Assembly: GCA_014376695.1 (NCBI GenBank)
Contig: JACMRA010000014.1
Coordinates: 1-57,133 of the forward strand
Direction: 5' to 3'
Length of the DNA: 57,133 nucleotides
From: Minisyncoccota bacterium
Lineage (GTDB): Bacteria > Patescibacteriota > JACMRA01
The position numbers and the translations under genes are program-made. This document shows positions 1-57,133 of this stretch, in pieces (within the stretch, counting starts at the first letter, position 1; each line of letters starts with the position of its first letter). Below the pieces are notes generated by a model. It saw nothing but the letters and a program-made list of their open reading frames with translations, ran no database searches and had not been told where the DNA came from.

Positions 1-2863
1 CGACACCGGATACAACACCCGCTCCAATTATACCAGTTACTGCCAAAGCCATAGCATTGTGCACGAGACTACCAATTATACTATTTGTATCCGTGCCAAA
101 ACTTTTTTGCATTTTTTGAATCTCTCCTACTAACTGCTCTATTAGTCTTTTTTTCAAACCAATATCCCCTGATTTATCATCAATTAAATTTTGCAAAATA
201 GTTTTAATCTGATCTTTAGGTGTCTTAAGAGAGTTTTCTAACAACTTTTTTCTTAGTTCTACCTGGCTTAGTTTTTTTGGGCAATGCTCTTGTATTAAAT
301 CCTCAAAGAGTTTGTCTATAAATATGTTTATATCGAAGTTTTTCCCAGTTGTACTATCAAGTACAAAGTTATTCAATTTTTCATTAAGGTCTTTATAGTA
401 ATTTGGATAATTTGTATCAAATAACTCTTTTTGCCTTTTCCTACTAGCATATGCAGCAGCGCCCAAAGCCATAGCTATAGCAATTGCACTTCCAGCTCCA
501 GCAAGGGGAACGAGTGCAGCTACCCAGTTCATATTATTAGCAAAATTTTGAGCTCCAACCACCCCATGTAGCTTTCGCATTGTGCCTATCTTGGATGCCA
601 TGTCAGTCTGTAATCGAGCAGTTCGCAAAGCCTCTTCTCTGACTGCCGAAAGAGTAGAGTCTGACGCTCCATTATACATCGCTCTTTGAGTGAGTGACCA
701 AGGAGATTGCAAAGCTTTGGTAGCGCCATTTGCAATATCTCGCCATATTACCTCAGAGATATGTTGTTTAACAAGATTTGCAGAAGTTGGACCTACAGCC
801 AAAAGCGCCAAAACTGTCACGACTGTCTGAGGAGTTATACGCTGAGCTATGAAATTCGGCCCAGAAATTTTTTCAGCAACAACCTCTTCCGGTCCAGCGG
901 GCAAGGCTTTTTGTTTGGCGGCTTCCTCAAGTTCTTTTTGTTCTTTTTGCTCTTTTTGATATTGGCTATAAGCGTTTGCAAATTCTTCATCAACTTTTTT
1001 TCCTTCTTGTCTATTTTGTTCATTTTGCTGGTGATAAGCTTCCATTTGCCTCTCTTTTTCTACTTGATCTTCTTTTAATCTTGCTATTTCTTGCTCCAAA
1101 GTTGCCGTATTTTTACCTAACTTTGAGATTTGTTTCAATGTTGCTCCTTTGTCTCTTAGATCTTCGGTGATTTGTATAGCTTTTTGTTGAGCTAGTTTTA
1201 TCTCAGCTTTGGCTAGTTCCATTTGCTCTTGTGCTGTTGTGATGTTGTCTAGGTTAGTTTTGGTTTGTTTGGTCAATTGTGTAGCTCTTTTTTGTATTTC
1301 ATCCAACTTGTCTTGCAGTTCTCTCAATCTTCCCTTATCACCATCTGGCAAATTTAGAGCTTCGGTCACTTCTTTTAGTTCTTTAATTTGTCGTGCAAAA
1401 TTTTCTGCCATTACAGTGGCTTCTTGGTTGGTTATTGTGGCAGCCTCTTTAGTTATATCAGTTTTTTGAGCCAATTCACTTATTATTCCCAAAGCATCTT
1501 CTATTGCAGTACTTACTTTTGTGATTTGTTGATTGGCAATTTCTCTTGCCTCAGATATTCTTTCTCTTTCTTCTCTTTGTGCAATTTTTTCTGGGGTTTC
1601 CGCCACAATATAGGTCGCAGGCCGGACTGGAAGATCGGTTTTTGTTTGACCACTTTTGACTTGACCAGTTTTCGGGATTTTATTCGCCACAGGAGAAAAT
1701 GGCAAATCATTATGGCTACCAGAATCTGTAGGATCGTGAGTATCGCCCCAATAATTTTCTTCAGGTATCACTTCTGAAATCGGCTGGCCAACTACATCTG
1801 CTGGAGGATTTTTTGCCCCACTCATAGGGTCAGGACGAGTAATAGAAGTCCTATCTATATTGCTAGCTGGAACAAAATCTCTATGTAATCTGGCTATCTC
1901 TTCGTCTGCCAAAGTACCGGGTACATTTACGGTATCTGACCGAGGGTCCTCTTTCAAATTAACAGGAGCTTGTGCTGCTCTTGAACTAACAGTTTGGATA
2001 ATTTGCGCACCAGCCATAGAACCATCCGTTGGTAACCACTCACTAATTCTTACAGTTACAGGTGCTCCGTCTCGCAAAACAGTCATTCTATCGCCTTCTT
2101 CTACAACGTGTCTTACACCATCGGGAGTTTGGAAACCGACTGGAACCCCATTTTCATAAGCGAAGACGGAGCCATCAGGTTGAGTTACAGTAACTTTGTC
2201 GCCCTTTACTATCATTGTTGGACTTGCAACTTTGGTTCTTTCGATACCAGATTCTTTTCCACCCTTTGTTGGAATTGAGCCATCAGTATTTTCAGGTACA
2301 TAAATTCCATTCTTCTCATACAAAGGTTTTTGAGTTGGTACTGACTTACCAGCATTCATTCCGCCCGCAGATTCGGGAGTTTTTGGTCTTGCCGTAGCAG
2401 GCAAAATTACAGTTACATCTCGGCACTCCCCTCCCCCTCCAAAATTTATAGTGGACTTAGGCTGGATTTTTGAATCGGTGTTAGGTGGTGGGACTTTACT
2501 GTCTGGCTCATCTAATACCCTATTTGGATCATTGTCCGCATATATAACTTTTACTGTGGCTGGGTCTATATTTATAACTGGGCCTTCAGCGCCGATTCCA
2601 GTTGGAGCTTTTCCTGTATCCAAGTCTGTAGTGTCATCGGCTAGCTCTTGAGCCTTTCTTTCTCTAGCAATTACTTCACCTTGGTTTCTTATCCTATTAC
2701 TTTCCTTTTGGATTTCCTCTAATTCTTGGTCTTTTTTTACTTGTGGCTCGGCCGAATTTAATGGCTCGGTACGCCCCTCTACATCTTCAGGGCTAGGCAT
2801 CTGAGACATATGACGCCTCCCCAAGTCTAATTTATTCCTTGTACCATAATTTTCCATAGCCAT
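1..2863 (-). CDS. Very large coiled-coil / membrane-associated protein, C-terminus beyond window
   Basis: I read this minus-strand frame codon by codon from ATG at 2863 (a second ATG lies at 2857) to the left edge and found no stop, so at least 954 residues are encoded and the true C-terminus is outside the window. There is no signal peptide. Residues 1-420 are acidic, Pro/Gly/Ser/Thr-rich and probably disordered, with a GDKVTVTQPDGSVF-type stretch around residue 215 that resembles a small beta repeat. Residues about 420-650 are a long Glu/Lys/Gln-rich coiled coil. Two hydrophobic segments follow (TVVTVLALLAVG near residue 680 and WVAALVPLAGAGSAIAIAMA near residue 785), and another hydrophobic stretch lies at the edge. 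A consensus promoter abuts the start. I do not recognise the family. Size, coiled coil and late membrane segments would suit a surface-linked or pore-forming effector, but that is inference. Confidence 0.85.
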   Translation of the reverse strand, partial: MAMENYGTRNKLDLGRRHMSQMPSPEDVEGRTEPLNSAEPQVKKDQELEEIQKESNRIRNQGEVIARERKAQELADDTTDLDTGKAPTGIGAEGPVINIDPATVKVIYADNDPNRVLDEPDSKVPPPNTDSKIQPKSTINFGGGGECRDVTVILPATARPKTPESAGGMNAGKSVPTQKPLYEKNGIYVPENTDGSIPTKGGKESGIERTKVASPTMIVKGDKVTVTQPDGSVFAYENGVPVGFQTPDGVRHVVEEGDRMTVLRDGAPVTVRISEWLPTDGSMAGAQIIQTVSSRAAQAPVNLKEDPRSDTVNVPGTLADEEIARLHRDFVPASNIDRTSITRPDPMSGAKNPPADVVGQPISEVIPEENYWGDTHDPTDSGSHNDLPFSPVANKIPKTGQVKSGQTKTDLPVRPATYIVAETPEKIAQREERERISEAREIANQQITKVSTAIEDALGIISELAQKTDITKEAATITNQEATVMAENFARQIKELKEVTEALNLPDGDKGRLRELQDKLDEIQKRATQLTKQTKTNLDNITTAQEQMELAKAEIKLAQQKAIQITEDLRDKGATLKQISKLGKNTATLEQEIARLKEDQVEKERQMEAYHQQNEQNRQEGKKVDEEFANAYSQYQKEQKEQKELEEAAKQKALPAGPEEVVAEKISGPNFIAQRITPQTVVTVLALLAVGPTSANLVKQHISEVIWRDIANGATKALQSPWSLTQRAMYNGASDSTLSAVREEALRTARLQTDMASKIGTMRKLHGVVGAQNFANNMNWVAALVPLAGAGSAIAIAMALGAAAYASRKRQKELFDTNYPNYYKDLNEKLNNFVLDSTTGKNFDINIFIDKLFEDLIQEHCPKKLSQVELRKKLLENSLKTPKDQIKTILQNLIDDKSGDIGLKKRLIEQLVGEIQKMQKSFGTDTNSIIGSLVHNAMALAVTGIIGAGVVSGV

Positions 2864-2872
2864 ATATTACAT

Positions 2873-2901
2873 ATTATATTATATAAAAAGGCTATCGTCA
2901 A
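2873..2901 (-). promoter_or_regulatory. Consensus promoter of the long coiled-coil gene, probably leaderless
   Basis: On the minus strand TTGACG (2901-2896), a 17-nt spacer and a perfect TATAAT (2878-2873) are followed by ATG at 2863. The predicted transcription start (about 2866) lies a few bases before the start codon, so the mRNA would have almost no leader. Confidence 0.7.
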
Positions 2902-3027
2902 AGTCAGCATCAATTACTGCAATTTGGGATTACGCCTACTTTTGAAGGTATTTAAAAAGGCTACGACCTCGTCATAATTCAAGATACTTATCTCCAAAAC
3001 GACCAAAAAACATCTCAAAATGGGGTA

Positions 3028-3229
3028 CTAGTAAATCGTACGAAACTTTTTCTGACGAGCTTGTTCCATTAATTTATCAAGTTGCGGTCTTGATTGTGTA
3101 CCTCCTGAGATTTTGTCTTCAAAAATAGCGTAAGTCTTGGCACTCTCGCTTAAGGGCATACTGCTGCAAATCATTAATTTGCATGTCTGTAGACTGGTCT
3201 TGAGTGGAGACTCTAGTATAAATAGCAAC
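3028..3229 (-). pseudogene. Serine recombinase (resolvase) N-terminal remnant, frameshifted
   Basis: From 3229 on the minus strand one frame reads VAIYTRVSTQDQSTDMQ then NDLQQYALKRECQDLRYF and hits TGA. The neighbouring frame continues EDKISGGTQSRPQLDKLMEQ and stops at 3028. Together these are the start of a resolvase/invertase catalytic domain: YTRVSTxxQ holds the nucleophilic Ser, and EDKISG..RPxLdkLm is the conserved stretch about 50 residues later. The break is in the A-run at 3121-3126 (plus strand), where one extra base splits the frame. The start codon is missing, and the rest of the domain and the DNA-binding part are absent. The upstream boundary is fused to the transposase zinc ribbon. 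Confidence 0.75.
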
Positions 3230-3234
3230 TTATC

Positions 3235-3354
3235 GTACCCGCAGTTTTTGCATTTATACCTCTGTAAACCATGAACATTTCCATTTTTAACGAAGATTTT
3301 TTTATTACATTTTGGACATCTGAGTCGATTATCAGACATTAAATTGATAAACAC
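3235..3354 (-). pseudogene. Transposase N-terminal zinc-ribbon remnant
   Basis: The minus-strand reading starts around ATG 3354 or 3339 and encodes RCPKCNKK followed by QRYKCKNCGY. This is a CPxC...CxxC zinc ribbon of the kind found at the N-terminus of IS1/IS1595-like transposases. Just after the CxxCGY motif the similarity stops and the frame runs into a different gene (a serine recombinase remnant). No catalytic domain remains, so it cannot be an active transposase. The IS family is an inference from the short motif only. Confidence 0.6.
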
Positions 3355-3569
3355 TATCTATCACGCCCTGTCATGCCAATTTTAGAATATGGGTCGAATG
3401 CGATAAATCAATTTGTTATCAGCGTTTAGTGAATAGGGAGAAAGCCGATAGGTTGGATATTCCTACAGAGTTGATAAGACTTGCTAATACAAAATATCAG
3501 GAATGTGAAGATAACTATATAAAAAACTATCAACCGCAACAAAAAGCAAATATAATTTATAACACTTAA
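3351..3569 (+). pseudogene. Start-less coding remnant, possibly kinase-like
   Basis: A plus-strand frame is open from a TAA at 3348 to a TAA at 3567-3569 and reads ANFRIWVECDKSICYQRLVN followed by REKADRLDIPTELIRLANTK. The composition is protein-like, but no ATG, GTG or TTG start fits. The phrase WVECDxxICYQRLxxRE recalls the lid region of small nucleoside- or adenylate-kinase-like P-loop proteins; this is weak. It lies in a zone where neighbouring genes are also broken, so I read it as the tail of a decayed gene. Confidence 0.35.
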
Positions 3570-3696
3570 AACTATAACCTATCTTAGGGTTTCTAATATC
3601 AGGCCAGGGTTTATAGAAAATAAAGACAGTATTTGCACACCTTACTAACGATAAAGAATGTGACATTAAAACAAATAAGTTGTAATATGTAGTTAT

Positions 3697-4597
3697 ATGT
3701 TAGCCCCAGTTGATATACCAAGGCAAGTAATTGGAGTACCTACAAAAGAAAGTGTTTATAAAGACACCCTAACTTTTACACGGTTACTTGTAAATCTGAT
3801 GAAAGGCCGTCCTCTTGGAGCTAAAATCGATCTAGCCGAATTTCTAAATTAGGTTGAGCAATCTGCAAACAATACTTCCACTAAATTCTTTCCAAGAGAT
3901 AGCATGAAATACTTTATTCCATTGATTGGCAGAAATGTTGTGTCGGCAGAAATTGATAATATTCAAATTTCATATGCAGACTTTGCCGCAGCGATAAAAG
4001 ATCAGTATTTTGATTTTCGTAGACTTTCCCTATACACAAACCTTGATAGTGCCGATTTAGAAATTGGTACACAACCTAGGAGCTTAATTTATCCAGAACA
4101 AAAAACTGCAACACCAGAAGTAGAGGGTGAGGATGGAAATTTAGAGGTGGGATTCACTAGAACGTTTGAATTTGTAAAACATGGTGAGCAAAATGCAGAT
4201 TCGCAATTGGGGTTTCAAGATTCAAATTAACCTCACTTAGCCATGAAAATGATGGGCTTATTGGTCGCTATATTGATAATGTTAAACCTTTAACCCACAA
4301 CGAAGGCGAAAGATTATTAACAATCCAACAAAGACTTAAAGGTCAGCATGACCAATTTTTGGTTGCAACTTAGAAACTGCAATTCCCTATTTATTTCCCA
4401 GAACCGTTAAACCTGATTCTCAAGAAATTGCAACTCTCATTGTAATGGAAATAAGGATAGATTTATTATCGAACAAACAATTAGGCATTAAGTCAAGTAA
4501 TCAAATAACACCTGGTATTCCTGGAAGTAGACTTCCTAACTATTTAACAAATTATGTAATTCCACGAGCAATCGAAGCTCAAGGACTAGGAAAATAA
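3697..4597 (+). pseudogene. Broken unknown gene (one nonsense codon, two frameshifts)
   Basis: Four open pieces join into one protein. ATG 3697 opens 51 codons to a TAG at 3850-3852. The same frame then continues through the longest piece (MKYFIPLIGRNVVSAEIDN, from 3904) to TAA at 4228-4230. Reading continues in another frame (SLSHENDGLIGRYIDNVKPL) to TAG at 4371-4373. The third frame runs GCNLETAIPYLFPRTVKPDS and on to TAA at 4595-4597. The intact ancestor would have had close to 300 residues. I do not recognise the family. Because another gene in the window also stops at TAG without extension, stop-codon recoding is an unlikely explanation; decay or assembly indels are more likely. Confidence 0.7.
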
Positions 4598-4653
4598 CCC
4601 CCCCGCTTTAGCCCCTGCTTCTTCTTCACTTTCGAAGCCTTGTGCGATTTGAT

Positions 4654-5406
4654 TTAAAGCGTCACGCTCAGTATCTTGAGATACGCCCCTTTATCAATCG
4701 TCATTTCTCCGTCACCTTTTTGGAGGCCGTAATCGAACAATCCCGAATGGTTTAGACCCGGAACTTCCCTGACGGCGACCTGCATCGGCAAATTACCACG
4801 ATTCTTCTCGAAATTATCCCGACTCAATATTTTATCATTACCACCATAAACAACATTGACCTGACCGCTAAAGCCTATAATCGAGGCATCACAGTAAGAT
4901 CCAATTAACAGAAGTCCCGAAAATAATTCGGGGTTTGAAGCGATATTTCGACAAGCTACCACCCCACCGAGGGAATGCCCACCAATTATCGGTTTGTCGA
5001 TTCCATAATCTTTGATAAGCCTAACCGACTGATTAATATTAGTTATTGCAAGATTAAGTAGAGGTTTTTGGATATAGACTGCGGACTTTCGGGCAATTGC
5101 TATTTGTTCCATTGTATCAATATAAGCATACGGCTCCACCAAACCCCCCGGAATAAAGTATAATGGCTTAACCTGGTTGTCAATTACGACTGGGGTGATA
5201 ATAATAAGCTCCGTCTTAATCACCGTCGACAAATCACCTGATTGATAAATGCTTGCCTTAATATTTGTCCATGGGCCAGTTTTGGCCTTGTAGCTAAATG
5301 CCTGAACATAACCAAAAGCGCCGAACACCATAATGCTCAGTATCAAAAATATCCCAAGGCTGATTTTCCACCAATTAAATTTCGATTGTTTGATCTGAGA
5401 TTTCAT
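4654..5406 (-). CDS. Alpha/beta hydrolase, membrane-anchored, C-terminus probably frameshifted
   Basis: The protein has 250 residues with an N-terminal membrane segment (about 14-36). It then shows an alpha/beta-hydrolase core: the strand-turn YFIPGGLVEPYAY (possible oxyanion region), the nucleophile elbow GGHSLGGV (Ser near residue 145) and a late His in PGLNHSGLFDYG. This fits the family-5 alpha/beta hydrolases (PF12695-like) acting outside the membrane. The last ten residues fit the family poorly. Adding one base to the CCCC run at 4686-4689 would instead give KGVSQDTERDALNQIAQGF and extend the product to a stop near 4586, matching the usual end after GDGxxTI. So either a real frameshift or a sequence error lies there. 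The start overlaps the upstream membrane-protein gene by 32 nt, which suggests translational coupling. Confidence 0.8.
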   Translation of the reverse strand: MKSQIKQSKFNWWKISLGIFLILSIMVFGAFGYVQAFSYKAKTGPWTNIKASIYQSGDLSTVIKTELIIITPVVIDNQVKPLYFIPGGLVEPYAYIDTMEQIAIARKSAVYIQKPLLNLAITNINQSVRLIKDYGIDKPIIGGHSLGGVVACRNIASNPELFSGLLLIGSYCDASIIGFSGQVNVVYGGNDKILSRDNFEKNRGNLPMQVAVREVPGLNHSGLFDYGLQKGDGEMTIDKGAYLKILSVTL

Positions 5407-6055
5407 TTGGTATTTTTTCCAATTGGTCTAAATTCTCCCAGATTACAAGAGCGGGCCAGCTAATTAGCAAAGTAGCCGTTGAAATAACCAAAAACCAATA
5501 CATAGCACTACCTCCCTCAAATGAGCTGGCGGTCATCAAACCTACTACAAAAGCAATTCCAAAGATTGGTACAGCGTACAAATAGGGTCTAACTTTGTAC
5601 TTGGCTTTAATGTTATTTACCAGGGTTTTGATAACTAAATACGCAGATCCGATAGCTCCAGTAAATATAGCTGTAAGTAATAATACAGTCATAAACTCAG
5701 TTGTAAGTGCCTTTACCAATCCAAAATTTTGCATACTAGCTGTCACCATTAAAGATATCACAAAACTAAAAAGAATAATCGCAACGCTTGGCAAAATTAA
5801 AGTTTGTTTCATGTTAATCTTAAATAAATTCCAATTATAACTCAATATCTTGATATTGTTAATCAAAAAAACAAGCGGCAGAATGAACATTCCAAGGAAG
5901 ATAAGTGCGGTCTCAGGTGGAAACGATGTATTTGGATTCTGAGGCTGGAAAATTACACTTACAGTAAGAATACCCAGAGCAGAAATTACTATTGCAATAG
6001 TCAATTCGAAGATGAAAACTGGTGTAATTTTGAATTTTTTTAAGAGATTAGTCAT
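5375..6055 (-). CDS. Polytopic membrane protein of unknown function
   Basis: The 226 residues contain six or seven predicted membrane helices (about 13-35, 48-66, 84-106, 113-137, 160-180, 184-203), separated by short loops, with a charged tail. No catalytic motif is visible and I do not recognise a family. It sits between efp (27 nt upstream) and the alpha/beta hydrolase, whose ATG lies inside its 3' end, so the three are probably one transcript. Because the hydrolase overlaps it, a shared role at the membrane is plausible but unproven. Confidence 0.75.
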   Translation of the reverse strand: MTNLLKKFKITPVFIFELTIAIVISALGILTVSVIFQPQNPNTSFPPETALIFLGMFILPLVFLINNIKILSYNWNLFKINMKQTLILPSVAIILFSFVISLMVTASMQNFGLVKALTTEFMTVLLLTAIFTGAIGSAYLVIKTLVNNIKAKYKVRPYLYAVPIFGIAFVVGLMTASSFEGGSAMYWFLVISTATLLISWPALVIWENLDQLEKIPNEISDQTIEI

Positions 6056-6082
6056 ATCCGCTAACTATAAGTTATTTGTTAT

Positions 6083-6652
6083 TTATTTTCTGTCAACATC
6101 TCGACCTTGGCATTCATCCTCGACCGTATTGATAATTACATATTCGCCATCTTTGATAAATCCTGGAACTTTGACGGTTATACCGGTCTCAACAACCGCG
6201 TCTTTGAAAACGTCACTGACAGTGTTACCCTTGGCCGCATCGGTAGTAAAGGTTACCTTGAGCGAGACCTTGATAGGAAGTTCTACGGCGATCGGACTAT
6301 CGTTATAATAAATCACGAAAACTTCAAGCCCTTCGGTCAAATACCCTTCTTTGCCGCCAATCATATCGTTGTTAATATCTACCGTCTCGAAAGTCTCAAC
6401 CAGCATAAAACTGTACTCATCGCCACTTGCATACAAAAAAGTAGCTTTTTCCTTTTTATAATCAGCTTCTTCGAATGATTCACCAGTCTTAACCGTATAA
6501 TCGATATTGGAGCCAGTCATAAGGTTTTTGAATTTGCATTTTTTTGTTGGCTTGCCCTTGGTTACCTTAGAAAAATAACAATAAGTTACAACGTGTGGTT
6601 GATTATTAAGAACTAGAATTTTGCCTAGTTTGATATCGGTAAAATTTAACAT
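6083..6652 (-). CDS. efp: Translation elongation factor P
   Basis: EF-P binds the ribosome between the P and E sites and relieves stalling on consecutive prolines. The protein (189 residues from ATG 6652) shows the three beta-barrel domains: KOW-like N-domain (1-65), OB domain II (about 67-125, EYSFMLVETFETVDI) and C-terminal OB domain (130-189, IAVELPIKVSLKV). I prefer ATG 6652 because MLNFTDIKLGK matches the family start; the seven codons upstream are not conserved. The loop that normally reads KPGKGxAF is VTKGKPTKK here: a Lys aligns with the usual tip residue but the surrounding loop is Lys-rich and diverged, so the modification pathway may differ. The gene follows the fused rpsF-rpsR. 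Confidence 0.93.
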   Translation of the reverse strand: MLNFTDIKLGKILVLNNQPHVVTYCYFSKVTKGKPTKKCKFKNLMTGSNIDYTVKTGESFEEADYKKEKATFLYASGDEYSFMLVETFETVDINNDMIGGKEGYLTEGLEVFVIYYNDSPIAVELPIKVSLKVTFTTDAAKGNTVSDVFKDAVVETGITVKVPGFIKDGEYVIINTVEDECQGRDVDRK

Positions 6653-6698
6653 AAAAAACGGGATAAAAAACAAATTTTGGGATAAAAAAAAGTAGAAA

Positions 6699-7286
6699 TT
6701 AATCTACCCATCTTGATGTGAATGGCATTAGGGCCATATGCCTAGCGCGCTTGATTGCTTGACTGACCTTGCGTTGATATTTTGCTTTTGAGCCGGTTCG
6801 TGTTCGAACAAAAATCTTAGCGTAAGGGGAAGTGAATTGATCCAAGAAATCAGCATCTTTGTAATCAATTTCTCGAAGACCTAGATAACTAGAAATACAC
6901 TTTTTGTTGGTGATTTTTCCTTTGTTAAACTCCCTGTGATGTACAGTTTCTGGGGCTTGGTTAAGACTTTCCTTGGCTTTTTGCTTGAGAAAATCTGTTT
7001 TATTAGTTATTAACTGCCTCATAACAAAATCGTCCTTGTTAAATCGATAAGTATTAGGATTAATTAGCTTGGCGTTCTCCAGTTCCAAGTCAAAAGTTAC
7101 CAAATAATATTGACCGTTCCACTGCTTTTTGATTGGATAGGCCATTCGACTAACTCCTTGGCGAGCAATTTCAATTTTGTCAGCTTTGACCTGAGTTAGG
7201 AACTCATTGATTTTTTTGTCTGCGTACTCTGCCTCGGTGTCTGGGCGGAAAATAATGTATAATTCGTAGTTTTGCGTTGTATTCAT
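6699..7286 (-). CDS. Fused ribosomal proteins bS6 and bS18
   Basis: One continuous 195-residue frame carries both proteins. Residues 1-100 are bS6 (MNTTQNYELYIIFRPDTEAE, then GVSRMAYPIKKQWNGQYYL and the RFNKDDFVMRQLI strand). A roughly 20-residue linker follows, and residues about 118-195 are bS18 (KKCISSYLGLREIDYKDADF, TGSKAKYQRKVSQAIKRARH, ALMPF). In most bacteria these are separate genes in an rpsF-ssb-rpsR operon, and the two proteins sit side by side on the 30S platform, so a covalent fusion is structurally sensible. No ssb lies between or next to them. The upstream gene ends 26 nt before the start, and efp follows after 46 nt, so this is a translation operon. The length equals the sum of the two families. 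Confidence 0.93.
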   Translation of the reverse strand: MNTTQNYELYIIFRPDTEAEYADKKINEFLTQVKADKIEIARQGVSRMAYPIKKQWNGQYYLVTFDLELENAKLINPNTYRFNKDDFVMRQLITNKTDFLKQKAKESLNQAPETVHHREFNKGKITNKKCISSYLGLREIDYKDADFLDQFTSPYAKIFVRTRTGSKAKYQRKVSQAIKRARHMALMPFTSRWVD

Positions 7287-7312
7287 AGGTGAATTGATCT
7301 GAGGTTAATATT

Positions 7313-8560
7313 TTAATAAGACACGATATTGGTTATTTTGTCAAGATTGAATTGCTTGATACGGTTGTAATTGTAATCAAAGACCAAATAACTAACAAAA
7401 ATTATGGCGTTTATAGCTAATATGATTAGGATTAATTCGTAGCTGCTTTGACTTACCTTGGCCGTGGCTAGAGCTGGCGTAATTGGGGTTGATTGGTTGG
7501 CTATTGGTGCAATTTTGGTGGGTTGGAGTGTGGTTTGGGACTCTGTTATTGATGATACGGCGGTTGTTTCTAGGGTTGTTTGTGCTGATTCGGTGGAGGT
7601 TGTCATTGCTCGAGATTGAAGTGTGGTTTGGGACTCTGTTACTCGCGACGCGGCGGTCGCCTCTACGGTTGTTTGAGATGGATTGGCCGCGGTTGATACT
7701 GCTTGAGATGCTTGAGGCAGTACTTGAGTTGTCAAAGTTGGTTCAAAAACTTGACTGGGACTTAATGACACTACCGGTGCTGGGTTAATTAATTGAGCAG
7801 GGACTGGCTCGGGAGTTGCAATTTTGATCGGGGTTATGTCTTGCACTTCGATAACTGGAGTGATTTTGACTGTTGGCTTGACAGCAACAGGTTCGGAATC
7901 TGGCTCAGAAGATTTGCTTAGCGGGACCAAAAAGCCAAACCCTGGCGTGCCGTAATTAAGATAATCGCTGCTTCGACCATATGTATTAGACTTATTAACA
8001 TTAGGAGTTCCTTGATTAAATTCGAGACTATACTTGCTTTTGGCAAAGTCAAAACCCGCTTCCAAATTAGCTAACTGCCCACTGCTCAAATTAACACTAT
8101 CTATACTCTTAGAATTACTGTCGAGTAAGCCAACCTTAATATAACTGTCTCCGCTGGTTCGACTCAGAAAGTGCAGATTAGGCAAAAGCAAATCGTAGCC
8201 ACTGAGATTGGTCATTAGAGTATTAGTCTTGTTACCAATCACAAAGTAACTATTAGGAGCTATCGTTCCGCTAAGGCCTCGAGTTTCCGTGTATCCGCTG
8301 CCTTGAGCGCCATAGGCTAATTTGTAGCTATTGAGATTAACTGGGGTGGCTGTTGGATTGTACAGTTCCACCCATTTGTCATGATTACAATTAAAAGTAC
8401 TACTAGTTGTCGCCTTGCAATTATCGCTAGCCACAGTGCCTCGGTAAGCTATTTCACTAATAACAAGCGAACTGGAACTGGCCAGTGCAGGTAGGGTCAT
8501 TGGCAACAAGAATGCAAGCAATGAAACTAACACACAAAAACTAGAAATTATTTTGGCCAT
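7313..8560 (-). CDS. Exported lamin-tail-domain protein with C-terminal anchor
   Basis: The product (415 residues from ATG 8560) begins with a signal peptide (MAKIISSFCVLVSLLAFLLP, cleavage probably after LPALA). A lamin-tail domain follows (about 30-150): SLVISEIAYRGT, DKWVELYNPTATPVNLNSYK, TIAPNSYFVIGNK. Residues about 205-365 form a Pro/Thr/Ser-rich stalk with an internal repeat built on TESQTTLQ. One membrane segment (ELILIILAINAIIFVSYLVF) lies close to the C-terminus, ending in a short basic tail. The arrangement is that of a surface protein displayed on a stalk. It is the first gene of the operon carrying rpsF-rpsR and efp, which is probably only transcriptional convenience. A TTGACA box at 8642-8647 may be its promoter. 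Confidence 0.85.
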   Translation of the reverse strand: MAKIISSFCVLVSLLAFLLPMTLPALASSSSLVISEIAYRGTVASDNCKATTSSTFNCNHDKWVELYNPTATPVNLNSYKLAYGAQGSGYTETRGLSGTIAPNSYFVIGNKTNTLMTNLSGYDLLLPNLHFLSRTSGDSYIKVGLLDSNSKSIDSVNLSSGQLANLEAGFDFAKSKYSLEFNQGTPNVNKSNTYGRSSDYLNYGTPGFGFLVPLSKSSEPDSEPVAVKPTVKITPVIEVQDITPIKIATPEPVPAQLINPAPVVSLSPSQVFEPTLTTQVLPQASQAVSTAANPSQTTVEATAASRVTESQTTLQSRAMTTSTESAQTTLETTAVSSITESQTTLQPTKIAPIANQSTPITPALATAKVSQSSYELILIILAINAIIFVSYLVFDYNYNRIKQFNLDKITNIVSY

Positions 8561-8641
8561 AAAAATCATCAAAAAATTTAATCAACCCACTCTCGATTGT
8601 ATAAGTAGTTATAGCTAAGTTAAAATTACTAATTGAGATGT

Positions 8642-8685
8642 TGTCAAGGGAATTCGTTGACAGCCTTATTATAAGATGATAATAT
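8642..8685. promoter_or_regulatory. Back-to-back divergent promoters
   Basis: Two TTGACA boxes face away from each other: minus strand at 8647-8642 and plus strand at 8657-8662, only 9 nt apart, forming an inverted repeat. The plus promoter is excellent (17-nt spacer, TAATAT at 8680-8685) and drives the gene starting at 8706. The minus promoter has a weak -10 (TTTAAC about 8619-8624). One bound regulator could control both. Confidence 0.65.
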
Positions 8686-8705
8686 ATAGTACATATACAT
8701 ATCAT

Positions 8706-9536
8706 ATGTTCTTCAAAAAATCTCCCAAACGAATGACCCAAGCTGAATATGATAAAATACTTGAGGAGCAAAAAGCTCAGAAGGAATGGCTATCAACTTC
8801 TGATACGATGACTGACAAAAACAGTTTAAAAATAAGTCCAAAACCTCAATCACAGCCTAAACTCAATAATTCTAAGTTTGACTGGTTCTGGAATATTGGA
8901 AGTATTTTGATACAATTAGTTGTAGGTGAACATTTTACCGATCGAGGTGAATACAAAACTTGGCCACGATGGTTAGTGTTTGTTTGTTTATTGAGTGCTG
9001 TGCCAGTTGCCTATTTGTCGATCTATTTGTTTGAGAGTAATTCAATTATTCGATGGACTGCTTTAATGTTGTTTGGGTTGGCTGTCTTCCTTTTTGCCGT
9101 TGCGTTCATTTGGATTTTATTAGTTGAGATTTGGGGTAATTTGAGAACTTGGATTTCTAAACCGCTTATCAAAACCTTTCAGCTTGGATTCCAGCTGGCT
9201 ACGGCAATTTTTTTGATAGTATCGGGATTGGTAGGAGGTGGGATTTTTGGAATATTGGCTTATAATACTTTTGGGTATAAGAACATCTGCGGCATAGTCC
9301 CAAAGAAATATGATATTATCCAAAAAAATAGCTCGAGAAGAGGTATTCGATATACAAATCATAGATCGTATACAATTCAAGGTCAGCAAGAGGTCGTAAA
9401 AATTGAAATTGAAGATAGTAAATACGTTTCTAGACTTGGACAACTAAACAATCGTGAGTGTGTATCTGGGTACCCTTTCCTTGGTACAACTCTGCTTGAC
9501 ACACCAATTGTTAAATCAATGGTTATAACTCCCTAA
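8706..9536 (+). CDS. Membrane protein of unknown function
   Basis: I place the start at ATG 8706 because an upstream in-frame start (8676) would lie within the promoter's -10 box. The 276-residue product has a charged cytoplasmic N-terminus (MFFKKSPKRMTQAEYDKILE), then four hydrophobic segments (about 59-74, 86-106, 116-140, 162-188) and a soluble C-terminal domain (about 190-276) with Cys in NICGIV and NRECVSGYPF. The two cysteines could form a disulfide if this part faces outwards. No family is recognised. The gene stands alone, behind a strong promoter shared back to back with the lamin-tail gene. Confidence 0.75.
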   Translation: MFFKKSPKRMTQAEYDKILEEQKAQKEWLSTSDTMTDKNSLKISPKPQSQPKLNNSKFDWFWNIGSILIQLVVGEHFTDRGEYKTWPRWLVFVCLLSAVPVAYLSIYLFESNSIIRWTALMLFGLAVFLFAVAFIWILLVEIWGNLRTWISKPLIKTFQLGFQLATAIFLIVSGLVGGGIFGILAYNTFGYKNICGIVPKKYDIIQKNSSRRGIRYTNHRSYTIQGQQEVVKIEIEDSKYVSRLGQLNNRECVSGYPFLGTTLLDTPIVKSMVITP

Positions 9537-9561
9537 ATAGCCTTGACGTGACACAACAATT

Positions 9562-9586
9562 CTTAGTTGATTATATCAATACTAAG
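9562..9586. repeat. Imperfect inverted repeat before the NUDIX genes
   Basis: CTTAGTTGAT and ATCAATACTAAG pair around a 3-nt loop with a 2-nt bulge. There is no U-tract, so this is not a clear terminator; a leader hairpin or an operator are alternatives. Confidence 0.35.
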
Positions 9587-9597
9587 TTTCCAAAATT

Positions 9598-10032
9598 ATG
9601 ACCACATTAAAACTCCGCCACGGCAGTTACTGTCTATTGATCGACTTACAAGGCAAAATGATTATCGCCGAGAATACTGGGGCAATAATTGGAGGTGGTA
9701 TTGAAGATGGTGAAACAGTTATCCAAGCCTGCATCCGCGAAGTCCAAGAAGAGACCAACGGTCAAATAATTATCAATAAGTCCAAATTAAAATTCTTCAA
9801 AGAGGTAATTTATTATAGTGAACGGCGACCAGATTTTGACTGGGACGGCAAGAACATGCAAATTTTTGTATATTTGATCGATCAATCAGATTTTGTGGAT
9901 TTTGAGTATTATAATGTCGAGAAGGGTGGTACAGACAAAATTGCCTGGATGAGCTTTGATAATTTTTTCGAGGGAAATAAAAGAATTGAGCGATCAGAAT
10001 TGGAAGAATTTTTAAATCAAAATCCGAATTAA
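9598..10032 (+). CDS. NUDIX hydrolase
   Basis: NUDIX enzymes cleave a nucleoside diphosphate linked to another group, using Mg2+ held by the NUDIX box. The 144-residue protein contains the box at about residues 37-60: GGGIEDGETVIQACIREVQE followed by ETNG. The G(5)E(7)REVxEE core is intact; the usual Gly two residues later is Asn. The rest is a typical single-domain fold ending in an EL helix. The substrate cannot be told from sequence. A near copy lies 5 nt downstream, so this is a tandem duplication in which this copy stayed intact. Confidence 0.9.
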   Translation: MTTLKLRHGSYCLLIDLQGKMIIAENTGAIIGGGIEDGETVIQACIREVQEETNGQIIINKSKLKFFKEVIYYSERRPDFDWDGKNMQIFVYLIDQSDFVDFEYYNVEKGGTDKIAWMSFDNFFEGNKRIERSELEEFLNQNPN

Positions 10033-10037
10033 TTTAT

Positions 10038-10486
10038 ATGGCCGTAATCCAGACCTCGCAAAAAAAAATCAGACAAGGTAGCTACTGCTTCATAATTGAC
10101 CCTCAAGCCAAGAAAATTATCGTTGAAGATAATGGCGGTATTCCTGGAGGTGGGATTGAGTCTTGGGAAACGGCAATTCAAGCCTGTATCCGCGAAGTAG
10201 CCGAAGAAACCACAATCAGATTATTATCAATCCCGATAAGCTTCATTTTTTTAAAGAGTTGATTTTTGAGATTCGGCGGACACCAGAATTTGATTGGGAT
10301 GGTAAAGAGATGCAGCTTTTTGTTTATTCTATTAATCAGTCTGAGTTTGTTGATTTTGACTATTTTAATATGGAATATAGCCAAAATATTAAAATGTCTT
10401 GGATGTCTTTTGATCAATTCTTCGTAATCAATAAGCGCCTCCAGAGATCAGAATTGGAAAAATTTATAACTCAATTACAACCATAA
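10038..10486 (+). pseudogene. Second NUDIX hydrolase copy, frameshifted
   Basis: The first part (from ATG 10038) reads GSYCFIIDPQAKKIIVEDNG and a NUDIX box (GGGIESWETAIQACIREVAE, ET) and then goes wrong. The remainder is in another frame (QIIINPDKLHFFKELIF, then FDWDGKEMQLFVYSINQSEF) and ends at 10486. Aligned with the intact upstream copy, the two halves meet at EET-(N/H)NQIIIN, so a single base was lost around 10205-10216. The two genes share almost every motif, consistent with a tandem duplication. It may still make a truncated box-containing peptide, but not a full enzyme unless the shift is a sequencing error. Confidence 0.85.
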
Positions 10487-10490
10487 CCCT

Positions 10491-10841
10491 ATGACAACTA
10501 CCATCTACGGCATACCCAATTGCCAAACTGTCCAAAAAGCTCTTAAATGGCTGGATAATAATAACATTGCCTATACTTTTTGGGATTACAAAAAACTTGG
10601 CATTGATAAATCTCACCTCGAGAAGTGGTGCAATATGCATACTTGGCAAAAAGTCCTAAACCAAAGCGGTATGATGTGGCGAAAAGCCAGCCCCGAGGCC
10701 AAAGAAAAAGTTATTGACCAAGCTTCAGCTATCGAGTATATGATAACAACTCCCACTTCTATTAAGCGACCAATAATTGAGTCTGACTCCAAGATAGTTA
10801 TCGGCTTTAACCCTGAATCCTATGCAACAATTTTTGGTTAA
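10491..10841 (+). CDS. YffB/ArsC-family thioredoxin-fold protein
   Basis: The 116-residue product matches the Spx/ArsC/YffB subgroup of thioredoxin-fold proteins: MTTTIYGIPNCQTVQKALKW, AYTFWDYKK, the MMWRKASPE stretch, SIKRPIIE and GFNPESYATIF. The single Cys (residue 11 in NCQT) replaces the CxxC pair, and Arg in IKRP is the conserved partner residue of ArsC-like reductases. Family members are thought to reduce glutathione- or thiol-linked substrates, but the role of YffB is not settled. It starts 4 nt after the broken NUDIX copy and overlaps the phosphoesterase start by 20 nt. Confidence 0.88.
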   Translation: MTTTIYGIPNCQTVQKALKWLDNNNIAYTFWDYKKLGIDKSHLEKWCNMHTWQKVLNQSGMMWRKASPEAKEKVIDQASAIEYMITTPTSIKRPIIESDSKIVIGFNPESYATIFG

Positions 10842-11772
10842 GGTTGTCCAATTCCTGCTTATGGACTTTTTGTTTTTGAGTCCGATTTTGTTAATGATTT
10901 TTGTTGGATCTACTCTTTTTTGGCGCAAAAAGCTATCTAAACTATGGCAAAAATTTGCAATTACCCTGACCGTTTTAGTTTTACTTTTGACAATTTGGGG
11001 CGTGCATATCGAGCGAAATCTAATTGTAATCAATGAGCAAAAAATTACTTTGGGTTTTAAGGCTCGAATTGTTGTCATTTCGGACGTGCATCTGGGAATC
11101 TGGAAAGATGATAAATTCCTAGAAAAAATCGTAACCCAAATTAACCAACAAAAAGATATTGATGCCGTACTAATGGCTGGCGATTGGACATATGAACCCA
11201 AAATCGACCAGCTAGATAAATTGTTCGCACCACTCAAACAGCTTAAATCGCCAATCTATGGCGTCCTCGGTAACCACGACGTCGAAAAACCCGGACCCAA
11301 ACTCCGCACCGAATTGCAATCAGCTCTCCAAAAGGCCAATGTCAAACTAATCGATAATTTAGCCCTGAGCACAAAAGATACTGGACTCAATTTTGATATA
11401 ATTGGCCTGGGGGATCTATGGGGCGGTGAAGACGATATTGGTGTAATCAGCAATCGAACCAGTCAAAATCCCTCAATTGTCATAGCTCATAACCCCGAGA
11501 GCATACTTAAATACAAAAATATCCCCAAAAATAAAAACCTTCCAAATTTGACAGTAACTGGACATACTCACTGCGGGCAAGTCCGCATTCCGCTAATTTA
11601 TAAGTCTTTCCTCCCAGTTAGTAACACAGATTTTGACAAGGGTTTATTTAATATCTCGCAATTTGATCCAATACTCGCGGGTCAGCTTTGGATAAGTTGC
11701 GGAACCGGCGAAGTGGGTCTCCCGATAAGATTATTTAATCCGCCGAGCGTTGATGTTCTGACTATCGATTAA
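10822..11772 (+). CDS. Membrane-anchored metallophosphoesterase (YkuE/YaeI-like)
   Basis: Two N-terminal membrane segments (about 10-34 and 44-62) lead to a calcineurin-like phosphoesterase domain with the full metal-site series: SDVHLG (about 88), AGDWTYEP, GNHDVE, IAHNPES and GHTHCGQVR (about 249). Proteins of this type (YkuE, YaeI) act at the outer face of the membrane on lipid phosphates or related substrates. The start at 10822 overlaps the preceding gene by 20 nt; ATG 10861 (MDFLFLSPILL) is a plausible alternative that still gives a membrane anchor. Confidence 0.9.
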   Translation: MQQFLVKVVQFLLMDFLFLSPILLMIFVGSTLFWRKKLSKLWQKFAITLTVLVLLLTIWGVHIERNLIVINEQKITLGFKARIVVISDVHLGIWKDDKFLEKIVTQINQQKDIDAVLMAGDWTYEPKIDQLDKLFAPLKQLKSPIYGVLGNHDVEKPGPKLRTELQSALQKANVKLIDNLALSTKDTGLNFDIIGLGDLWGGEDDIGVISNRTSQNPSIVIAHNPESILKYKNIPKNKNLPNLTVTGHTHCGQVRIPLIYKSFLPVSNTDFDKGLFNISQFDPILAGQLWISCGTGEVGLPIRLFNPPSVDVLTID

Positions 11773-11837
11773 TAGTTGACAGTGGTTAACAATGCCTGTA
11801 CCGTGCAGCCATAAACCCGACCAAGAATGACAATGAG

Positions 11838-11924
11838 ATTTTAATCACCGGCGACCAGGATTTACTAGTCTTGGATAGCTTTGGCGATACGCAGATTATT
11901 AGGCCGAGCGAGTTTGTGGTATAA
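11838..11924 (+). pseudogene. C-terminal fossil of a PIN-domain toxin
   Basis: The frame ending at TAA 11922-11924 reads ILITGDQDLLVLDSFGDTQI and IRPSEFVV. This is nearly identical, also at DNA level, to the last 30 residues of the intact PIN toxin encoded at 14346-14771 (IITGDQDLLVLGSFGDTQIV). Nothing of the N-terminal part with its acidic residues survives upstream. It is evidence of a former second toxin copy or of a partial duplication about 2.8 kb away. Confidence 0.85.
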
Positions 11925-11929
11925 ATCGA

Positions 11930-11958
11930 TTGACAGTATGATATTCTTTACCTAATTT
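11930..11958 (+). promoter_or_regulatory. Promoter
   Basis: TTGACA (11930-11935), 17-nt spacer, TAATTT (11953-11958), placed just after the PIN fossil and 34 nt before the next start codon. Confidence 0.6.
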
Positions 11959-11992
11959 TGAGTATATACTACTTACTTAAATACTATCGCCT

Positions 11993-12619
11993 ATGTCCAA
12001 AACTCCAGAATCAGTCACTAACCCAAACAATCACTTTGCCAAGAATACATTTACTTTCAGTCAGATTGACAGCTGGATTAGCGCACTCTTAGACCCGATA
12101 GTTTTTAAATACATGTCAGAAGACTCAGTCCATTCGGAATTCAAAAAATTAGACCGTCATCTCAAAGAATTTTTACTACAGGATATGGAGATAACCCCTA
12201 AATTACATGCTAACAATCTAATAAACGCAAATACAAGATATAGCCTCGGCAATAGACCGGATATTGATGGAGAAGGTGCGTACAATAATTATACTAATGA
12301 TATAAGTTTCACGCCGGGAATAAGTTCTACCGAAATATCTTTTGAATATCCATTCGGCGAGAATTTTGACAATATTCCGTCGTCTACCAAATACAAAATC
12401 AGAATTTTGGGAACATCAACCCCAGTTATAGAATTTAGTATAGATAACCAGGTTGTTTCAAAGGACAAATTCTACCTAGAGTTAATCAAGCTCAAGAATA
12501 AAGTCAAAGCTTTGGGAATACACATTCCAGACAAATCCATTGAACCTACCGCCAGAATATCAGACGAAGATATGATTAGTTTGTTTTTCTCGAACCCTAA
12601 CCAAAAACCAAAAGACTGA
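11993..12619 (+). CDS. Hypothetical soluble protein
   Basis: The 208-residue product has no signal peptide or membrane helix. It is mixed alpha/beta with many Asn, Ser and Asp residues, for example NRPDIDGEGAYNNYTNDISF and GISSTEISFEYPFGEN. No motif or family is recognised. It has a good promoter (11930-11958) and is followed after 16 nt by another unknown gene, so they are probably co-transcribed. The preceding toxin fossil suggests an accessory region. Confidence 0.65.
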   Translation: MSKTPESVTNPNNHFAKNTFTFSQIDSWISALLDPIVFKYMSEDSVHSEFKKLDRHLKEFLLQDMEITPKLHANNLINANTRYSLGNRPDIDGEGAYNNYTNDISFTPGISSTEISFEYPFGENFDNIPSSTKYKIRILGTSTPVIEFSIDNQVVSKDKFYLELIKLKNKVKALGIHIPDKSIEPTARISDEDMISLFFSNPNQKPKD

Positions 12620-12635
12620 TTTTATTAATATTCCT

Positions 12636-13460
12636 ATGCCCAAGAAACTGATTATACCACTTATTTCAATCATCATCATTTTTATTTTTCTTATACCAGG
12701 CGGATTATATGTATATAACCTATACCAAGACTCACTTTTTGTTGCGGAGTACAATTCCAAAACTAGCCTTCTAAAAAGATCTGTCGAAAAGAGTCTCCCA
12801 CCGGAAAATACCAAAGAAAAAGACATTGATTTGGGTAAAGCGCTGGCTAATTTAAAATCTGCTCCAGTTATTGCAAAAATTGACGCTTCGAAATTTGACC
12901 CTAAATTTAGGGTTATTAGCAATTCTTTTAACGAAGCAATCGATGACACTAATAACTATTACAAGGAGTTTGGGCAAGTTCTGACTAGCCTTAAGTGCGC
13001 CGGCGACGAGGCGGAAAATTTGGACAAAATACTTAACACAGCCAAAGTACAATCTGAAGCCTTCAATCAAAATGAGACAGATGATTTAAAATTAATAGCC
13101 TACTTTAAAAGTATGAAAAGTGTTTTTGAAGAGGCCTCAAAATCAGATCAAAAGCTTAACCAATGTGTTAATTTTACCACTTCATCTAATCCTTACAGTC
13201 TGCTGGCAACTGAATTCAAAAATGTCGCTGACGGCATAGTCTCAAAAGATGCCAAAAAAATTGAAATCGCAACCAAAAATATCGAAATTGCCAGCCCCAA
13301 TCAATCACCTCAAATGTACTCCGAAACAAAAATTGCACTTGAAAAACTCACTCAAAATTTTGAAACAAAAACCAAAGAATTAGAGGCTAAACTCTTAAAA
13401 ATTGATGAAAAACACAAAAAAGAACTTGAAAAACTCGGACTGAAGATTGAAGGTCGGTAG
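12636..13460 (+). CDS. Single-pass membrane protein with coiled-coil domain
   Basis: The 274-residue product has one N-terminal membrane helix (residues 4-27, LIIPLISIIIIFIFLIPGGL) followed by a mostly helical extracytoplasmic domain, ending in a charged coiled coil (about 225-272, TKTKELEAKLLKIDEKHKKE). It contains only two cysteines. No family is recognised. The topology is like that of cell-surface or secretion-accessory proteins. It begins 16 nt after the previous unknown gene. Confidence 0.7.
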   Translation: MPKKLIIPLISIIIIFIFLIPGGLYVYNLYQDSLFVAEYNSKTSLLKRSVEKSLPPENTKEKDIDLGKALANLKSAPVIAKIDASKFDPKFRVISNSFNEAIDDTNNYYKEFGQVLTSLKCAGDEAENLDKILNTAKVQSEAFNQNETDDLKLIAYFKSMKSVFEEASKSDQKLNQCVNFTTSSNPYSLLATEFKNVADGIVSKDAKKIEIATKNIEIASPNQSPQMYSETKIALEKLTQNFETKTKELEAKLLKIDEKHKKELEKLGLKIEGR

Positions 13461-13495
13461 AAGCTGGCCTGTAGTCATGGAGGAATCTTTGAAAT

Positions 13496-13984
13496 ATGAA
13501 TAATCAAGCTTTGTTACTTAAATTACTGAATAAACAACTGCTCCGTATTGCAGTTGCTATTGGCTCTCTGTTTGCAATTTTTGTATCTTATGAAGTGTTT
13601 AAGTCTCCAATGTCTAGATTTTTGGACCTCGAGCAAATTAATATAATATATTGTGTTGTTGTAATTTTTGGTATATTCGGTTTGCAAATTTTGAGAATTA
13701 ATCTCCTTGATGAGTTTGCTCGCATGTTCACTTTGCCAAAATGCCTACTCCTGCTTTGGCAGATAAAAATAAATCGAGACATTATCACTTTTGATTATTC
13801 TGATTCCTTAGTTAAATGGGATGGGCTTTACAAAGGTACCAAGCCCGAAAGATTTAAAACACCGTTGATGTCAAGATATAATAGTCAGACTTATGACTCA
13901 ACCCCCAATAGCTTGAGATATTTCATCAATCAAAAAGCATTTTCTATCCATCCTTTTATATGTGAAGAAACGGGGGCCTGTTGA
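13496..13984 (+). CDS. Small membrane protein, unknown
   Basis: The 162-residue product has two membrane helices (about 15-34 and 48-66) and a cytosolic or exposed C-terminal half (TFDYSDSLVKWDGLYKGTKP, HPFICEETGAC). It stops at TGA, so TGA is a terminator here. A weak GGAGGAA-like ribosome-binding site precedes the ATG at 13496. No family is recognised. Confidence 0.6.
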   Translation: MNNQALLLKLLNKQLLRIAVAIGSLFAIFVSYEVFKSPMSRFLDLEQINIIYCVVVIFGIFGLQILRINLLDEFARMFTLPKCLLLLWQIKINRDIITFDYSDSLVKWDGLYKGTKPERFKTPLMSRYNSQTYDSTPNSLRYFINQKAFSIHPFICEETGAC

Positions 13985-14025
13985 ACTGGCTTTTAGTTAG
14001 GTAGTTGTGGAAAATTAATCATTTT

Positions 14026-14054
14026 TTGACAAAAAAGTAACATATAAGTACAAT
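14026..14054 (+). promoter_or_regulatory. Promoter of the PIN toxin-antitoxin pair
   Basis: TTGACA (14026-14031), 17-nt spacer, TACAAT (14049-14054); start codon at 14085. The region between is AT-rich (CTATAATAAAATAGTTATA) and contains a short palindrome AACTA/TAGTT-like stretch that could bind the antitoxin; this last point is weak. Confidence 0.7.
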
Positions 14055-14084
14055 ATGACTATAATAAAATAGTTATACACTTTT

Positions 14085-14342
14085 ATGACTGCAATAATCA
14101 CCAAAATCAAAAAACCTAAAGTCAAAAAAACATCTATCGTCACCTATAGATTTTCAGTAACCCCAAAAATGAGCCAAATGCTCAATCGTTTGGAAGAGCG
14201 TTTTGTGATGTTAGATCGAACTGACATAGTCAAACTCTCTATTTCTAGACTTCTTGAGGCTGAGAATCTTTTGGGTACCAGTCCGAGTTTTGATGAGGCT
14301 TTGGACTTTGTGAATTCTATAAAAGATGAGTGGCGGCAGTAA
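14085..14342 (+). CDS. Probable ribbon-helix-helix antitoxin of a PIN toxin
   Basis: The 85-residue protein has a basic N-terminal tail (KIKKPKVKKTS), then a beta-strand (IVTYRFSVTP), and two helices (KMSQMLNRLEERFVM and RTDIVKLSISRLLEAEN). This strand-helix-helix order is that of CopG/MetJ-like antitoxins, which bind the promoter DNA as dimers. It lies 3 nt upstream of a PIN gene, the classic position. The C-terminal part (SPSFDEALDFVNSIKDEWRQ) would bind the toxin. Related small proteins occur at 25604-25861 and 31747-32037 without toxin neighbours. Confidence 0.75.
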   Translation: MTAIITKIKKPKVKKTSIVTYRFSVTPKMSQMLNRLEERFVMLDRTDIVKLSISRLLEAENLLGTSPSFDEALDFVNSIKDEWRQ

Positions 14343-14345
14343 TTT

Positions 14346-14771
14346 ATGCCAAATACATTCAAAGTAATACTTGATAACAATATTATTATCTCCCACTTGA
14401 TGACTAATAGAGTCAATATTATAGATGATATAATCAGGCTTGCAATAGCCAAAAAAATTCAAATTTATATATCTACACCGATATTGAACGAACTAAAGAT
14501 CGCACTTCAGTACCCAAAAATTAAATCTAGACTTCTCCCAAATAAAGCAGCTAAGTTCATGGCTTGGTACAAGTACGACACTCAATTAATCACCGTGACA
14601 GCTAGTCTCAACACCTGCCGAGACCCCAAAGACAATAAATTCTTAGAATTAGCAAAAACAGTTATGGCCGATTATATAATCACCGGCGACCAGGATTTGC
14701 TGGTCTTGGGTAGCTTTGGTGATACGCAGATTGTTAGACCGAGTGAGTTTGCAAAGATAGAATCAGTGTGA
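14346..14771 (+). CDS. PIN-domain toxin
   Basis: PIN toxins are Mg2+-dependent RNases that cut tRNA or rRNA when their antitoxin is lost. The 141-residue protein resembles the COG1569/TIGR00305 group. It has an acidic residue in VILDNNIIIS (about residue 9), a Glu in PILNELKIALQ (about 48), DPKDNKFLELA (about 96-106) and the DYIITGDQDLLVL core (about 110-124) with the final Asp. All positions expected for the metal site are present, so it should be active. The gene is 3 nt after the antitoxin and a C-terminal fossil of a sister copy lies at 11838-11924. Confidence 0.85.
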   Translation: MPNTFKVILDNNIIISHLMTNRVNIIDDIIRLAIAKKIQIYISTPILNELKIALQYPKIKSRLLPNKAAKFMAWYKYDTQLITVTASLNTCRDPKDNKFLELAKTVMADYIITGDQDLLVLGSFGDTQIVRPSEFAKIESV

Positions 14772-14827
14772 CCCTAGCCAAAAACCGAAAAATTGATTAT
14801 TATGATAGGTAATAACTGATATAATAT

Positions 14828-15376
14828 ATGGTAATCAATCATCCAACAGAGTATCTAAAATTTAATTTGCCAGATTCGGCTAACCTCCGAATAATAATTG
14901 ATAAACCTATCGTGAGAACCTTCGATAGAAGCATAGCAGTTGTCAGTGTCTATCAAGGTGATAAATTTATCCAGACTCAACCATTTTACCGATCCACTGG
15001 TCATAACTCTCACAACCCAGGCAGGTGGTTTCCTTTTAGCGGCATTGACTACAAACAACGAAAAGGTAAAATAGTAAATGAGTTGGTATTCCATAAAAAA
15101 AACTTTGTAAGCGATATATATCCTAAGGGGGATATCCTGCACCGATTAGGCGATGAAACTATCTACCCATTGTACGTTCGGGATATTTTATTGAGAATCA
15201 GCAATTGTCTAACTGAATCCAATTTAGTTGAAGGACAATTAGTTGATATTCATACCATCAATACGTATCTTAATACACCCGAATCAATGTTTTTAGAAGC
15301 CAGAAAAATAAAATATGAAGGATCTTTGTCTCTCGTCCCAAGAGAATTTAAAATACGTCAATTTAAAATAAACTAA
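14828..15376 (+). CDS. Hypothetical protein
   Basis: The 182-residue product is soluble, with no membrane helix or signal peptide. It has a distinctive stretch FYRSTGHNSHNPGRWFPFSG (about residues 52-71), with clustered Asn, His, Gly and Arg, that could be a binding loop. No family is recognised. It ends 2 nt before the Rel/SpoT gene, so the two are probably translated from one message. A TATAAT-like box lies directly before the ATG, too close to be its promoter unless translation begins further in. Confidence 0.65.
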   Translation: MVINHPTEYLKFNLPDSANLRIIIDKPIVRTFDRSIAVVSVYQGDKFIQTQPFYRSTGHNSHNPGRWFPFSGIDYKQRKGKIVNELVFHKKNFVSDIYPKGDILHRLGDETIYPLYVRDILLRISNCLTESNLVEGQLVDIHTINTYLNTPESMFLEARKIKYEGSLSLVPREFKIRQFKIN

Positions 15377-15378
15377 CT

Positions 15379-16860
15379 ATGTCTACCCAACTCACCCTCT
15401 CCCAAGTATCCACCCAGCTCTGGCAAGAGCTTCTGCCCCACATTCAGTACTTTGATCAGGCTAATCGGGACCTGGTTGAACTGGCTTTTACTCAGATGGT
15501 TATGGCTCACAACACCGACCAGCGAAAAAGCGGTGAGTTCTACATTATTCACCCCGTGGCCGCAACTATTACGCTGGCCGAAATGAAGATGGACGCCTCA
15601 ACGATTGTGGCAACCCTTCTCCACGATGTCCCTGAGGATACTACCGTTACTCTAAAAGATTTGGCAAAGGACTTTTCGCCAGAGGTGATTTTTTTGATTG
15701 AGGGCGTTACTAAACTATCCAAAATTCGCTATGAGGGCGAGCAACTCTACGCCGAGAACCTTCGCAAGATGTTCGTGGCCATTAGTAAGGATTTGCGAGT
15801 GGTGTTTATCAAGCTTGCCGATAGACTGCATAATCTATCAACTCTTACCCACCTAAGACCCGATAAGCAATATCGAATAGCACTTGAAAGTCTCGAGATT
15901 TATGCCCCGATTGCTGAGCGATTAGGGATTAGTAGTCTCCAAAATGCCATTGAGGACGAAGCATTCCAATATGTTCACCGCGACATCTATAATCAGTTCG
16001 TTACCAACTCCAATATCGAGATAGATCGGCGAAATAAGATACTAGATCGTGTCCTAATCAAAACCAAACTTGTCCTAACTAATCACGGACTAGCGCCCCA
16101 AAAAGTCTATGGTCGAGCCAAAAAATATTATTCCATCTTCAAAAAACTGGATAACAAAAGCGATTTGACCCAGATTTATGATTTGGTAGCTATTCGTATA
16201 ATTGTTAGCAATATCGAGGATTGTTACTACACACTGTCTTGTCTCCAGCAAGAATTCGAGATTATCAATCACCGCACCAAGGACTATATCGCCCGGCCCA
16301 AAGCCAACGGCTATCAATCGCTCCACTTAACAGCCTATGATACCGAGTCCCAGACCTATTTTGAGTTCCAGATCCGAACCGAAGATATGCACGAGTTTGC
16401 CGAGTACGGAGTTGCCGCCCATTTTGCTTATAAGGGTCAGCAGCGGGGTCAAGGCTCCAGCCAATTCGTCAATACCGAAAATCTCAAATGGATTAAGGAA
16501 TTAGTTGATATCGGCCAACAAGAATTATCCCCCGAAGAGTACCTGGCCAAAGTCAGGCTTGATTTATTCAATGATAGGATTTTTGTTTTTACCCCGAAGA
16601 ATCACACAATTGATTTGCCAACTGGATCGACGCCGCTCGACTTTGCATTTCGGATACACGAGGACATCGGTAGCAGAACCATTATGGCCAAGGTTAATAA
16701 CCATATCGCAAGGCTAAGCGACACCCTAAAAAACGGCGACACCGTCGAAATCCTAACCGACAAAAGGCAACGACCCAACGCCCACTGGCTAGAATGGGTC
16801 AAGACCAAATCGGCTAGATCTCATATCAAGACTTATCTCAAACGGGGGGATAGGGATTAG
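15379..16860 (+). CDS. Bifunctional (p)ppGpp synthetase/hydrolase, short Rel/SpoT
   Basis: Makes and degrades the alarmone (p)ppGpp. The 493-residue protein has an HD hydrolase domain (about 20-175) with GEFYIIHPVAAT and the metal-binding HD in LLHDVPEDT (about 82-83), then a synthetase domain (about 240-355) with YGRAKKYYSIFKKL, IYDLVAIRIIV, GYQSLHLTAYD and EFQIRTEDMHEFAEYG, and a TGS domain (about 399-460, FVFTPKNHTIDLPTGSTPLD). Usual family members have about 700-750 residues; the C-terminal zinc-finger/ACT regulatory part is missing, so ribosome-linked control may be reduced. A hairpin with a U-tract follows the stop codon. Confidence 0.95.
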   Translation: MSTQLTLSQVSTQLWQELLPHIQYFDQANRDLVELAFTQMVMAHNTDQRKSGEFYIIHPVAATITLAEMKMDASTIVATLLHDVPEDTTVTLKDLAKDFSPEVIFLIEGVTKLSKIRYEGEQLYAENLRKMFVAISKDLRVVFIKLADRLHNLSTLTHLRPDKQYRIALESLEIYAPIAERLGISSLQNAIEDEAFQYVHRDIYNQFVTNSNIEIDRRNKILDRVLIKTKLVLTNHGLAPQKVYGRAKKYYSIFKKLDNKSDLTQIYDLVAIRIIVSNIEDCYYTLSCLQQEFEIINHRTKDYIARPKANGYQSLHLTAYDTESQTYFEFQIRTEDMHEFAEYGVAAHFAYKGQQRGQGSSQFVNTENLKWIKELVDIGQQELSPEEYLAKVRLDLFNDRIFVFTPKNHTIDLPTGSTPLDFAFRIHEDIGSRTIMAKVNNHIARLSDTLKNGDTVEILTDKRQRPNAHWLEWVKTKSARSHIKTYLKRGDRD

Positions 16861-16875
16861 ATTGTTGTAGTGCTA

Positions 16876-16942
16876 CAAAAAATCTGCCCGATTAGGACAG
16901 AAGCTCTGATAAAAGAAACGCAACTGGAAGGCCAGTGCGTTT
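16876..16942 (+). repeat. 67-bp direct repeat, copy 1
   Basis: This stretch, from CAAAAAATCTGCCC to the terminator hairpin, recurs at 17407-17473 with very few changes (both seen are in the hairpin). Each copy lies directly downstream of one of two paralogous minus-strand lipoprotein genes, so a unit of about 530 bp containing gene and terminator was duplicated. Confidence 0.85.
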
Positions 16943-16945
16943 TTT
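16919..16945. terminator. Bidirectional terminator between Rel/SpoT and lipoprotein 1
   Basis: CGCA(A)CTGG pairs with CCAGTGCG around a 4-nt loop (one bulged A), followed by six T on the plus strand. On the minus strand the hairpin is followed by TTTCTTTT, so it can end both convergent transcripts. Confidence 0.75.
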
Positions 16946-16951
16946 GATGAT

Positions 16952-17260
16952 TTAGTGTTTTTTTGCGTAAGCTACCCCCTCACTGGGGACTCCCAAGTTT
17001 TTTCCTGGACCCAATAGAATGCTGTCAGTTGTCGGCCTCCCATTGGCATCGAACTTGCTTCCGCACATATAGCTGTCGTCTTGGTCGGTAATCCGACCTA
17101 AGTAATCCTTTGACACGGTTACTATCATGATCAATGACTTGCCGCTTGCGCATTTTAATGCTGTGGCATAACTCGTTATTTCTGGTTTACAGGAAGAAAG
17201 ACTCAGGGAAAGTCCAACTCCAACGCAAAACAACAGAAGGTTTTTCAACCAGATTTCCAT
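16952..17260 (-). CDS. Small lipoprotein, copy 1
   Basis: From ATG 17260 (preceded by GGAG at a good distance) the gene encodes 102 residues. The first 24 form a lipoprotein signal peptide with lipobox LSSC (Cys24). The mature part is about 78 residues with two more cysteines (LKCASGKSL and SYMCGSKFD) and the conserved end LLGPGKNLGVPSEGVAYAKK. It would be lipid-anchored at the outer face of the membrane. It is closely related to the gene at 17484-17795. The function is unknown; the two conserved Cys could form a disulfide. Confidence 0.85.
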   Translation of the reverse strand: MEIWLKNLLLFCVGVGLSLSLSSCKPEITSYATALKCASGKSLIMIVTVSKDYLGRITDQDDSYMCGSKFDANGRPTTDSILLGPGKNLGVPSEGVAYAKKH

Positions 17261-17308
17261 GACATACTCCAAAAAACGTTTAACTCGATCGAATTGAGTG
17301 ATTATGAA

Positions 17309-17323
17309 TCGTGAGGCTCACGA
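17309..17323. promoter_or_regulatory. Perfect inverted repeat in the leader of lipoprotein 1
   Basis: TCGTGA-GGC-TCACGA, perfect 6-bp arms, 49-63 nt upstream of the start codon. The homologous leader at 17849-17863 has different bases with pairing kept. Confidence 0.65.
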
Positions 17324-17343
17324 AACTATCACTAAATCTAGTC

Positions 17344-17372
17344 GTATAATGACATATATATATAATTGTCAA
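17344..17372 (-). promoter_or_regulatory. Promoter of lipoprotein 1
   Basis: On the minus strand TTGACA (17372-17367), 17-nt AT-alternating spacer, TTATAC (17349-17344), upstream of the inverted repeat and start codon. Confidence 0.6.
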
Positions 17373-17406
17373 GCGGTAATTGGGAAGCTGGTTGGTTTAT
17401 AGCCCA

Positions 17407-17473
17407 CAAAAAATCTGCCCGATTAGGACAGAAGCTCTGATAAAAGAAACGCAACTGGGAGGCCAGCGCGTTT
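17407..17473 (+). repeat. 67-bp direct repeat, copy 2
   Basis: Second copy of the 16876-16942 repeat, located just downstream of lipoprotein gene 2. It holds the matching hairpin CGCAACTGG / CCAGCGCG, but the T-run on the plus strand is shorter (TTTATT). Confidence 0.85.
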
Positions 17474-17483
17474 ATTAGATGGG

Positions 17484-17795
17484 TTAGTGTTTCTTGGCGT
17501 AAATCACTCCCTCCTGGGGGACGCCCAGATTTTTACCTGGACCTAGTAGAAGGCCGTCGGTTAACGGCTTCCCATTTGAATCGAACTTATTACCACACGT
17601 GTAAGTGTCGACTTGGTCCGTAATTCTGTTAAGGTAATCTTTCGATACCGTAACTGTCATTATTAAGGACTGGCCACTGGTACATTTTAACATTGTGGAG
17701 TAACTTGTCACTTCCTCGCCGCAGGAAGCAAGACCCAGACAAAGTCCAGTCAAAACAGGAACGAAGGATATCTTTTTTACGGTAAAAATTTTCAC
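17484..17795 (-). CDS. Small lipoprotein, copy 2
   Basis: I choose the GTG at 17795 because AGGAG sits 10 nt before it and the product then aligns end to end with copy 1; a longer frame to 17831 lacks this. The product has 103 residues: a lipoprotein signal with lipobox LASC (Cys25), then a mature domain matching copy 1 (LIMTVTVSKDYLNRITDQ, LLGPGKNLGVPQEGVIYAKK) with both later cysteines kept. Both copies seem intact, so selection maintains each. Role unknown. Confidence 0.85.
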   Translation of the reverse strand: MKIFTVKKISFVPVLTGLCLGLASCGEEVTSYSTMLKCTSGQSLIMTVTVSKDYLNRITDQVDTYTCGNKFDSNGKPLTDGLLLGPGKNLGVPQEGVIYAKKH

Positions 17796-17848
17796 AGGGT
17801 CTGAGCTCCTAAGATTACAAGGTTTATCCACCTAATTGAGATTTTTAG

Positions 17849-17863
17849 TCGCGAGATTCGCGA
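17849..17863. promoter_or_regulatory. Perfect inverted repeat in the leader of lipoprotein 2
   Basis: TCGCGA-GAT-TCGCGA, the counterpart of 17309-17323. The fourth arm position changed from T:A to C:G on both sides, so pairing is preserved. A TTGACA box lies upstream on the minus strand at 17914-17909 with a poor -10. Confidence 0.65.
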
Positions 17864-17947
17864 AAGAGTAACCCAATCTACCTAAAAAATGATATATATA
17901 TGTATGCTTGTCAAGCGGTAATTGAGAAGCTGGTAGTTTATAGCCCT

Positions 17948-18019
17948 AGTAGAAGATTTAAGAGATCTGACTTGATCACACACCTCCGCGATGAGCTTAA
18001 AAAATCGCCGTCAGGCTAA
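17948..18019 (+). pseudogene. Possible short coding tail, unassigned
   Basis: A frame ending at TAA 18017-18019 reads SRRFKRSDLITHLRDELKKS. It looks like a helical protein end but has no start codon and no further match. It overlaps a CGCC/GGCG hairpin. I give it low weight. Confidence 0.2.
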
Positions 18020-18067
18020 GGCGTACCATTTTTTTGGAGATTAAGTCGGATTGGTGGAATATTTTTA

Positions 18068-18146
18068 TTCACGATTCTATATAGATTTTCGTGAACTGAA
18101 TTAGTTTTTTGAGGCTTATTCACGGTTTTTTTGACATTTACGTGAA
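18068..18146. promoter_or_regulatory. Tandem operator upstream of fic: two TTCACG-N16-CGTGAA sites
   Basis: Two identical dyads occur at 18068-18095 and 18119-18146. Each is TTCACG, exactly 16 nt, CGTGAA. The second has 8-bp perfect arms (TATTCACG / CGTGAATA). Their starts are 51 bp apart, close to five helical turns, so bound dimers would lie on the same DNA face. The second site covers the TTGACA box. Confidence 0.8.
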
Positions 18147-18159
18147 TATAAGTTAAATT
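18131..18159 (+). promoter_or_regulatory. Promoter of fic, within the operator
   Basis: TTGACA (18131-18136), 17-nt spacer, TAAATT (18154-18159). ATG is at 18166, so transcription would start at or next to the start codon: a leaderless message repressible by the dyad that overlaps the -35 and spacer. Confidence 0.7.
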
Positions 18160-18165
18160 TGGGTT

Positions 18166-19026
18166 ATGAATCAATCTATTACCGACTTGCGTGCTCGCTA
18201 TTATGCTCTTGCCACAAGCAAGTCTAGTCTGCTCAATCTTATCTTGGATAACGAGGTAGCTGAGCAAGTCTATAATTCCAACGCCATCGAAAATAGTACA
18301 TTGACCCTCGAGGATACCGAAAAGATTCTGTCAGCCATTGATCTTGATAGATTTGTTAATCAACGCGAGTTATTTGAGACAACCAACTTGGCCCGAGTGG
18401 TTAAATATATTGGCCAAAAAGCCAGCACGGCTCAAATCACCAAAGAAATAATTCTCCTACTTCACAAAATGCTTATATCTAATATACGGGATGAGGTCGC
18501 GGGAAGGTTTCGAGGCCCTGATGAGTGGGTTCGGGTCGGTAACCACATTGCCCCAAATCCAATGCTGGTAGAGACCTTGATTGACGAATTGATTGCTAAG
18601 TATCTAAGTAGTGACCAGTCGATTATTGATAAGATTGCCCAGTTTCATCTCCAGTTTGAACATATTCATCCTTTTGTCGATGGCAATGGGCGGATTGGGC
18701 GGGTCTTAATTAACTACTTGTTGATACGCGAAGGCTACGTCCCGATTAATATTAAGTTTCTTGACCGGAGTTTGTACTACGAAGCTTTTGGCCAATATGA
18801 TAAAACTGGGGACATTAAGATTATGGCAAATATCGTTGGAAAATCACTAAAAAATAGCTACCACAAACGCCTAGCCTACCTCGAAAACAAAAAAATTATT
18901 AAGCTATCAGAGTACGCCAAAATAACCATTCAATCTCACTCAAATCTTTTGAACAAGGCCAGTCGCCAAACTATCGAAGCTTTTTTGGAGCGGGGCATCT
19001 GGAAAATTGGAGTAGCTATTGATTAA
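18166..19026 (+). CDS. Fic-domain protein (AMPylator), class II
   Basis: Fic enzymes transfer AMP (or other phosphate groups) to a hydroxyl of a target protein. The 286-residue protein has the complete motif HPFVDGNGRIGR (about 168-179), whose His is the catalytic base. Before it, near residue 38, is SNAIEN, matching the inhibitory helix [ST]xxxE[GN]; its N-terminal position makes this a class II, self-inhibited Fic protein. The Fic-N-like start (MNQSITDLRARYYAL) and the C-terminal helical region that often carries a winged helix follow the common large-Fic layout. The gene has a distinctive double operator and probably a leaderless message. No antitoxin partner is adjacent. Confidence 0.92.
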   Translation: MNQSITDLRARYYALATSKSSLLNLILDNEVAEQVYNSNAIENSTLTLEDTEKILSAIDLDRFVNQRELFETTNLARVVKYIGQKASTAQITKEIILLLHKMLISNIRDEVAGRFRGPDEWVRVGNHIAPNPMLVETLIDELIAKYLSSDQSIIDKIAQFHLQFEHIHPFVDGNGRIGRVLINYLLIREGYVPINIKFLDRSLYYEAFGQYDKTGDIKIMANIVGKSLKNSYHKRLAYLENKKIIKLSEYAKITIQSHSNLLNKASRQTIEAFLERGIWKIGVAID

Positions 19027-19094
19027 TTGCGGCCAAGGACTTAAAATAGCTAACAAGTCTAAGAGCCACGGCAACTAGGATCTGCGATATATTC

Positions 19095-20495
19095 TTACTT
19101 TGTATATTCCTCGCTCTGGATTAAGTTAAAAGCCAGTCCAATCAGAATAAAAATTGGCATAATAAAGATCGGTGAGAATGTTGTCCACTGTAAATAATAC
19201 CCGATCAAAATCCAAAATAGCATCAGGGCTGTTATTGACTTGCCGTCACTAGCCTTTGGATCCCGGGCAACTGCTACTAGCCTAATTAATGGATAAATCA
19301 AGAAACTTAAGAAAACCAAAAAGCTAAAAAGGCCGTGTTCTAGCCACACTTCGAGATAGACATTATTGGTAATCAAATAACTACCGTCAGCTGTAGCCCG
19401 GCCGAGATCTTTTACGCCGACTCCGTAATGACCTGAGCCCCGGCCGATAATCGGATTACTTTCGAGGAGTGTCCAGCCGTCGGCGATAAAATTCTGCCGC
19501 TCGGCAATCGTCCCGCTCTCGCCATTAATGGTGGCTATTAAGTGACCTCCGAAGCCTTCAACCACCGCCGGAATTGTAGGAACGCTGACCCAAGCAATTA
19601 TCCCAATTATCAAAAGCCCGGTAACCCCAAGGCCAATTTGGAACTTAAATTGTTTAAATAGTTTATTGAAAAAGCCAGAAATAAGCCTAAAGCGAGTTAG
19701 GAAAAGTCCCGCGAGTATTACAGACATAAATAGCCAGGCGCCTTTGGACAAAGTCAAAATAAAAAGCACCGAGAAAAAGCCCAGCAAAATCCATCGAACA
19801 AAATAATTGGTCGCATCTTCGTTGGCCCGCGTCAAAAAACTTGCAAACCTAGATAGAGATTTGAACTTGCTCGTCCAGTTGATTAAAGTCGGATTAATAG
19901 TTACGGGGCGATTATAAAGCAGGCTAATAATTAGAATAATTAGGGGGATCATCAACATCCCAGCAAAGTATAATGGCTCAATGGCAGTCGAATGCACGCG
20001 CGGTATCCCAAAAACAATCTTAGTGTATTGCTCACGGAGCCCTGTTAAGACTTGGGGAAGTCCAATCATATCGCCGATAAATTGATAATAACCAAAAAGC
20101 CCAGCACCAAATAAAACCCAAACTAAATCCTGCATCGCTCGCCATACATCAATTTTAACTCGAGATATTAGGTATGCGGCCAAAAAAACCAGAACCGTCC
20201 CGAACATCGTAATTGCAAATCGAGAATAATCAGTAATATTTAGCCAAGAACCAGCCCCCAATCCAAAGAAAAGTAGGGCAAATACTCCGACCGCCCGAAC
20301 ACGGCCAAGCGGTTGATTCCAGTTTTGCCGAGACCAGAATGCGATACCAATTACAGTCAAGACCTGACTAATTCTTAAATTAGCACCGCCAATTGCCAAG
20401 CTCGGTATCCGCTCGAGAGGGAGCGACAGCACTAACAAATATATAATCCAATTGAGTGATTGGGCGAGATTTTTTGGAAGGAGGAATCTGAGCAT
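19095..20495 (-). CDS. O-antigen ligase / polymerase-like membrane protein
   Basis: The 466-residue protein is very hydrophobic with about ten to twelve membrane helices and one large extracytoplasmic loop (about 315-385) containing GTIAERQNFIADGWTLLESN, PIIGRGSGHYGVG and NNVYLEVWLEHG. These are hallmarks of the Wzy_C/O-antigen ligase superfamily (PF04932), with the R and H residues used for glycan transfer to lipid or protein. In an organism without an outer membrane the enzyme would attach or polymerise surface glycans. It stands alone on the minus strand between fic and htrA, facing away from htrA. Confidence 0.85.
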   Translation of the reverse strand: MLRFLLPKNLAQSLNWIIYLLVLSLPLERIPSLAIGGANLRISQVLTVIGIAFWSRQNWNQPLGRVRAVGVFALLFFGLGAGSWLNITDYSRFAITMFGTVLVFLAAYLISRVKIDVWRAMQDLVWVLFGAGLFGYYQFIGDMIGLPQVLTGLREQYTKIVFGIPRVHSTAIEPLYFAGMLMIPLIILIISLLYNRPVTINPTLINWTSKFKSLSRFASFLTRANEDATNYFVRWILLGFFSVLFILTLSKGAWLFMSVILAGLFLTRFRLISGFFNKLFKQFKFQIGLGVTGLLIIGIIAWVSVPTIPAVVEGFGGHLIATINGESGTIAERQNFIADGWTLLESNPIIGRGSGHYGVGVKDLGRATADGSYLITNNVYLEVWLEHGLFSFLVFLSFLIYPLIRLVAVARDPKASDGKSITALMLFWILIGYYLQWTTFSPIFIMPIFILIGLAFNLIQSEEYTK

Positions 20496-20599
20496 ATTTT
20501 TGACAATTATGTTTAAATTAGTTTCTGTTTTAGTATTCTTGTCAACGCTTGTAACGATAATTTTGCCAAAAATCCGCCTTTTCTAAACAAATTATACTT

Positions 20600-21952
20600 A
20601 TGAATACAAACTCCCAAACCCCTACTCCTAACACTCAAAAATCAATAAAAAAAATCAAAGTCAAAAGTCAAAATTACGTTCTGCCAGTAGTTGTCATTCT
20701 GGTAACCCTATTTTTGATGTTGCCATTTTTGAGTTACTTTATATTGTCTACCAATCCGCAGGTGAGTAAAAACTCTCAATCTAGCTCGTGGCTAAGCAAT
20801 ATTTTGGGAACTGACACAAATTCAGCTAGTAAGCCTAGTAACAAAAACGCAGAAGTATTTAATTTTGTCCCTGAAAAAGACACCAAGACCACCGGTGCCT
20901 TAATCACCCAAAGCCTGCCAAGCATTCTGTCCATCCGCGTCAAAACTGGAGGACTTCGAGCTACTGCACTCGGTGAGAGCGCTGGGACTGGATATTTCGT
21001 TTCGACCGATGGGCTGGTCGTCACTAATCGCCACGTAATCGCTAGTGCTTGCAAGCAAAGTTTGGGTGCTTCGGCTACCATTACGGGCCTTGCCAGCGAT
21101 CAAAAAGCCTATCAATTAGAACTGCTAACTATTGATCCTGTCGATGATATTGCCGTTCTTAAAGTCAAAAACCCTGGGACCGACACCTTCAAGCCAGTAG
21201 AATTTGCAGACAGCTCAAAAAGCTCACTCGGGACAGATGTTTTGGCTATCGGTAATGTACTTGGCGAGTTTAACAACTCTGTTACCAAGGGGATTGTCTC
21301 CGGCCTTGATCGCTCCCTAAGCACCCAGTTAACCGACGAATGCACTGGCAAAAATATCACTTCCGAGGGACTTATTCAAACAGACGCTGCTATTAATAAG
21401 GGTAATTCTGGTGGGCCACTCTTCGATGCGCGAGGCCTGGTAATTGGAATGAACACCTTTGGAACTAGCGAAGGGCAAAATATCGGCTTTGCGATACCGT
21501 CGAACACCATAATTAATTCGCTTAATAGTTTTAAGGAATTTGGCAAGATAACTCGACCCCAACTTGGAGTTAGCACAATCTCCATCGACAAAGCTCGCCA
21601 ACTAGAAAATCCCTGGCTACCTACAGATTACGGAGAACTTATCTTTGCTCAAACCGGCTCGGCCATCAGTCCAGGAAGCTCAGCCCAAAAAGCTGGCCTA
21701 ACCGACGGCGACATAATACTCGAGATTAACGGCAAGAAGCTAAAATCAACCAGCGATCAAATCTCGCCCCTTCGCAAAGAAATACTAAACAATAAGCCCG
21801 CCCAAGAAATTGAATTAACCGTCCTCAAGTCGCAAACTCCAACAGGAAAACAAGTCCAGTCTGACGCGTTTAGTTATCAGGCAACCCCAGTCAAAATTAA
21901 GGCAACTCTAGGTTCAATCAACTTCAGTCTCAACAATATAAGTGATAAATAA
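20600..21952 (+). CDS. HtrA/DegP-like serine protease, membrane anchored
   Basis: Degrades or refolds damaged proteins outside the cytoplasmic membrane. The 450-residue protein has a cytosolic Lys-rich N-terminus, one membrane helix (about 28-50), a linker, then a trypsin-fold domain with the triad His in TNRHV (about 145), Asp in DPVDDIAVLK (about 181) and Ser in GNSGGPL (about 270). A PDZ domain follows (about 315-405, GLTDGDIILEINGKKL). Two extra Cys (SACKQS and DECTGK) in the protease domain could form a disulfide. A single PDZ is common for Gram-positive HtrA. It precedes xseA by 9 nt. Confidence 0.93.
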   Translation: MNTNSQTPTPNTQKSIKKIKVKSQNYVLPVVVILVTLFLMLPFLSYFILSTNPQVSKNSQSSSWLSNILGTDTNSASKPSNKNAEVFNFVPEKDTKTTGALITQSLPSILSIRVKTGGLRATALGESAGTGYFVSTDGLVVTNRHVIASACKQSLGASATITGLASDQKAYQLELLTIDPVDDIAVLKVKNPGTDTFKPVEFADSSKSSLGTDVLAIGNVLGEFNNSVTKGIVSGLDRSLSTQLTDECTGKNITSEGLIQTDAAINKGNSGGPLFDARGLVIGMNTFGTSEGQNIGFAIPSNTIINSLNSFKEFGKITRPQLGVSTISIDKARQLENPWLPTDYGELIFAQTGSAISPGSSAQKAGLTDGDIILEINGKKLKSTSDQISPLRKEILNNKPAQEIELTVLKSQTPTGKQVQSDAFSYQATPVKIKATLGSINFSLNNISDK

Positions 21953-21961
21953 CGGACTGCT

Positions 21962-23506
21962 ATGAGTGATTTATTCCAAGAGGCGGGTGTTAGTTTGTTC
22001 GATTTGAGTGCCAAAGTTGCAGTTATTAGTGATATTCTTGGTAGAGTAATAACTCAAAGGCAGTCAGAATATCTCAAAGATGTCCTAAGTCTTCAAACGC
22101 ACAAAAGCGTAGCCATAAGGCGAAAAGTAGCGACTAACTTAGCCAAACTAACTAATTACAACCCCGAAATTATTCTAAGCATTCAATCTTGGCAACAAAA
22201 AGAGTCCGATAGACCGACTTGGCTGGCACTCGAAGCAACTCTTGATCATCTCAATCGCTTACAATACGGCCATGATACGACGCTCGATGCACAAGTTCTC
22301 ACCGTTGAAGAAGCTCTCAAAATTCTCAAACAAACGGTCGGTCAGCGAATCTTTACTATCGAGGGTGAAATCTCCCAACCAAAGGATTTTTATAACATGA
22401 TATACCTTGATATCAAGGGAACTCAGGATAATACCATCCGCTGCCGCCTGCTTAGTCTATATCTCCAGCAAATTAATTTTCCACTCAATGAGGGGCTTTC
22501 GGTGCGGATTACAGGCAAATTTCAGGTCAATAATAAATCATCTCTAGTATTTGAAATCAAGACAATTCAACTTACTGGACAGGGATTATTGCTTAGAAAT
22601 CTTGAGCTACTAAACAATAAGCTCACTGCCGAAGGGTTGTTCGACCCTGCTCGCAAGCGACCAGTCAATACCGCCCCGGCCAATATTCTCTTGATAGCTA
22701 GTAATAACAGCGCCGCCCTCGGTGATTATATAAAAGTCCTGTCCGAGCGGCGAACTGGTATCAAAGTGTATCAACTACCTATCAAAACCCAAGGGGTTGG
22801 AGCTGAGCAAGAAATTTTAAGCAAATTGGCCCAAGTCAATGATCTGGTTCTAGAATATAATATTGATACTATTGTCATTACGAGGGGAGGCGGTTCTAAG
22901 GATGATTTATTTGTCTTTAATAGTGAGCAAGTTGTCAGGGCTATCCACGGATTATCACGTCCAACTATTGTGGCTATCGGCCACGAACAAGATGTAACCC
23001 TGTCCGAAAAAGTGGCAGACCTGAGAGCTTCTACCCCAAGTAACGCCGCTGAGCTATCTTCAATTAGCAACAATCAAATTTTGTCTACGAACCTGCATTT
23101 GTACAATCAGGCTTTGACTTTTTGTCAGGAGCGGGTTAATCGAGCCGGTCAATATCAACAAAATAACCAAATTTTAGTGCAGAGGTATTTCTTTGAACGG
23201 GTTAATTATTTTAAGCAAGTATTGGCTGAATCTGGACCTGCGATGTTAAGTCTGATTTACCAAGCCAACGAGTACCTTGACCAGAATCTGGAGAGGACGA
23301 TCAATCAGCTACAACTTAGGATTACCAATCACAAAAACGCTATCGAAAATCAATATCAGCTATTAGCCAGTCTCCAACCAAGTAATATCTTGAGTTACGG
23401 TTACACTCTAATCCGCCAAAATAACCAAATCATAGCCAAGTCAAGTGAGCTTGATCCCAGTGCCAAAATCTCCATTCAATTTCAGGATAAATCAGTGGAA
23501 TTATGA
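21962..23506 (+). CDS. xseA: Exodeoxyribonuclease VII large subunit with N-terminal extension
   Basis: Exonuclease VII degrades single-stranded DNA from both ends. From about residue 108 the protein follows XseA: OB-fold (VGQRIFTIEGEISQPKDF, YLDIKGTQDNTIRCRLL), the catalytic region with FDPARKRPVN, VITRGGGSKDDLFVFNSE and AIGHEQDVTLSEKVADLRAS TPSNAAE, then a coiled C-terminal part and YGYTLIRQ. Residues 1-105 are extra: MSDLFQEAGVSLF, then helices with SEYLKDVLSLQTHKSVAIRR and WLALEATLDHL that look like HEAT-type helical pairs. Total 514 residues against about 450 usual. It stops at TGA, overlapping the next ATG by 4 nt. No recognisable xseB follows. Confidence 0.9.
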   Translation: MSDLFQEAGVSLFDLSAKVAVISDILGRVITQRQSEYLKDVLSLQTHKSVAIRRKVATNLAKLTNYNPEIILSIQSWQQKESDRPTWLALEATLDHLNRLQYGHDTTLDAQVLTVEEALKILKQTVGQRIFTIEGEISQPKDFYNMIYLDIKGTQDNTIRCRLLSLYLQQINFPLNEGLSVRITGKFQVNNKSSLVFEIKTIQLTGQGLLLRNLELLNNKLTAEGLFDPARKRPVNTAPANILLIASNNSAALGDYIKVLSERRTGIKVYQLPIKTQGVGAEQEILSKLAQVNDLVLEYNIDTIVITRGGGSKDDLFVFNSEQVVRAIHGLSRPTIVAIGHEQDVTLSEKVADLRASTPSNAAELSSISNNQILSTNLHLYNQALTFCQERVNRAGQYQQNNQILVQRYFFERVNYFKQVLAESGPAMLSLIYQANEYLDQNLERTINQLQLRITNHKNAIENQYQLLASLQPSNILSYGYTLIRQNNQIIAKSSELDPSAKISIQFQDKSVEL

Positions 23507-23838
23507 AAACCATCCACAGCCTATTGACCAACGCCCGCGGGCCTCACGCCAGATTCTGGAAAGAGTCCTTGGTTTATGTCACTATCAAGCAAATTCTTAA
23601 TAATTATATCAACTCCGAATTCGAAATGATAAGTAAGCTTATCAATCAAGGGGCGCTATACGAACTAGGTATGCAAATCAAAGCCCCACTTCTCCACCTC
23701 AAGTTTAAGCCAAATCTCAAGCCACTGGGCGTAGTCCTCAAACATCGGCAAGAAGAGCTCCAAAATCTAATCCAAGAAGAGCTGGAGCATCAACATATGA
23801 TAAGTAGGAGTATCAAGGTCGTTTTGGTGATTGGGTAG
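23503..23838 (+). CDS. Small protein coupled to xseA, unrecognised
   Basis: The 111-residue product starts in an ATGA overlap with the xseA stop, so its translation is coupled to xseA. It reads MKTIHSLLTNARGPHARFWK, then LNNYINSEFEMISKLINQGA and LLHLKFKPNLKPLGVVLKHR. It does not show the XseB pattern (short helical hairpin with LEEIVxxLE), so I do not call it the small subunit. A length and layout like DUF721/DciA proteins is conceivable. Its position makes it a candidate partner of exonuclease VII or of DNA replication. Confidence 0.6.
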   Translation: MKTIHSLLTNARGPHARFWKESLVYVTIKQILNNYINSEFEMISKLINQGALYELGMQIKAPLLHLKFKPNLKPLGVVLKHRQEELQNLIQEELEHQHMISRSIKVVLVIG

Positions 23839-23848
23839 AAAAATAAAT

Positions 23849-25603
23849 ATGAAACTCTTTAAACTCAATAGAATTAGCAAAATAATTGACTTTTGCTCGA
23901 AGTCGCTTTTTGGATTATTGGCTGGATGTCTGCTTGTGTACACTATCCATAATCTAAAAGTATCTCAGTATATTAAATTTGATAGAATAAACGATTTTGT
24001 CGGTCTAATACTCCAAGTTCATAGCGGATTGATAGGCTCGCTTTTGACCGTGATTACGTTTTTTTATACATTTATTTCTGATTATAATAAGTCATATAGT
24101 TCTGATTATCTAAAACCTTTCAAGACCCCAATTAAGAAGTTGACTAATTTAGGTTTGGTACTTTTGGGGTTTTATGGTCTTTACCTATTCTTAACAATTT
24201 TTATCTGGTCAAACACTATTATAAACGAATATATAAAAGATATTAAAATATTATTTATAGTAGTATTTCTCATGCTAAATTTTAAATTTTGGAATCAGCT
24301 ATATTACCTAACCAGCTTAATCCTCAATCACGACAATCGTAAAATATGGGACGCTCAAATTCAAAAGATATTTTTGGATGAATTTTCTGACACAGATGTA
24401 AATAACAGATTAAACAGTCTGCTTATTGAAGTTCGTAAATTCTATTGTGAAAATGATATTAATTCCATAAATCTAATCTTGCAAGCCGTTCTCAATATCA
24501 AAAAACACTTAACAAAAAAGTTCTACTTCGAGTCCAACATTAAAATATTTAAAAAAATAATTTCAGCAATTATAGAATTAGATAGTAATAATAAACTCCT
24601 TCAATATCAGCTGATAAATTTAATAACTAATTTAGGCGAATTGGATTTACTTACTAGCAGAGATTATCAATTGTATTTTGGCTATTTTTCGTCGGATCCG
24701 ATATTAGAAATTTTGGATTATGAGATTAGTATCCGCAAATGCTTGGATAGGGCCGATACTTGTCCGTCCGTCTATAATGATTTGCTTCGGTATTATATTA
24801 GAAGTAATTTGTCAGAGAATGATATTCTCAAAATTTTTGAATCCTTCTACATAAATCTTGAAAACTCTATCAAATCCAAAACCTCAATATCTGAAAATGA
24901 TATGATTAATATCGCCTGGGAAATTTCTACAGCCATTCGAGGGGGTTCTAATAAACATCTCTATCTCGAAATTTGTTTTTATTCTAGAATTTTACATCTT
25001 GGTCTAAAATATAATTTAGCGGCTGATAATGATTCTATCTCTCGTAAATTTGGTCATTATATGACAGTTATTTTGAATCATCTTCAAGTAAAATTAAGAA
25101 TGATCTCAATAGCTGATTTTGATTATATCGTTAACGGAGATCTTAAAAGTAAGCTAGTATTTGTAAAAAATTCTACAGTTCCAGCAATCTTAGCAAATAC
25201 TTTAAATATTATTATTATCGAAGAATTAATCAGTAAGATGTTCGAGCTGCCGCATAGTCAGGACTCCGATAAATACAAAGACACCCTACAGTGGAGATTA
25301 GATGATATATTTATTATCAATGACGAATTTCTCCGAGATGATACTCTCTTAATATTTCAAGACAAATCAGACTGCGAAAGAATCTATCCAGTTATTGAAG
25401 AATTATTTAAATTGATTAATGCGAATATAAAAAAACAGCTCGACTCTATGGTTGGAAACAAATCAATCCATCACCATAAATTGAAATATTTCAATGAATT
25501 GAACAATCAAATTAAAAAGCTGCTTAATATATTCGTCAAAAGTGATTCAAATAGACATTTAGAACTGGAAGCTAATCAAAAGCTAATTCATGAACTGCGT
25601 TAA
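23849..25603 (+). CDS. Large membrane protein with cytosolic helical domain
   Basis: I start at ATG 23849; an upstream in-frame TTG at 23831 overlaps the previous gene and is less likely. The 584-residue product has four membrane helices in its first 150 residues (about 20-42, 54-78, 99-122, 130-150), then a long, mostly helical, Ile/Asn/Lys-rich soluble domain (150-584). Base use is clearly more AT-rich than xseA next to it, which suggests a different origin. No motif is recognised. Its stop codon touches the stop of the convergent gene at 25604. Confidence 0.65.
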   Translation: MKLFKLNRISKIIDFCSKSLFGLLAGCLLVYTIHNLKVSQYIKFDRINDFVGLILQVHSGLIGSLLTVITFFYTFISDYNKSYSSDYLKPFKTPIKKLTNLGLVLLGFYGLYLFLTIFIWSNTIINEYIKDIKILFIVVFLMLNFKFWNQLYYLTSLILNHDNRKIWDAQIQKIFLDEFSDTDVNNRLNSLLIEVRKFYCENDINSINLILQAVLNIKKHLTKKFYFESNIKIFKKIISAIIELDSNNKLLQYQLINLITNLGELDLLTSRDYQLYFGYFSSDPILEILDYEISIRKCLDRADTCPSVYNDLLRYYIRSNLSENDILKIFESFYINLENSIKSKTSISENDMINIAWEISTAIRGGSNKHLYLEICFYSRILHLGLKYNLAADNDSISRKFGHYMTVILNHLQVKLRMISIADFDYIVNGDLKSKLVFVKNSTVPAILANTLNIIIIEELISKMFELPHSQDSDKYKDTLQWRLDDIFIINDEFLRDDTLLIFQDKSDCERIYPVIEELFKLINANIKKQLDSMVGNKSIHHHKLKYFNELNNQIKKLLNIFVKSDSNRHLELEANQKLIHELR

Positions 25604-25861
25604 CTAGGAACTCATAAAAGGCTCCGATCTTTCATCGATTAGAGCTATATCCCCACCCCGAACAAACGACTGATTTTTGATTAACTTGCCGATGGCGTAT
25701 CGGAGAGCATCTAATTGGCTAAAATATGGATTTTCTAGCTGAATAATATTCAAAAAATTAACCGTCATCTCGTCCATTGGTAATCTCAAAAATTTAACCT
25801 TTGGGATTTGAACTGCTTTTTTGGTTGAGGGCTTTATTTTAGTTGTTGTTAGAACAGTCAT
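25604..25861 (-). CDS. Ribbon-helix-helix-like small DNA-binding protein, orphan
   Basis: From ATG 25861 (14 extra residues upstream lie in the promoter region) 85 residues are encoded: a basic tail (TTTKIKPSTKKAVQIPK), strand VKFLRLPMDEMTV, helix NFLNIIQLENPYF, and helix SQLDALRYAIGKLIKNQ. The order and the PYFSxLDALRYAIGK phrase match the protein at 31747-32037 (PFFSELDIVRFILGK), and the strand-helix-helix layout also matches the antitoxin at 14085-14342. No toxin gene is adjacent; the convergent neighbour is the large membrane protein. It has its own near-perfect promoter, so it may be an independent regulator. Confidence 0.65.
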   Translation of the reverse strand: MTVLTTTKIKPSTKKAVQIPKVKFLRLPMDEMTVNFLNIIQLENPYFSQLDALRYAIGKLIKNQSFVRGGDIALIDERSEPFMSS

Positions 25862-25894
25862 AAAAAAAACTATTTTGATATATTTTATACTTGT

Positions 25895-25923
25895 ATAATA
25901 CATTTAATGCTAAATAATGTCAA
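25895..25923 (-). promoter_or_regulatory. Promoter of the ribbon-helix-helix-like gene
   Basis: Minus strand TTGACA (25923-25918), 17-nt spacer, TATTAT (25900-25895), ATG at 25861. Confidence 0.7.
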
Positions 25924-25970
25924 ATCTCTACGGCCTGGACAAAAGGCTTTGATTAAATAATCATACTCCC

Positions 25971-26450
25971 ATGCCCCAAACCTTTCTCGCCAAGACCGAA
26001 CCTTCCAGCTTTTCGATTAGTGATTTTGTACGTGATCAAATTACTCCCTGGGACGGCGTTCACAATTATCAAGCCATTAATGTTATCAAAACTTGGAGCA
26101 TTGGAGATATCGTTCTAATCTATCACAGCGTCAAAGAAGCCCAAATCGTCGGTATTGCACAAGTTGTTACTCAACCGATTCCAAATCTTGGCGACCTCAG
26201 GCCTAGTGTAGTTGCTGATCTACGATTACTTCGGGTTTTGGAGCCTAGTGAATACGTAACTATCAAGCAAGTTAAGGCTAGCGGGTTATTTGACGACTGG
26301 TATCTTGTCAAGCAGAGTCGATTATCGGTTATGCCTGTGCCAGATAATTTTTTAACCTGGTTAGGCAATTTTTGGTTACCTGAGAGCTTGAGCTGCCTGC
26401 CAAAAATCACATCCGCCAGCGGATTGACAAATTCTCCAAAAACAAATTAG
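25971..26450 (+). CDS. EVE (PUA-like) domain protein
   Basis: EVE domains recognise modified bases in RNA or DNA. The 159-residue protein is a full single EVE domain: MPQTFLAKTEPSSFSISDF, WDGVHNYQAINVIKTWSIGD (the conserved WxGVRNYQAxN region), IVGIAQVV, WYLVKQSRLSVMPVPDNF. The usual Arg of VRN is His here. The base recognised cannot be told. It begins the run EVE, DsbA-like, FtsK and YkvA-like on the plus strand. Confidence 0.9.
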   Translation: MPQTFLAKTEPSSFSISDFVRDQITPWDGVHNYQAINVIKTWSIGDIVLIYHSVKEAQIVGIAQVVTQPIPNLGDLRPSVVADLRLLRVLEPSEYVTIKQVKASGLFDDWYLVKQSRLSVMPVPDNFLTWLGNFWLPESLSCLPKITSASGLTNSPKTN

Positions 26451-26499
26451 CTTGGTAATAACAATTCTCAAAATACAAATAATTTCTAAACTAAATTTT

Positions 26500-27240
26500 A
26501 TGGCCAATAATAACATCTACGAAACTTCACTATTCGACACAATCAAAGAATTCTCAGGTTTAATCGCAAAGCTTGTCTCAGGACTGGTTGTGCTTATTGT
26601 TATATTTCTTGGAGTTGGCTTGTATCAATCCTCCGTCAACGGTAGCTCATCTATCGGGGCAAACGATACAACTTGGGTACCAGATTACTCATTCAAGACT
26701 GGCAAAGCCGGTAGTAAAGTCCAATTCGTTTATTTTGTTGATTTTCAATGTAGCGCTTGCAAAGGCAATGATCCAGCCCTAATTGCGGTAATGGATAAGT
26801 ATAAGGATCGAGTCCAATTCGTGATTCGAAACTACCCACTGACAGATAGACATCCTTATGCTAGGGTCGCTGCGGAAGCAGGTATGGCAGTTAACAAACT
26901 TAACCCAGAAAAATTCCTTGACTTCAAAAAAGCAATACTAGCCCAACAAGAGGCCATGACTCCAACTCTTATCACCCAAATCGCCAAGCAAAACGTAACC
27001 AATGCAACCGAATACGACAAGGTCAGCGGAAGTATCGAAATAGAGAAGCAAGTCAAACGCGATCTGGCCTTTATCTCCTCGCGAAACCTTAAGCCATCCG
27101 CCTTTCAGGATCCATCCACTAAGCCAACCGGAACTCCAACCAATGTAATTCTTAAAGATGGTCAGGTCGACTCTTGGTGGATAGGCGGCCAAAGCCTAGA
27201 AGAACAAAGCAAACAGATTGACCTAGCTCTCGCCAAGTAG
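26500..27240 (+). CDS. Membrane-anchored DsbA-like thiol oxidoreductase
   Basis: From ATG 26500 (the upstream TTG extension has a poor context) 246 residues are encoded. A membrane helix at about 25-47 is followed by a thioredoxin-fold domain with the active site FQCSACKGND (CxxC) and a cis-Pro loop GTPTNVI. The helical insert between them is that of DsbA/BdbD-like proteins (KYKDRVQFVIRNYPLTDRHP). It would form or isomerise disulfides in exported proteins, such as the Cys-rich exported proteins in this window. FtsK follows after 4 nt. Confidence 0.92.
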   Translation: MANNNIYETSLFDTIKEFSGLIAKLVSGLVVLIVIFLGVGLYQSSVNGSSSIGANDTTWVPDYSFKTGKAGSKVQFVYFVDFQCSACKGNDPALIAVMDKYKDRVQFVIRNYPLTDRHPYARVAAEAGMAVNKLNPEKFLDFKKAILAQQEAMTPTLITQIAKQNVTNATEYDKVSGSIEIEKQVKRDLAFISSRNLKPSAFQDPSTKPTGTPTNVILKDGQVDSWWIGGQSLEEQSKQIDLALAK

Positions 27241-27244
27241 TTTT

Positions 27245-29638
27245 ATGTCCCTGCTAAACAGATTTAATCTCGGCACAGTCTCCGCGATGCTCCCGGAAGT
27301 CAAGATTTCGTTTCAACATCGACTTAATCTCTATATTTTGTTCACCTTTTCTGGGACGCTTCTGTTTATTTTTTCGCTTTTTGGCCTGGCTGGGCCGTTT
27401 GGGGATATTGTTGGTAATTTTTTTCGGACACTTTTTGGGCGAGGCTCAATATTAGTGGTTATCGGCTTTTTTGTCACCGGGCTTATCTTGATTCGTATCC
27501 AAACCAAAAAAACGGTCGGCAATATAGTCAGTGGTCAATTCTTATTATCGATCTTTTTGATATGGCTTAGTGTTCAAGGATTTTTGAGTATTGGTTTTGG
27601 GATTAGCAGTATCAAGGACATTGATTTGGTAGGTGGAGGCGGCTTAGTTGGTTATTTACTGTTTCCAATCTTACTCAGACCTCTCGGGTTTGGTGGGGCC
27701 ATAATTGTACTTTTGGCTATATTAATCTACGGCATTGTATTATTTACAGGCAAAACTATTGTCGAATGCCTCAACGTAATCAGTAAACTTGGTAGCCGGC
27801 CTGAACTAATTTGGGAATTAATTCCCGACGCTTTTGAGACTTTTCGGATGCCACAAGGTAAAGCCAATTACGCCGACTCCATAATTAAGGATCTCCATAA
27901 CAAGCAAGAACTCAGTCAAAAACCTAGTGAGACCGCGGACCAAGAGGATAACTCCACCCCAGAAAACTTTTGGGAGGCCATCGATAAATCTAACCAAGAA
28001 CCGACCCAAGCTTTTTCTGACGATATTCTAATCCAGGCAATTAACCCTACTCAAAAGTCCGTCGACCCAGAAATTGACACCCAAGTCGTTGACAGTATTC
28101 TAAGCAGTAAACATATAGCCAAAATTGCCAAAGCCCCAAAAGTCGCCAAAAGTAATTGGGCCCAAGACACAATTTTTAGGCGTACTGGGGACTGGCAAGA
28201 ACTCCCAATAAACATTTTTATCCCGTCCAACCAGCAAAAAGGGGTCGAACCAACCGAGGAGAACAAACGGATTATCGAATCCACTTTTAAGGCTTTTAAT
28301 ATAGTTGTGGACATCGGTAAAGCAATAACCGGGCCTACGGTTTCGCAGTATCAATTCCGCCCGCAAAGCGGAGTCAAACTCTCTCGGATTTCGGCGCTTC
28401 ACCAAGATCTTGCCCTGGCCCTATCAGCCAAAAGCCTCCGTATGCAAATGCCAATCCCGGGACAAAACTGGGCCAGCATCGAGATACCAAACCAATTCAA
28501 ACAAGAAGTTCGGGTTCGGGATATGATTGACACCACCGAATTTGATCACTACGACGACCCGCTCCCTATCCCTATCGGCAAGACCGTCAGTGGCGAGAAT
28601 CTATTTTATTCCCTGACCAAAGCGCCTCATTTGTTGGTGGCTGGTGCCACAGGATCCGGTAAATCTGTCTGGATCAATTCAATGCTGACTTCGCTGTTAT
28701 ATCGCTACTCGCCCAAGGATTTACAACTTATCTTAATCGATATGAAAATGGTAGAACTTAATCTATACGAAGGTATTCCGCATCTTTTGAGTCCCGTTAT
28801 CACCGAGTCCGAAAAAGCAATAAACGCCCTCAAATGGACTATCTTTGAGATGGATAGACGCTATCAACTCCTTCGCGGGCAAGGCAAACGTAATATCTTA
28901 GATTACAATAACTACGTCGAGAGTCAGAACTTTGGCTCCCCTGAGGGCCCATTAAATCTAATTCCGTACATTGTTCTTGTGATTGATGAACTTGCTGAAT
29001 TGATGATGCAAGCCAAAAATGAAGTCGAGCCAATTATCGCAAGGCTTACCGCCATGAGTCGAGCCGTCGGTATCCATCTCGTTCTTGGAACCCAAAGGCC
29101 CGATGTCAATATCGTGACCGGCCTTATCAAGACAAACGTACCAACAAGACTGTGCTTCGCGGTGGCCACCCAAATTGACAGTCGGGTAATATTGGATGCC
29201 AATGGTGGTGAAACACTACTCGGTCAAGGCGACGGACTGTTCAAATCCCCAAAAACCCTCCAACCAATCCGTTTTCAAGGAGCCAACACCGAAGAAATTG
29301 AGGTTCATCGCCTAGTCAAACAATTGATCGACCAAGGCAACCAAAAAGAAGGTTATAGTAATTTTGACCCCAATGTCACCGAACCGCCAGTTGGAACGAT
29401 CAACGTCCCTGGACTTAAGAAACCTACTACCAAGGACTTGGATGACGGAATAGCCCTCTACGAAGACGCCAAAAAATTGGTAGTTGACATGCAGATGTGC
29501 TCGGTCGGCATCCTGGCAGGGAACCTCGGAGTAGATAACAGAGTCGCCAAAAAAATCATCGATGAACTGTACGATAATGGCGTAGTAGGCCCAGAAATCC
29601 ACGGCACAAGTAGTCGAGAAGTCCTCCAATTCAACTAA
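27245..29638 (+). CDS. ftsK: FtsK/SpoIIIE-family DNA translocase
   Basis: Moves DNA at the division septum. The 797-residue protein has four to five membrane helices in the first 170 residues, an acidic linker (170-340), then the motor: VQ-free alpha part, Walker A GATGSGKS (467-474), Walker B LILIDMKMVEL (about 498) and VIDELAELM (about 579), TRLCFAVATQIDSRVILDAN, and a C-terminal gamma winged helix (about 745-797, GNLGVDNRVAKKIIDELYDN) for KOPS-type DNA reading. Length is typical for a short-linker FtsK. The DUF1232 gene starts 1 nt later. Confidence 0.95.
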   Translation: MSLLNRFNLGTVSAMLPEVKISFQHRLNLYILFTFSGTLLFIFSLFGLAGPFGDIVGNFFRTLFGRGSILVVIGFFVTGLILIRIQTKKTVGNIVSGQFLLSIFLIWLSVQGFLSIGFGISSIKDIDLVGGGGLVGYLLFPILLRPLGFGGAIIVLLAILIYGIVLFTGKTIVECLNVISKLGSRPELIWELIPDAFETFRMPQGKANYADSIIKDLHNKQELSQKPSETADQEDNSTPENFWEAIDKSNQEPTQAFSDDILIQAINPTQKSVDPEIDTQVVDSILSSKHIAKIAKAPKVAKSNWAQDTIFRRTGDWQELPINIFIPSNQQKGVEPTEENKRIIESTFKAFNIVVDIGKAITGPTVSQYQFRPQSGVKLSRISALHQDLALALSAKSLRMQMPIPGQNWASIEIPNQFKQEVRVRDMIDTTEFDHYDDPLPIPIGKTVSGENLFYSLTKAPHLLVAGATGSGKSVWINSMLTSLLYRYSPKDLQLILIDMKMVELNLYEGIPHLLSPVITESEKAINALKWTIFEMDRRYQLLRGQGKRNILDYNNYVESQNFGSPEGPLNLIPYIVLVIDELAELMMQAKNEVEPIIARLTAMSRAVGIHLVLGTQRPDVNIVTGLIKTNVPTRLCFAVATQIDSRVILDANGGETLLGQGDGLFKSPKTLQPIRFQGANTEEIEVHRLVKQLIDQGNQKEGYSNFDPNVTEPPVGTINVPGLKKPTTKDLDDGIALYEDAKKLVVDMQMCSVGILAGNLGVDNRVAKKIIDELYDNGVVGPEIHGTSSREVLQFN

Positions 29639-29639
29639 T

Positions 29640-30014
29640 ATGTTCAAAACTCTCATCAAAAAACTCCGTATCTTTGGCAACAATATTCAGATTCTTGTCT
29701 ACGCTTACCGCCAAAAAAACTGCCCGCTAATTGCTAAGCTGGTAATTGGTTTTACTCTGGTGTATTTCTTTAGCCCGATCGACCTTATCCCGGATGTTAT
29801 CCCCGTGGTTGGGATGCTTGATGATTTGGTTATTGTCCCGCTACTGGTCTGGATAGCTCTCAAATTGCTACCCGAAGATATCTTAGTAATCGCAAGGCAA
29901 CAAGCCAAAAACCACCCGATAATCCCAACCAAAAAAAGCGTATTTCTCTCAATTTTAATGGCGATTTTCTGGGGGTTGGTCTGCGTTTGGGTGATTAAGT
30001 TGATTTGGAAGTAG
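29640..30014 (+). CDS. DUF1232 (YkvA-like) membrane protein
   Basis: The 124-residue protein carries the DUF1232 signature (LVIGFTLVYFFSPIDLIPDV, IPVVGMLDDLVIVPLLVWIA) and a second membrane helix at its C-terminus (ILMAIFWGLVCVWVIKLI). The family is widespread and of unclear function, often in metal or stress contexts. It immediately follows ftsK, so it is the last gene of that transcript. Confidence 0.85.
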   Translation: MFKTLIKKLRIFGNNIQILVYAYRQKNCPLIAKLVIGFTLVYFFSPIDLIPDVIPVVGMLDDLVIVPLLVWIALKLLPEDILVIARQQAKNHPIIPTKKSVFLSILMAIFWGLVCVWVIKLIWK

Positions 30015-30047
30015 GGTTGAATCATTTTACCGTAGAGTGTGTCATCC

Positions 30048-30114
30048 CCACCTGGCCAGGTGTCATCCCGTGCTTGACCAATTGTCATCCCGTGCTTGAC
30101 ACGGGATCTAAGAA
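30048..30114. repeat. REP-like repeat cluster with hairpin
   Basis: TGTCATCCC(C/G)... units occur three times between 30039 and 30114 (TGTCATCCCCACC, TGTCATCCCGTGCTTGAC, TGTCATCCCGTGCTTGAC). The last forms the palindrome CCCGTG-CTTGA-CACGGG. This is the dispersed REP-like type that produces the spurious peptide CHPVLDTGS. The plus-strand open frame 30005-30229 across it is an artefact. An inverted partner lies at 31622-31649. The rest of 30115-30323 is AT-rich with no further feature seen. Confidence 0.75.
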
Positions 30115-30323
30115 AGTAGCCATTAGATTAAAAATCCCAAAAATACCTAAATTCAAAAAACTATGCTCAAGTCAATTAAAATACAGAATTTCAAAGCGAT
30201 TCAAAGCGATAAAATATAATTGCAATTAGTAATAATTCTAACTAAATTGTATTTTTTATTTTAAGCTAAGAATCTATTTTGTACGATTATAGTCAAGTTT
30301 ATAAGCTATCAGTAAAATATTTC

Positions 30324-30352
30324 TTGACAAAAACCGTTTTTTTTTTTACGAT
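30324..30352 (+). promoter_or_regulatory. Strong promoter of the 54-residue microprotein
   Basis: TTGACA (30324-30329), 17-nt spacer ending in 12 T, TACGAT (30347-30352). The leader then contains ATTAGC-ACTTCA-GCTAAT, a small hairpin at 30361-30378. Confidence 0.75.
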
Positions 30353-30401
30353 ACAAAGGTATTAGCACTTCAGCTAATGCAAATGCATACGGAGAAATCT
30401 A

Positions 30402-30566
30402 ATGATTCTTGAAAATAGCTACGATCCCGATGACAGCTCTTCTGACTCCTCTGATTCTTCCTCCGGTGATTCCTCTTCTGATGCAACGGCTACGGCTGAC
30501 GCAGCGGCTGACTGGACCGCCGCAGGTGGTAACGACTCTGCCCCAATGGCAGACGGATTAGACTAA
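30402..30566 (+). CDS. Ser/Asp-rich acidic microprotein
   Basis: ATG 30402 to TAA 30564-30566 gives 54 residues: MILENSYDPDDSSSDSSDSS, then SGDSSSDATATADAAADW and TAAGGNDSAPMADGLD. There is no Lys or Arg and about half of the residues are Ser, Asp or Ala. GGAG lies 7 nt before the ATG, a consensus promoter at 30324-30352 and a terminator at 30618-30646, so this is a complete, single-gene transcription unit, not a chance frame. GC content of the coding part is far higher than its AT-rich flanks. It is not exported by any visible signal. No family is known to me. Binding of Ca2+ or a cationic partner, or a role as an acid tag or DNA mimic, are only guesses. Confidence 0.75.
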   Translation: MILENSYDPDDSSSDSSDSSSGDSSSDATATADAAADWTAAGGNDSAPMADGLD

Positions 30567-30617
30567 AATCTGGTTCATAGGTAATTACCTAAATTTCTAA
30601 ATTCCATTATGTATCAA

Positions 30618-30646
30618 AGGGGTAGTTATATTAGCTACCTCTTTTT
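30618..30646 (+). terminator. Terminator of the microprotein unit
   Basis: AGGGGTAG pairs with CTACCTCT (8 bp, one G-U) around a TTATATTAG loop, followed by TTTTT. It separates the microprotein from the TraB-like gene. Confidence 0.75.
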
Positions 30647-30679
30647 GTGTGTAGATTTTATACTTCAATAAACACATCT

Positions 30680-31579
30680 ATGATAACAAATGCTGACTTC
30701 CTAAATAGAATCCTTGAGAAAGTTTTGACAGCCGCTGACTTAACTAGTCTTGGACTAAAATTATTCCCCGATAAAATACCCTCCAAACAAATTTTTAAGT
30801 CTGAGGAGAAAGAATTAGCGTATATCGGAGTCGCTCACAAAAAAGATCCAGAGTCTGACACTCTTACAATTATAAAAAGTGTATTAAATGATTTCACCCC
30901 CGATTTTATTTTTGTCGAGGGCTTCCAGAACATAAAAGTGGCCATTTCTGACCTAACGCGTATTTTGGATGAGAAAATACAAAAATATGGCGAAGAGGAA
31001 TACAAAAATCGAATGGTAAGAATGCACGGTGAAGCTATTTATCTAATTTTATATGCTCTGATTAATAAAATTGATCTAGATACTATTGAAGGGTCAAAAG
31101 AAGAAGAAACCCTTTATTTGTTTAGTTTCGGATATTCCTGCAATGAAATATTTCTCAAATACTGTCTAAGAACTCTTTCGAGTTTTCACCGAATATTAAC
31201 AACAGGGTATTGTACTGAAGTTAATTTCCAGAAACACCTCAAACCAACAATTGAATTGCTCCAGAAGTGCAAAATATTCAATGAATCCACGTTAGAATAT
31301 AGTAAATTTGTAGAGCTTTTCAAACAGTTTATAGGCGTTGACTTTGATGTTGCCGATAAAGTTTCATATCAATCATTCACCTCCGCGGTAATCGACATCC
31401 ATAGACCATCCATCCGTTTTAATCAGCAAAGTCAAAAATTGGCTGAATTGCGAGATAGGGTTGCAATTACCAAAATATATAACGCTCTAAAAACTCATAA
31501 CAAAGTATTGGTGGTTATGGGTGCTACTCATTTAGTTTTACAAGAAAAAGCTATTCAATTAATCTTTGATGATTTTTGA
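30680..31579 (+). CDS. TraB/ChaN-like protein, unknown role
   Basis: I use ATG 30680; an upstream GTG (30647) lies on the terminator. The 299-residue protein starts with MITNADFLNRILEKVLTAAD and then shows ELAYIGVAHKKDPESDTLTI and FTPDFIFVEGFQNIKVAI. Near the end it has ELRDRVAITKIYNALKTHNK and VLVVMGATHLVLQEKAIQLI. The pattern (G-x-x-H near the start, E-G after a strand, R-D and G-x-x-H at the end) is that of the TraB/PrgY/ChaN/EreA-type superfamily. Many of these are hydrolases or metal/haem-linked. The specific role is unknown. It lies in a segment bounded by inverted REP-like repeats. Confidence 0.6.
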   Translation: MITNADFLNRILEKVLTAADLTSLGLKLFPDKIPSKQIFKSEEKELAYIGVAHKKDPESDTLTIIKSVLNDFTPDFIFVEGFQNIKVAISDLTRILDEKIQKYGEEEYKNRMVRMHGEAIYLILYALINKIDLDTIEGSKEEETLYLFSFGYSCNEIFLKYCLRTLSSFHRILTTGYCTEVNFQKHLKPTIELLQKCKIFNESTLEYSKFVELFKQFIGVDFDVADKVSYQSFTSAVIDIHRPSIRFNQQSQKLAELRDRVAITKIYNALKTHNKVLVVMGATHLVLQEKAIQLIFDDF

Positions 31580-31621
31580 TGAAAACTCAACAATCAACTC
31601 AAGTCTATTCCCATCTTTCCT

Positions 31622-31649
31622 AGATCCCCCGTCAAGCGAGGGATGACAT
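31622..31649. repeat. Inverted partner of the REP-like repeat
   Basis: AGATCCCCCGTCAAGCGAGG GATGACAT is, reversed, TGTCATCCCTCGCTTGAC and GGGGGATCT, a diverged copy of the repeats at 30048-30114 in opposite orientation. Together they bracket 1.5 kb with the microprotein and the TraB-like gene. Confidence 0.7.
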
Positions 31650-31708
31650 TTCGGGGCGGGTTAAATTATTCGACGGGATTTCTTTGATACTCCACGACAC
31701 CACTAAAC

Positions 31709-31737
31709 TTGACAATTTCTGTCAAAAAATGTAATAT
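31709..31737 (+). promoter_or_regulatory. Promoter with internal dyad, leaderless
   Basis: TTGACA (31709-31714), 17-nt spacer, TAATAT (31732-31737), ATG 31747. The -35 is one arm of TTGACA-ATTTC-TGTCAA, a 17-bp perfect dyad at 31709-31725, a natural site for autoregulation by the small DNA-binding protein downstream. Confidence 0.75.
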
Positions 31738-31746
31738 ATATCGTAT

Positions 31747-32037
31747 ATGTCCATTCTTCTTAAAAATACTACAAAAAAAGTAACATCGGATAAATCAAAA
31801 AATCAATCCGTACCGAAGTATAAGCCCCGATATATACGGTTCCCCGTGGATGCAACCATCGACCAACTCTTCAGTCAGCTAAAAAGTGAGAATCCATTTT
31901 TTTCGGAATTGGATATAGTCCGCTTTATATTGGGCAAATTTGCAAGACAAAATGGGTATCAATTGGATGTTTCTACACCGGCCATACTTAAAACTGCAGA
32001 AAGTTACGAGCAAACATTTACAAAATCCACCCTCTAA
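31747..32037 (+). CDS. Ribbon-helix-helix-like small protein, orphan
   Basis: The 96-residue protein has a basic N-tail (KNTTKKVTSDKSKNQSVPKY), a strand KPRYIRFPVDATID, helix LFSQLKSENPFF, and helix SELDIVRFILGKFARQ, followed by an acidic tail. It is the closest relative of the protein at 25604-25861 and shares layout with the antitoxin at 14085-14342. Its promoter carries a dyad and gives a leaderless mRNA. There is no toxin downstream; the convergent recR ends in a 4-nt overlap. It may be an orphan antitoxin or a regulator. Confidence 0.65.
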   Translation: MSILLKNTTKKVTSDKSKNQSVPKYKPRYIRFPVDATIDQLFSQLKSENPFFSELDIVRFILGKFARQNGYQLDVSTPAILKTAESYEQTFTKSTL

Positions 32038-32672
32038 ACCACCTCAATATTCCTTCTATCCTCAATCGCTCTAATAATAGTAGCTTGATCCAAATTATCT
32101 GGGTTGTAATATAATGGGAGCCCTTCGGCAAGCTTGGTGATCAAAATTTTGGATTGCCAGTTCTTTTGCCTGATAAAGTCCTTGATATAAGCCATTGTAC
32201 TATCGGCCGAAAATCCAGCCTTAAAAAATATGATCAATTCGATGGTTTGATCTGGTTTGAGACTTGCTATTTTGTCTGGTAGTCGGAGTTGCAACAAGTC
32301 GAGAAGCTTGGTCTGCTGAACAAAAATATTATCAATCGGCGAGATTAATTTATTGAGAACGTGGTAGGTTCCGCTATAAACTTGAGTTTTTTCGATGTTG
32401 AGAACGTCGGTTGTTTTTTCTACTAGGCAGATTTGGTGCTTGTTTCTCGAATTACTAGAACAAATATTACACACGTCCCTATCGCAAAAAAATCCGCAAA
32501 TAGAACAAAATTTAATCACTTCTTTCATTGTTTGGACTTTTGCTATTAGTTCGTTGTAGTTATCTAGCTGTAGTTCCAAGAGATCCAAAGTAAGCTTTTG
32601 GCTACTTCGCTTCCCGAGTCCAGGAATTTTTTGGAAACTATCGATCACCTCGAGTATAATTGCTGGGAGCAT
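32034..32672 (-). CDS. recR: Recombination mediator RecR
   Basis: RecR works with RecO/RecF to load RecA on gapped DNA. The 212-residue protein has the HhH motif (IPGLGKRSSQKL, about 16-27), a C4 zinc finger (C56, C59, C68, C71 in CSICGFFCDRDVCNIC), and a Toprim domain (ICLVEKTTDVLNIEKT, YSGTYHVLNKLISP). The length is normal. A tRNA-Glu gene lies 16 nt upstream on the same strand. The gene ends in a 4-nt overlap with the convergent small DNA-binding gene. Confidence 0.93.
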   Translation of the reverse strand: MLPAIILEVIDSFQKIPGLGKRSSQKLTLDLLELQLDNYNELIAKVQTMKEVIKFCSICGFFCDRDVCNICSSNSRNKHQICLVEKTTDVLNIEKTQVYSGTYHVLNKLISPIDNIFVQQTKLLDLLQLRLPDKIASLKPDQTIELIIFFKAGFSADSTMAYIKDFIRQKNWQSKILITKLAEGLPLYYNPDNLDQATIIRAIEDRRNIEVV

Positions 32673-32688
32673 TGTTAAGAATTAAAAT

Positions 32689-32763
32689 TGGTAGCGATAC
32701 GGGGAATCGAACCCCGGTTACTAGAATGAGAATCTAGCGTCCTAACCATTAGACGACACCGCC
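32689..32763 (-). tRNA. tRNA-Glu (CTC), CCA encoded
   Basis: Minus strand cloverleaf: acceptor GGCGGTG/TATCGCT (three G-U), D-arm GTCTAATGGTTAGGAC, anticodon arm CTAGA-TTCTCAT-TCTAG with anticodon CTC, T-arm CGGGG-TTCGATT-CCCCG, discriminator A and an encoded CCA. It lies just upstream of recR on the same strand. Confidence 0.93.
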
Positions 32764-32814
32764 ATCAGTCAATACCTCTTAATTAAAACCAAAAACCAAA
32801 ACCTTGTCAATCGG

Positions 32815-32843
32815 TTGACATTTAAGACAACAAACAATATAAT
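32815..32843 (+). promoter_or_regulatory. Perfect consensus promoter
   Basis: TTGACA (32815-32820), 17-nt spacer, TATAAT (32838-32843); it precedes the SIMPL gene start at 32875 and shows that an upstream in-frame TTG cannot be the start. Confidence 0.85.
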
Positions 32844-32874
32844 AAACCCAAATCACAATCTTCGCCAGTCATAT

Positions 32875-33663
32875 ATGTCCCAAACCAAAAAAATTCTCCC
32901 AATTTTGCTAGCTATAACTCTTGTCCTAACTATATTTGCACTGGTCTTTGGTGTCTACCTGATTTATATCAACTCGAAGAGTCTCTCCAGTTTTACACTT
33001 AGTTACAACTCCAAGAGTACGGTCACGCCAAAAAACGCGACTTTTAACGGATTTATAACCAATACCGGCAAAAATGTAGCCGACCTGGACATCGAAGGCG
33101 AAAAAAAACTCTCCAAAATTCTCGAATACCTCAAAACTCAAAGCGTTCCACAATCCGAAATTTCGACCAATAAATCTAGCTACGACGATTACTCCTTTCA
33201 GGCAATAAGCGGCGCGCCGGTATCTGACAAAAATTACCGCCTGGACATCAATATCAAAGTAAAAATAGACAAAATCGAAGAAAATCAAATCAAGGCTACA
33301 ATGATCCAATCAAAGCTAGTCGAGCTTGGAGTTAACCGCTTTGACCGGTGGGAATATGGCTACCAGGACAACGAAAACCTAGACAAACTTTGCTACGATC
33401 TCCAGCTAAAAGGTGTTGAAATCGTCAAGCAACGTGCCGTCGACACTATTAATAAGATTGGCGGATCCGTTCAAACTTTTGATATAAATTCCACCTATAT
33501 GCAATGCGTAGACCAAAGCAATAATTACCCCGTTTACAGGACTTTAGAGACAAGCGCGCCTAGTAAGGTGCCAACAACCCCCGAAAACGAAACTAATAAA
33601 CTGCTACTGACCAAGCGGGACATATCCGTCAATATTGACCTGATTGCCAAGTATCGTATCTAG
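32875..33663 (+). CDS. SIMPL (DUF541) domain protein, membrane-anchored
   Basis: From ATG 32875, 262 residues: a membrane helix at about 7-30 (LPILLAITLVLTIFALVFGV), then an extracytoplasmic SIMPL-type domain (about 45-262). Recognisable parts are TVTPKNATFNGFITNTGKNV, LSKILEYLKTQSVPQSEIST, the internal YDDYSFQA, and a late TLETSAPSKVP and VNIDLIAKYRI. SIMPL proteins bind or modulate surface or signalling partners; the exact role is unknown. It is driven by a consensus promoter. The 3' end overlaps the convergent Dus gene by 60 nt. Confidence 0.8.
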   Translation: MSQTKKILPILLAITLVLTIFALVFGVYLIYINSKSLSSFTLSYNSKSTVTPKNATFNGFITNTGKNVADLDIEGEKKLSKILEYLKTQSVPQSEISTNKSSYDDYSFQAISGAPVSDKNYRLDINIKVKIDKIEENQIKATMIQSKLVELGVNRFDRWEYGYQDNENLDKLCYDLQLKGVEIVKQRAVDTINKIGGSVQTFDINSTYMQCVDQSNNYPVYRTLETSAPSKVPTTPENETNKLLLTKRDISVNIDLIAKYRI

Positions 33664-34224
33664 TATCTCCAGAGCCTCGCCGGTGTTATTGGTGGCCATT
33701 AATCGAGCTCGAAGGCTCCCAGCCCCATCAAAGCCGCTAATGTATATCTTAAAAAACTTTTTGAGGACTTGATAATTTTTGGCCTCGCCCCAAGTTTTGA
33801 CCCAGAGATTGAGATGATACTTGAGCATCTGGAGCTTGTCTGCGGTTGGGATATCTGCGCTTTTGAGTAAATTTGGATTAAATGCAAACGGATTTTCAAA
33901 AACACCGCGACCAATCATCCCACCATCCCAGCCATACATATCGCCTTTGGCGTGTAAATCGGCCAAATCTCGGATATCTCCATTACCGATAATTACAGGG
34001 ACTTGGATTAAGGTATCAATATTCTGCCCGAAAAGTTCTAACAACCTATCTATCTCGACTTGCTCCAGTGGGAGTTTTTGCGACAGTTCTTCAATGGCTA
34101 ATTGAAATTCCAATAGACTTATTTCACTGGCACTTCTCTGCTCTCTTAGCCGATTCAAATCGGTTCCAAATCCATACTTTTGAATCAAGGATGTCAGTAG
34201 TATTTGTATGCTTTCTTGTGACAT
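33604..34224 (-). CDS. Partial tRNA-dihydrouridine synthase-like protein
   Basis: The C-terminal two thirds match Dus enzymes: VPVIIGNGDIRDLADLHAKG, GWDGGMIGRGVFENPFAF (FMN-phosphate loop), and a helical end. The N-terminal 70 residues (MSQESIQILLTSLIQKYGFG, RSASEISLLEFQLAIEELSQ) do not look like the Dus TIM barrel, and the catalytic Cys of Dus is absent. Total 206 residues against about 320. So either a deletion fused a foreign helical start to the Dus tail, or this is a decayed gene. It overlaps the convergent SIMPL gene by 60 nt. Confidence 0.75.
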   Translation of the reverse strand: MSQESIQILLTSLIQKYGFGTDLNRLREQRSASEISLLEFQLAIEELSQKLPLEQVEIDRLLELFGQNIDTLIQVPVIIGNGDIRDLADLHAKGDMYGWDGGMIGRGVFENPFAFNPNLLKSADIPTADKLQMLKYHLNLWVKTWGEAKNYQVLKKFFKIYISGFDGAGSLRARLMATNNTGEALEILDTILGNQVNIDGYVPLGQ

Positions 34225-34347
34225 ATATTTTTAATCTACCCAAATATCAGTTTAATTGCAAGTGGGCTTATTTATCGGACAGCTTCTATGGAATTGTAGG
34301 TTGTAATTTATCTATTTGTGTGATATAATCGATGTATCTTATCTTCT

Positions 34348-34935
34348 ATGACACTTATCGAAGCCCTCAATAATTTAGAACTGCGAACCCTTGCCGGTCA
34401 GACTCCAGAGACGCTCAAGGCAATCTACTTTGCTTTGGCTAATAAACTCCATCCCGACAAAGGCGGTAACACAACACATTTTGTTCGGGTTAAACAAGCT
34501 TATCAAACTCTAATTACGGAGCTAAAAAAACAAGAATCCAGCGCCGAAATAAATCTAATCCAAGCCAAGTTAGACTCCGCCGCCGCCATTATCGCGAGCT
34601 ATAAAAAGCTCTTCACCCAACAAATTAACTTAATAAAAAATTCTGGAAATTCCTTAGACCAAATCCATCGCCAGTATTCAATAATCAGCGATAAACTAAC
34701 CGAGACTCTGCAACTAGAATTATCCAAACTCGATCACAGGCGTAATATTCCATGGTGGAAGATAATGACCGGGGTAAATCCGATGACTCAGGCCGAATAC
34801 AACCAGCAATACAATCAAATAATTAGTCACTACAACACTATCCTTGACCAGGCCAACGACAAATTCGTTACTGAATTGTTAGAGACATATAAGACGATCA
34901 ACGATCAACTAATTGATATTCTCTCCAAGGTCTAA
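34348..34935 (+). CDS. J-domain protein
   Basis: The first 60 residues form a J-domain: MTLIEALNNLELRTLAGQTP, then LANKLHPDKGGNTTHFVRVK with the essential HPD (HPDKGG), which stimulates DnaK ATPase. The rest (60-195) is a long helical part (ASYKKLFTQQINLIKNSGNS, LDQANDKFVTELLETYK) without the DnaJ zinc finger. A Hsp70 co-chaperone with a specialised client domain is the natural reading. dnaK is not in the window. Confidence 0.88.
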   Translation: MTLIEALNNLELRTLAGQTPETLKAIYFALANKLHPDKGGNTTHFVRVKQAYQTLITELKKQESSAEINLIQAKLDSAAAIIASYKKLFTQQINLIKNSGNSLDQIHRQYSIISDKLTETLQLELSKLDHRRNIPWWKIMTGVNPMTQAEYNQQYNQIISHYNTILDQANDKFVTELLETYKTINDQLIDILSKV

Positions 34936-34971
34936 TCACCGAATTTGCAATAACACCACATAAATGGCCAC

Positions 34972-34998
34972 AAAAAACCCCTTCAAAAAAGAAGAGGT
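34972..34998 (-). terminator. Terminator of the Cys-rich exported protein gene
   Basis: On the minus strand ACCTCTTC-TTTTTT-GAAGGGGT (8 bp, one G-U) is followed by TTTTTTG. It lies just below the stop at 35022. Confidence 0.8.
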
Positions 34999-35021
34999 AT
35001 TCAGTTAATTACAGTTTCGGA

Positions 35022-36398
35022 TTAAATTAGGTAAACATTGTATCCGTCATAGGCTTTGACAAATCCGTTGTATCGGTTGCGCAAAGCTGTAATTGGGGTA
35101 TCAGTATCACCGTAATAATCTCGAATCTGAGCTTCACTAGCTTGAGTTGAGAATGTCTGTCGTGGCCCATTGAGATCAGGGACTTTCCATCCAGTGTTGA
35201 TTCCAGAGTAGTTTTGACCGCTCTTTGGCCCAAACCTTTGTCCATTATCGTCGCAGTCTGTTTGGCTAGCGGTTTGACATGCAAAGCTTGCATCAGCTGT
35301 GAATCCGTAATAAGTGTAAGCTACAACTCTTTTGGATAGATCTTTGGCAGCTCCTGGATTAAAAGTGTTAAATTCTTTTTTGTAGTAATTTAGACATCTT
35401 TGGTAAGGGATTTCTGAGGCCAAACCTTTGCACTGAGCTTCAGTTGGCATGTTAGTGACGAACAAGAATTGATAAACCTTGAAATTTTGATCTACTTCGT
35501 AAAGCCTAGAACCTGTATCAATTCTACAAGTAGTTAGTGGATTAGTAGCGTCGAATTGGCTCGCAGGAGCATCTATGACACCATCTTGTAGGGTTAGCTT
35601 AGTTCTAACGGCGAATTGACCGTTAGCTGTACTACATCGACCTCCATTATAAATACAGTTGTTTGGATTGGATTGAGGAGTACAAATAGCTCCAGTTGTA
35701 GCGTCTGTGTTCAATCCATCTCTCCCGGTTGAGACAAATCTTGGAGCACCACTTCGGACGGTATTAGTTCCATACATAGTAGCTAATTCACTAGCGTTAT
35801 ATATATTAAGATGGTTAGCTAATTGAATTCGGTCACTTTTTTGGCCGGCTTGTGCGGTTCCATTTAGATCAACTGCGGCGAGACTTTGGGCATCGAATCC
35901 GCCGTTGGCACTAAGACCGAGAACAGGTAGATCGCCGAGAGTTGCTTTGGCTAAATCAGCTGGAGCGCCTTTGGCTGTATTGAAGTTCTTGTAAAGGGGT
36001 GCATTAACTGTAGTACTTGAATTGACAGTGTAGTTAGCATCTGTAATTTTACCTTTGGTGTCGTAACTTTTGACTGCTGCTGTTCGGGTATAGTTCTTGG
36101 CGCCATTAGTTGCAAAGTCTTCTTGATAAACGCATTGCTTATCAATGTAAGGGTTCGAATTAAAGCCTACTGTCTTTGGACCTTTTTGGTAATTCTGATA
36201 GTCAGTAACGAATCTATCCCAATCAAATTGCTTGACGCAGACAGTCATATCGATACCGTGAACGGGGGTTGCAAGCTGAGTCTTGGCACCCATTGGTGTT
36301 ACGGACTGTGCAAGACCTGGTACGCTGATTTGGGTCAAAAGGAGAGCCAAACAAAAAGCGTAACTGATTGATTTAATTGCTTTAGAAATATTAAACAT
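35022..36398 (-). CDS. Exported Cys-rich protein, unknown
   Basis: The 458-residue protein begins with a signal peptide (SYAFCLALLLTQISVPGLAQ, cleavage about residue 31). The mature part contains at least a dozen Cys in pairs (CVKQFDWDRF, CVYQEDFATNGAKN, NCIYNGGRC, RCLNYYKKEFN, CQTASQTDCDDNG). It is Thr/Asn/Gln-rich and has many aromatic residues, as is typical of a surface protein with disulfides. No family is recognised. It has a good promoter with extended -10 and its own terminator, so it is a single-gene unit. The DsbA-like protein in the window could oxidise it. Confidence 0.8.
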   Translation of the reverse strand: MFNISKAIKSISYAFCLALLLTQISVPGLAQSVTPMGAKTQLATPVHGIDMTVCVKQFDWDRFVTDYQNYQKGPKTVGFNSNPYIDKQCVYQEDFATNGAKNYTRTAAVKSYDTKGKITDANYTVNSSTTVNAPLYKNFNTAKGAPADLAKATLGDLPVLGLSANGGFDAQSLAAVDLNGTAQAGQKSDRIQLANHLNIYNASELATMYGTNTVRSGAPRFVSTGRDGLNTDATTGAICTPQSNPNNCIYNGGRCSTANGQFAVRTKLTLQDGVIDAPASQFDATNPLTTCRIDTGSRLYEVDQNFKVYQFLFVTNMPTEAQCKGLASEIPYQRCLNYYKKEFNTFNPGAAKDLSKRVVAYTYYGFTADASFACQTASQTDCDDNGQRFGPKSGQNYSGINTGWKVPDLNGPRQTFSTQASEAQIRDYYGDTDTPITALRNRYNGFVKAYDGYNVYLI

Positions 36399-36440
36399 AA
36401 AATTAAATTGTATAGAAAAGATTGGTTATTTACTCTTCTA

Positions 36441-36469
36441 ACTTAGCATAGATTAATTCTATTGTCAAG
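36441..36469 (-). promoter_or_regulatory. Promoter with extended -10
   Basis: Minus strand TTGACA (36469-36464), 17-nt spacer, TGCTAAGTT (extended -10, TAAGTT at 36446-36441), start codon at 36398. Confidence 0.65.
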
Positions 36470-36681
36470 CGGTTTTTCGGGTTTGGTACTCACTTTGTGG
36501 CTATATAATATCTTGTCAAAGACTCTAATGGTTCGAGGTAAACTCGCCAAAATTACCTTGGTTGATTAATTGGAGCTTGGCCTTTGGTTGATTTTGTTGA
36601 TATTTATGACTTACTTTTGGCTCTGACTTTTATTACATACTCAGACATCAATCGCCTCAAGATAGTCAACTCCTTTGTCGC
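36470..36681. other. Gap without recognised gene
   Basis: This AT-rich stretch has no convincing open frame, repeat or hairpin. The reading GTTCGAGGTAAACTCG near 36523 is an isolated short palindrome-like piece without further support. Confidence 0.5.
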
Positions 36682-36716
36682 AAAAAAGCCCCCAAAGACA
36701 CGAATGTCCATGAAGG
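36682..36716 (-). terminator. TTCG-loop terminator, copy 1
   Basis: Minus strand: CCTTCATGGACA and TGTCTTTGGGGG pair (12 bp, one mismatch, several G-U) around the tetraloop TTCG, followed by CTTTTTT. It ends the gene at 36795. A close copy lies at 37664-37698. Confidence 0.75.
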
Positions 36717-36794
36717 TTAATTTGTAATTTGAGGCATTCAGCTACCTATATTACGCATTTATGCAAAATTCTAGAAAGTAATTAAATTGAGAGC

Positions 36795-37586
36795 TTACTT
36801 TTGATTTAGACATTCGAATATCTTGCCAACCTTTTCTTTTGATACTTCAATTCGTAAATTATCAATATTGCTGGTGTAGGTGTAACTTACAAAACTGATT
36901 TTATTATAAGTGTACAATTGCTCGTTTGCTGGATATTGTTTGCCTAAACCTACAGCTACTGCAGTATCGCGATCAAAATTACCAGAGCTTGGATTTCGAA
37001 TTGTTATATAAGAATCCAGGAAGCTTTCATTGACAACGTAGATATTGCCATAATTTGGGCAGTATTTTATAAACCTAGTATCGTGACCGAACGCAGATGC
37101 CAAAGATACAAGTAATAAAACAACCGAAATAATTAGGGCAAATATGGAGAGTAAAAAGGGCTTAATCCCAAGCCAGTACCGATATAATACAATAATTACC
37201 GGAATTGATAATATAAGTCCATACTTGACAGCATCAAAGCTAAAGAACGGTGTCAAATAATATGTAAATGAAAACAGTTCAAGACTAATTGCGCTCATTA
37301 ATCCGATTGAGTAAGCAAGCAAAGCAAAAATTACCAAAGCTATATAAATACTTTTTGTAACTTTCTGGGTTATGTCTCTCCAATATAATATAAAATAAAT
37401 AATTGACCAAATCAGATATAAAGCCCCGATCATAGAAATAATACCTAAAATATACGGGTAATTATCCATTCTAAAATAGCTAAGCACAAAGCTAAGTATG
37501 AGTGAGAATAAAGCAGCGATTATAATGCTCTTATGTATGATATTTTGGTTAAAATAGTTTTTAACTTCTGGTTCGAGTTTTTTCAT
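36795..37586 (-). CDS. Polytopic membrane protein, unknown
   Basis: The 263-residue protein has about five membrane helices (16-36, 44-67, 77-103, 122-140, 143-163) and a C-terminal exposed domain with two Cys (IKYCPNYGNIYVV and KIFECLNQK). No family is recognised. It has its own promoter with an overlapping inverted repeat (37618-37638) and its own terminator, so it is an independent unit on the minus strand. Confidence 0.75.
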   Translation of the reverse strand: MKKLEPEVKNYFNQNIIHKSIIIAALFSLILSFVLSYFRMDNYPYILGIISMIGALYLIWSIIYFILYWRDITQKVTKSIYIALVIFALLAYSIGLMSAISLELFSFTYYLTPFFSFDAVKYGLILSIPVIIVLYRYWLGIKPFLLSIFALIISVVLLLVSLASAFGHDTRFIKYCPNYGNIYVVNESFLDSYITIRNPSSGNFDRDTAVAVGLGKQYPANEQLYTYNKISFVSYTYTSNIDNLRIEVSKEKVGKIFECLNQK

Positions 37587-37617
37587 AGATTTAAATGTTA
37601 GTCGAATAAATATAGTC

Positions 37618-37648
37618 TTACTAAATCATACTTAGTAACGATTGTCAA
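37618..37648 (-). promoter_or_regulatory. Promoter with overlapping inverted repeat
   Basis: Minus strand TTGACA (37648-37643), 17-nt spacer, TTTAGT. The palindrome TTACTAA-7 nt-TTAGTAA at 37618-37638 covers the -10 and part of the spacer, a likely operator. Confidence 0.55.
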
Positions 37649-37663
37649 ACCTCCTCAACCCAC

Positions 37664-37698
37664 AAAAAAGCCTCCAAAAACACGAATGTCAGTGAAGG
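37664..37698 (-). terminator. TTCG-loop terminator, copy 2
   Basis: Near copy of 36682-36716: arms with compensating changes (CCTTCA / TGGAGG), tetraloop TTCG, then CTTTTTT. It terminates the nusG/tRNA-Asn transcript. Confidence 0.75.
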
Positions 37699-37727
37699 TT
37701 AATTTGTAATAAAAATATTTTATTTAT

Positions 37728-37802
37728 TGGCTCCGAAAGTAGGATTCGAACCTACGACCAATTGGTTAACAGCCAACTGCTCTACCGCTGAGCTATTTCG
37801 GA
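37728..37802 (-). tRNA. tRNA-Asn (GTT), CCA encoded
   Basis: Minus strand cloverleaf: acceptor TCCGAAA / TTTCGGA, D-arm AGCTCAGCGGTAGAGC, anticodon stem-loop with CTGTTAA (anticodon GTT), T-arm GTAGG-TTCGAAT-CCTAC, discriminator G and encoded CCA. It lies between nusG and the terminator at 37664-37698. Confidence 0.95.
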
Positions 37803-37903
37803 ATAAAAAACATACTCAATATACAATTATTAAAAGATTTATTTAGGATTTCGTCAAGTTATGGTTTGTATGTCCAATGGCAGAATACTCTAACCTGTCG
37901 AAC

Positions 37904-38518
37904 TTACCCTCGCTTTCGGACCTCTAATATGTCAAAGATAACTTCTGTTTCCCGTTCAAAAATTGATAAAATCACTGTAATTTTGGCATTGACTGGATCG
38001 ATACCCGAAATTTTACCGTACATTTCTTTGAATGGGCCATCGACCACCTCTACAACATCACTAACTCGATATTTAATGTCGGCGGCTGCGGTTTTGCTGT
38101 CAAAAAATTCTTTGCGGAGCTTTTCTTTGAGGTTTTCTATATACCCCTCTTCCAAAGGAACGGCGACATTACCAGTCGCAGCGATTCGGGAGACATGAGG
38201 AGTATTTTGAAGGGTGTAACCGATTTCTCTATCTAATATCATATTAATATAGATATAGCCGGGGTAGATTTTTTCTTCTTTTTCTTTTCGAACCCCTTTT
38301 GAGTCTAATTTAATAATCTTTCGGGTTGGGATATAAATTTCTTGGATTTTTTCTTGGAGGACTAAATTGGCAATTTTTTGGTCAAGAATTCTGCGGACGG
38401 CATCTTCGAATCCAACGTAGGTCTGGAGTACGTACCATCGTGGCTTACCAGAATCCATCAGGATAAAATCGCCTGCAGTCTCAATATCGTAGGAGTTATT
38501 TGATTTGTTATTAGTCAT
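37904..38518 (-). CDS. nusG: Transcription antitermination factor NusG
   Basis: Binds RNA polymerase and couples it to the ribosome. The 204-residue protein has an extra N-terminal tail (1-25), the NGN domain (about 26-135: PRWYVLQTYVGFEDAVRRIL, PGYIYINMILD, GNVAVPLEEGYI) and the KOW domain (about 150-185: DVVEVVDGPFKEMYGKI). Its usual neighbours secE and rplK are missing; a tRNA-Asn gene follows it on the same strand, then a terminator. Confidence 0.93.
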   Translation of the reverse strand: MTNNKSNNSYDIETAGDFILMDSGKPRWYVLQTYVGFEDAVRRILDQKIANLVLQEKIQEIYIPTRKIIKLDSKGVRKEKEEKIYPGYIYINMILDREIGYTLQNTPHVSRIAATGNVAVPLEEGYIENLKEKLRKEFFDSKTAAADIKYRVSDVVEVVDGPFKEMYGKISGIDPVNAKITVILSIFERETEVIFDILEVRKRG

Positions 38519-38657
38519 AGATGTAATTATGAGGGTTTTTGGCCCAGTATAACCGTATAAATCGAGTTTAATTGGTCAATTAGATACTAGAACTAAAACT
38601 GGTATTTAGATATTTGTCAATTTGACCAAAAGGACTGTATATTTTAGGCTTACTTAT

Positions 38658-39239
38658 ATGCTCACTCAATATATTCGTAATTTTAGTATTATTGCCCATA
38701 TCGACCACGGCAAAAGTACCCTCTCCGACCGTCTGATGGAATTTACCGGCACGCTTAGCGCCCGAGAACTAAAGTCCCAAACCCTTGATACAATGGATCT
38801 AGAGCGAGAACGCGGGATTACTATCAAGCTTCAACCAGTTAGAATGGAGTATCTTTATAGCGGGAGTAATCCGGACTTTGTCTCTAATACAAAGTATATT
38901 TTGAACTTAATTGATACGCCAGGACATGTAGACTTCGCTTATGAGGTTAGTCGCTCGCTGGCTGCTTGTGAAGGGGCTATATTAGTTGTTGATGCCAGTC
39001 AAGGTATCCAAGCCCAGACATTAGCCAATCTATACCAGGCAATCGAACTAGATATGGATGTTATCCCGGTTCTCAACAAAATCGACCTTCCTAATGCCGA
39101 TATCCCGACCCGCTCCGAAGAAATCAACCGCATTCTAGGTTATAAAGAATCCGAAATTCTTCTGGTTAGTGCCAAAACTGGAGTAGGGATGGAAGATTTG
39201 CTTAATGCGATTATTGAGAGGGTAAAACCGCCGAAGTAG
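38658..39239 (+). CDS. EF4/LepA GTPase domain only (truncated)
   Basis: From ATG 38658 (an upstream in-frame TTG is less fitting) 193 residues make up a complete translational-GTPase G domain: AHIDHGKST (P-loop), [36 protein letters not shown] and SAKTG. The sequence matches LepA/EF4 closely ([20 protein letters not shown]). After VKPPK the frame stops at TAG; domain II and the LepA-specific C-terminal domain (about 400 residues) are absent, and the next 200 bases do not encode them in any frame. So this is either a free-standing G domain or a decayed gene cut at the domain boundary. A full lepA could be elsewhere. Confidence 0.85.
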
Positions 39240-39328
39240 GTGGGCTAGAGTTTTTTGGGTATGCTTGACAGTGAAGTGAGTTGAGGTACTTCTGGATCCT
39301 ATCCGTTGTATCTCAAACTATCAACCCC

Positions 39329-39352
39329 ACCAGCTCTAAAGGCTGGTATTTT
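39329..39352 (+). terminator. Probable terminator after truncated lepA
   Basis: ACCAGC-TCTAAAG-GCTGGT followed by ATTTTGTT. The U-tract is short, so termination may be weak. The rest of 39240-39412 has no gene that I can see. Confidence 0.5.
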
Positions 39353-39412
39353 GTTGACTGAACTATATTCGGCAATATTTACGCCGTTACCAAGAACACA
39401 TAATCAGTTTAT

Positions 39413-39442
39413 TTGACAAATATCTCAAAAACCGGCTATATT
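39413..39442 (+). promoter_or_regulatory. Promoter of the M16-like gene
   Basis: TTGACA (39413-39418), 18-nt spacer, TATATT (39437-39442). It shows that the in-frame TTG at 39413 is not the start codon; ATG 39461 is. Confidence 0.55.
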
Positions 39443-39460
39443 AGTATCAATTTTCTATTT

Positions 39461-40828
39461 ATGATCGATCATATAAAACTAAAAAATAACCTCAACTTAT
39501 TACTAATGCCAAAAGTTGGGTCAAAAAGCTGCCTCATAGGTTTCGTTGCCCCGACTGGTTTGATCCAAGAGGAGCAGTCATTTCCTAATGCTATCAATTA
39601 CTTACTTGAGAGGCTTTATTGGTCTGGCACGCAAAAGTACCCTAATCGAAGGCAATTAACTACTTATCTTGAGTCACTGGCTGCACGAGTCCACAGCTAC
39701 GTGGGCTTTGAGACTGTTCAAGTATTTTTGGAAGTGCCGGCTTATAATCAGTACAAAGCGCTGTATCTTCTAGCCGACATAATTCAAGAATCCCTACTCG
39801 AAACCAACGAAATCGAGACCCAAAAACGAGTCGTCAAAGAACAGGTTTTTGGATCCCAGAGAGTGGATAGTATTGGCGAATTGGGCAAGAATTTAATCAC
39901 CCAAAATTTTTATCTTAATACTAACTATATTGATAATAACTTTTCCAAGCTTGAGGAGTTTATGAGTATTAAGCGAGACGACCTGCTCAATTATATTTCG
40001 CACCAATTCCACCCTGACAAATCCTATCTGATTATTAGTGGGAGCTTCGAAGATGATATATTGGAGACTTGTGAGCAAGAATGGGGAAGTTGGACGCCCA
40101 AAAATAAGCGCTATATCGATCATCTCGAACAAAGAATCCCACTCAACTTGGATATGCCGATTATCAATTATCGCCAACGGGGGAGCCTTTTGACCGAAGC
40201 TCATTTGGGTTTTTTGATGGATGTAGATCCTTTTGTCTATTTTGTTAATCCTGAGACTGGAGACTTTTTAACACCAACCGAATTGGAGGAAATTCGACCA
40301 CTTTATCTCAGGCAGCTTTGTATCTTGATGATACTCAACACTGTTCTTGGTCAGGGAGAATCCTCCAAACTCTGGTCAAAATCAGTCATCGACGAAATGC
40401 TATTTAATGACATAAGCAGTGAGGTTACTCAGCTCAAACACGGCGTTTATCTCCAAATATATGGCACGCTAGAAAATTCGCAGTTTACCTTCGGGATGGA
40501 GTCAATACTCAAGGTCTTAGACGGGCTCAAGAAAATTACAATCTCGATTAACGAACTGGTCCGTATCAAAGAAAACCTAAAAGGACGGCTGGTTCTCGGT
40601 CACGAAGCCCTGGTTGATTTTACACTCTCCAAGATCGATACTTATATAAATACCAGCTTCGAATTTTCGACCGAAGAGTTGCTTGAAGTGATAAGCTCTA
40701 TCCAAGCGTCAGAGATACGCAATATGGCATTGGATTTATTTCGACCAGAAAAATTAACCATATTTGTTCATGGCACCGCAAAGGAAACTAAGATAATTAA
40801 TAAGCTTATAGATAGATATTTGGTCTAA
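39461..40828 (+). CDS. M16 (insulinase-like) family protein without zinc motif
   Basis: The 455-residue protein aligns with M16 processing-peptidase domains: NLNLLLMPKVGSKSCLIGFV, LERLYWSGTQKYPNRRQL, LTTYLESLAARVHSYVGFET, VQVFLEVPAYNQYKALYLLA and VKEQVFGSQR, then a second half with AHLGFLMDVDPFVYF and LGQGESSKLW. In active enzymes the first helix reads HxxEH; here it is YxxER (Y47, E50, R51), so both zinc His are lost. Such inactive M16 halves act as partners of an active subunit in other systems, which is an inference here. No active partner is in the window. Confidence 0.85.
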   Translation: MIDHIKLKNNLNLLLMPKVGSKSCLIGFVAPTGLIQEEQSFPNAINYLLERLYWSGTQKYPNRRQLTTYLESLAARVHSYVGFETVQVFLEVPAYNQYKALYLLADIIQESLLETNEIETQKRVVKEQVFGSQRVDSIGELGKNLITQNFYLNTNYIDNNFSKLEEFMSIKRDDLLNYISHQFHPDKSYLIISGSFEDDILETCEQEWGSWTPKNKRYIDHLEQRIPLNLDMPIINYRQRGSLLTEAHLGFLMDVDPFVYFVNPETGDFLTPTELEEIRPLYLRQLCILMILNTVLGQGESSKLWSKSVIDEMLFNDISSEVTQLKHGVYLQIYGTLENSQFTFGMESILKVLDGLKKITISINELVRIKENLKGRLVLGHEALVDFTLSKIDTYINTSFEFSTEELLEVISSIQASEIRNMALDLFRPEKLTIFVHGTAKETKIINKLIDRYLV

Positions 40829-40887
40829 TGTTATATTTTATTTGATTGTAATCAGATATATCACTGACTGTTATATAGCCAATTTCT

Positions 40888-40916
40888 TTGACAGATACCA
40901 AAATATAGACTAATAT
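40888..40916 (+). promoter_or_regulatory. Promoter of the YtxH-like gene
   Basis: TTGACA (40888-40893), 17-nt spacer, TAATAT (40911-40916); ATG at 40955. Confidence 0.7.
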
Positions 40917-40954
40917 TCAATCACAAAAACTACAAATTTAATCCCTATTACCTT

Positions 40955-41428
40955 ATGTTTAAACACCTCGCCAAGTACAAAATCCAAAAAAAATCAACTT
41001 ACAAAAAAACCCTACTTTTAACCACTATTGTTGGTAGTATTATTGGGGCTGGAGTTGCACTATTTAGCTCACCTACAAGCGGATCTCAAAATCGCAGACT
41101 AGCCGTCAAAAAGTCCCAACAACTAGCAGGTTACACCAAAGACAAAATTACCATGTTAGAAGAGCAGGCCAAAAAAGCAGGCTCAAGCCTTGGAAACGAA
41201 ATGGAAAAAGAGATCAAACAAATTTCTGATATGGCTGGGGAACTAGCTACCTCTACCAGAGAGAACTTATCAAAGGTAGCTGAAAAGCTCAGTCAAGCTA
41301 TTATCAGTGTAAAATCAAAGCTCAATAAAGATACCGATGTAGAAATTATTAATAAAATTGATAACATCGGCAAAAAAGCTACTCAAGTAGTTGAGGACAG
41401 CGTCGAGGCAATCAGGCCAAAAAAATAA
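40955..41428 (+). CDS. YtxH-like protein
   Basis: The 157-residue protein has a short basic start, a glycine-rich membrane segment (LLTTIVGSIIGAGVALFSSP, about 22-41) with TSGSQNRR after it, and a long amphipathic helical tail (about 60-150). The G-x-x-x-G-x-A-x-L-F-x-x-P-x-S-G pattern is that of YtxH (PF12732), a general-stress family of unknown role. It is a single-gene unit with a good promoter. Its stop is 2 nt from the convergent PH-domain gene. Confidence 0.75.
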   Translation: MFKHLAKYKIQKKSTYKKTLLLTTIVGSIIGAGVALFSSPTSGSQNRRLAVKKSQQLAGYTKDKITMLEEQAKKAGSSLGNEMEKEIKQISDMAGELATSTRENLSKVAEKLSQAIISVKSKLNKDTDVEIINKIDNIGKKATQVVEDSVEAIRPKK

Positions 41429-41430
41429 AA

Positions 41431-42144
41431 CTATTGATGGTCAGTTTTGACCTCAACGGAATTATCAGCAGGGGTCGTTAAGGCCTCTTCTTTTTTGCCG
41501 TCCATCATCTCTGACATATATTTGGCATTGAGCTGGGCATTCAGATGAGCTTGATCGGCTTGATTCTGGTGGTATATTTCTGCTATAATTGAATGGACTT
41601 TGGCGGGATTAGGCACATTATCAAAAAGAAAGCCGCCGGTCATAGCATTGCTTTTGTGTGTGTCTGTTGAAACATCCGCGGCTGTCTGGACACTAACGTT
41701 ACCGTAGTCAAAAATAGCTCCCCAAACGCCGTTTTGCTTGTAGCTGATATCTTCGACCTTCTCGATAGCCAGTTCGTTGACCTCTCTATTAAATAGGGAT
41801 CTTTGATCGATATCTATCAACCTTTTTGTGGTTACAATCTGCAGGGACAAGTAGTAATTATGCACTTGGTAGGCAAATGCTACAATCAACATTGAAACCA
41901 CCGTAAAGAAAGTTACGTTAGCCAAGCTCTTGACAATTGGGACTGCCCCAGTACTAGCTACCAAAAAATTAACCACAAACAAAATAATGGTTATAACAAA
42001 AAACGAGAAAGCCCGAAAGCCCAGTAGTAGTATATCTTCTCGAATAACTAGGATTATATCTTCGGAGGTCTCAATTTTGTTTGGTAGTGCTTTTGTCCCC
42101 CAGATGAGATTGTCATCTTGAAAGGTGTCTTCAATTCGCATCAT
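41431..42144 (-). CDS. Membrane protein with bacterial PH domain
   Basis: I use the ATG at 42144 (the in-frame TTG at 42171 lies within the sod gene). The 237-residue protein has two membrane helices (about 38-62 and 70-92: FSFFVITIILFVVNFLVAS, FFTVVSMLIVAFAYQV), followed by a bPH2/YdbS-like domain (YYLSLQIVTTKRLIDIDQRS, REVNELAIEKVEDISYKQ, DYGNVSVQTA). A charged tail follows (about 180-237). Such proteins bind membranes; the role is unknown. It is next to and downstream of the superoxide dismutase. Confidence 0.8.
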   Translation of the reverse strand: MMRIEDTFQDDNLIWGTKALPNKIETSEDIILVIREDILLLGFRAFSFFVITIILFVVNFLVASTGAVPIVKSLANVTFFTVVSMLIVAFAYQVHNYYLSLQIVTTKRLIDIDQRSLFNREVNELAIEKVEDISYKQNGVWGAIFDYGNVSVQTAADVSTDTHKSNAMTGGFLFDNVPNPAKVHSIIAEIYHQNQADQAHLNAQLNAKYMSEMMDGKKEEALTTPADNSVEVKTDHQ

Positions 42145-42148
42145 ACTT

Positions 42149-42784
42149 TTAGGCGGTGATTTTTTTGTCAAAGCTGTCGCTCACGAACTGCCAGTTAATA
42201 TAACCAAAGAATTGATCAATGTAGTCCGCTCGCTTGTTTTGGTAATCAAGGTAGTAGGCGTGTTCCCAGACATCCATAGTCATTAGAGGCTGTCTACCGT
42301 GAAATAATGGGTTGTCCGCATTGCTGGATTTTTCGATACTTAACTTGCCATCTTTATCGGTTACAAGCCAGACCCAACCAGATCCGAATTGGCTTAAACC
42401 GGCCTCTTTCCATTGCTTTTTGAATTCTTCATAGCTTCCAAACCCATCTAAAGCACTTCCAAAAGCCGAGCTCATTTTGGCTGACTCAGAGTTGGCTTTG
42501 GTGGTTAGGGTGTCCCAGTATAAATTGTGATTATATACTTGGCCGGCGTTATTAATCGCTGCTTGCTTTTTGCCTTCGGAGACTCGATCAACGTTGATAA
42601 TTAGATCTTCCAGTGAGCTAAATTCTACTCCGTCAACTTGGATAAGCGGTAACAGGTTGTTTAGATTAGTCAAATATGTCTGATGGTGTTTATTCAGGTG
42701 AATATCGATTGTCTGACTGTTAATAAATGGAGCTAAGCCTGCTGGTTCAAAATTGAGGGTTGGGAGGGTGAGATTAGTAAGCAT
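42149..42784 (-). CDS. Fe/Mn superoxide dismutase
   Basis: Converts superoxide to H2O2 and O2. The 211-residue protein has all metal ligands: His in HLNKHHQTYLTNLN (about 29), His in VYNHNLYWDTL (about 85), Asp and His in MDVWEHAYYLDYQNK (about 170 and 174). QFGSGWVWLVTDKDGKL and the C-terminal YINWQFVSD helix are also present. It has no signal peptide, so it acts in the cytosol. Whether Fe or Mn is bound cannot be told from this sequence. The PH-domain gene follows 4 nt later. Confidence 0.95.
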   Translation of the reverse strand: MLTNLTLPTLNFEPAGLAPFINSQTIDIHLNKHHQTYLTNLNNLLPLIQVDGVEFSSLEDLIINVDRVSEGKKQAAINNAGQVYNHNLYWDTLTTKANSESAKMSSAFGSALDGFGSYEEFKKQWKEAGLSQFGSGWVWLVTDKDGKLSIEKSSNADNPLFHGRQPLMTMDVWEHAYYLDYQNKRADYIDQFFGYINWQFVSDSFDKKITA

Positions 42785-42879
42785 AAATAGGTATTTTTGT
42801 GGATTTTGATTGGAGGGATCTTATTTATTTAATACTCAAAAGATGCTTTATCTTATTGGATCTGTCAAGAGCTGCTAAA

Positions 42880-44004
42880 CTACCTAAAGGCTTCTGTTAA
42901 ATCCTGCATATTCTTAATATCCTTGATTTTGAGGTCGCAAGGCAGTTCTAGATTACCAGCGTACAAGCCTTCTCGGCTAAGCTTAAAAGTTTCTTTGTCT
43001 AGGCATTGATTATTAGCGGTAGTGATTTTGACTGACTTGGTATTAAGTATTCTGAGCTCTTTTAATTCTTTGACTTGAATTTTGATTGTTGGAGTGCCGA
43101 AAATATTATGTGTCCAGCCCCAACGGTAACCCGAAACAAAATATAAACTACCTTTTGGAACGGATAAGTAAGCCATATTTTGATCAAAAATATTAGCACT
43201 AAGATTAGCAATGCTTGTCTGCGTTTTAAAACCATTTCCTGAATCTTTAGATTCTCCAAAAGCGTATATATCCATCTGGGCAATCGAAAAATTATTAGAT
43301 ACAACTTCGAAACTATCTACTTCTAGGTCTGGATTAATAGCGATCTCGAAATTGGTATCACCTCGTAAATATATATTTGATTTATTGAATTCTCTGTAAT
43401 TAGAATTATACTGCAATAATTTGCTCATTGCAACAGTGCCAAACATTGTGCTTATCAAACAAAAAACTAATGCAACTTGTAAAGAATTTAGGCAAAATAA
43501 TTTCAAAGAAATATATGGATTTTTGATCTGGGTATCTTTATCTGTCCAAAGACATACAATATACGGAAAAACCAAAACTGGAACAAAAGCAAAATAACCA
43601 GCAAGCTTATTCCAATAATCGTCGAGTGTAATCATCGGGCTTCCATCCTGGTACTTCATTTCAGAAATCATTAGATACTGCAAAAATAACCAGCCGACTA
43701 AAATAATTAGAACACCAGGAAAAGATTTTAGGATTATGTCTTTTTTGATGCTTTGAGCCCGTTCGTCGAGTCCTCGAAATGTCATCAAGAATTGCATATT
43801 TTGACTAAATAAGAATCCGCTAAGAAGTAGAATTAGGTTAAGGACTAAAAAGATTGCCATTGCATATACCGGCGTATCTGGACTGAGTCCGAAGAATTTT
43901 TCACTTAATGGACTTTTTGGGAGCAAGAGCAAGACTCCAATTGTGGAATTAAAAAAGAGGATTGTGGCCAGAGTGCGGCGAAGTAAGATAGATTTTGTAG
44001 GCAT
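42880..44004 (-). CDS. Membrane protein, partner of an Xre regulator
   Basis: The 374-residue protein has about six membrane helices in its first 200 residues (11-32, 48-68, 95-115, 135-155, 170-195) and a large exposed C-terminal domain (about 200-374) with NIYLRGDTNFEIAINPDLEV, VSGYRWGWTHNI and two Cys near the end (NNQCLDKETF, LELPCDLKIKD). No family is recognised. It starts 7 nt after an Xre-type regulator. The same order (small XRE gene, membrane gene) is common in bacteria and suggests the regulator controls it. Confidence 0.75.
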   Translation of the reverse strand: MPTKSILLRRTLATILFFNSTIGVLLLLPKSPLSEKFFGLSPDTPVYAMAIFLVLNLILLLSGFLFSQNMQFLMTFRGLDERAQSIKKDIILKSFPGVLIILVGWLFLQYLMISEMKYQDGSPMITLDDYWNKLAGYFAFVPVLVFPYIVCLWTDKDTQIKNPYISLKLFCLNSLQVALVFCLISTMFGTVAMSKLLQYNSNYREFNKSNIYLRGDTNFEIAINPDLEVDSFEVVSNNFSIAQMDIYAFGESKDSGNGFKTQTSIANLSANIFDQNMAYLSVPKGSLYFVSGYRWGWTHNIFGTPTIKIQVKELKELRILNTKSVKITTANNQCLDKETFKLSREGLYAGNLELPCDLKIKDIKNMQDLTEAFR

Positions 44005-44011
44005 AAATAAA

Positions 44012-44260
44012 TTATTGATGGTTTGGATTGATAGGGAATAGATTATCGAAGGGCTGCAGCGAAAAAATTTCTTCGATCTTAACTTTGAAGAAGTCTGACA
44101 TTTTTAGGGCTAATTCTAAGGATGGAGCATATTCTCCTCGTTCAAGGTATCCGATAGTCTGAAAATTAACTTCCAGGACTTTGGCCAATTCTTCGCGGCT
44201 GAGTTTGTGGGCGGTTCGAAATAGTTGGATACGATTGTAGATTTTTTGGTTAGATGGCAT
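44012..44260 (-). CDS. Xre-family HTH regulator (YozG-like)
   Basis: The 82-residue protein is one HTH_3 domain: IYNRIQLFRTAHKLSREELA, KVLEVNFQTIGYLERGEYAP, SLELALKMSDFFKVKIEEIF. The second helix-turn-helix (QTIGYLERG) is the DNA-reading one. It would bind its own promoter. It is encoded 7 nt upstream of the membrane protein. Confidence 0.9.
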   Translation of the reverse strand: MPSNQKIYNRIQLFRTAHKLSREELAKVLEVNFQTIGYLERGEYAPSLELALKMSDFFKVKIEEIFSLQPFDNLFPINPNHQ

Positions 44261-44291
44261 TATAGATTAAGTAATATAACTAATTGTTTTA

Positions 44292-44320
44292 GATATACAA
44301 CATTATATTAGATTTGTCAA
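44292..44320 (-). promoter_or_regulatory. Promoter of the Xre-membrane pair
   Basis: Minus strand TTGACA (44320-44315), 17-nt spacer, TATATC (44297-44292), start codon 44260. TAATATAA within the spacer and TTATATTA downstream of the -10 form an inverted repeat (8-bp arms, 23-nt gap), a possible operator for the Xre protein. Confidence 0.6.
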
Positions 44321-44387
44321 GTATTTTGTACTTTTGAATTGGCTGGCGAATTGACCAACCCAAAAAAAACCTTCAAGACTAAGGCAT

Positions 44388-44663
44388 ATGAATCCCCAAA
44401 ATTCTCAACCCCCAATCAAGCAAAAAGATCCGCTCCACGGCGTAACGCTCCAAGCAATTCTCGAGCATCTCGAAAGTCAATATAGCTGGGCTGAACTCGC
44501 CAATATGGTTAATATCAAATGCTTCAGTATGAATCCAAGTATCAAATCCAGCCTAACATTTCTCCGCAAGACTCCTTGGGCGCGGGCTAAAGTGGAGAGT
44601 TTGTATTTATGGTCGCTTAGAGAAATCAAGAGAGCCCAAGGTCTAAGGGTAGAGGTAGAATAA
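44388..44663 (+). CDS. VF530-like (DUF2132) DNA-binding protein
   Basis: The 91-residue protein matches the VF530/DUF2132 family: KDPLHGVTLQAILEHLESQY, SWAELANMVNIKCFSMNPS, IKSSLTFLRKTPWARAKVES and LYLWSLR. Family members fold as a small helical domain thought to bind DNA. A single-gene unit, upstream of rpsL. Confidence 0.9.
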   Translation: MNPQNSQPPIKQKDPLHGVTLQAILEHLESQYSWAELANMVNIKCFSMNPSIKSSLTFLRKTPWARAKVESLYLWSLREIKRAQGLRVEVE

Positions 44664-44684
44664 AAGGTGCAAGTTTTGGTTTGG

Positions 44685-44713
44685 TTGACAATATCCTACA
44701 AGTCTCTTTTATT
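44685..44713 (+). promoter_or_regulatory. Promoter upstream of rpsL
   Basis: TTGACA (44685-44690), 17-nt spacer, TTTATT (44708-44713). The -10 is mediocre; a TATAAT-like stretch at 44719-44724 (ATAATA) is an alternative. Confidence 0.45.
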
Positions 44714-44763
44714 ATTACTATAATATATCCAATCCTACAAAGATTATAGAAGTTCAAGAATGT

Positions 44764-45201
44764 ATGCCTACTTTTAATCAATTAATTCGCAAAGGTCGAA
44801 CCAAAAAAACCACAAAATCTAAGTCTCCAGCGATTAACACAAACTGGAACCCTACTGAAAAACGACAAAAAACCGTTATGAACCCTTTCAAAAAAGGCGT
44901 CTGTACCAAAGTTTATATCACAACTCCAAAAAAGCCTAACTCCGCTCAACGAAAAGTAGCTAAAGTCAAGTTAACTAACAAAATGGAAGTACTGGCTTAT
45001 ATTCCTGGAATGGGGCATAACTTGCAAGAACACAGCGTCGTAATGATTAGAGGCGGGCGTGTTAAGGATCTTCCAGGGGTAAAATATCATATTGTTCGAG
45101 GCCGATACGACGCAGCTGGCGTAGGTAAATCACCAAAGTTTGGAGTTCTTCGAAATCGATCTCGATCTAAGTACGGTACAAAACGACCAGTGGCCAAATA
45201 A
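44764..45201 (+). CDS. rpsL: Ribosomal protein uS12
   Basis: uS12 sits at the 30S decoding site. The 145-residue protein has the conserved core [40 protein letters not shown] and [13 protein letters not shown], with the Lys residues whose change gives streptomycin resistance (in KKPNSA and GRVKDL). It has PGMGHN where most have GGEGHN. The N-terminal part carries an extra stretch (about 22-40) as in longer uS12 versions. The usual downstream rpsG and fusA are missing; a tRNA-Tyr gene follows. Confidence 0.96.
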
Positions 45202-45303
45202 CCAAAACCAAAAAAATTCGTTAAGGTTGACATATCTAAAAAAGTTACCCAATCTTTAATCAATATTCAGTTCATAATAGCCAATATTTGGGCTGTTTAT
45301 TAT

Positions 45304-45381
45304 CCGGTGTTGGCCGAGCGGTCAATGGCAGCAGACTGTAAATCTGTAAAGTCCCTGGTTCGAATCCAGGACGCCGGACCA
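45304..45381 (+). tRNA. tRNA-Tyr (GTA) with short variable loop, CCA encoded
   Basis: CCGGTGT / ACGCCGG acceptor, D-arm GCC...GGC, anticodon arm GCAGA-CTGTAAA-TCTGT (anticodon GTA), variable loop only AAAGTC, T-arm CCTGG-TTCGAAT-CCAGG, discriminator A, CCA. Bacterial tRNA-Tyr usually has a long variable arm and G1:C72; this one is short with C1:G72. Confidence 0.9.
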
Positions 45382-45422
45382 AAAATTAATTTTTATCTGA
45401 CACCGCTTATCAGAATATCATC

Positions 45423-45446
45423 CTAGCTTCTTTGGCTAGTTTTTTA
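45423..45446 (+). terminator. Terminator after tRNA-Tyr
   Basis: CTAGC-TTCTTTG-GCTAG followed by TTTTTTATT, 8 nt before the next start codon; it ends the rpsL/tRNA-Tyr transcript. Confidence 0.7.
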
Positions 45447-45454
45447 TTATCATT

Positions 45455-46045
45455 ATGTCCAAGTTAACTTTTCCAAGTTTGAACAATAACAATTTTTTTA
45501 CTCCCGCCTTTTTGATCTTTGGACTCATAGCCTCTAATATTGTCTTTAGCCAAGAACTCTTTAGTAGTTTTAGTTTGTACTTTTTTGTTTTTGCTATTGT
45601 TATTTTAATCCAGTTTCTCAAAAGTTTTATTTTCAACTTCGCCATACTCGATAATATTGTTTTTAATACCCGAAAATCCATCTATATAGTAATTAATACT
45701 ATCTTACAGCTCAGTCAATATTACGCCCTGTATTTTGGTCTCGTGAGTCTTAACAAATTTAGTACCGCATCTGACCTAATCAACTACATCGGGTGCGCTT
45801 TGGCAATTTATATATTGCAGATATTCCTGAACAAGAATTTTCGACTTAATCCCGTATATTATATTGAAATTGCGGTACTTCTACTAGCTAAGGGCTTGCT
45901 CGTGTTTAAGCTCTTTGGACTAACTGACCAAATTAGCGTGACCGAGAATTTTTATAATTACCTGGCCATCTCGATTTTGATTATGGAATCTTACCAATTC
46001 TTGTTGGCCGCAAGGCAGTTTTTGAGTAATAAGTTAGGCAAGTAG
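45455..46045 (+). CDS. Polytopic membrane protein, unknown
   Basis: The 196-residue protein has about six membrane helices (15-33, 37-60, 67-92 partly amphipathic, 107-126, 133-152, 165-185) with very short loops and no charged domain. No motif or family is recognised. It follows the tRNA-Tyr terminator by only 8 nt, so its own promoter must lie upstream or within the tRNA region, or transcription leaks through. It is convergent with the HD-like gene. Confidence 0.7.
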   Translation: MSKLTFPSLNNNNFFTPAFLIFGLIASNIVFSQELFSSFSLYFFVFAIVILIQFLKSFIFNFAILDNIVFNTRKSIYIVINTILQLSQYYALYFGLVSLNKFSTASDLINYIGCALAIYILQIFLNKNFRLNPVYYIEIAVLLLAKGLLVFKLFGLTDQISVTENFYNYLAISILIMESYQFLLAARQFLSNKLGK

Positions 46046-46073
46046 ATTTTACTTCAATCCTATTAAGCTTTGA

Positions 46074-46706
46074 TTATTTTTTGATAGTTTTTGTCTCGAA
46101 TCTAGAGAATAATTGATCATGAAAATCAGTCATAAAGGCTGACCAAAGCATAAATGGTCTTTTTTTGTCCCGAATTTTTTGCATTAAGCCATGCTCTTGC
46201 CAATTAGCTTGTTTTGCAACTCTTTTGATAGAGTAATCTTCCCCGCACAGTAAGTCCATAATATCTGGAGCGATTTTATCTATAGACTTGGCAAATCTGG
46301 CCTCTGGAGTCAGTGCCTCGAATTCTTCTTGATAGAGCTTGTGGTAATTGAGGTGTAACAATTTCTTGCCTTCGATGTATTCATGAGAGTCGGCTTGCTT
46401 AATAAATGTTAGCTCATCGCCAAGTACGGTTTCACCTATATCGTAAATGGCCAAAATTGTAAGAACCTTGCCAAGATCTACGTCAATATCCAAATACGGA
46501 TGTAAAAACACCGCAATTATGGGCAAACTTCCGACATGTTCTATAAGAGATTCTCTAATTAATTCATCGTCAAAACCAAATATTTCATTTGGAAATCTGT
46601 TTTTGATCCTTGATAGGACAAAAGGCTGGGTACTTTTTCTAAGGACGCTAGAGTATCTACTCAATTGGTCTATTAAACTGTCTAAAAGCTCGGAGTGATT
46701 AAACAT
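46074..46706 (-). CDS. HD-superfamily-like protein with altered HD motif
   Basis: The 210-residue protein resembles the HD_3/YfbR nucleotidase-like group: ESLIEHVGSLPIIAVFLHPY (His57), DLGKVLTILAIYDIGETVLG (the motif), and later ALTPEARFAKSIDKIAPDIM. In the family the motif is HDxxE; here it reads YD at 88-89, so one metal ligand is replaced. GDELTF and the distal KSIDKIAPD Asp are kept. Catalysis may be lost or changed. It lies between a membrane protein and an acetyltransferase. Confidence 0.7.
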   Translation of the reverse strand: MFNHSELLDSLIDQLSRYSSVLRKSTQPFVLSRIKNRFPNEIFGFDDELIRESLIEHVGSLPIIAVFLHPYLDIDVDLGKVLTILAIYDIGETVLGDELTFIKQADSHEYIEGKKLLHLNYHKLYQEEFEALTPEARFAKSIDKIAPDIMDLLCGEDYSIKRVAKQANWQEHGLMQKIRDKKRPFMLWSAFMTDFHDQLFSRFETKTIKK

Positions 46707-46737
46707 GGGATTTTATTTTAAATTTGTCGCTATATAC

Positions 46738-47175
46738 TTATTTTTGATTATTAAATTGCATCGCATATTGGGTGGCTGTTTCTTTGGTTATCTCAAATTT
46801 TTTGGAGTGATAAAATTTTATAGCCTTAGTATTGGTTTTGTGAACTGTTAAAGTCAAAAATTGGTGATTTTGAATGGCTTGAATGATTAACTTGTCCAAA
46901 ATATCCCCGCCAATTCCTCCTCCTTGAAATTCTGGCAAAATTTGAATTCCGCCAATATGAATTGAATGACCGTTGTTTTCTAACCTTAATCTGCCAATTG
47001 GTTTGTCCTGAGACATAATTAGCCAAGTTTGGTTTATTTTTGGCAAAAACTCTTCTTTAAATTCTTGAAAATGCAAACTAGAGAGGCTTTGTACAGGCTG
47101 CTTCATACTAACTTGAACAATCTGATACAAAATCTCTATGTCGCCGGGCTTTGCCTTAATTAATTGATAATCCAT
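46738..47175 (-). CDS. GNAT-family N-acetyltransferase
   Basis: Transfers an acetyl group from acetyl-CoA to an amine. The 145-residue protein shows motif A with the acetyl-CoA-binding loop IQILPEFQGGGIGGDILDKL (about 82-101), preceded by WLIMSQDKPIGRLRLE and followed by VHKTNTKAIKFYHSKKFEIT (motif B). It is a single-domain enzyme and its substrate is unknown. It stands alone on the minus strand, convergent with nothing. Confidence 0.92.
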   Translation of the reverse strand: MDYQLIKAKPGDIEILYQIVQVSMKQPVQSLSSLHFQEFKEEFLPKINQTWLIMSQDKPIGRLRLENNGHSIHIGGIQILPEFQGGGIGGDILDKLIIQAIQNHQFLTLTVHKTNTKAIKFYHSKKFEITKETATQYAMQFNNQK

Positions 47176-47293
47176 AGTTTAGTTTGTTTTTTATCTCTTT
47201 AAATATACTTGTGGATAATATTGTCATAAAAGTAGCTCGCGGATTTGAGACTTAAATTGCTCCTCTAAACTCTTCCCAAATGGTAGATTTGGT

Positions 47294-47986
47294 TTATAAG
47301 TCAATATTTTTGGCATAATTAAACTGCTTTTTTGATTTGATGTGATCTTCGATGATATATTTGATTTTAACAAGGATTAGGTAGATTTCTTCTAAGTCCT
47401 CAATCTGGGTTGAGTCGTAGGCCTTGGAGACGGCGTATTCTTTGTCTTTGAGAATTACCCAAAACCAGTTACGCCCGACGACCACACACCCATATATCGT
47501 ATCAAAACCAGTTTTGGCATCTCGGTTAAGGGCTTGGGCCACTAACATTTCGGCGAGTAATTGGCCTCTGGGATCACTGTCTCCTTGCTCTTTTTTGTAT
47601 TCATGAAAACAAAAGTACGGTACGCTCGGCTCATATTTGCCACTAGCGATAGTATAATCAACGGCTCCACTAAGTTTAAGCTCGCCAAAATCATAACCAA
47701 AAGTTCGATTAGCAAAGTTGGAATAGCCCTCCCCCTTATTTTTGACTAGTCTAAGAATCGGCGAAATTACGTTTATAATTAGCTCTTGCTCAGTCAAAAA
47801 ATCTATCCTGTCGGAATAATCGGCGATAATCGAACTAAGTTCCTTTAATACAATATCATCGAGAAGTTTCGGTAGATTTTTAAGCACATTTAACAAATCA
47901 GCATTGATTATATCCTGACGCTCAAGGTGAAGAGTATTTTCTAAGTTTTGGAGCTTTGATTGTGCAAAAGAGAGGATTTGAGGCAT
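47294..47986 (-). CDS. PD-(D/E)XK nuclease-like protein
   Basis: The 230-residue protein has a helical N-terminal half (1-75) and a compact core with LSGAVDYTIASGKYEPSVPY, FCFHEYKKEQGDSDPRGQLL and GCVVVGRNWFWVILKD. Asp in VDY and the E-x-K in HEYKKE are spaced as in PD-(D/E)XK nucleases, and GQLLAEMLVAQ helps place the following helix. The family is used in restriction and DNA repair, but no partner gene is present. A 26-codon open stretch continues in another frame past its stop to about 47224 and could mean a C-terminal frameshift. Confidence 0.7.
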   Translation of the reverse strand: MPQILSFAQSKLQNLENTLHLERQDIINADLLNVLKNLPKLLDDIVLKELSSIIADYSDRIDFLTEQELIINVISPILRLVKNKGEGYSNFANRTFGYDFGELKLSGAVDYTIASGKYEPSVPYFCFHEYKKEQGDSDPRGQLLAEMLVAQALNRDAKTGFDTIYGCVVVGRNWFWVILKDKEYAVSKAYDSTQIEDLEEIYLILVKIKYIIEDHIKSKKQFNYAKNIDL

Positions 47987-48119
47987 ATATTTTGGACTAT
48001 TTTAAATTGCAAAAACCTATGAATATGATATCTTCTCTGCAAATTTTGGTCAAATGTATGGGCCAAAATCCCTAATTGACAAATTTAATTTTGAGACTCT
48101 TGATATTAGTATAAATCCT

Positions 48120-49154
48120 ATGTCCCAAAAATACTACACAGTCATCGGACTCGAAACACATATACAACTCAATACAGTGACTAAGCTATTTTGTTCTTGC
48201 CTTAATGAGTACTCGCCAAATACCCCAAACAAAAATATATGTCCGTTTTGCACTGGACAAATGGGTGCTCTCCCGCAACTCAATCAAGCTGCCGTGCAAA
48301 AAACTATTCGCCTCGGCGTGGCCATCAATGCCAAAATCCCAGAACTAACCCGTTGGGATCGCAAAAATTATTTTTATCCAGATTCCCCCAACGGCTATCA
48401 AATAAGTCAGTATGAGAACCCAGTGGTCGAAGGGGGTCAGATTAACTTTTGGGTAGAAGAAGGAGGCGTCGGTAAGTTCCAACCCTTTAGCGTCCAACTA
48501 ACAAGGGCTCATCTCGAGGGCGACGCCGCAAAACTACTGCACTCTGGCAATAAGACTATGGTTGACTTTAATCGCTCTAACTGCCCATTAATCGAAGTAG
48601 TAACTGACCCAGTGATGACAAATGCGGCCCAAGCAATGGCTTATGTAACTGAGTTGCAACTCCTTGTTAGAACCCTTGGAATTAGCGACGCCGATATGGA
48701 CAAAGGCCAAATGAGATTTGACTGTAATCTCTCCCTCCAAACAGAAGAGCAGTTTCAATCTGACAAATTGCCTAGTTATCGAGTCGAAACAAAGAATATT
48801 AATTCAGTCCGTGCTTTGGGTCGAAGTATTGAGTATGAAATTATACGACAAGCCCAATTGCTTGACCAAGGTATAACTCCTGACCAAGAAACTCGCGGTT
48901 GGCGAGATGACAAAGGGCTATCTATCACCCAGAGATCCAAAGAGGACGCAATGGATTATCGTTATTTTCCAGAACCAGATCTCAAGATTCTGTCCATCGA
49001 TCGAGATGACTTGCCCACTTTGGCCAGCCTCGGTGAGTTGCCCAATGATAAAAGGCAGCGATATATAAATATGGGACTAAACTACCAAATAGCTAATACT
49101 TTTGTGATGCAAGCCAATGTTGGTGAGTACTTCGATTCGGTGATTACCGATTAA
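48120..49154 (+). CDS. gatB: Aspartyl/glutamyl-tRNA amidotransferase subunit B, shortened
   Basis: Converts Glu-tRNA-Gln or Asp-tRNA-Asn to the amide with GatA and GatC. I use ATG 48120 (MSQKYYTVIGLETHIQLNTV); the 22 upstream codons run through a promoter. The cradle domain is complete: zinc Cys (CSC...CPFCTGQMGALPQLN), TRWDRKNYFYPDSPNGYQIS, LTRAHLEGDAAKL, VDFNRSNCPLIEVVTDP and DYRYFPEPDLKIL. It ends at 344 residues, about 130 shorter than usual: most of the helical domain and the YqeY-like tail that grips the tRNA are absent. GatA/GatC are not in the window. Confidence 0.92.
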   Translation: MSQKYYTVIGLETHIQLNTVTKLFCSCLNEYSPNTPNKNICPFCTGQMGALPQLNQAAVQKTIRLGVAINAKIPELTRWDRKNYFYPDSPNGYQISQYENPVVEGGQINFWVEEGGVGKFQPFSVQLTRAHLEGDAAKLLHSGNKTMVDFNRSNCPLIEVVTDPVMTNAAQAMAYVTELQLLVRTLGISDADMDKGQMRFDCNLSLQTEEQFQSDKLPSYRVETKNINSVRALGRSIEYEIIRQAQLLDQGITPDQETRGWRDDKGLSITQRSKEDAMDYRYFPEPDLKILSIDRDDLPTLASLGELPNDKRQRYINMGLNYQIANTFVMQANVGEYFDSVITD

Positions 49155-49164
49155 TTCCATTGCT

Positions 49165-57133: not shown

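Follow-up and report, generated by a model that had tools for sequence, protein, structure and literature searches.

A conserved half-site array on the fic promoter of Patescibacteria, the probable autorepression operator of a class II Fic protein

The stretch of DNA analysed here (the window; 57,133 nt) carries a fic gene whose own -35/-10 region is overlapped by a palindromic array of short half-sites. The features of the locus, in window coordinates, are as follows.
18068–18073, + strand: half-site H0, TTCACG, exact; an outer, optional site
18090–18095, - strand: half-site H1, CGTGAA on the + strand; core kept in 38/40 orthologs
18119–18124, + strand: half-site H2, TTCACG; core kept in 38/40 orthologs
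18131–18136, + strand: -35 box TTGACA, between H2 and H3
18141–18146, - strand: half-site H3, CGTGAA on the + strand, in the -35/-10 spacer; core kept in 34/40 orthologs
18154–18159, + strand: -10 box TAAATT, 17 nt past the -35 box and 6 nt ahead of the ATG
18166–19026, + strand: fic gene, 286 aa, Fic/DOC family
18277–18294, + strand: class II inhibitory-helix motif SNAIEN, residues 38–43
18667–18702, + strand: catalytic Fic motif HPFVDGNGRIGR, residues 168–179
18892–19014, + strand: predicted winged-HTH-like C-terminal domain, the putative operator-binding part, residues 243–283

The product of the gene matched Pfam PF02661 (E 3.5e-21), and its nearest solved structure is FICD (3e-24). Residues 168 to 179 (HPFVDGNGRIGR) conform to the Fic motif HPFx(D/E)GN(G/K)RxxR and residues 38 to 43 to the inhibitory-helix pattern (S/T)xxxE(G/N). 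By these motifs the protein is classed as a class II Fic protein with predicted AMP-transferase activity. Among orthologs, the catalytic residues H168, P169, F170, G173, G175, R176, G178 and R179 are invariant. A search of the whole structural model with Foldseek returned Fic-fold proteins as its only significant matches (E ≤ 0.001). A role in phage defence is possible, since PADLOC matched the protein to SoFic (E 1.2e-30) and also to the candidate system PDC-S04. Assignment as a SoFic equivalog was rejected at 44.4 bits against a cut-off of 550 (NCBIfam NF046030).

Elsewhere in the window, 3.4 kb upstream of fic, a small ORF (14085–14342, +) is followed by a PIN_3/TIGR00305 toxin gene (14346–14771, +), together a probable type II toxin-antitoxin pair. 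Two tandem duplicated lipoprotein-like ORFs (16952–17272 and 17484–17831, both on the - strand) are 67% identical; the single one tested gave no Pfam match.

The half-sites were first described, in an earlier note made from the window alone, as two copies of TTCACG-N16-CGTGAA set 51 bp apart. Both copies are exact (18068–18095 and 18119–18146), and no such dyad arose in 100 shuffles of the window. The note was also right that the second copy has extended arms (TATTCACG/CGTGAATA) and that this copy lies over the fic promoter, where it contains the -35 box. Its statement that the two spacers are identical did not hold, as ATTCTATATAGATTTT and GTTTTTTTGACATTTA share their length of 16 nt and differ in sequence. 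The genome scan that it called for (955,781 bp, 78% complete) returned these two exact copies and no others. When up to two mismatches were allowed, 12 matches were found against 19 for a reversed control pattern, so there was no excess. A search for a genome-wide regulon of the motif gave nothing above background, and in this genome the array is restricted to fic.

To assess conservation, 380 Patescibacteria genomes were searched for the family at E of at most 1e-40. Members, a few of them remote, were found in 46 genomes. Named contigs from further collections (WWE3, Kerfeldbacteria and Berkelbacteria among them) yielded five relatives, of which one duplicates a contig of genome G006. Of 44 distinct orthologs, one is cut at a contig end, leaving 43 with readable upstream DNA. 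The SNAIE of the inhibitory helix is invariant across the 43. A pair of the type CGTGAA-N22/23-TTCACG precedes fic in all 43, and 40 possess three half-sites (H1 CGTGAAw, H2 wTTCACG, H3 CGTGAAw) at distances of 28/29 between starts for H1-H2, 22/23 for H2-H3 and 50 to 52 for H1-H3. The median array score in orthologs was 33, compared with at most 13.6 in 132 shuffles. In the remaining three, divergent, orthologs an H1-H2-like pair stands alone at a distance of 28 (CGTGAA/TTCACG or GGTGAA/TTCACC). The motif is therefore conserved upstream of homologous fic genes, the point on which the note had staked its operator reading, and it accompanies them in many unrelated lineages of these ultra-small bacteria. 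A multiple operator on the fic promoter is strongly supported by this conservation across the phylum. The unit itself had been misframed. An exact H0 at this distance is present in just 4 of the 40 orthologs, the window included, so that the inner arms of the two N16 dyads (18090–18124) form what is, by ortholog comparison, the best-conserved pair. Other exact matches to the motif in 287 genomes were for the most part lone, dispersed copies, about as frequent, as judged by eye, as those of the reversed control. On viral contigs only distant Fic genes were found (at most 40% identical), and those Patescibacteria Fic genes that are less closely related and end in a different C-terminal domain mostly lacked strong dyads.

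Further sites were seen in two other genomes. In G198 an extra fic-type operator with a -35 box (L201:6486–6514) lies 3 kb upstream of fic with just a 15-codon ORF behind it, and is probably a relic promoter. In G206 (C5:6706–15185, L202) four TTCACGCTCGG...CGTGAA sites stand 2 to 4 kb apart, perhaps within repeated coding units.

The position of the promoter within the array is likewise conserved. In most orthologs TTGACA starts 11 to 13 nt past the start of H2, that is, between H2 and H3, and a TATAAT-like box usually follows 15 to 18 nt beyond it, which places H3 in the promoter spacer. The -10 box is 6 to 13 nt from the ATG in many orthologs. In the window it ends 6 nt before the ATG; the fic mRNA is therefore probably leaderless, and the array would consequently lie outside the transcript. 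This geometry bears on the idea that the dyad is a mobile-element terminal repeat, a terminator or an RNA element. The patchy distribution of fic (46/380 genomes) and its lack of conserved neighbours make it probable that the gene is passed from genome to genome, as a mobile-element repeat would lead one to expect. Nevertheless, the far end of the gene carries no copy, no terminator was found, the sites lie upstream of the predicted transcription start and the -35 box occupies a fixed position among them. We give this explanation almost no credence.

Since the -35 box sits between H2 and H3 in most orthologs, the array appears ideal for repression. Activation by Fic, or alternation between activation and repression, might be read from the location of H0 and H1 upstream of the -35 box and from the presence of several half-sites, which permit alternative occupancy. 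However, the -35 box is bracketed by H2 and H3, the latter within the promoter spacer, an arrangement typical of repression; the near-consensus promoter boxes need no activator; and the Fic protein CccR, discussed below, acts as a repressor (PMC9755527). Activation is accordingly regarded as very improbable.

We next consider which protein might bind the array. The C-terminal residues 243 to 283 of Fic are predicted to form a strand-helix-helix-beta hairpin (pLDDT about 87–95). Searches of Pfam and of PDB sequences gave nothing significant for this domain, with no convincing HTH match in Pfam, and Foldseek gave no statistically significant match. The best geometric match to a DNA-binding protein was the MerR-like domain of BldC in its DNA-bound structure (6ama; 1.6 Å over 42 columns, Foldseek E 0.96, non-significant). 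The domain is thus predicted to be winged-HTH-like, a label that rests on the predicted topology. Its residue 264 (K/R versus A) correlates with half-site position 1 (26/0 versus 7/7), a covariation that is confounded by phylogeny and is therefore not used here as proof.

Alternatively, fic might be controlled by an unlinked host regulator distinct from Fic, for which the array would be the binding site. Dyads of this kind can serve regulators in general, and self-binding by Fic is something that we infer. The earlier note had suggested looking for an associated regulator gene, yet no gene family recurs beside fic at more than three of the 44 loci. Nor was an adjacent antitoxin gene of the type II kind, or any conserved small antitoxin ORF, found at the fic loci; clusters of small ORFs near fic were rejected as antitoxins, since they proved to be translated operator and fic sequence. 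The note's view of a toxin-like enzyme without an antitoxin gene is upheld insofar as a separate antitoxin was not found; none is required, as the class II inhibitory motif is built into Fic itself. An unlinked regulator would, moreover, have to be present across dozens of host families and act on almost nothing but fic.

The distribution of operator types is also relevant. On the Fic tree, operator flank and spacing change just two or three times, and each of the host families f10, f26 and f50 has Fic genes with differing operator types. By this comparison operator type tracks Fic clade rather than host, which speaks against an unlinked regulator, although it would also arise if gene and promoter were inherited together and is alone no proof of self-binding.

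Two other Fic classes occur in the phylum, one with a C-terminal HTH_17 domain (below the Pfam cut-off) and one with an N-terminal XRE domain (HTH_3). Promoters of the HTH_17 class possess the dyad GGTTGGATA-N15-TATCCAACC and variants around the -10 box, and those of the XRE class possess AACTTTATAAAGTT near the -35 box. The window-class motif was found in 42 of 43 members of its own class and in 0 of 34 of the HTH_17 and XRE classes, and the XRE motif in 17 of 19 XRE members and 0 of 58 elsewhere; p-values for these associations are descriptive only, as the motifs were defined on the same, related sequences. The individual HTH_17 loci (L205–L212, L215 and L220) show dyads of types GGTTGGATA, GGTACGATA, TTAATATGG and TATCGGATA, and the XRE loci (L221–L239) show AACTTTATAAAGTT-type palindromes, in many cases accompanied by another copy, complete or partial.

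Furthermore, Fic classes that share a genome have different operators. G342 encodes three Fic genes with three operators (L057, L162 and L166), and in G052 (L005, L032) and G157 (L068, L222) each co-resident class again carries its own. These pairings are most simply explained if every Fic protein recognises the operator of its own gene. We consider an unlinked regulator improbable. The note's reading of a regulator site, probably for a dimer, is retained, with an operator conserved across the phylum, but Fic, with its own C-terminal HTH-like domain, is by far the best candidate for the binding protein, and the description of the regulator as being of unknown identity is probably wrong.

Precedents exist for such a mechanism. 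A proposal that HTH domains fused to Fic might regulate fic expression was made in 2009 (PMC2686095). In Yersinia pseudotuberculosis, CccR (YPK_0951) protects a palindrome near the -35/-10 region of its own gene in footprints and represses that gene (PMC9755527); it was the only experimental case of Fic-HTH autorepression in the literature searched. Like the protein described here, it is a class II Fic enzyme with an operator on its own promoter, tested in CccR (PMC9755527), and its C-terminal HTH would have its counterpart in the predicted winged-HTH-like domain. CccR is, however, a secreted effector of 380 aa, compared with 286 aa for the Patescibacteria Fic, and its operator is a single dyad (AGATAATCAT-N26-ATGATAATCT) rather than three to four short half-sites at 28/29 and 22/23 spacing. 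In the Coxiella burnetii protein CbFic2, also class II with a C-terminal HTH, DNA binding through that HTH is described as altering the (de)AMPylation state of the enzyme; its HTH is of the DeoR type and it was studied as a histone modifier. The searched passages of the same paper contain no own-promoter operator for CbFic2 and describe DNA binding by SoFic as undemonstrated (PMC10628234). SoFic of Shewanella (the anti-phage Sofic; PMC12249575) likewise combines an inhibitory helix with a C-terminal winged HTH, at about 370 aa. Phd/Doc offers a further parallel as an autorepressed promoter of a Fic-fold toxin gene (PMC2686095 and general knowledge), but there the separate antitoxin Phd both binds DNA and neutralises, whereas here the inhibitor and the putative DNA-binding domain share one chain. 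Our literature search for Fic and autoregulation in Patescibacteria/CPR found no papers. Given CccR, CbFic2 and the 2009 suggestion, the mechanism is known in kind; what is new is the architecture of three or four half-sites, its spread across the phylum and the way in which HTH and operator have been exchanged in parallel.

Taken together, we propose that the array is very probably the operator for autorepression of fic, bound through the C-terminal winged-HTH-like domain of Fic. The protein, probably as a dimer, would dock physically on the CGTGAA half-sites, with H1-H2 as the main pair and H3, sometimes also H0, as additional half-sites. Hints as to the placement of the dimer are that H2-H3 (22 bp, about two turns) fits one face of the helix and that H1-H2 is the better conserved. 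Bound Fic would mask the -35 box together with the spacer up to the -10 box, excluding RNA polymerase, and such repression would keep a potentially toxic AMP-transferase scarce. A link between enzyme state and transcription may also be envisaged. In a more elaborate version, which we think rather unlikely, the odd-numbered array (a 28/29 and a 22/23 pair sharing H2) would be a switch: Fic dimers would select pairs according to oligomeric or nucleotide state, coupling DNA binding, AMPylation/deAMPylation and transcription within phylum-wide mobile one-gene modules that exchange HTH and operator jointly.

The prediction of autorepression now extends to dozens of Patescibacteria lineages and specifies operators for three Fic-HTH classes. 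If correct, autorepression would account for how a potentially toxic Fic protein can spread as a one-gene unit that lacks an antitoxin, with inhibitor, repressor and enzyme all in a single polypeptide.
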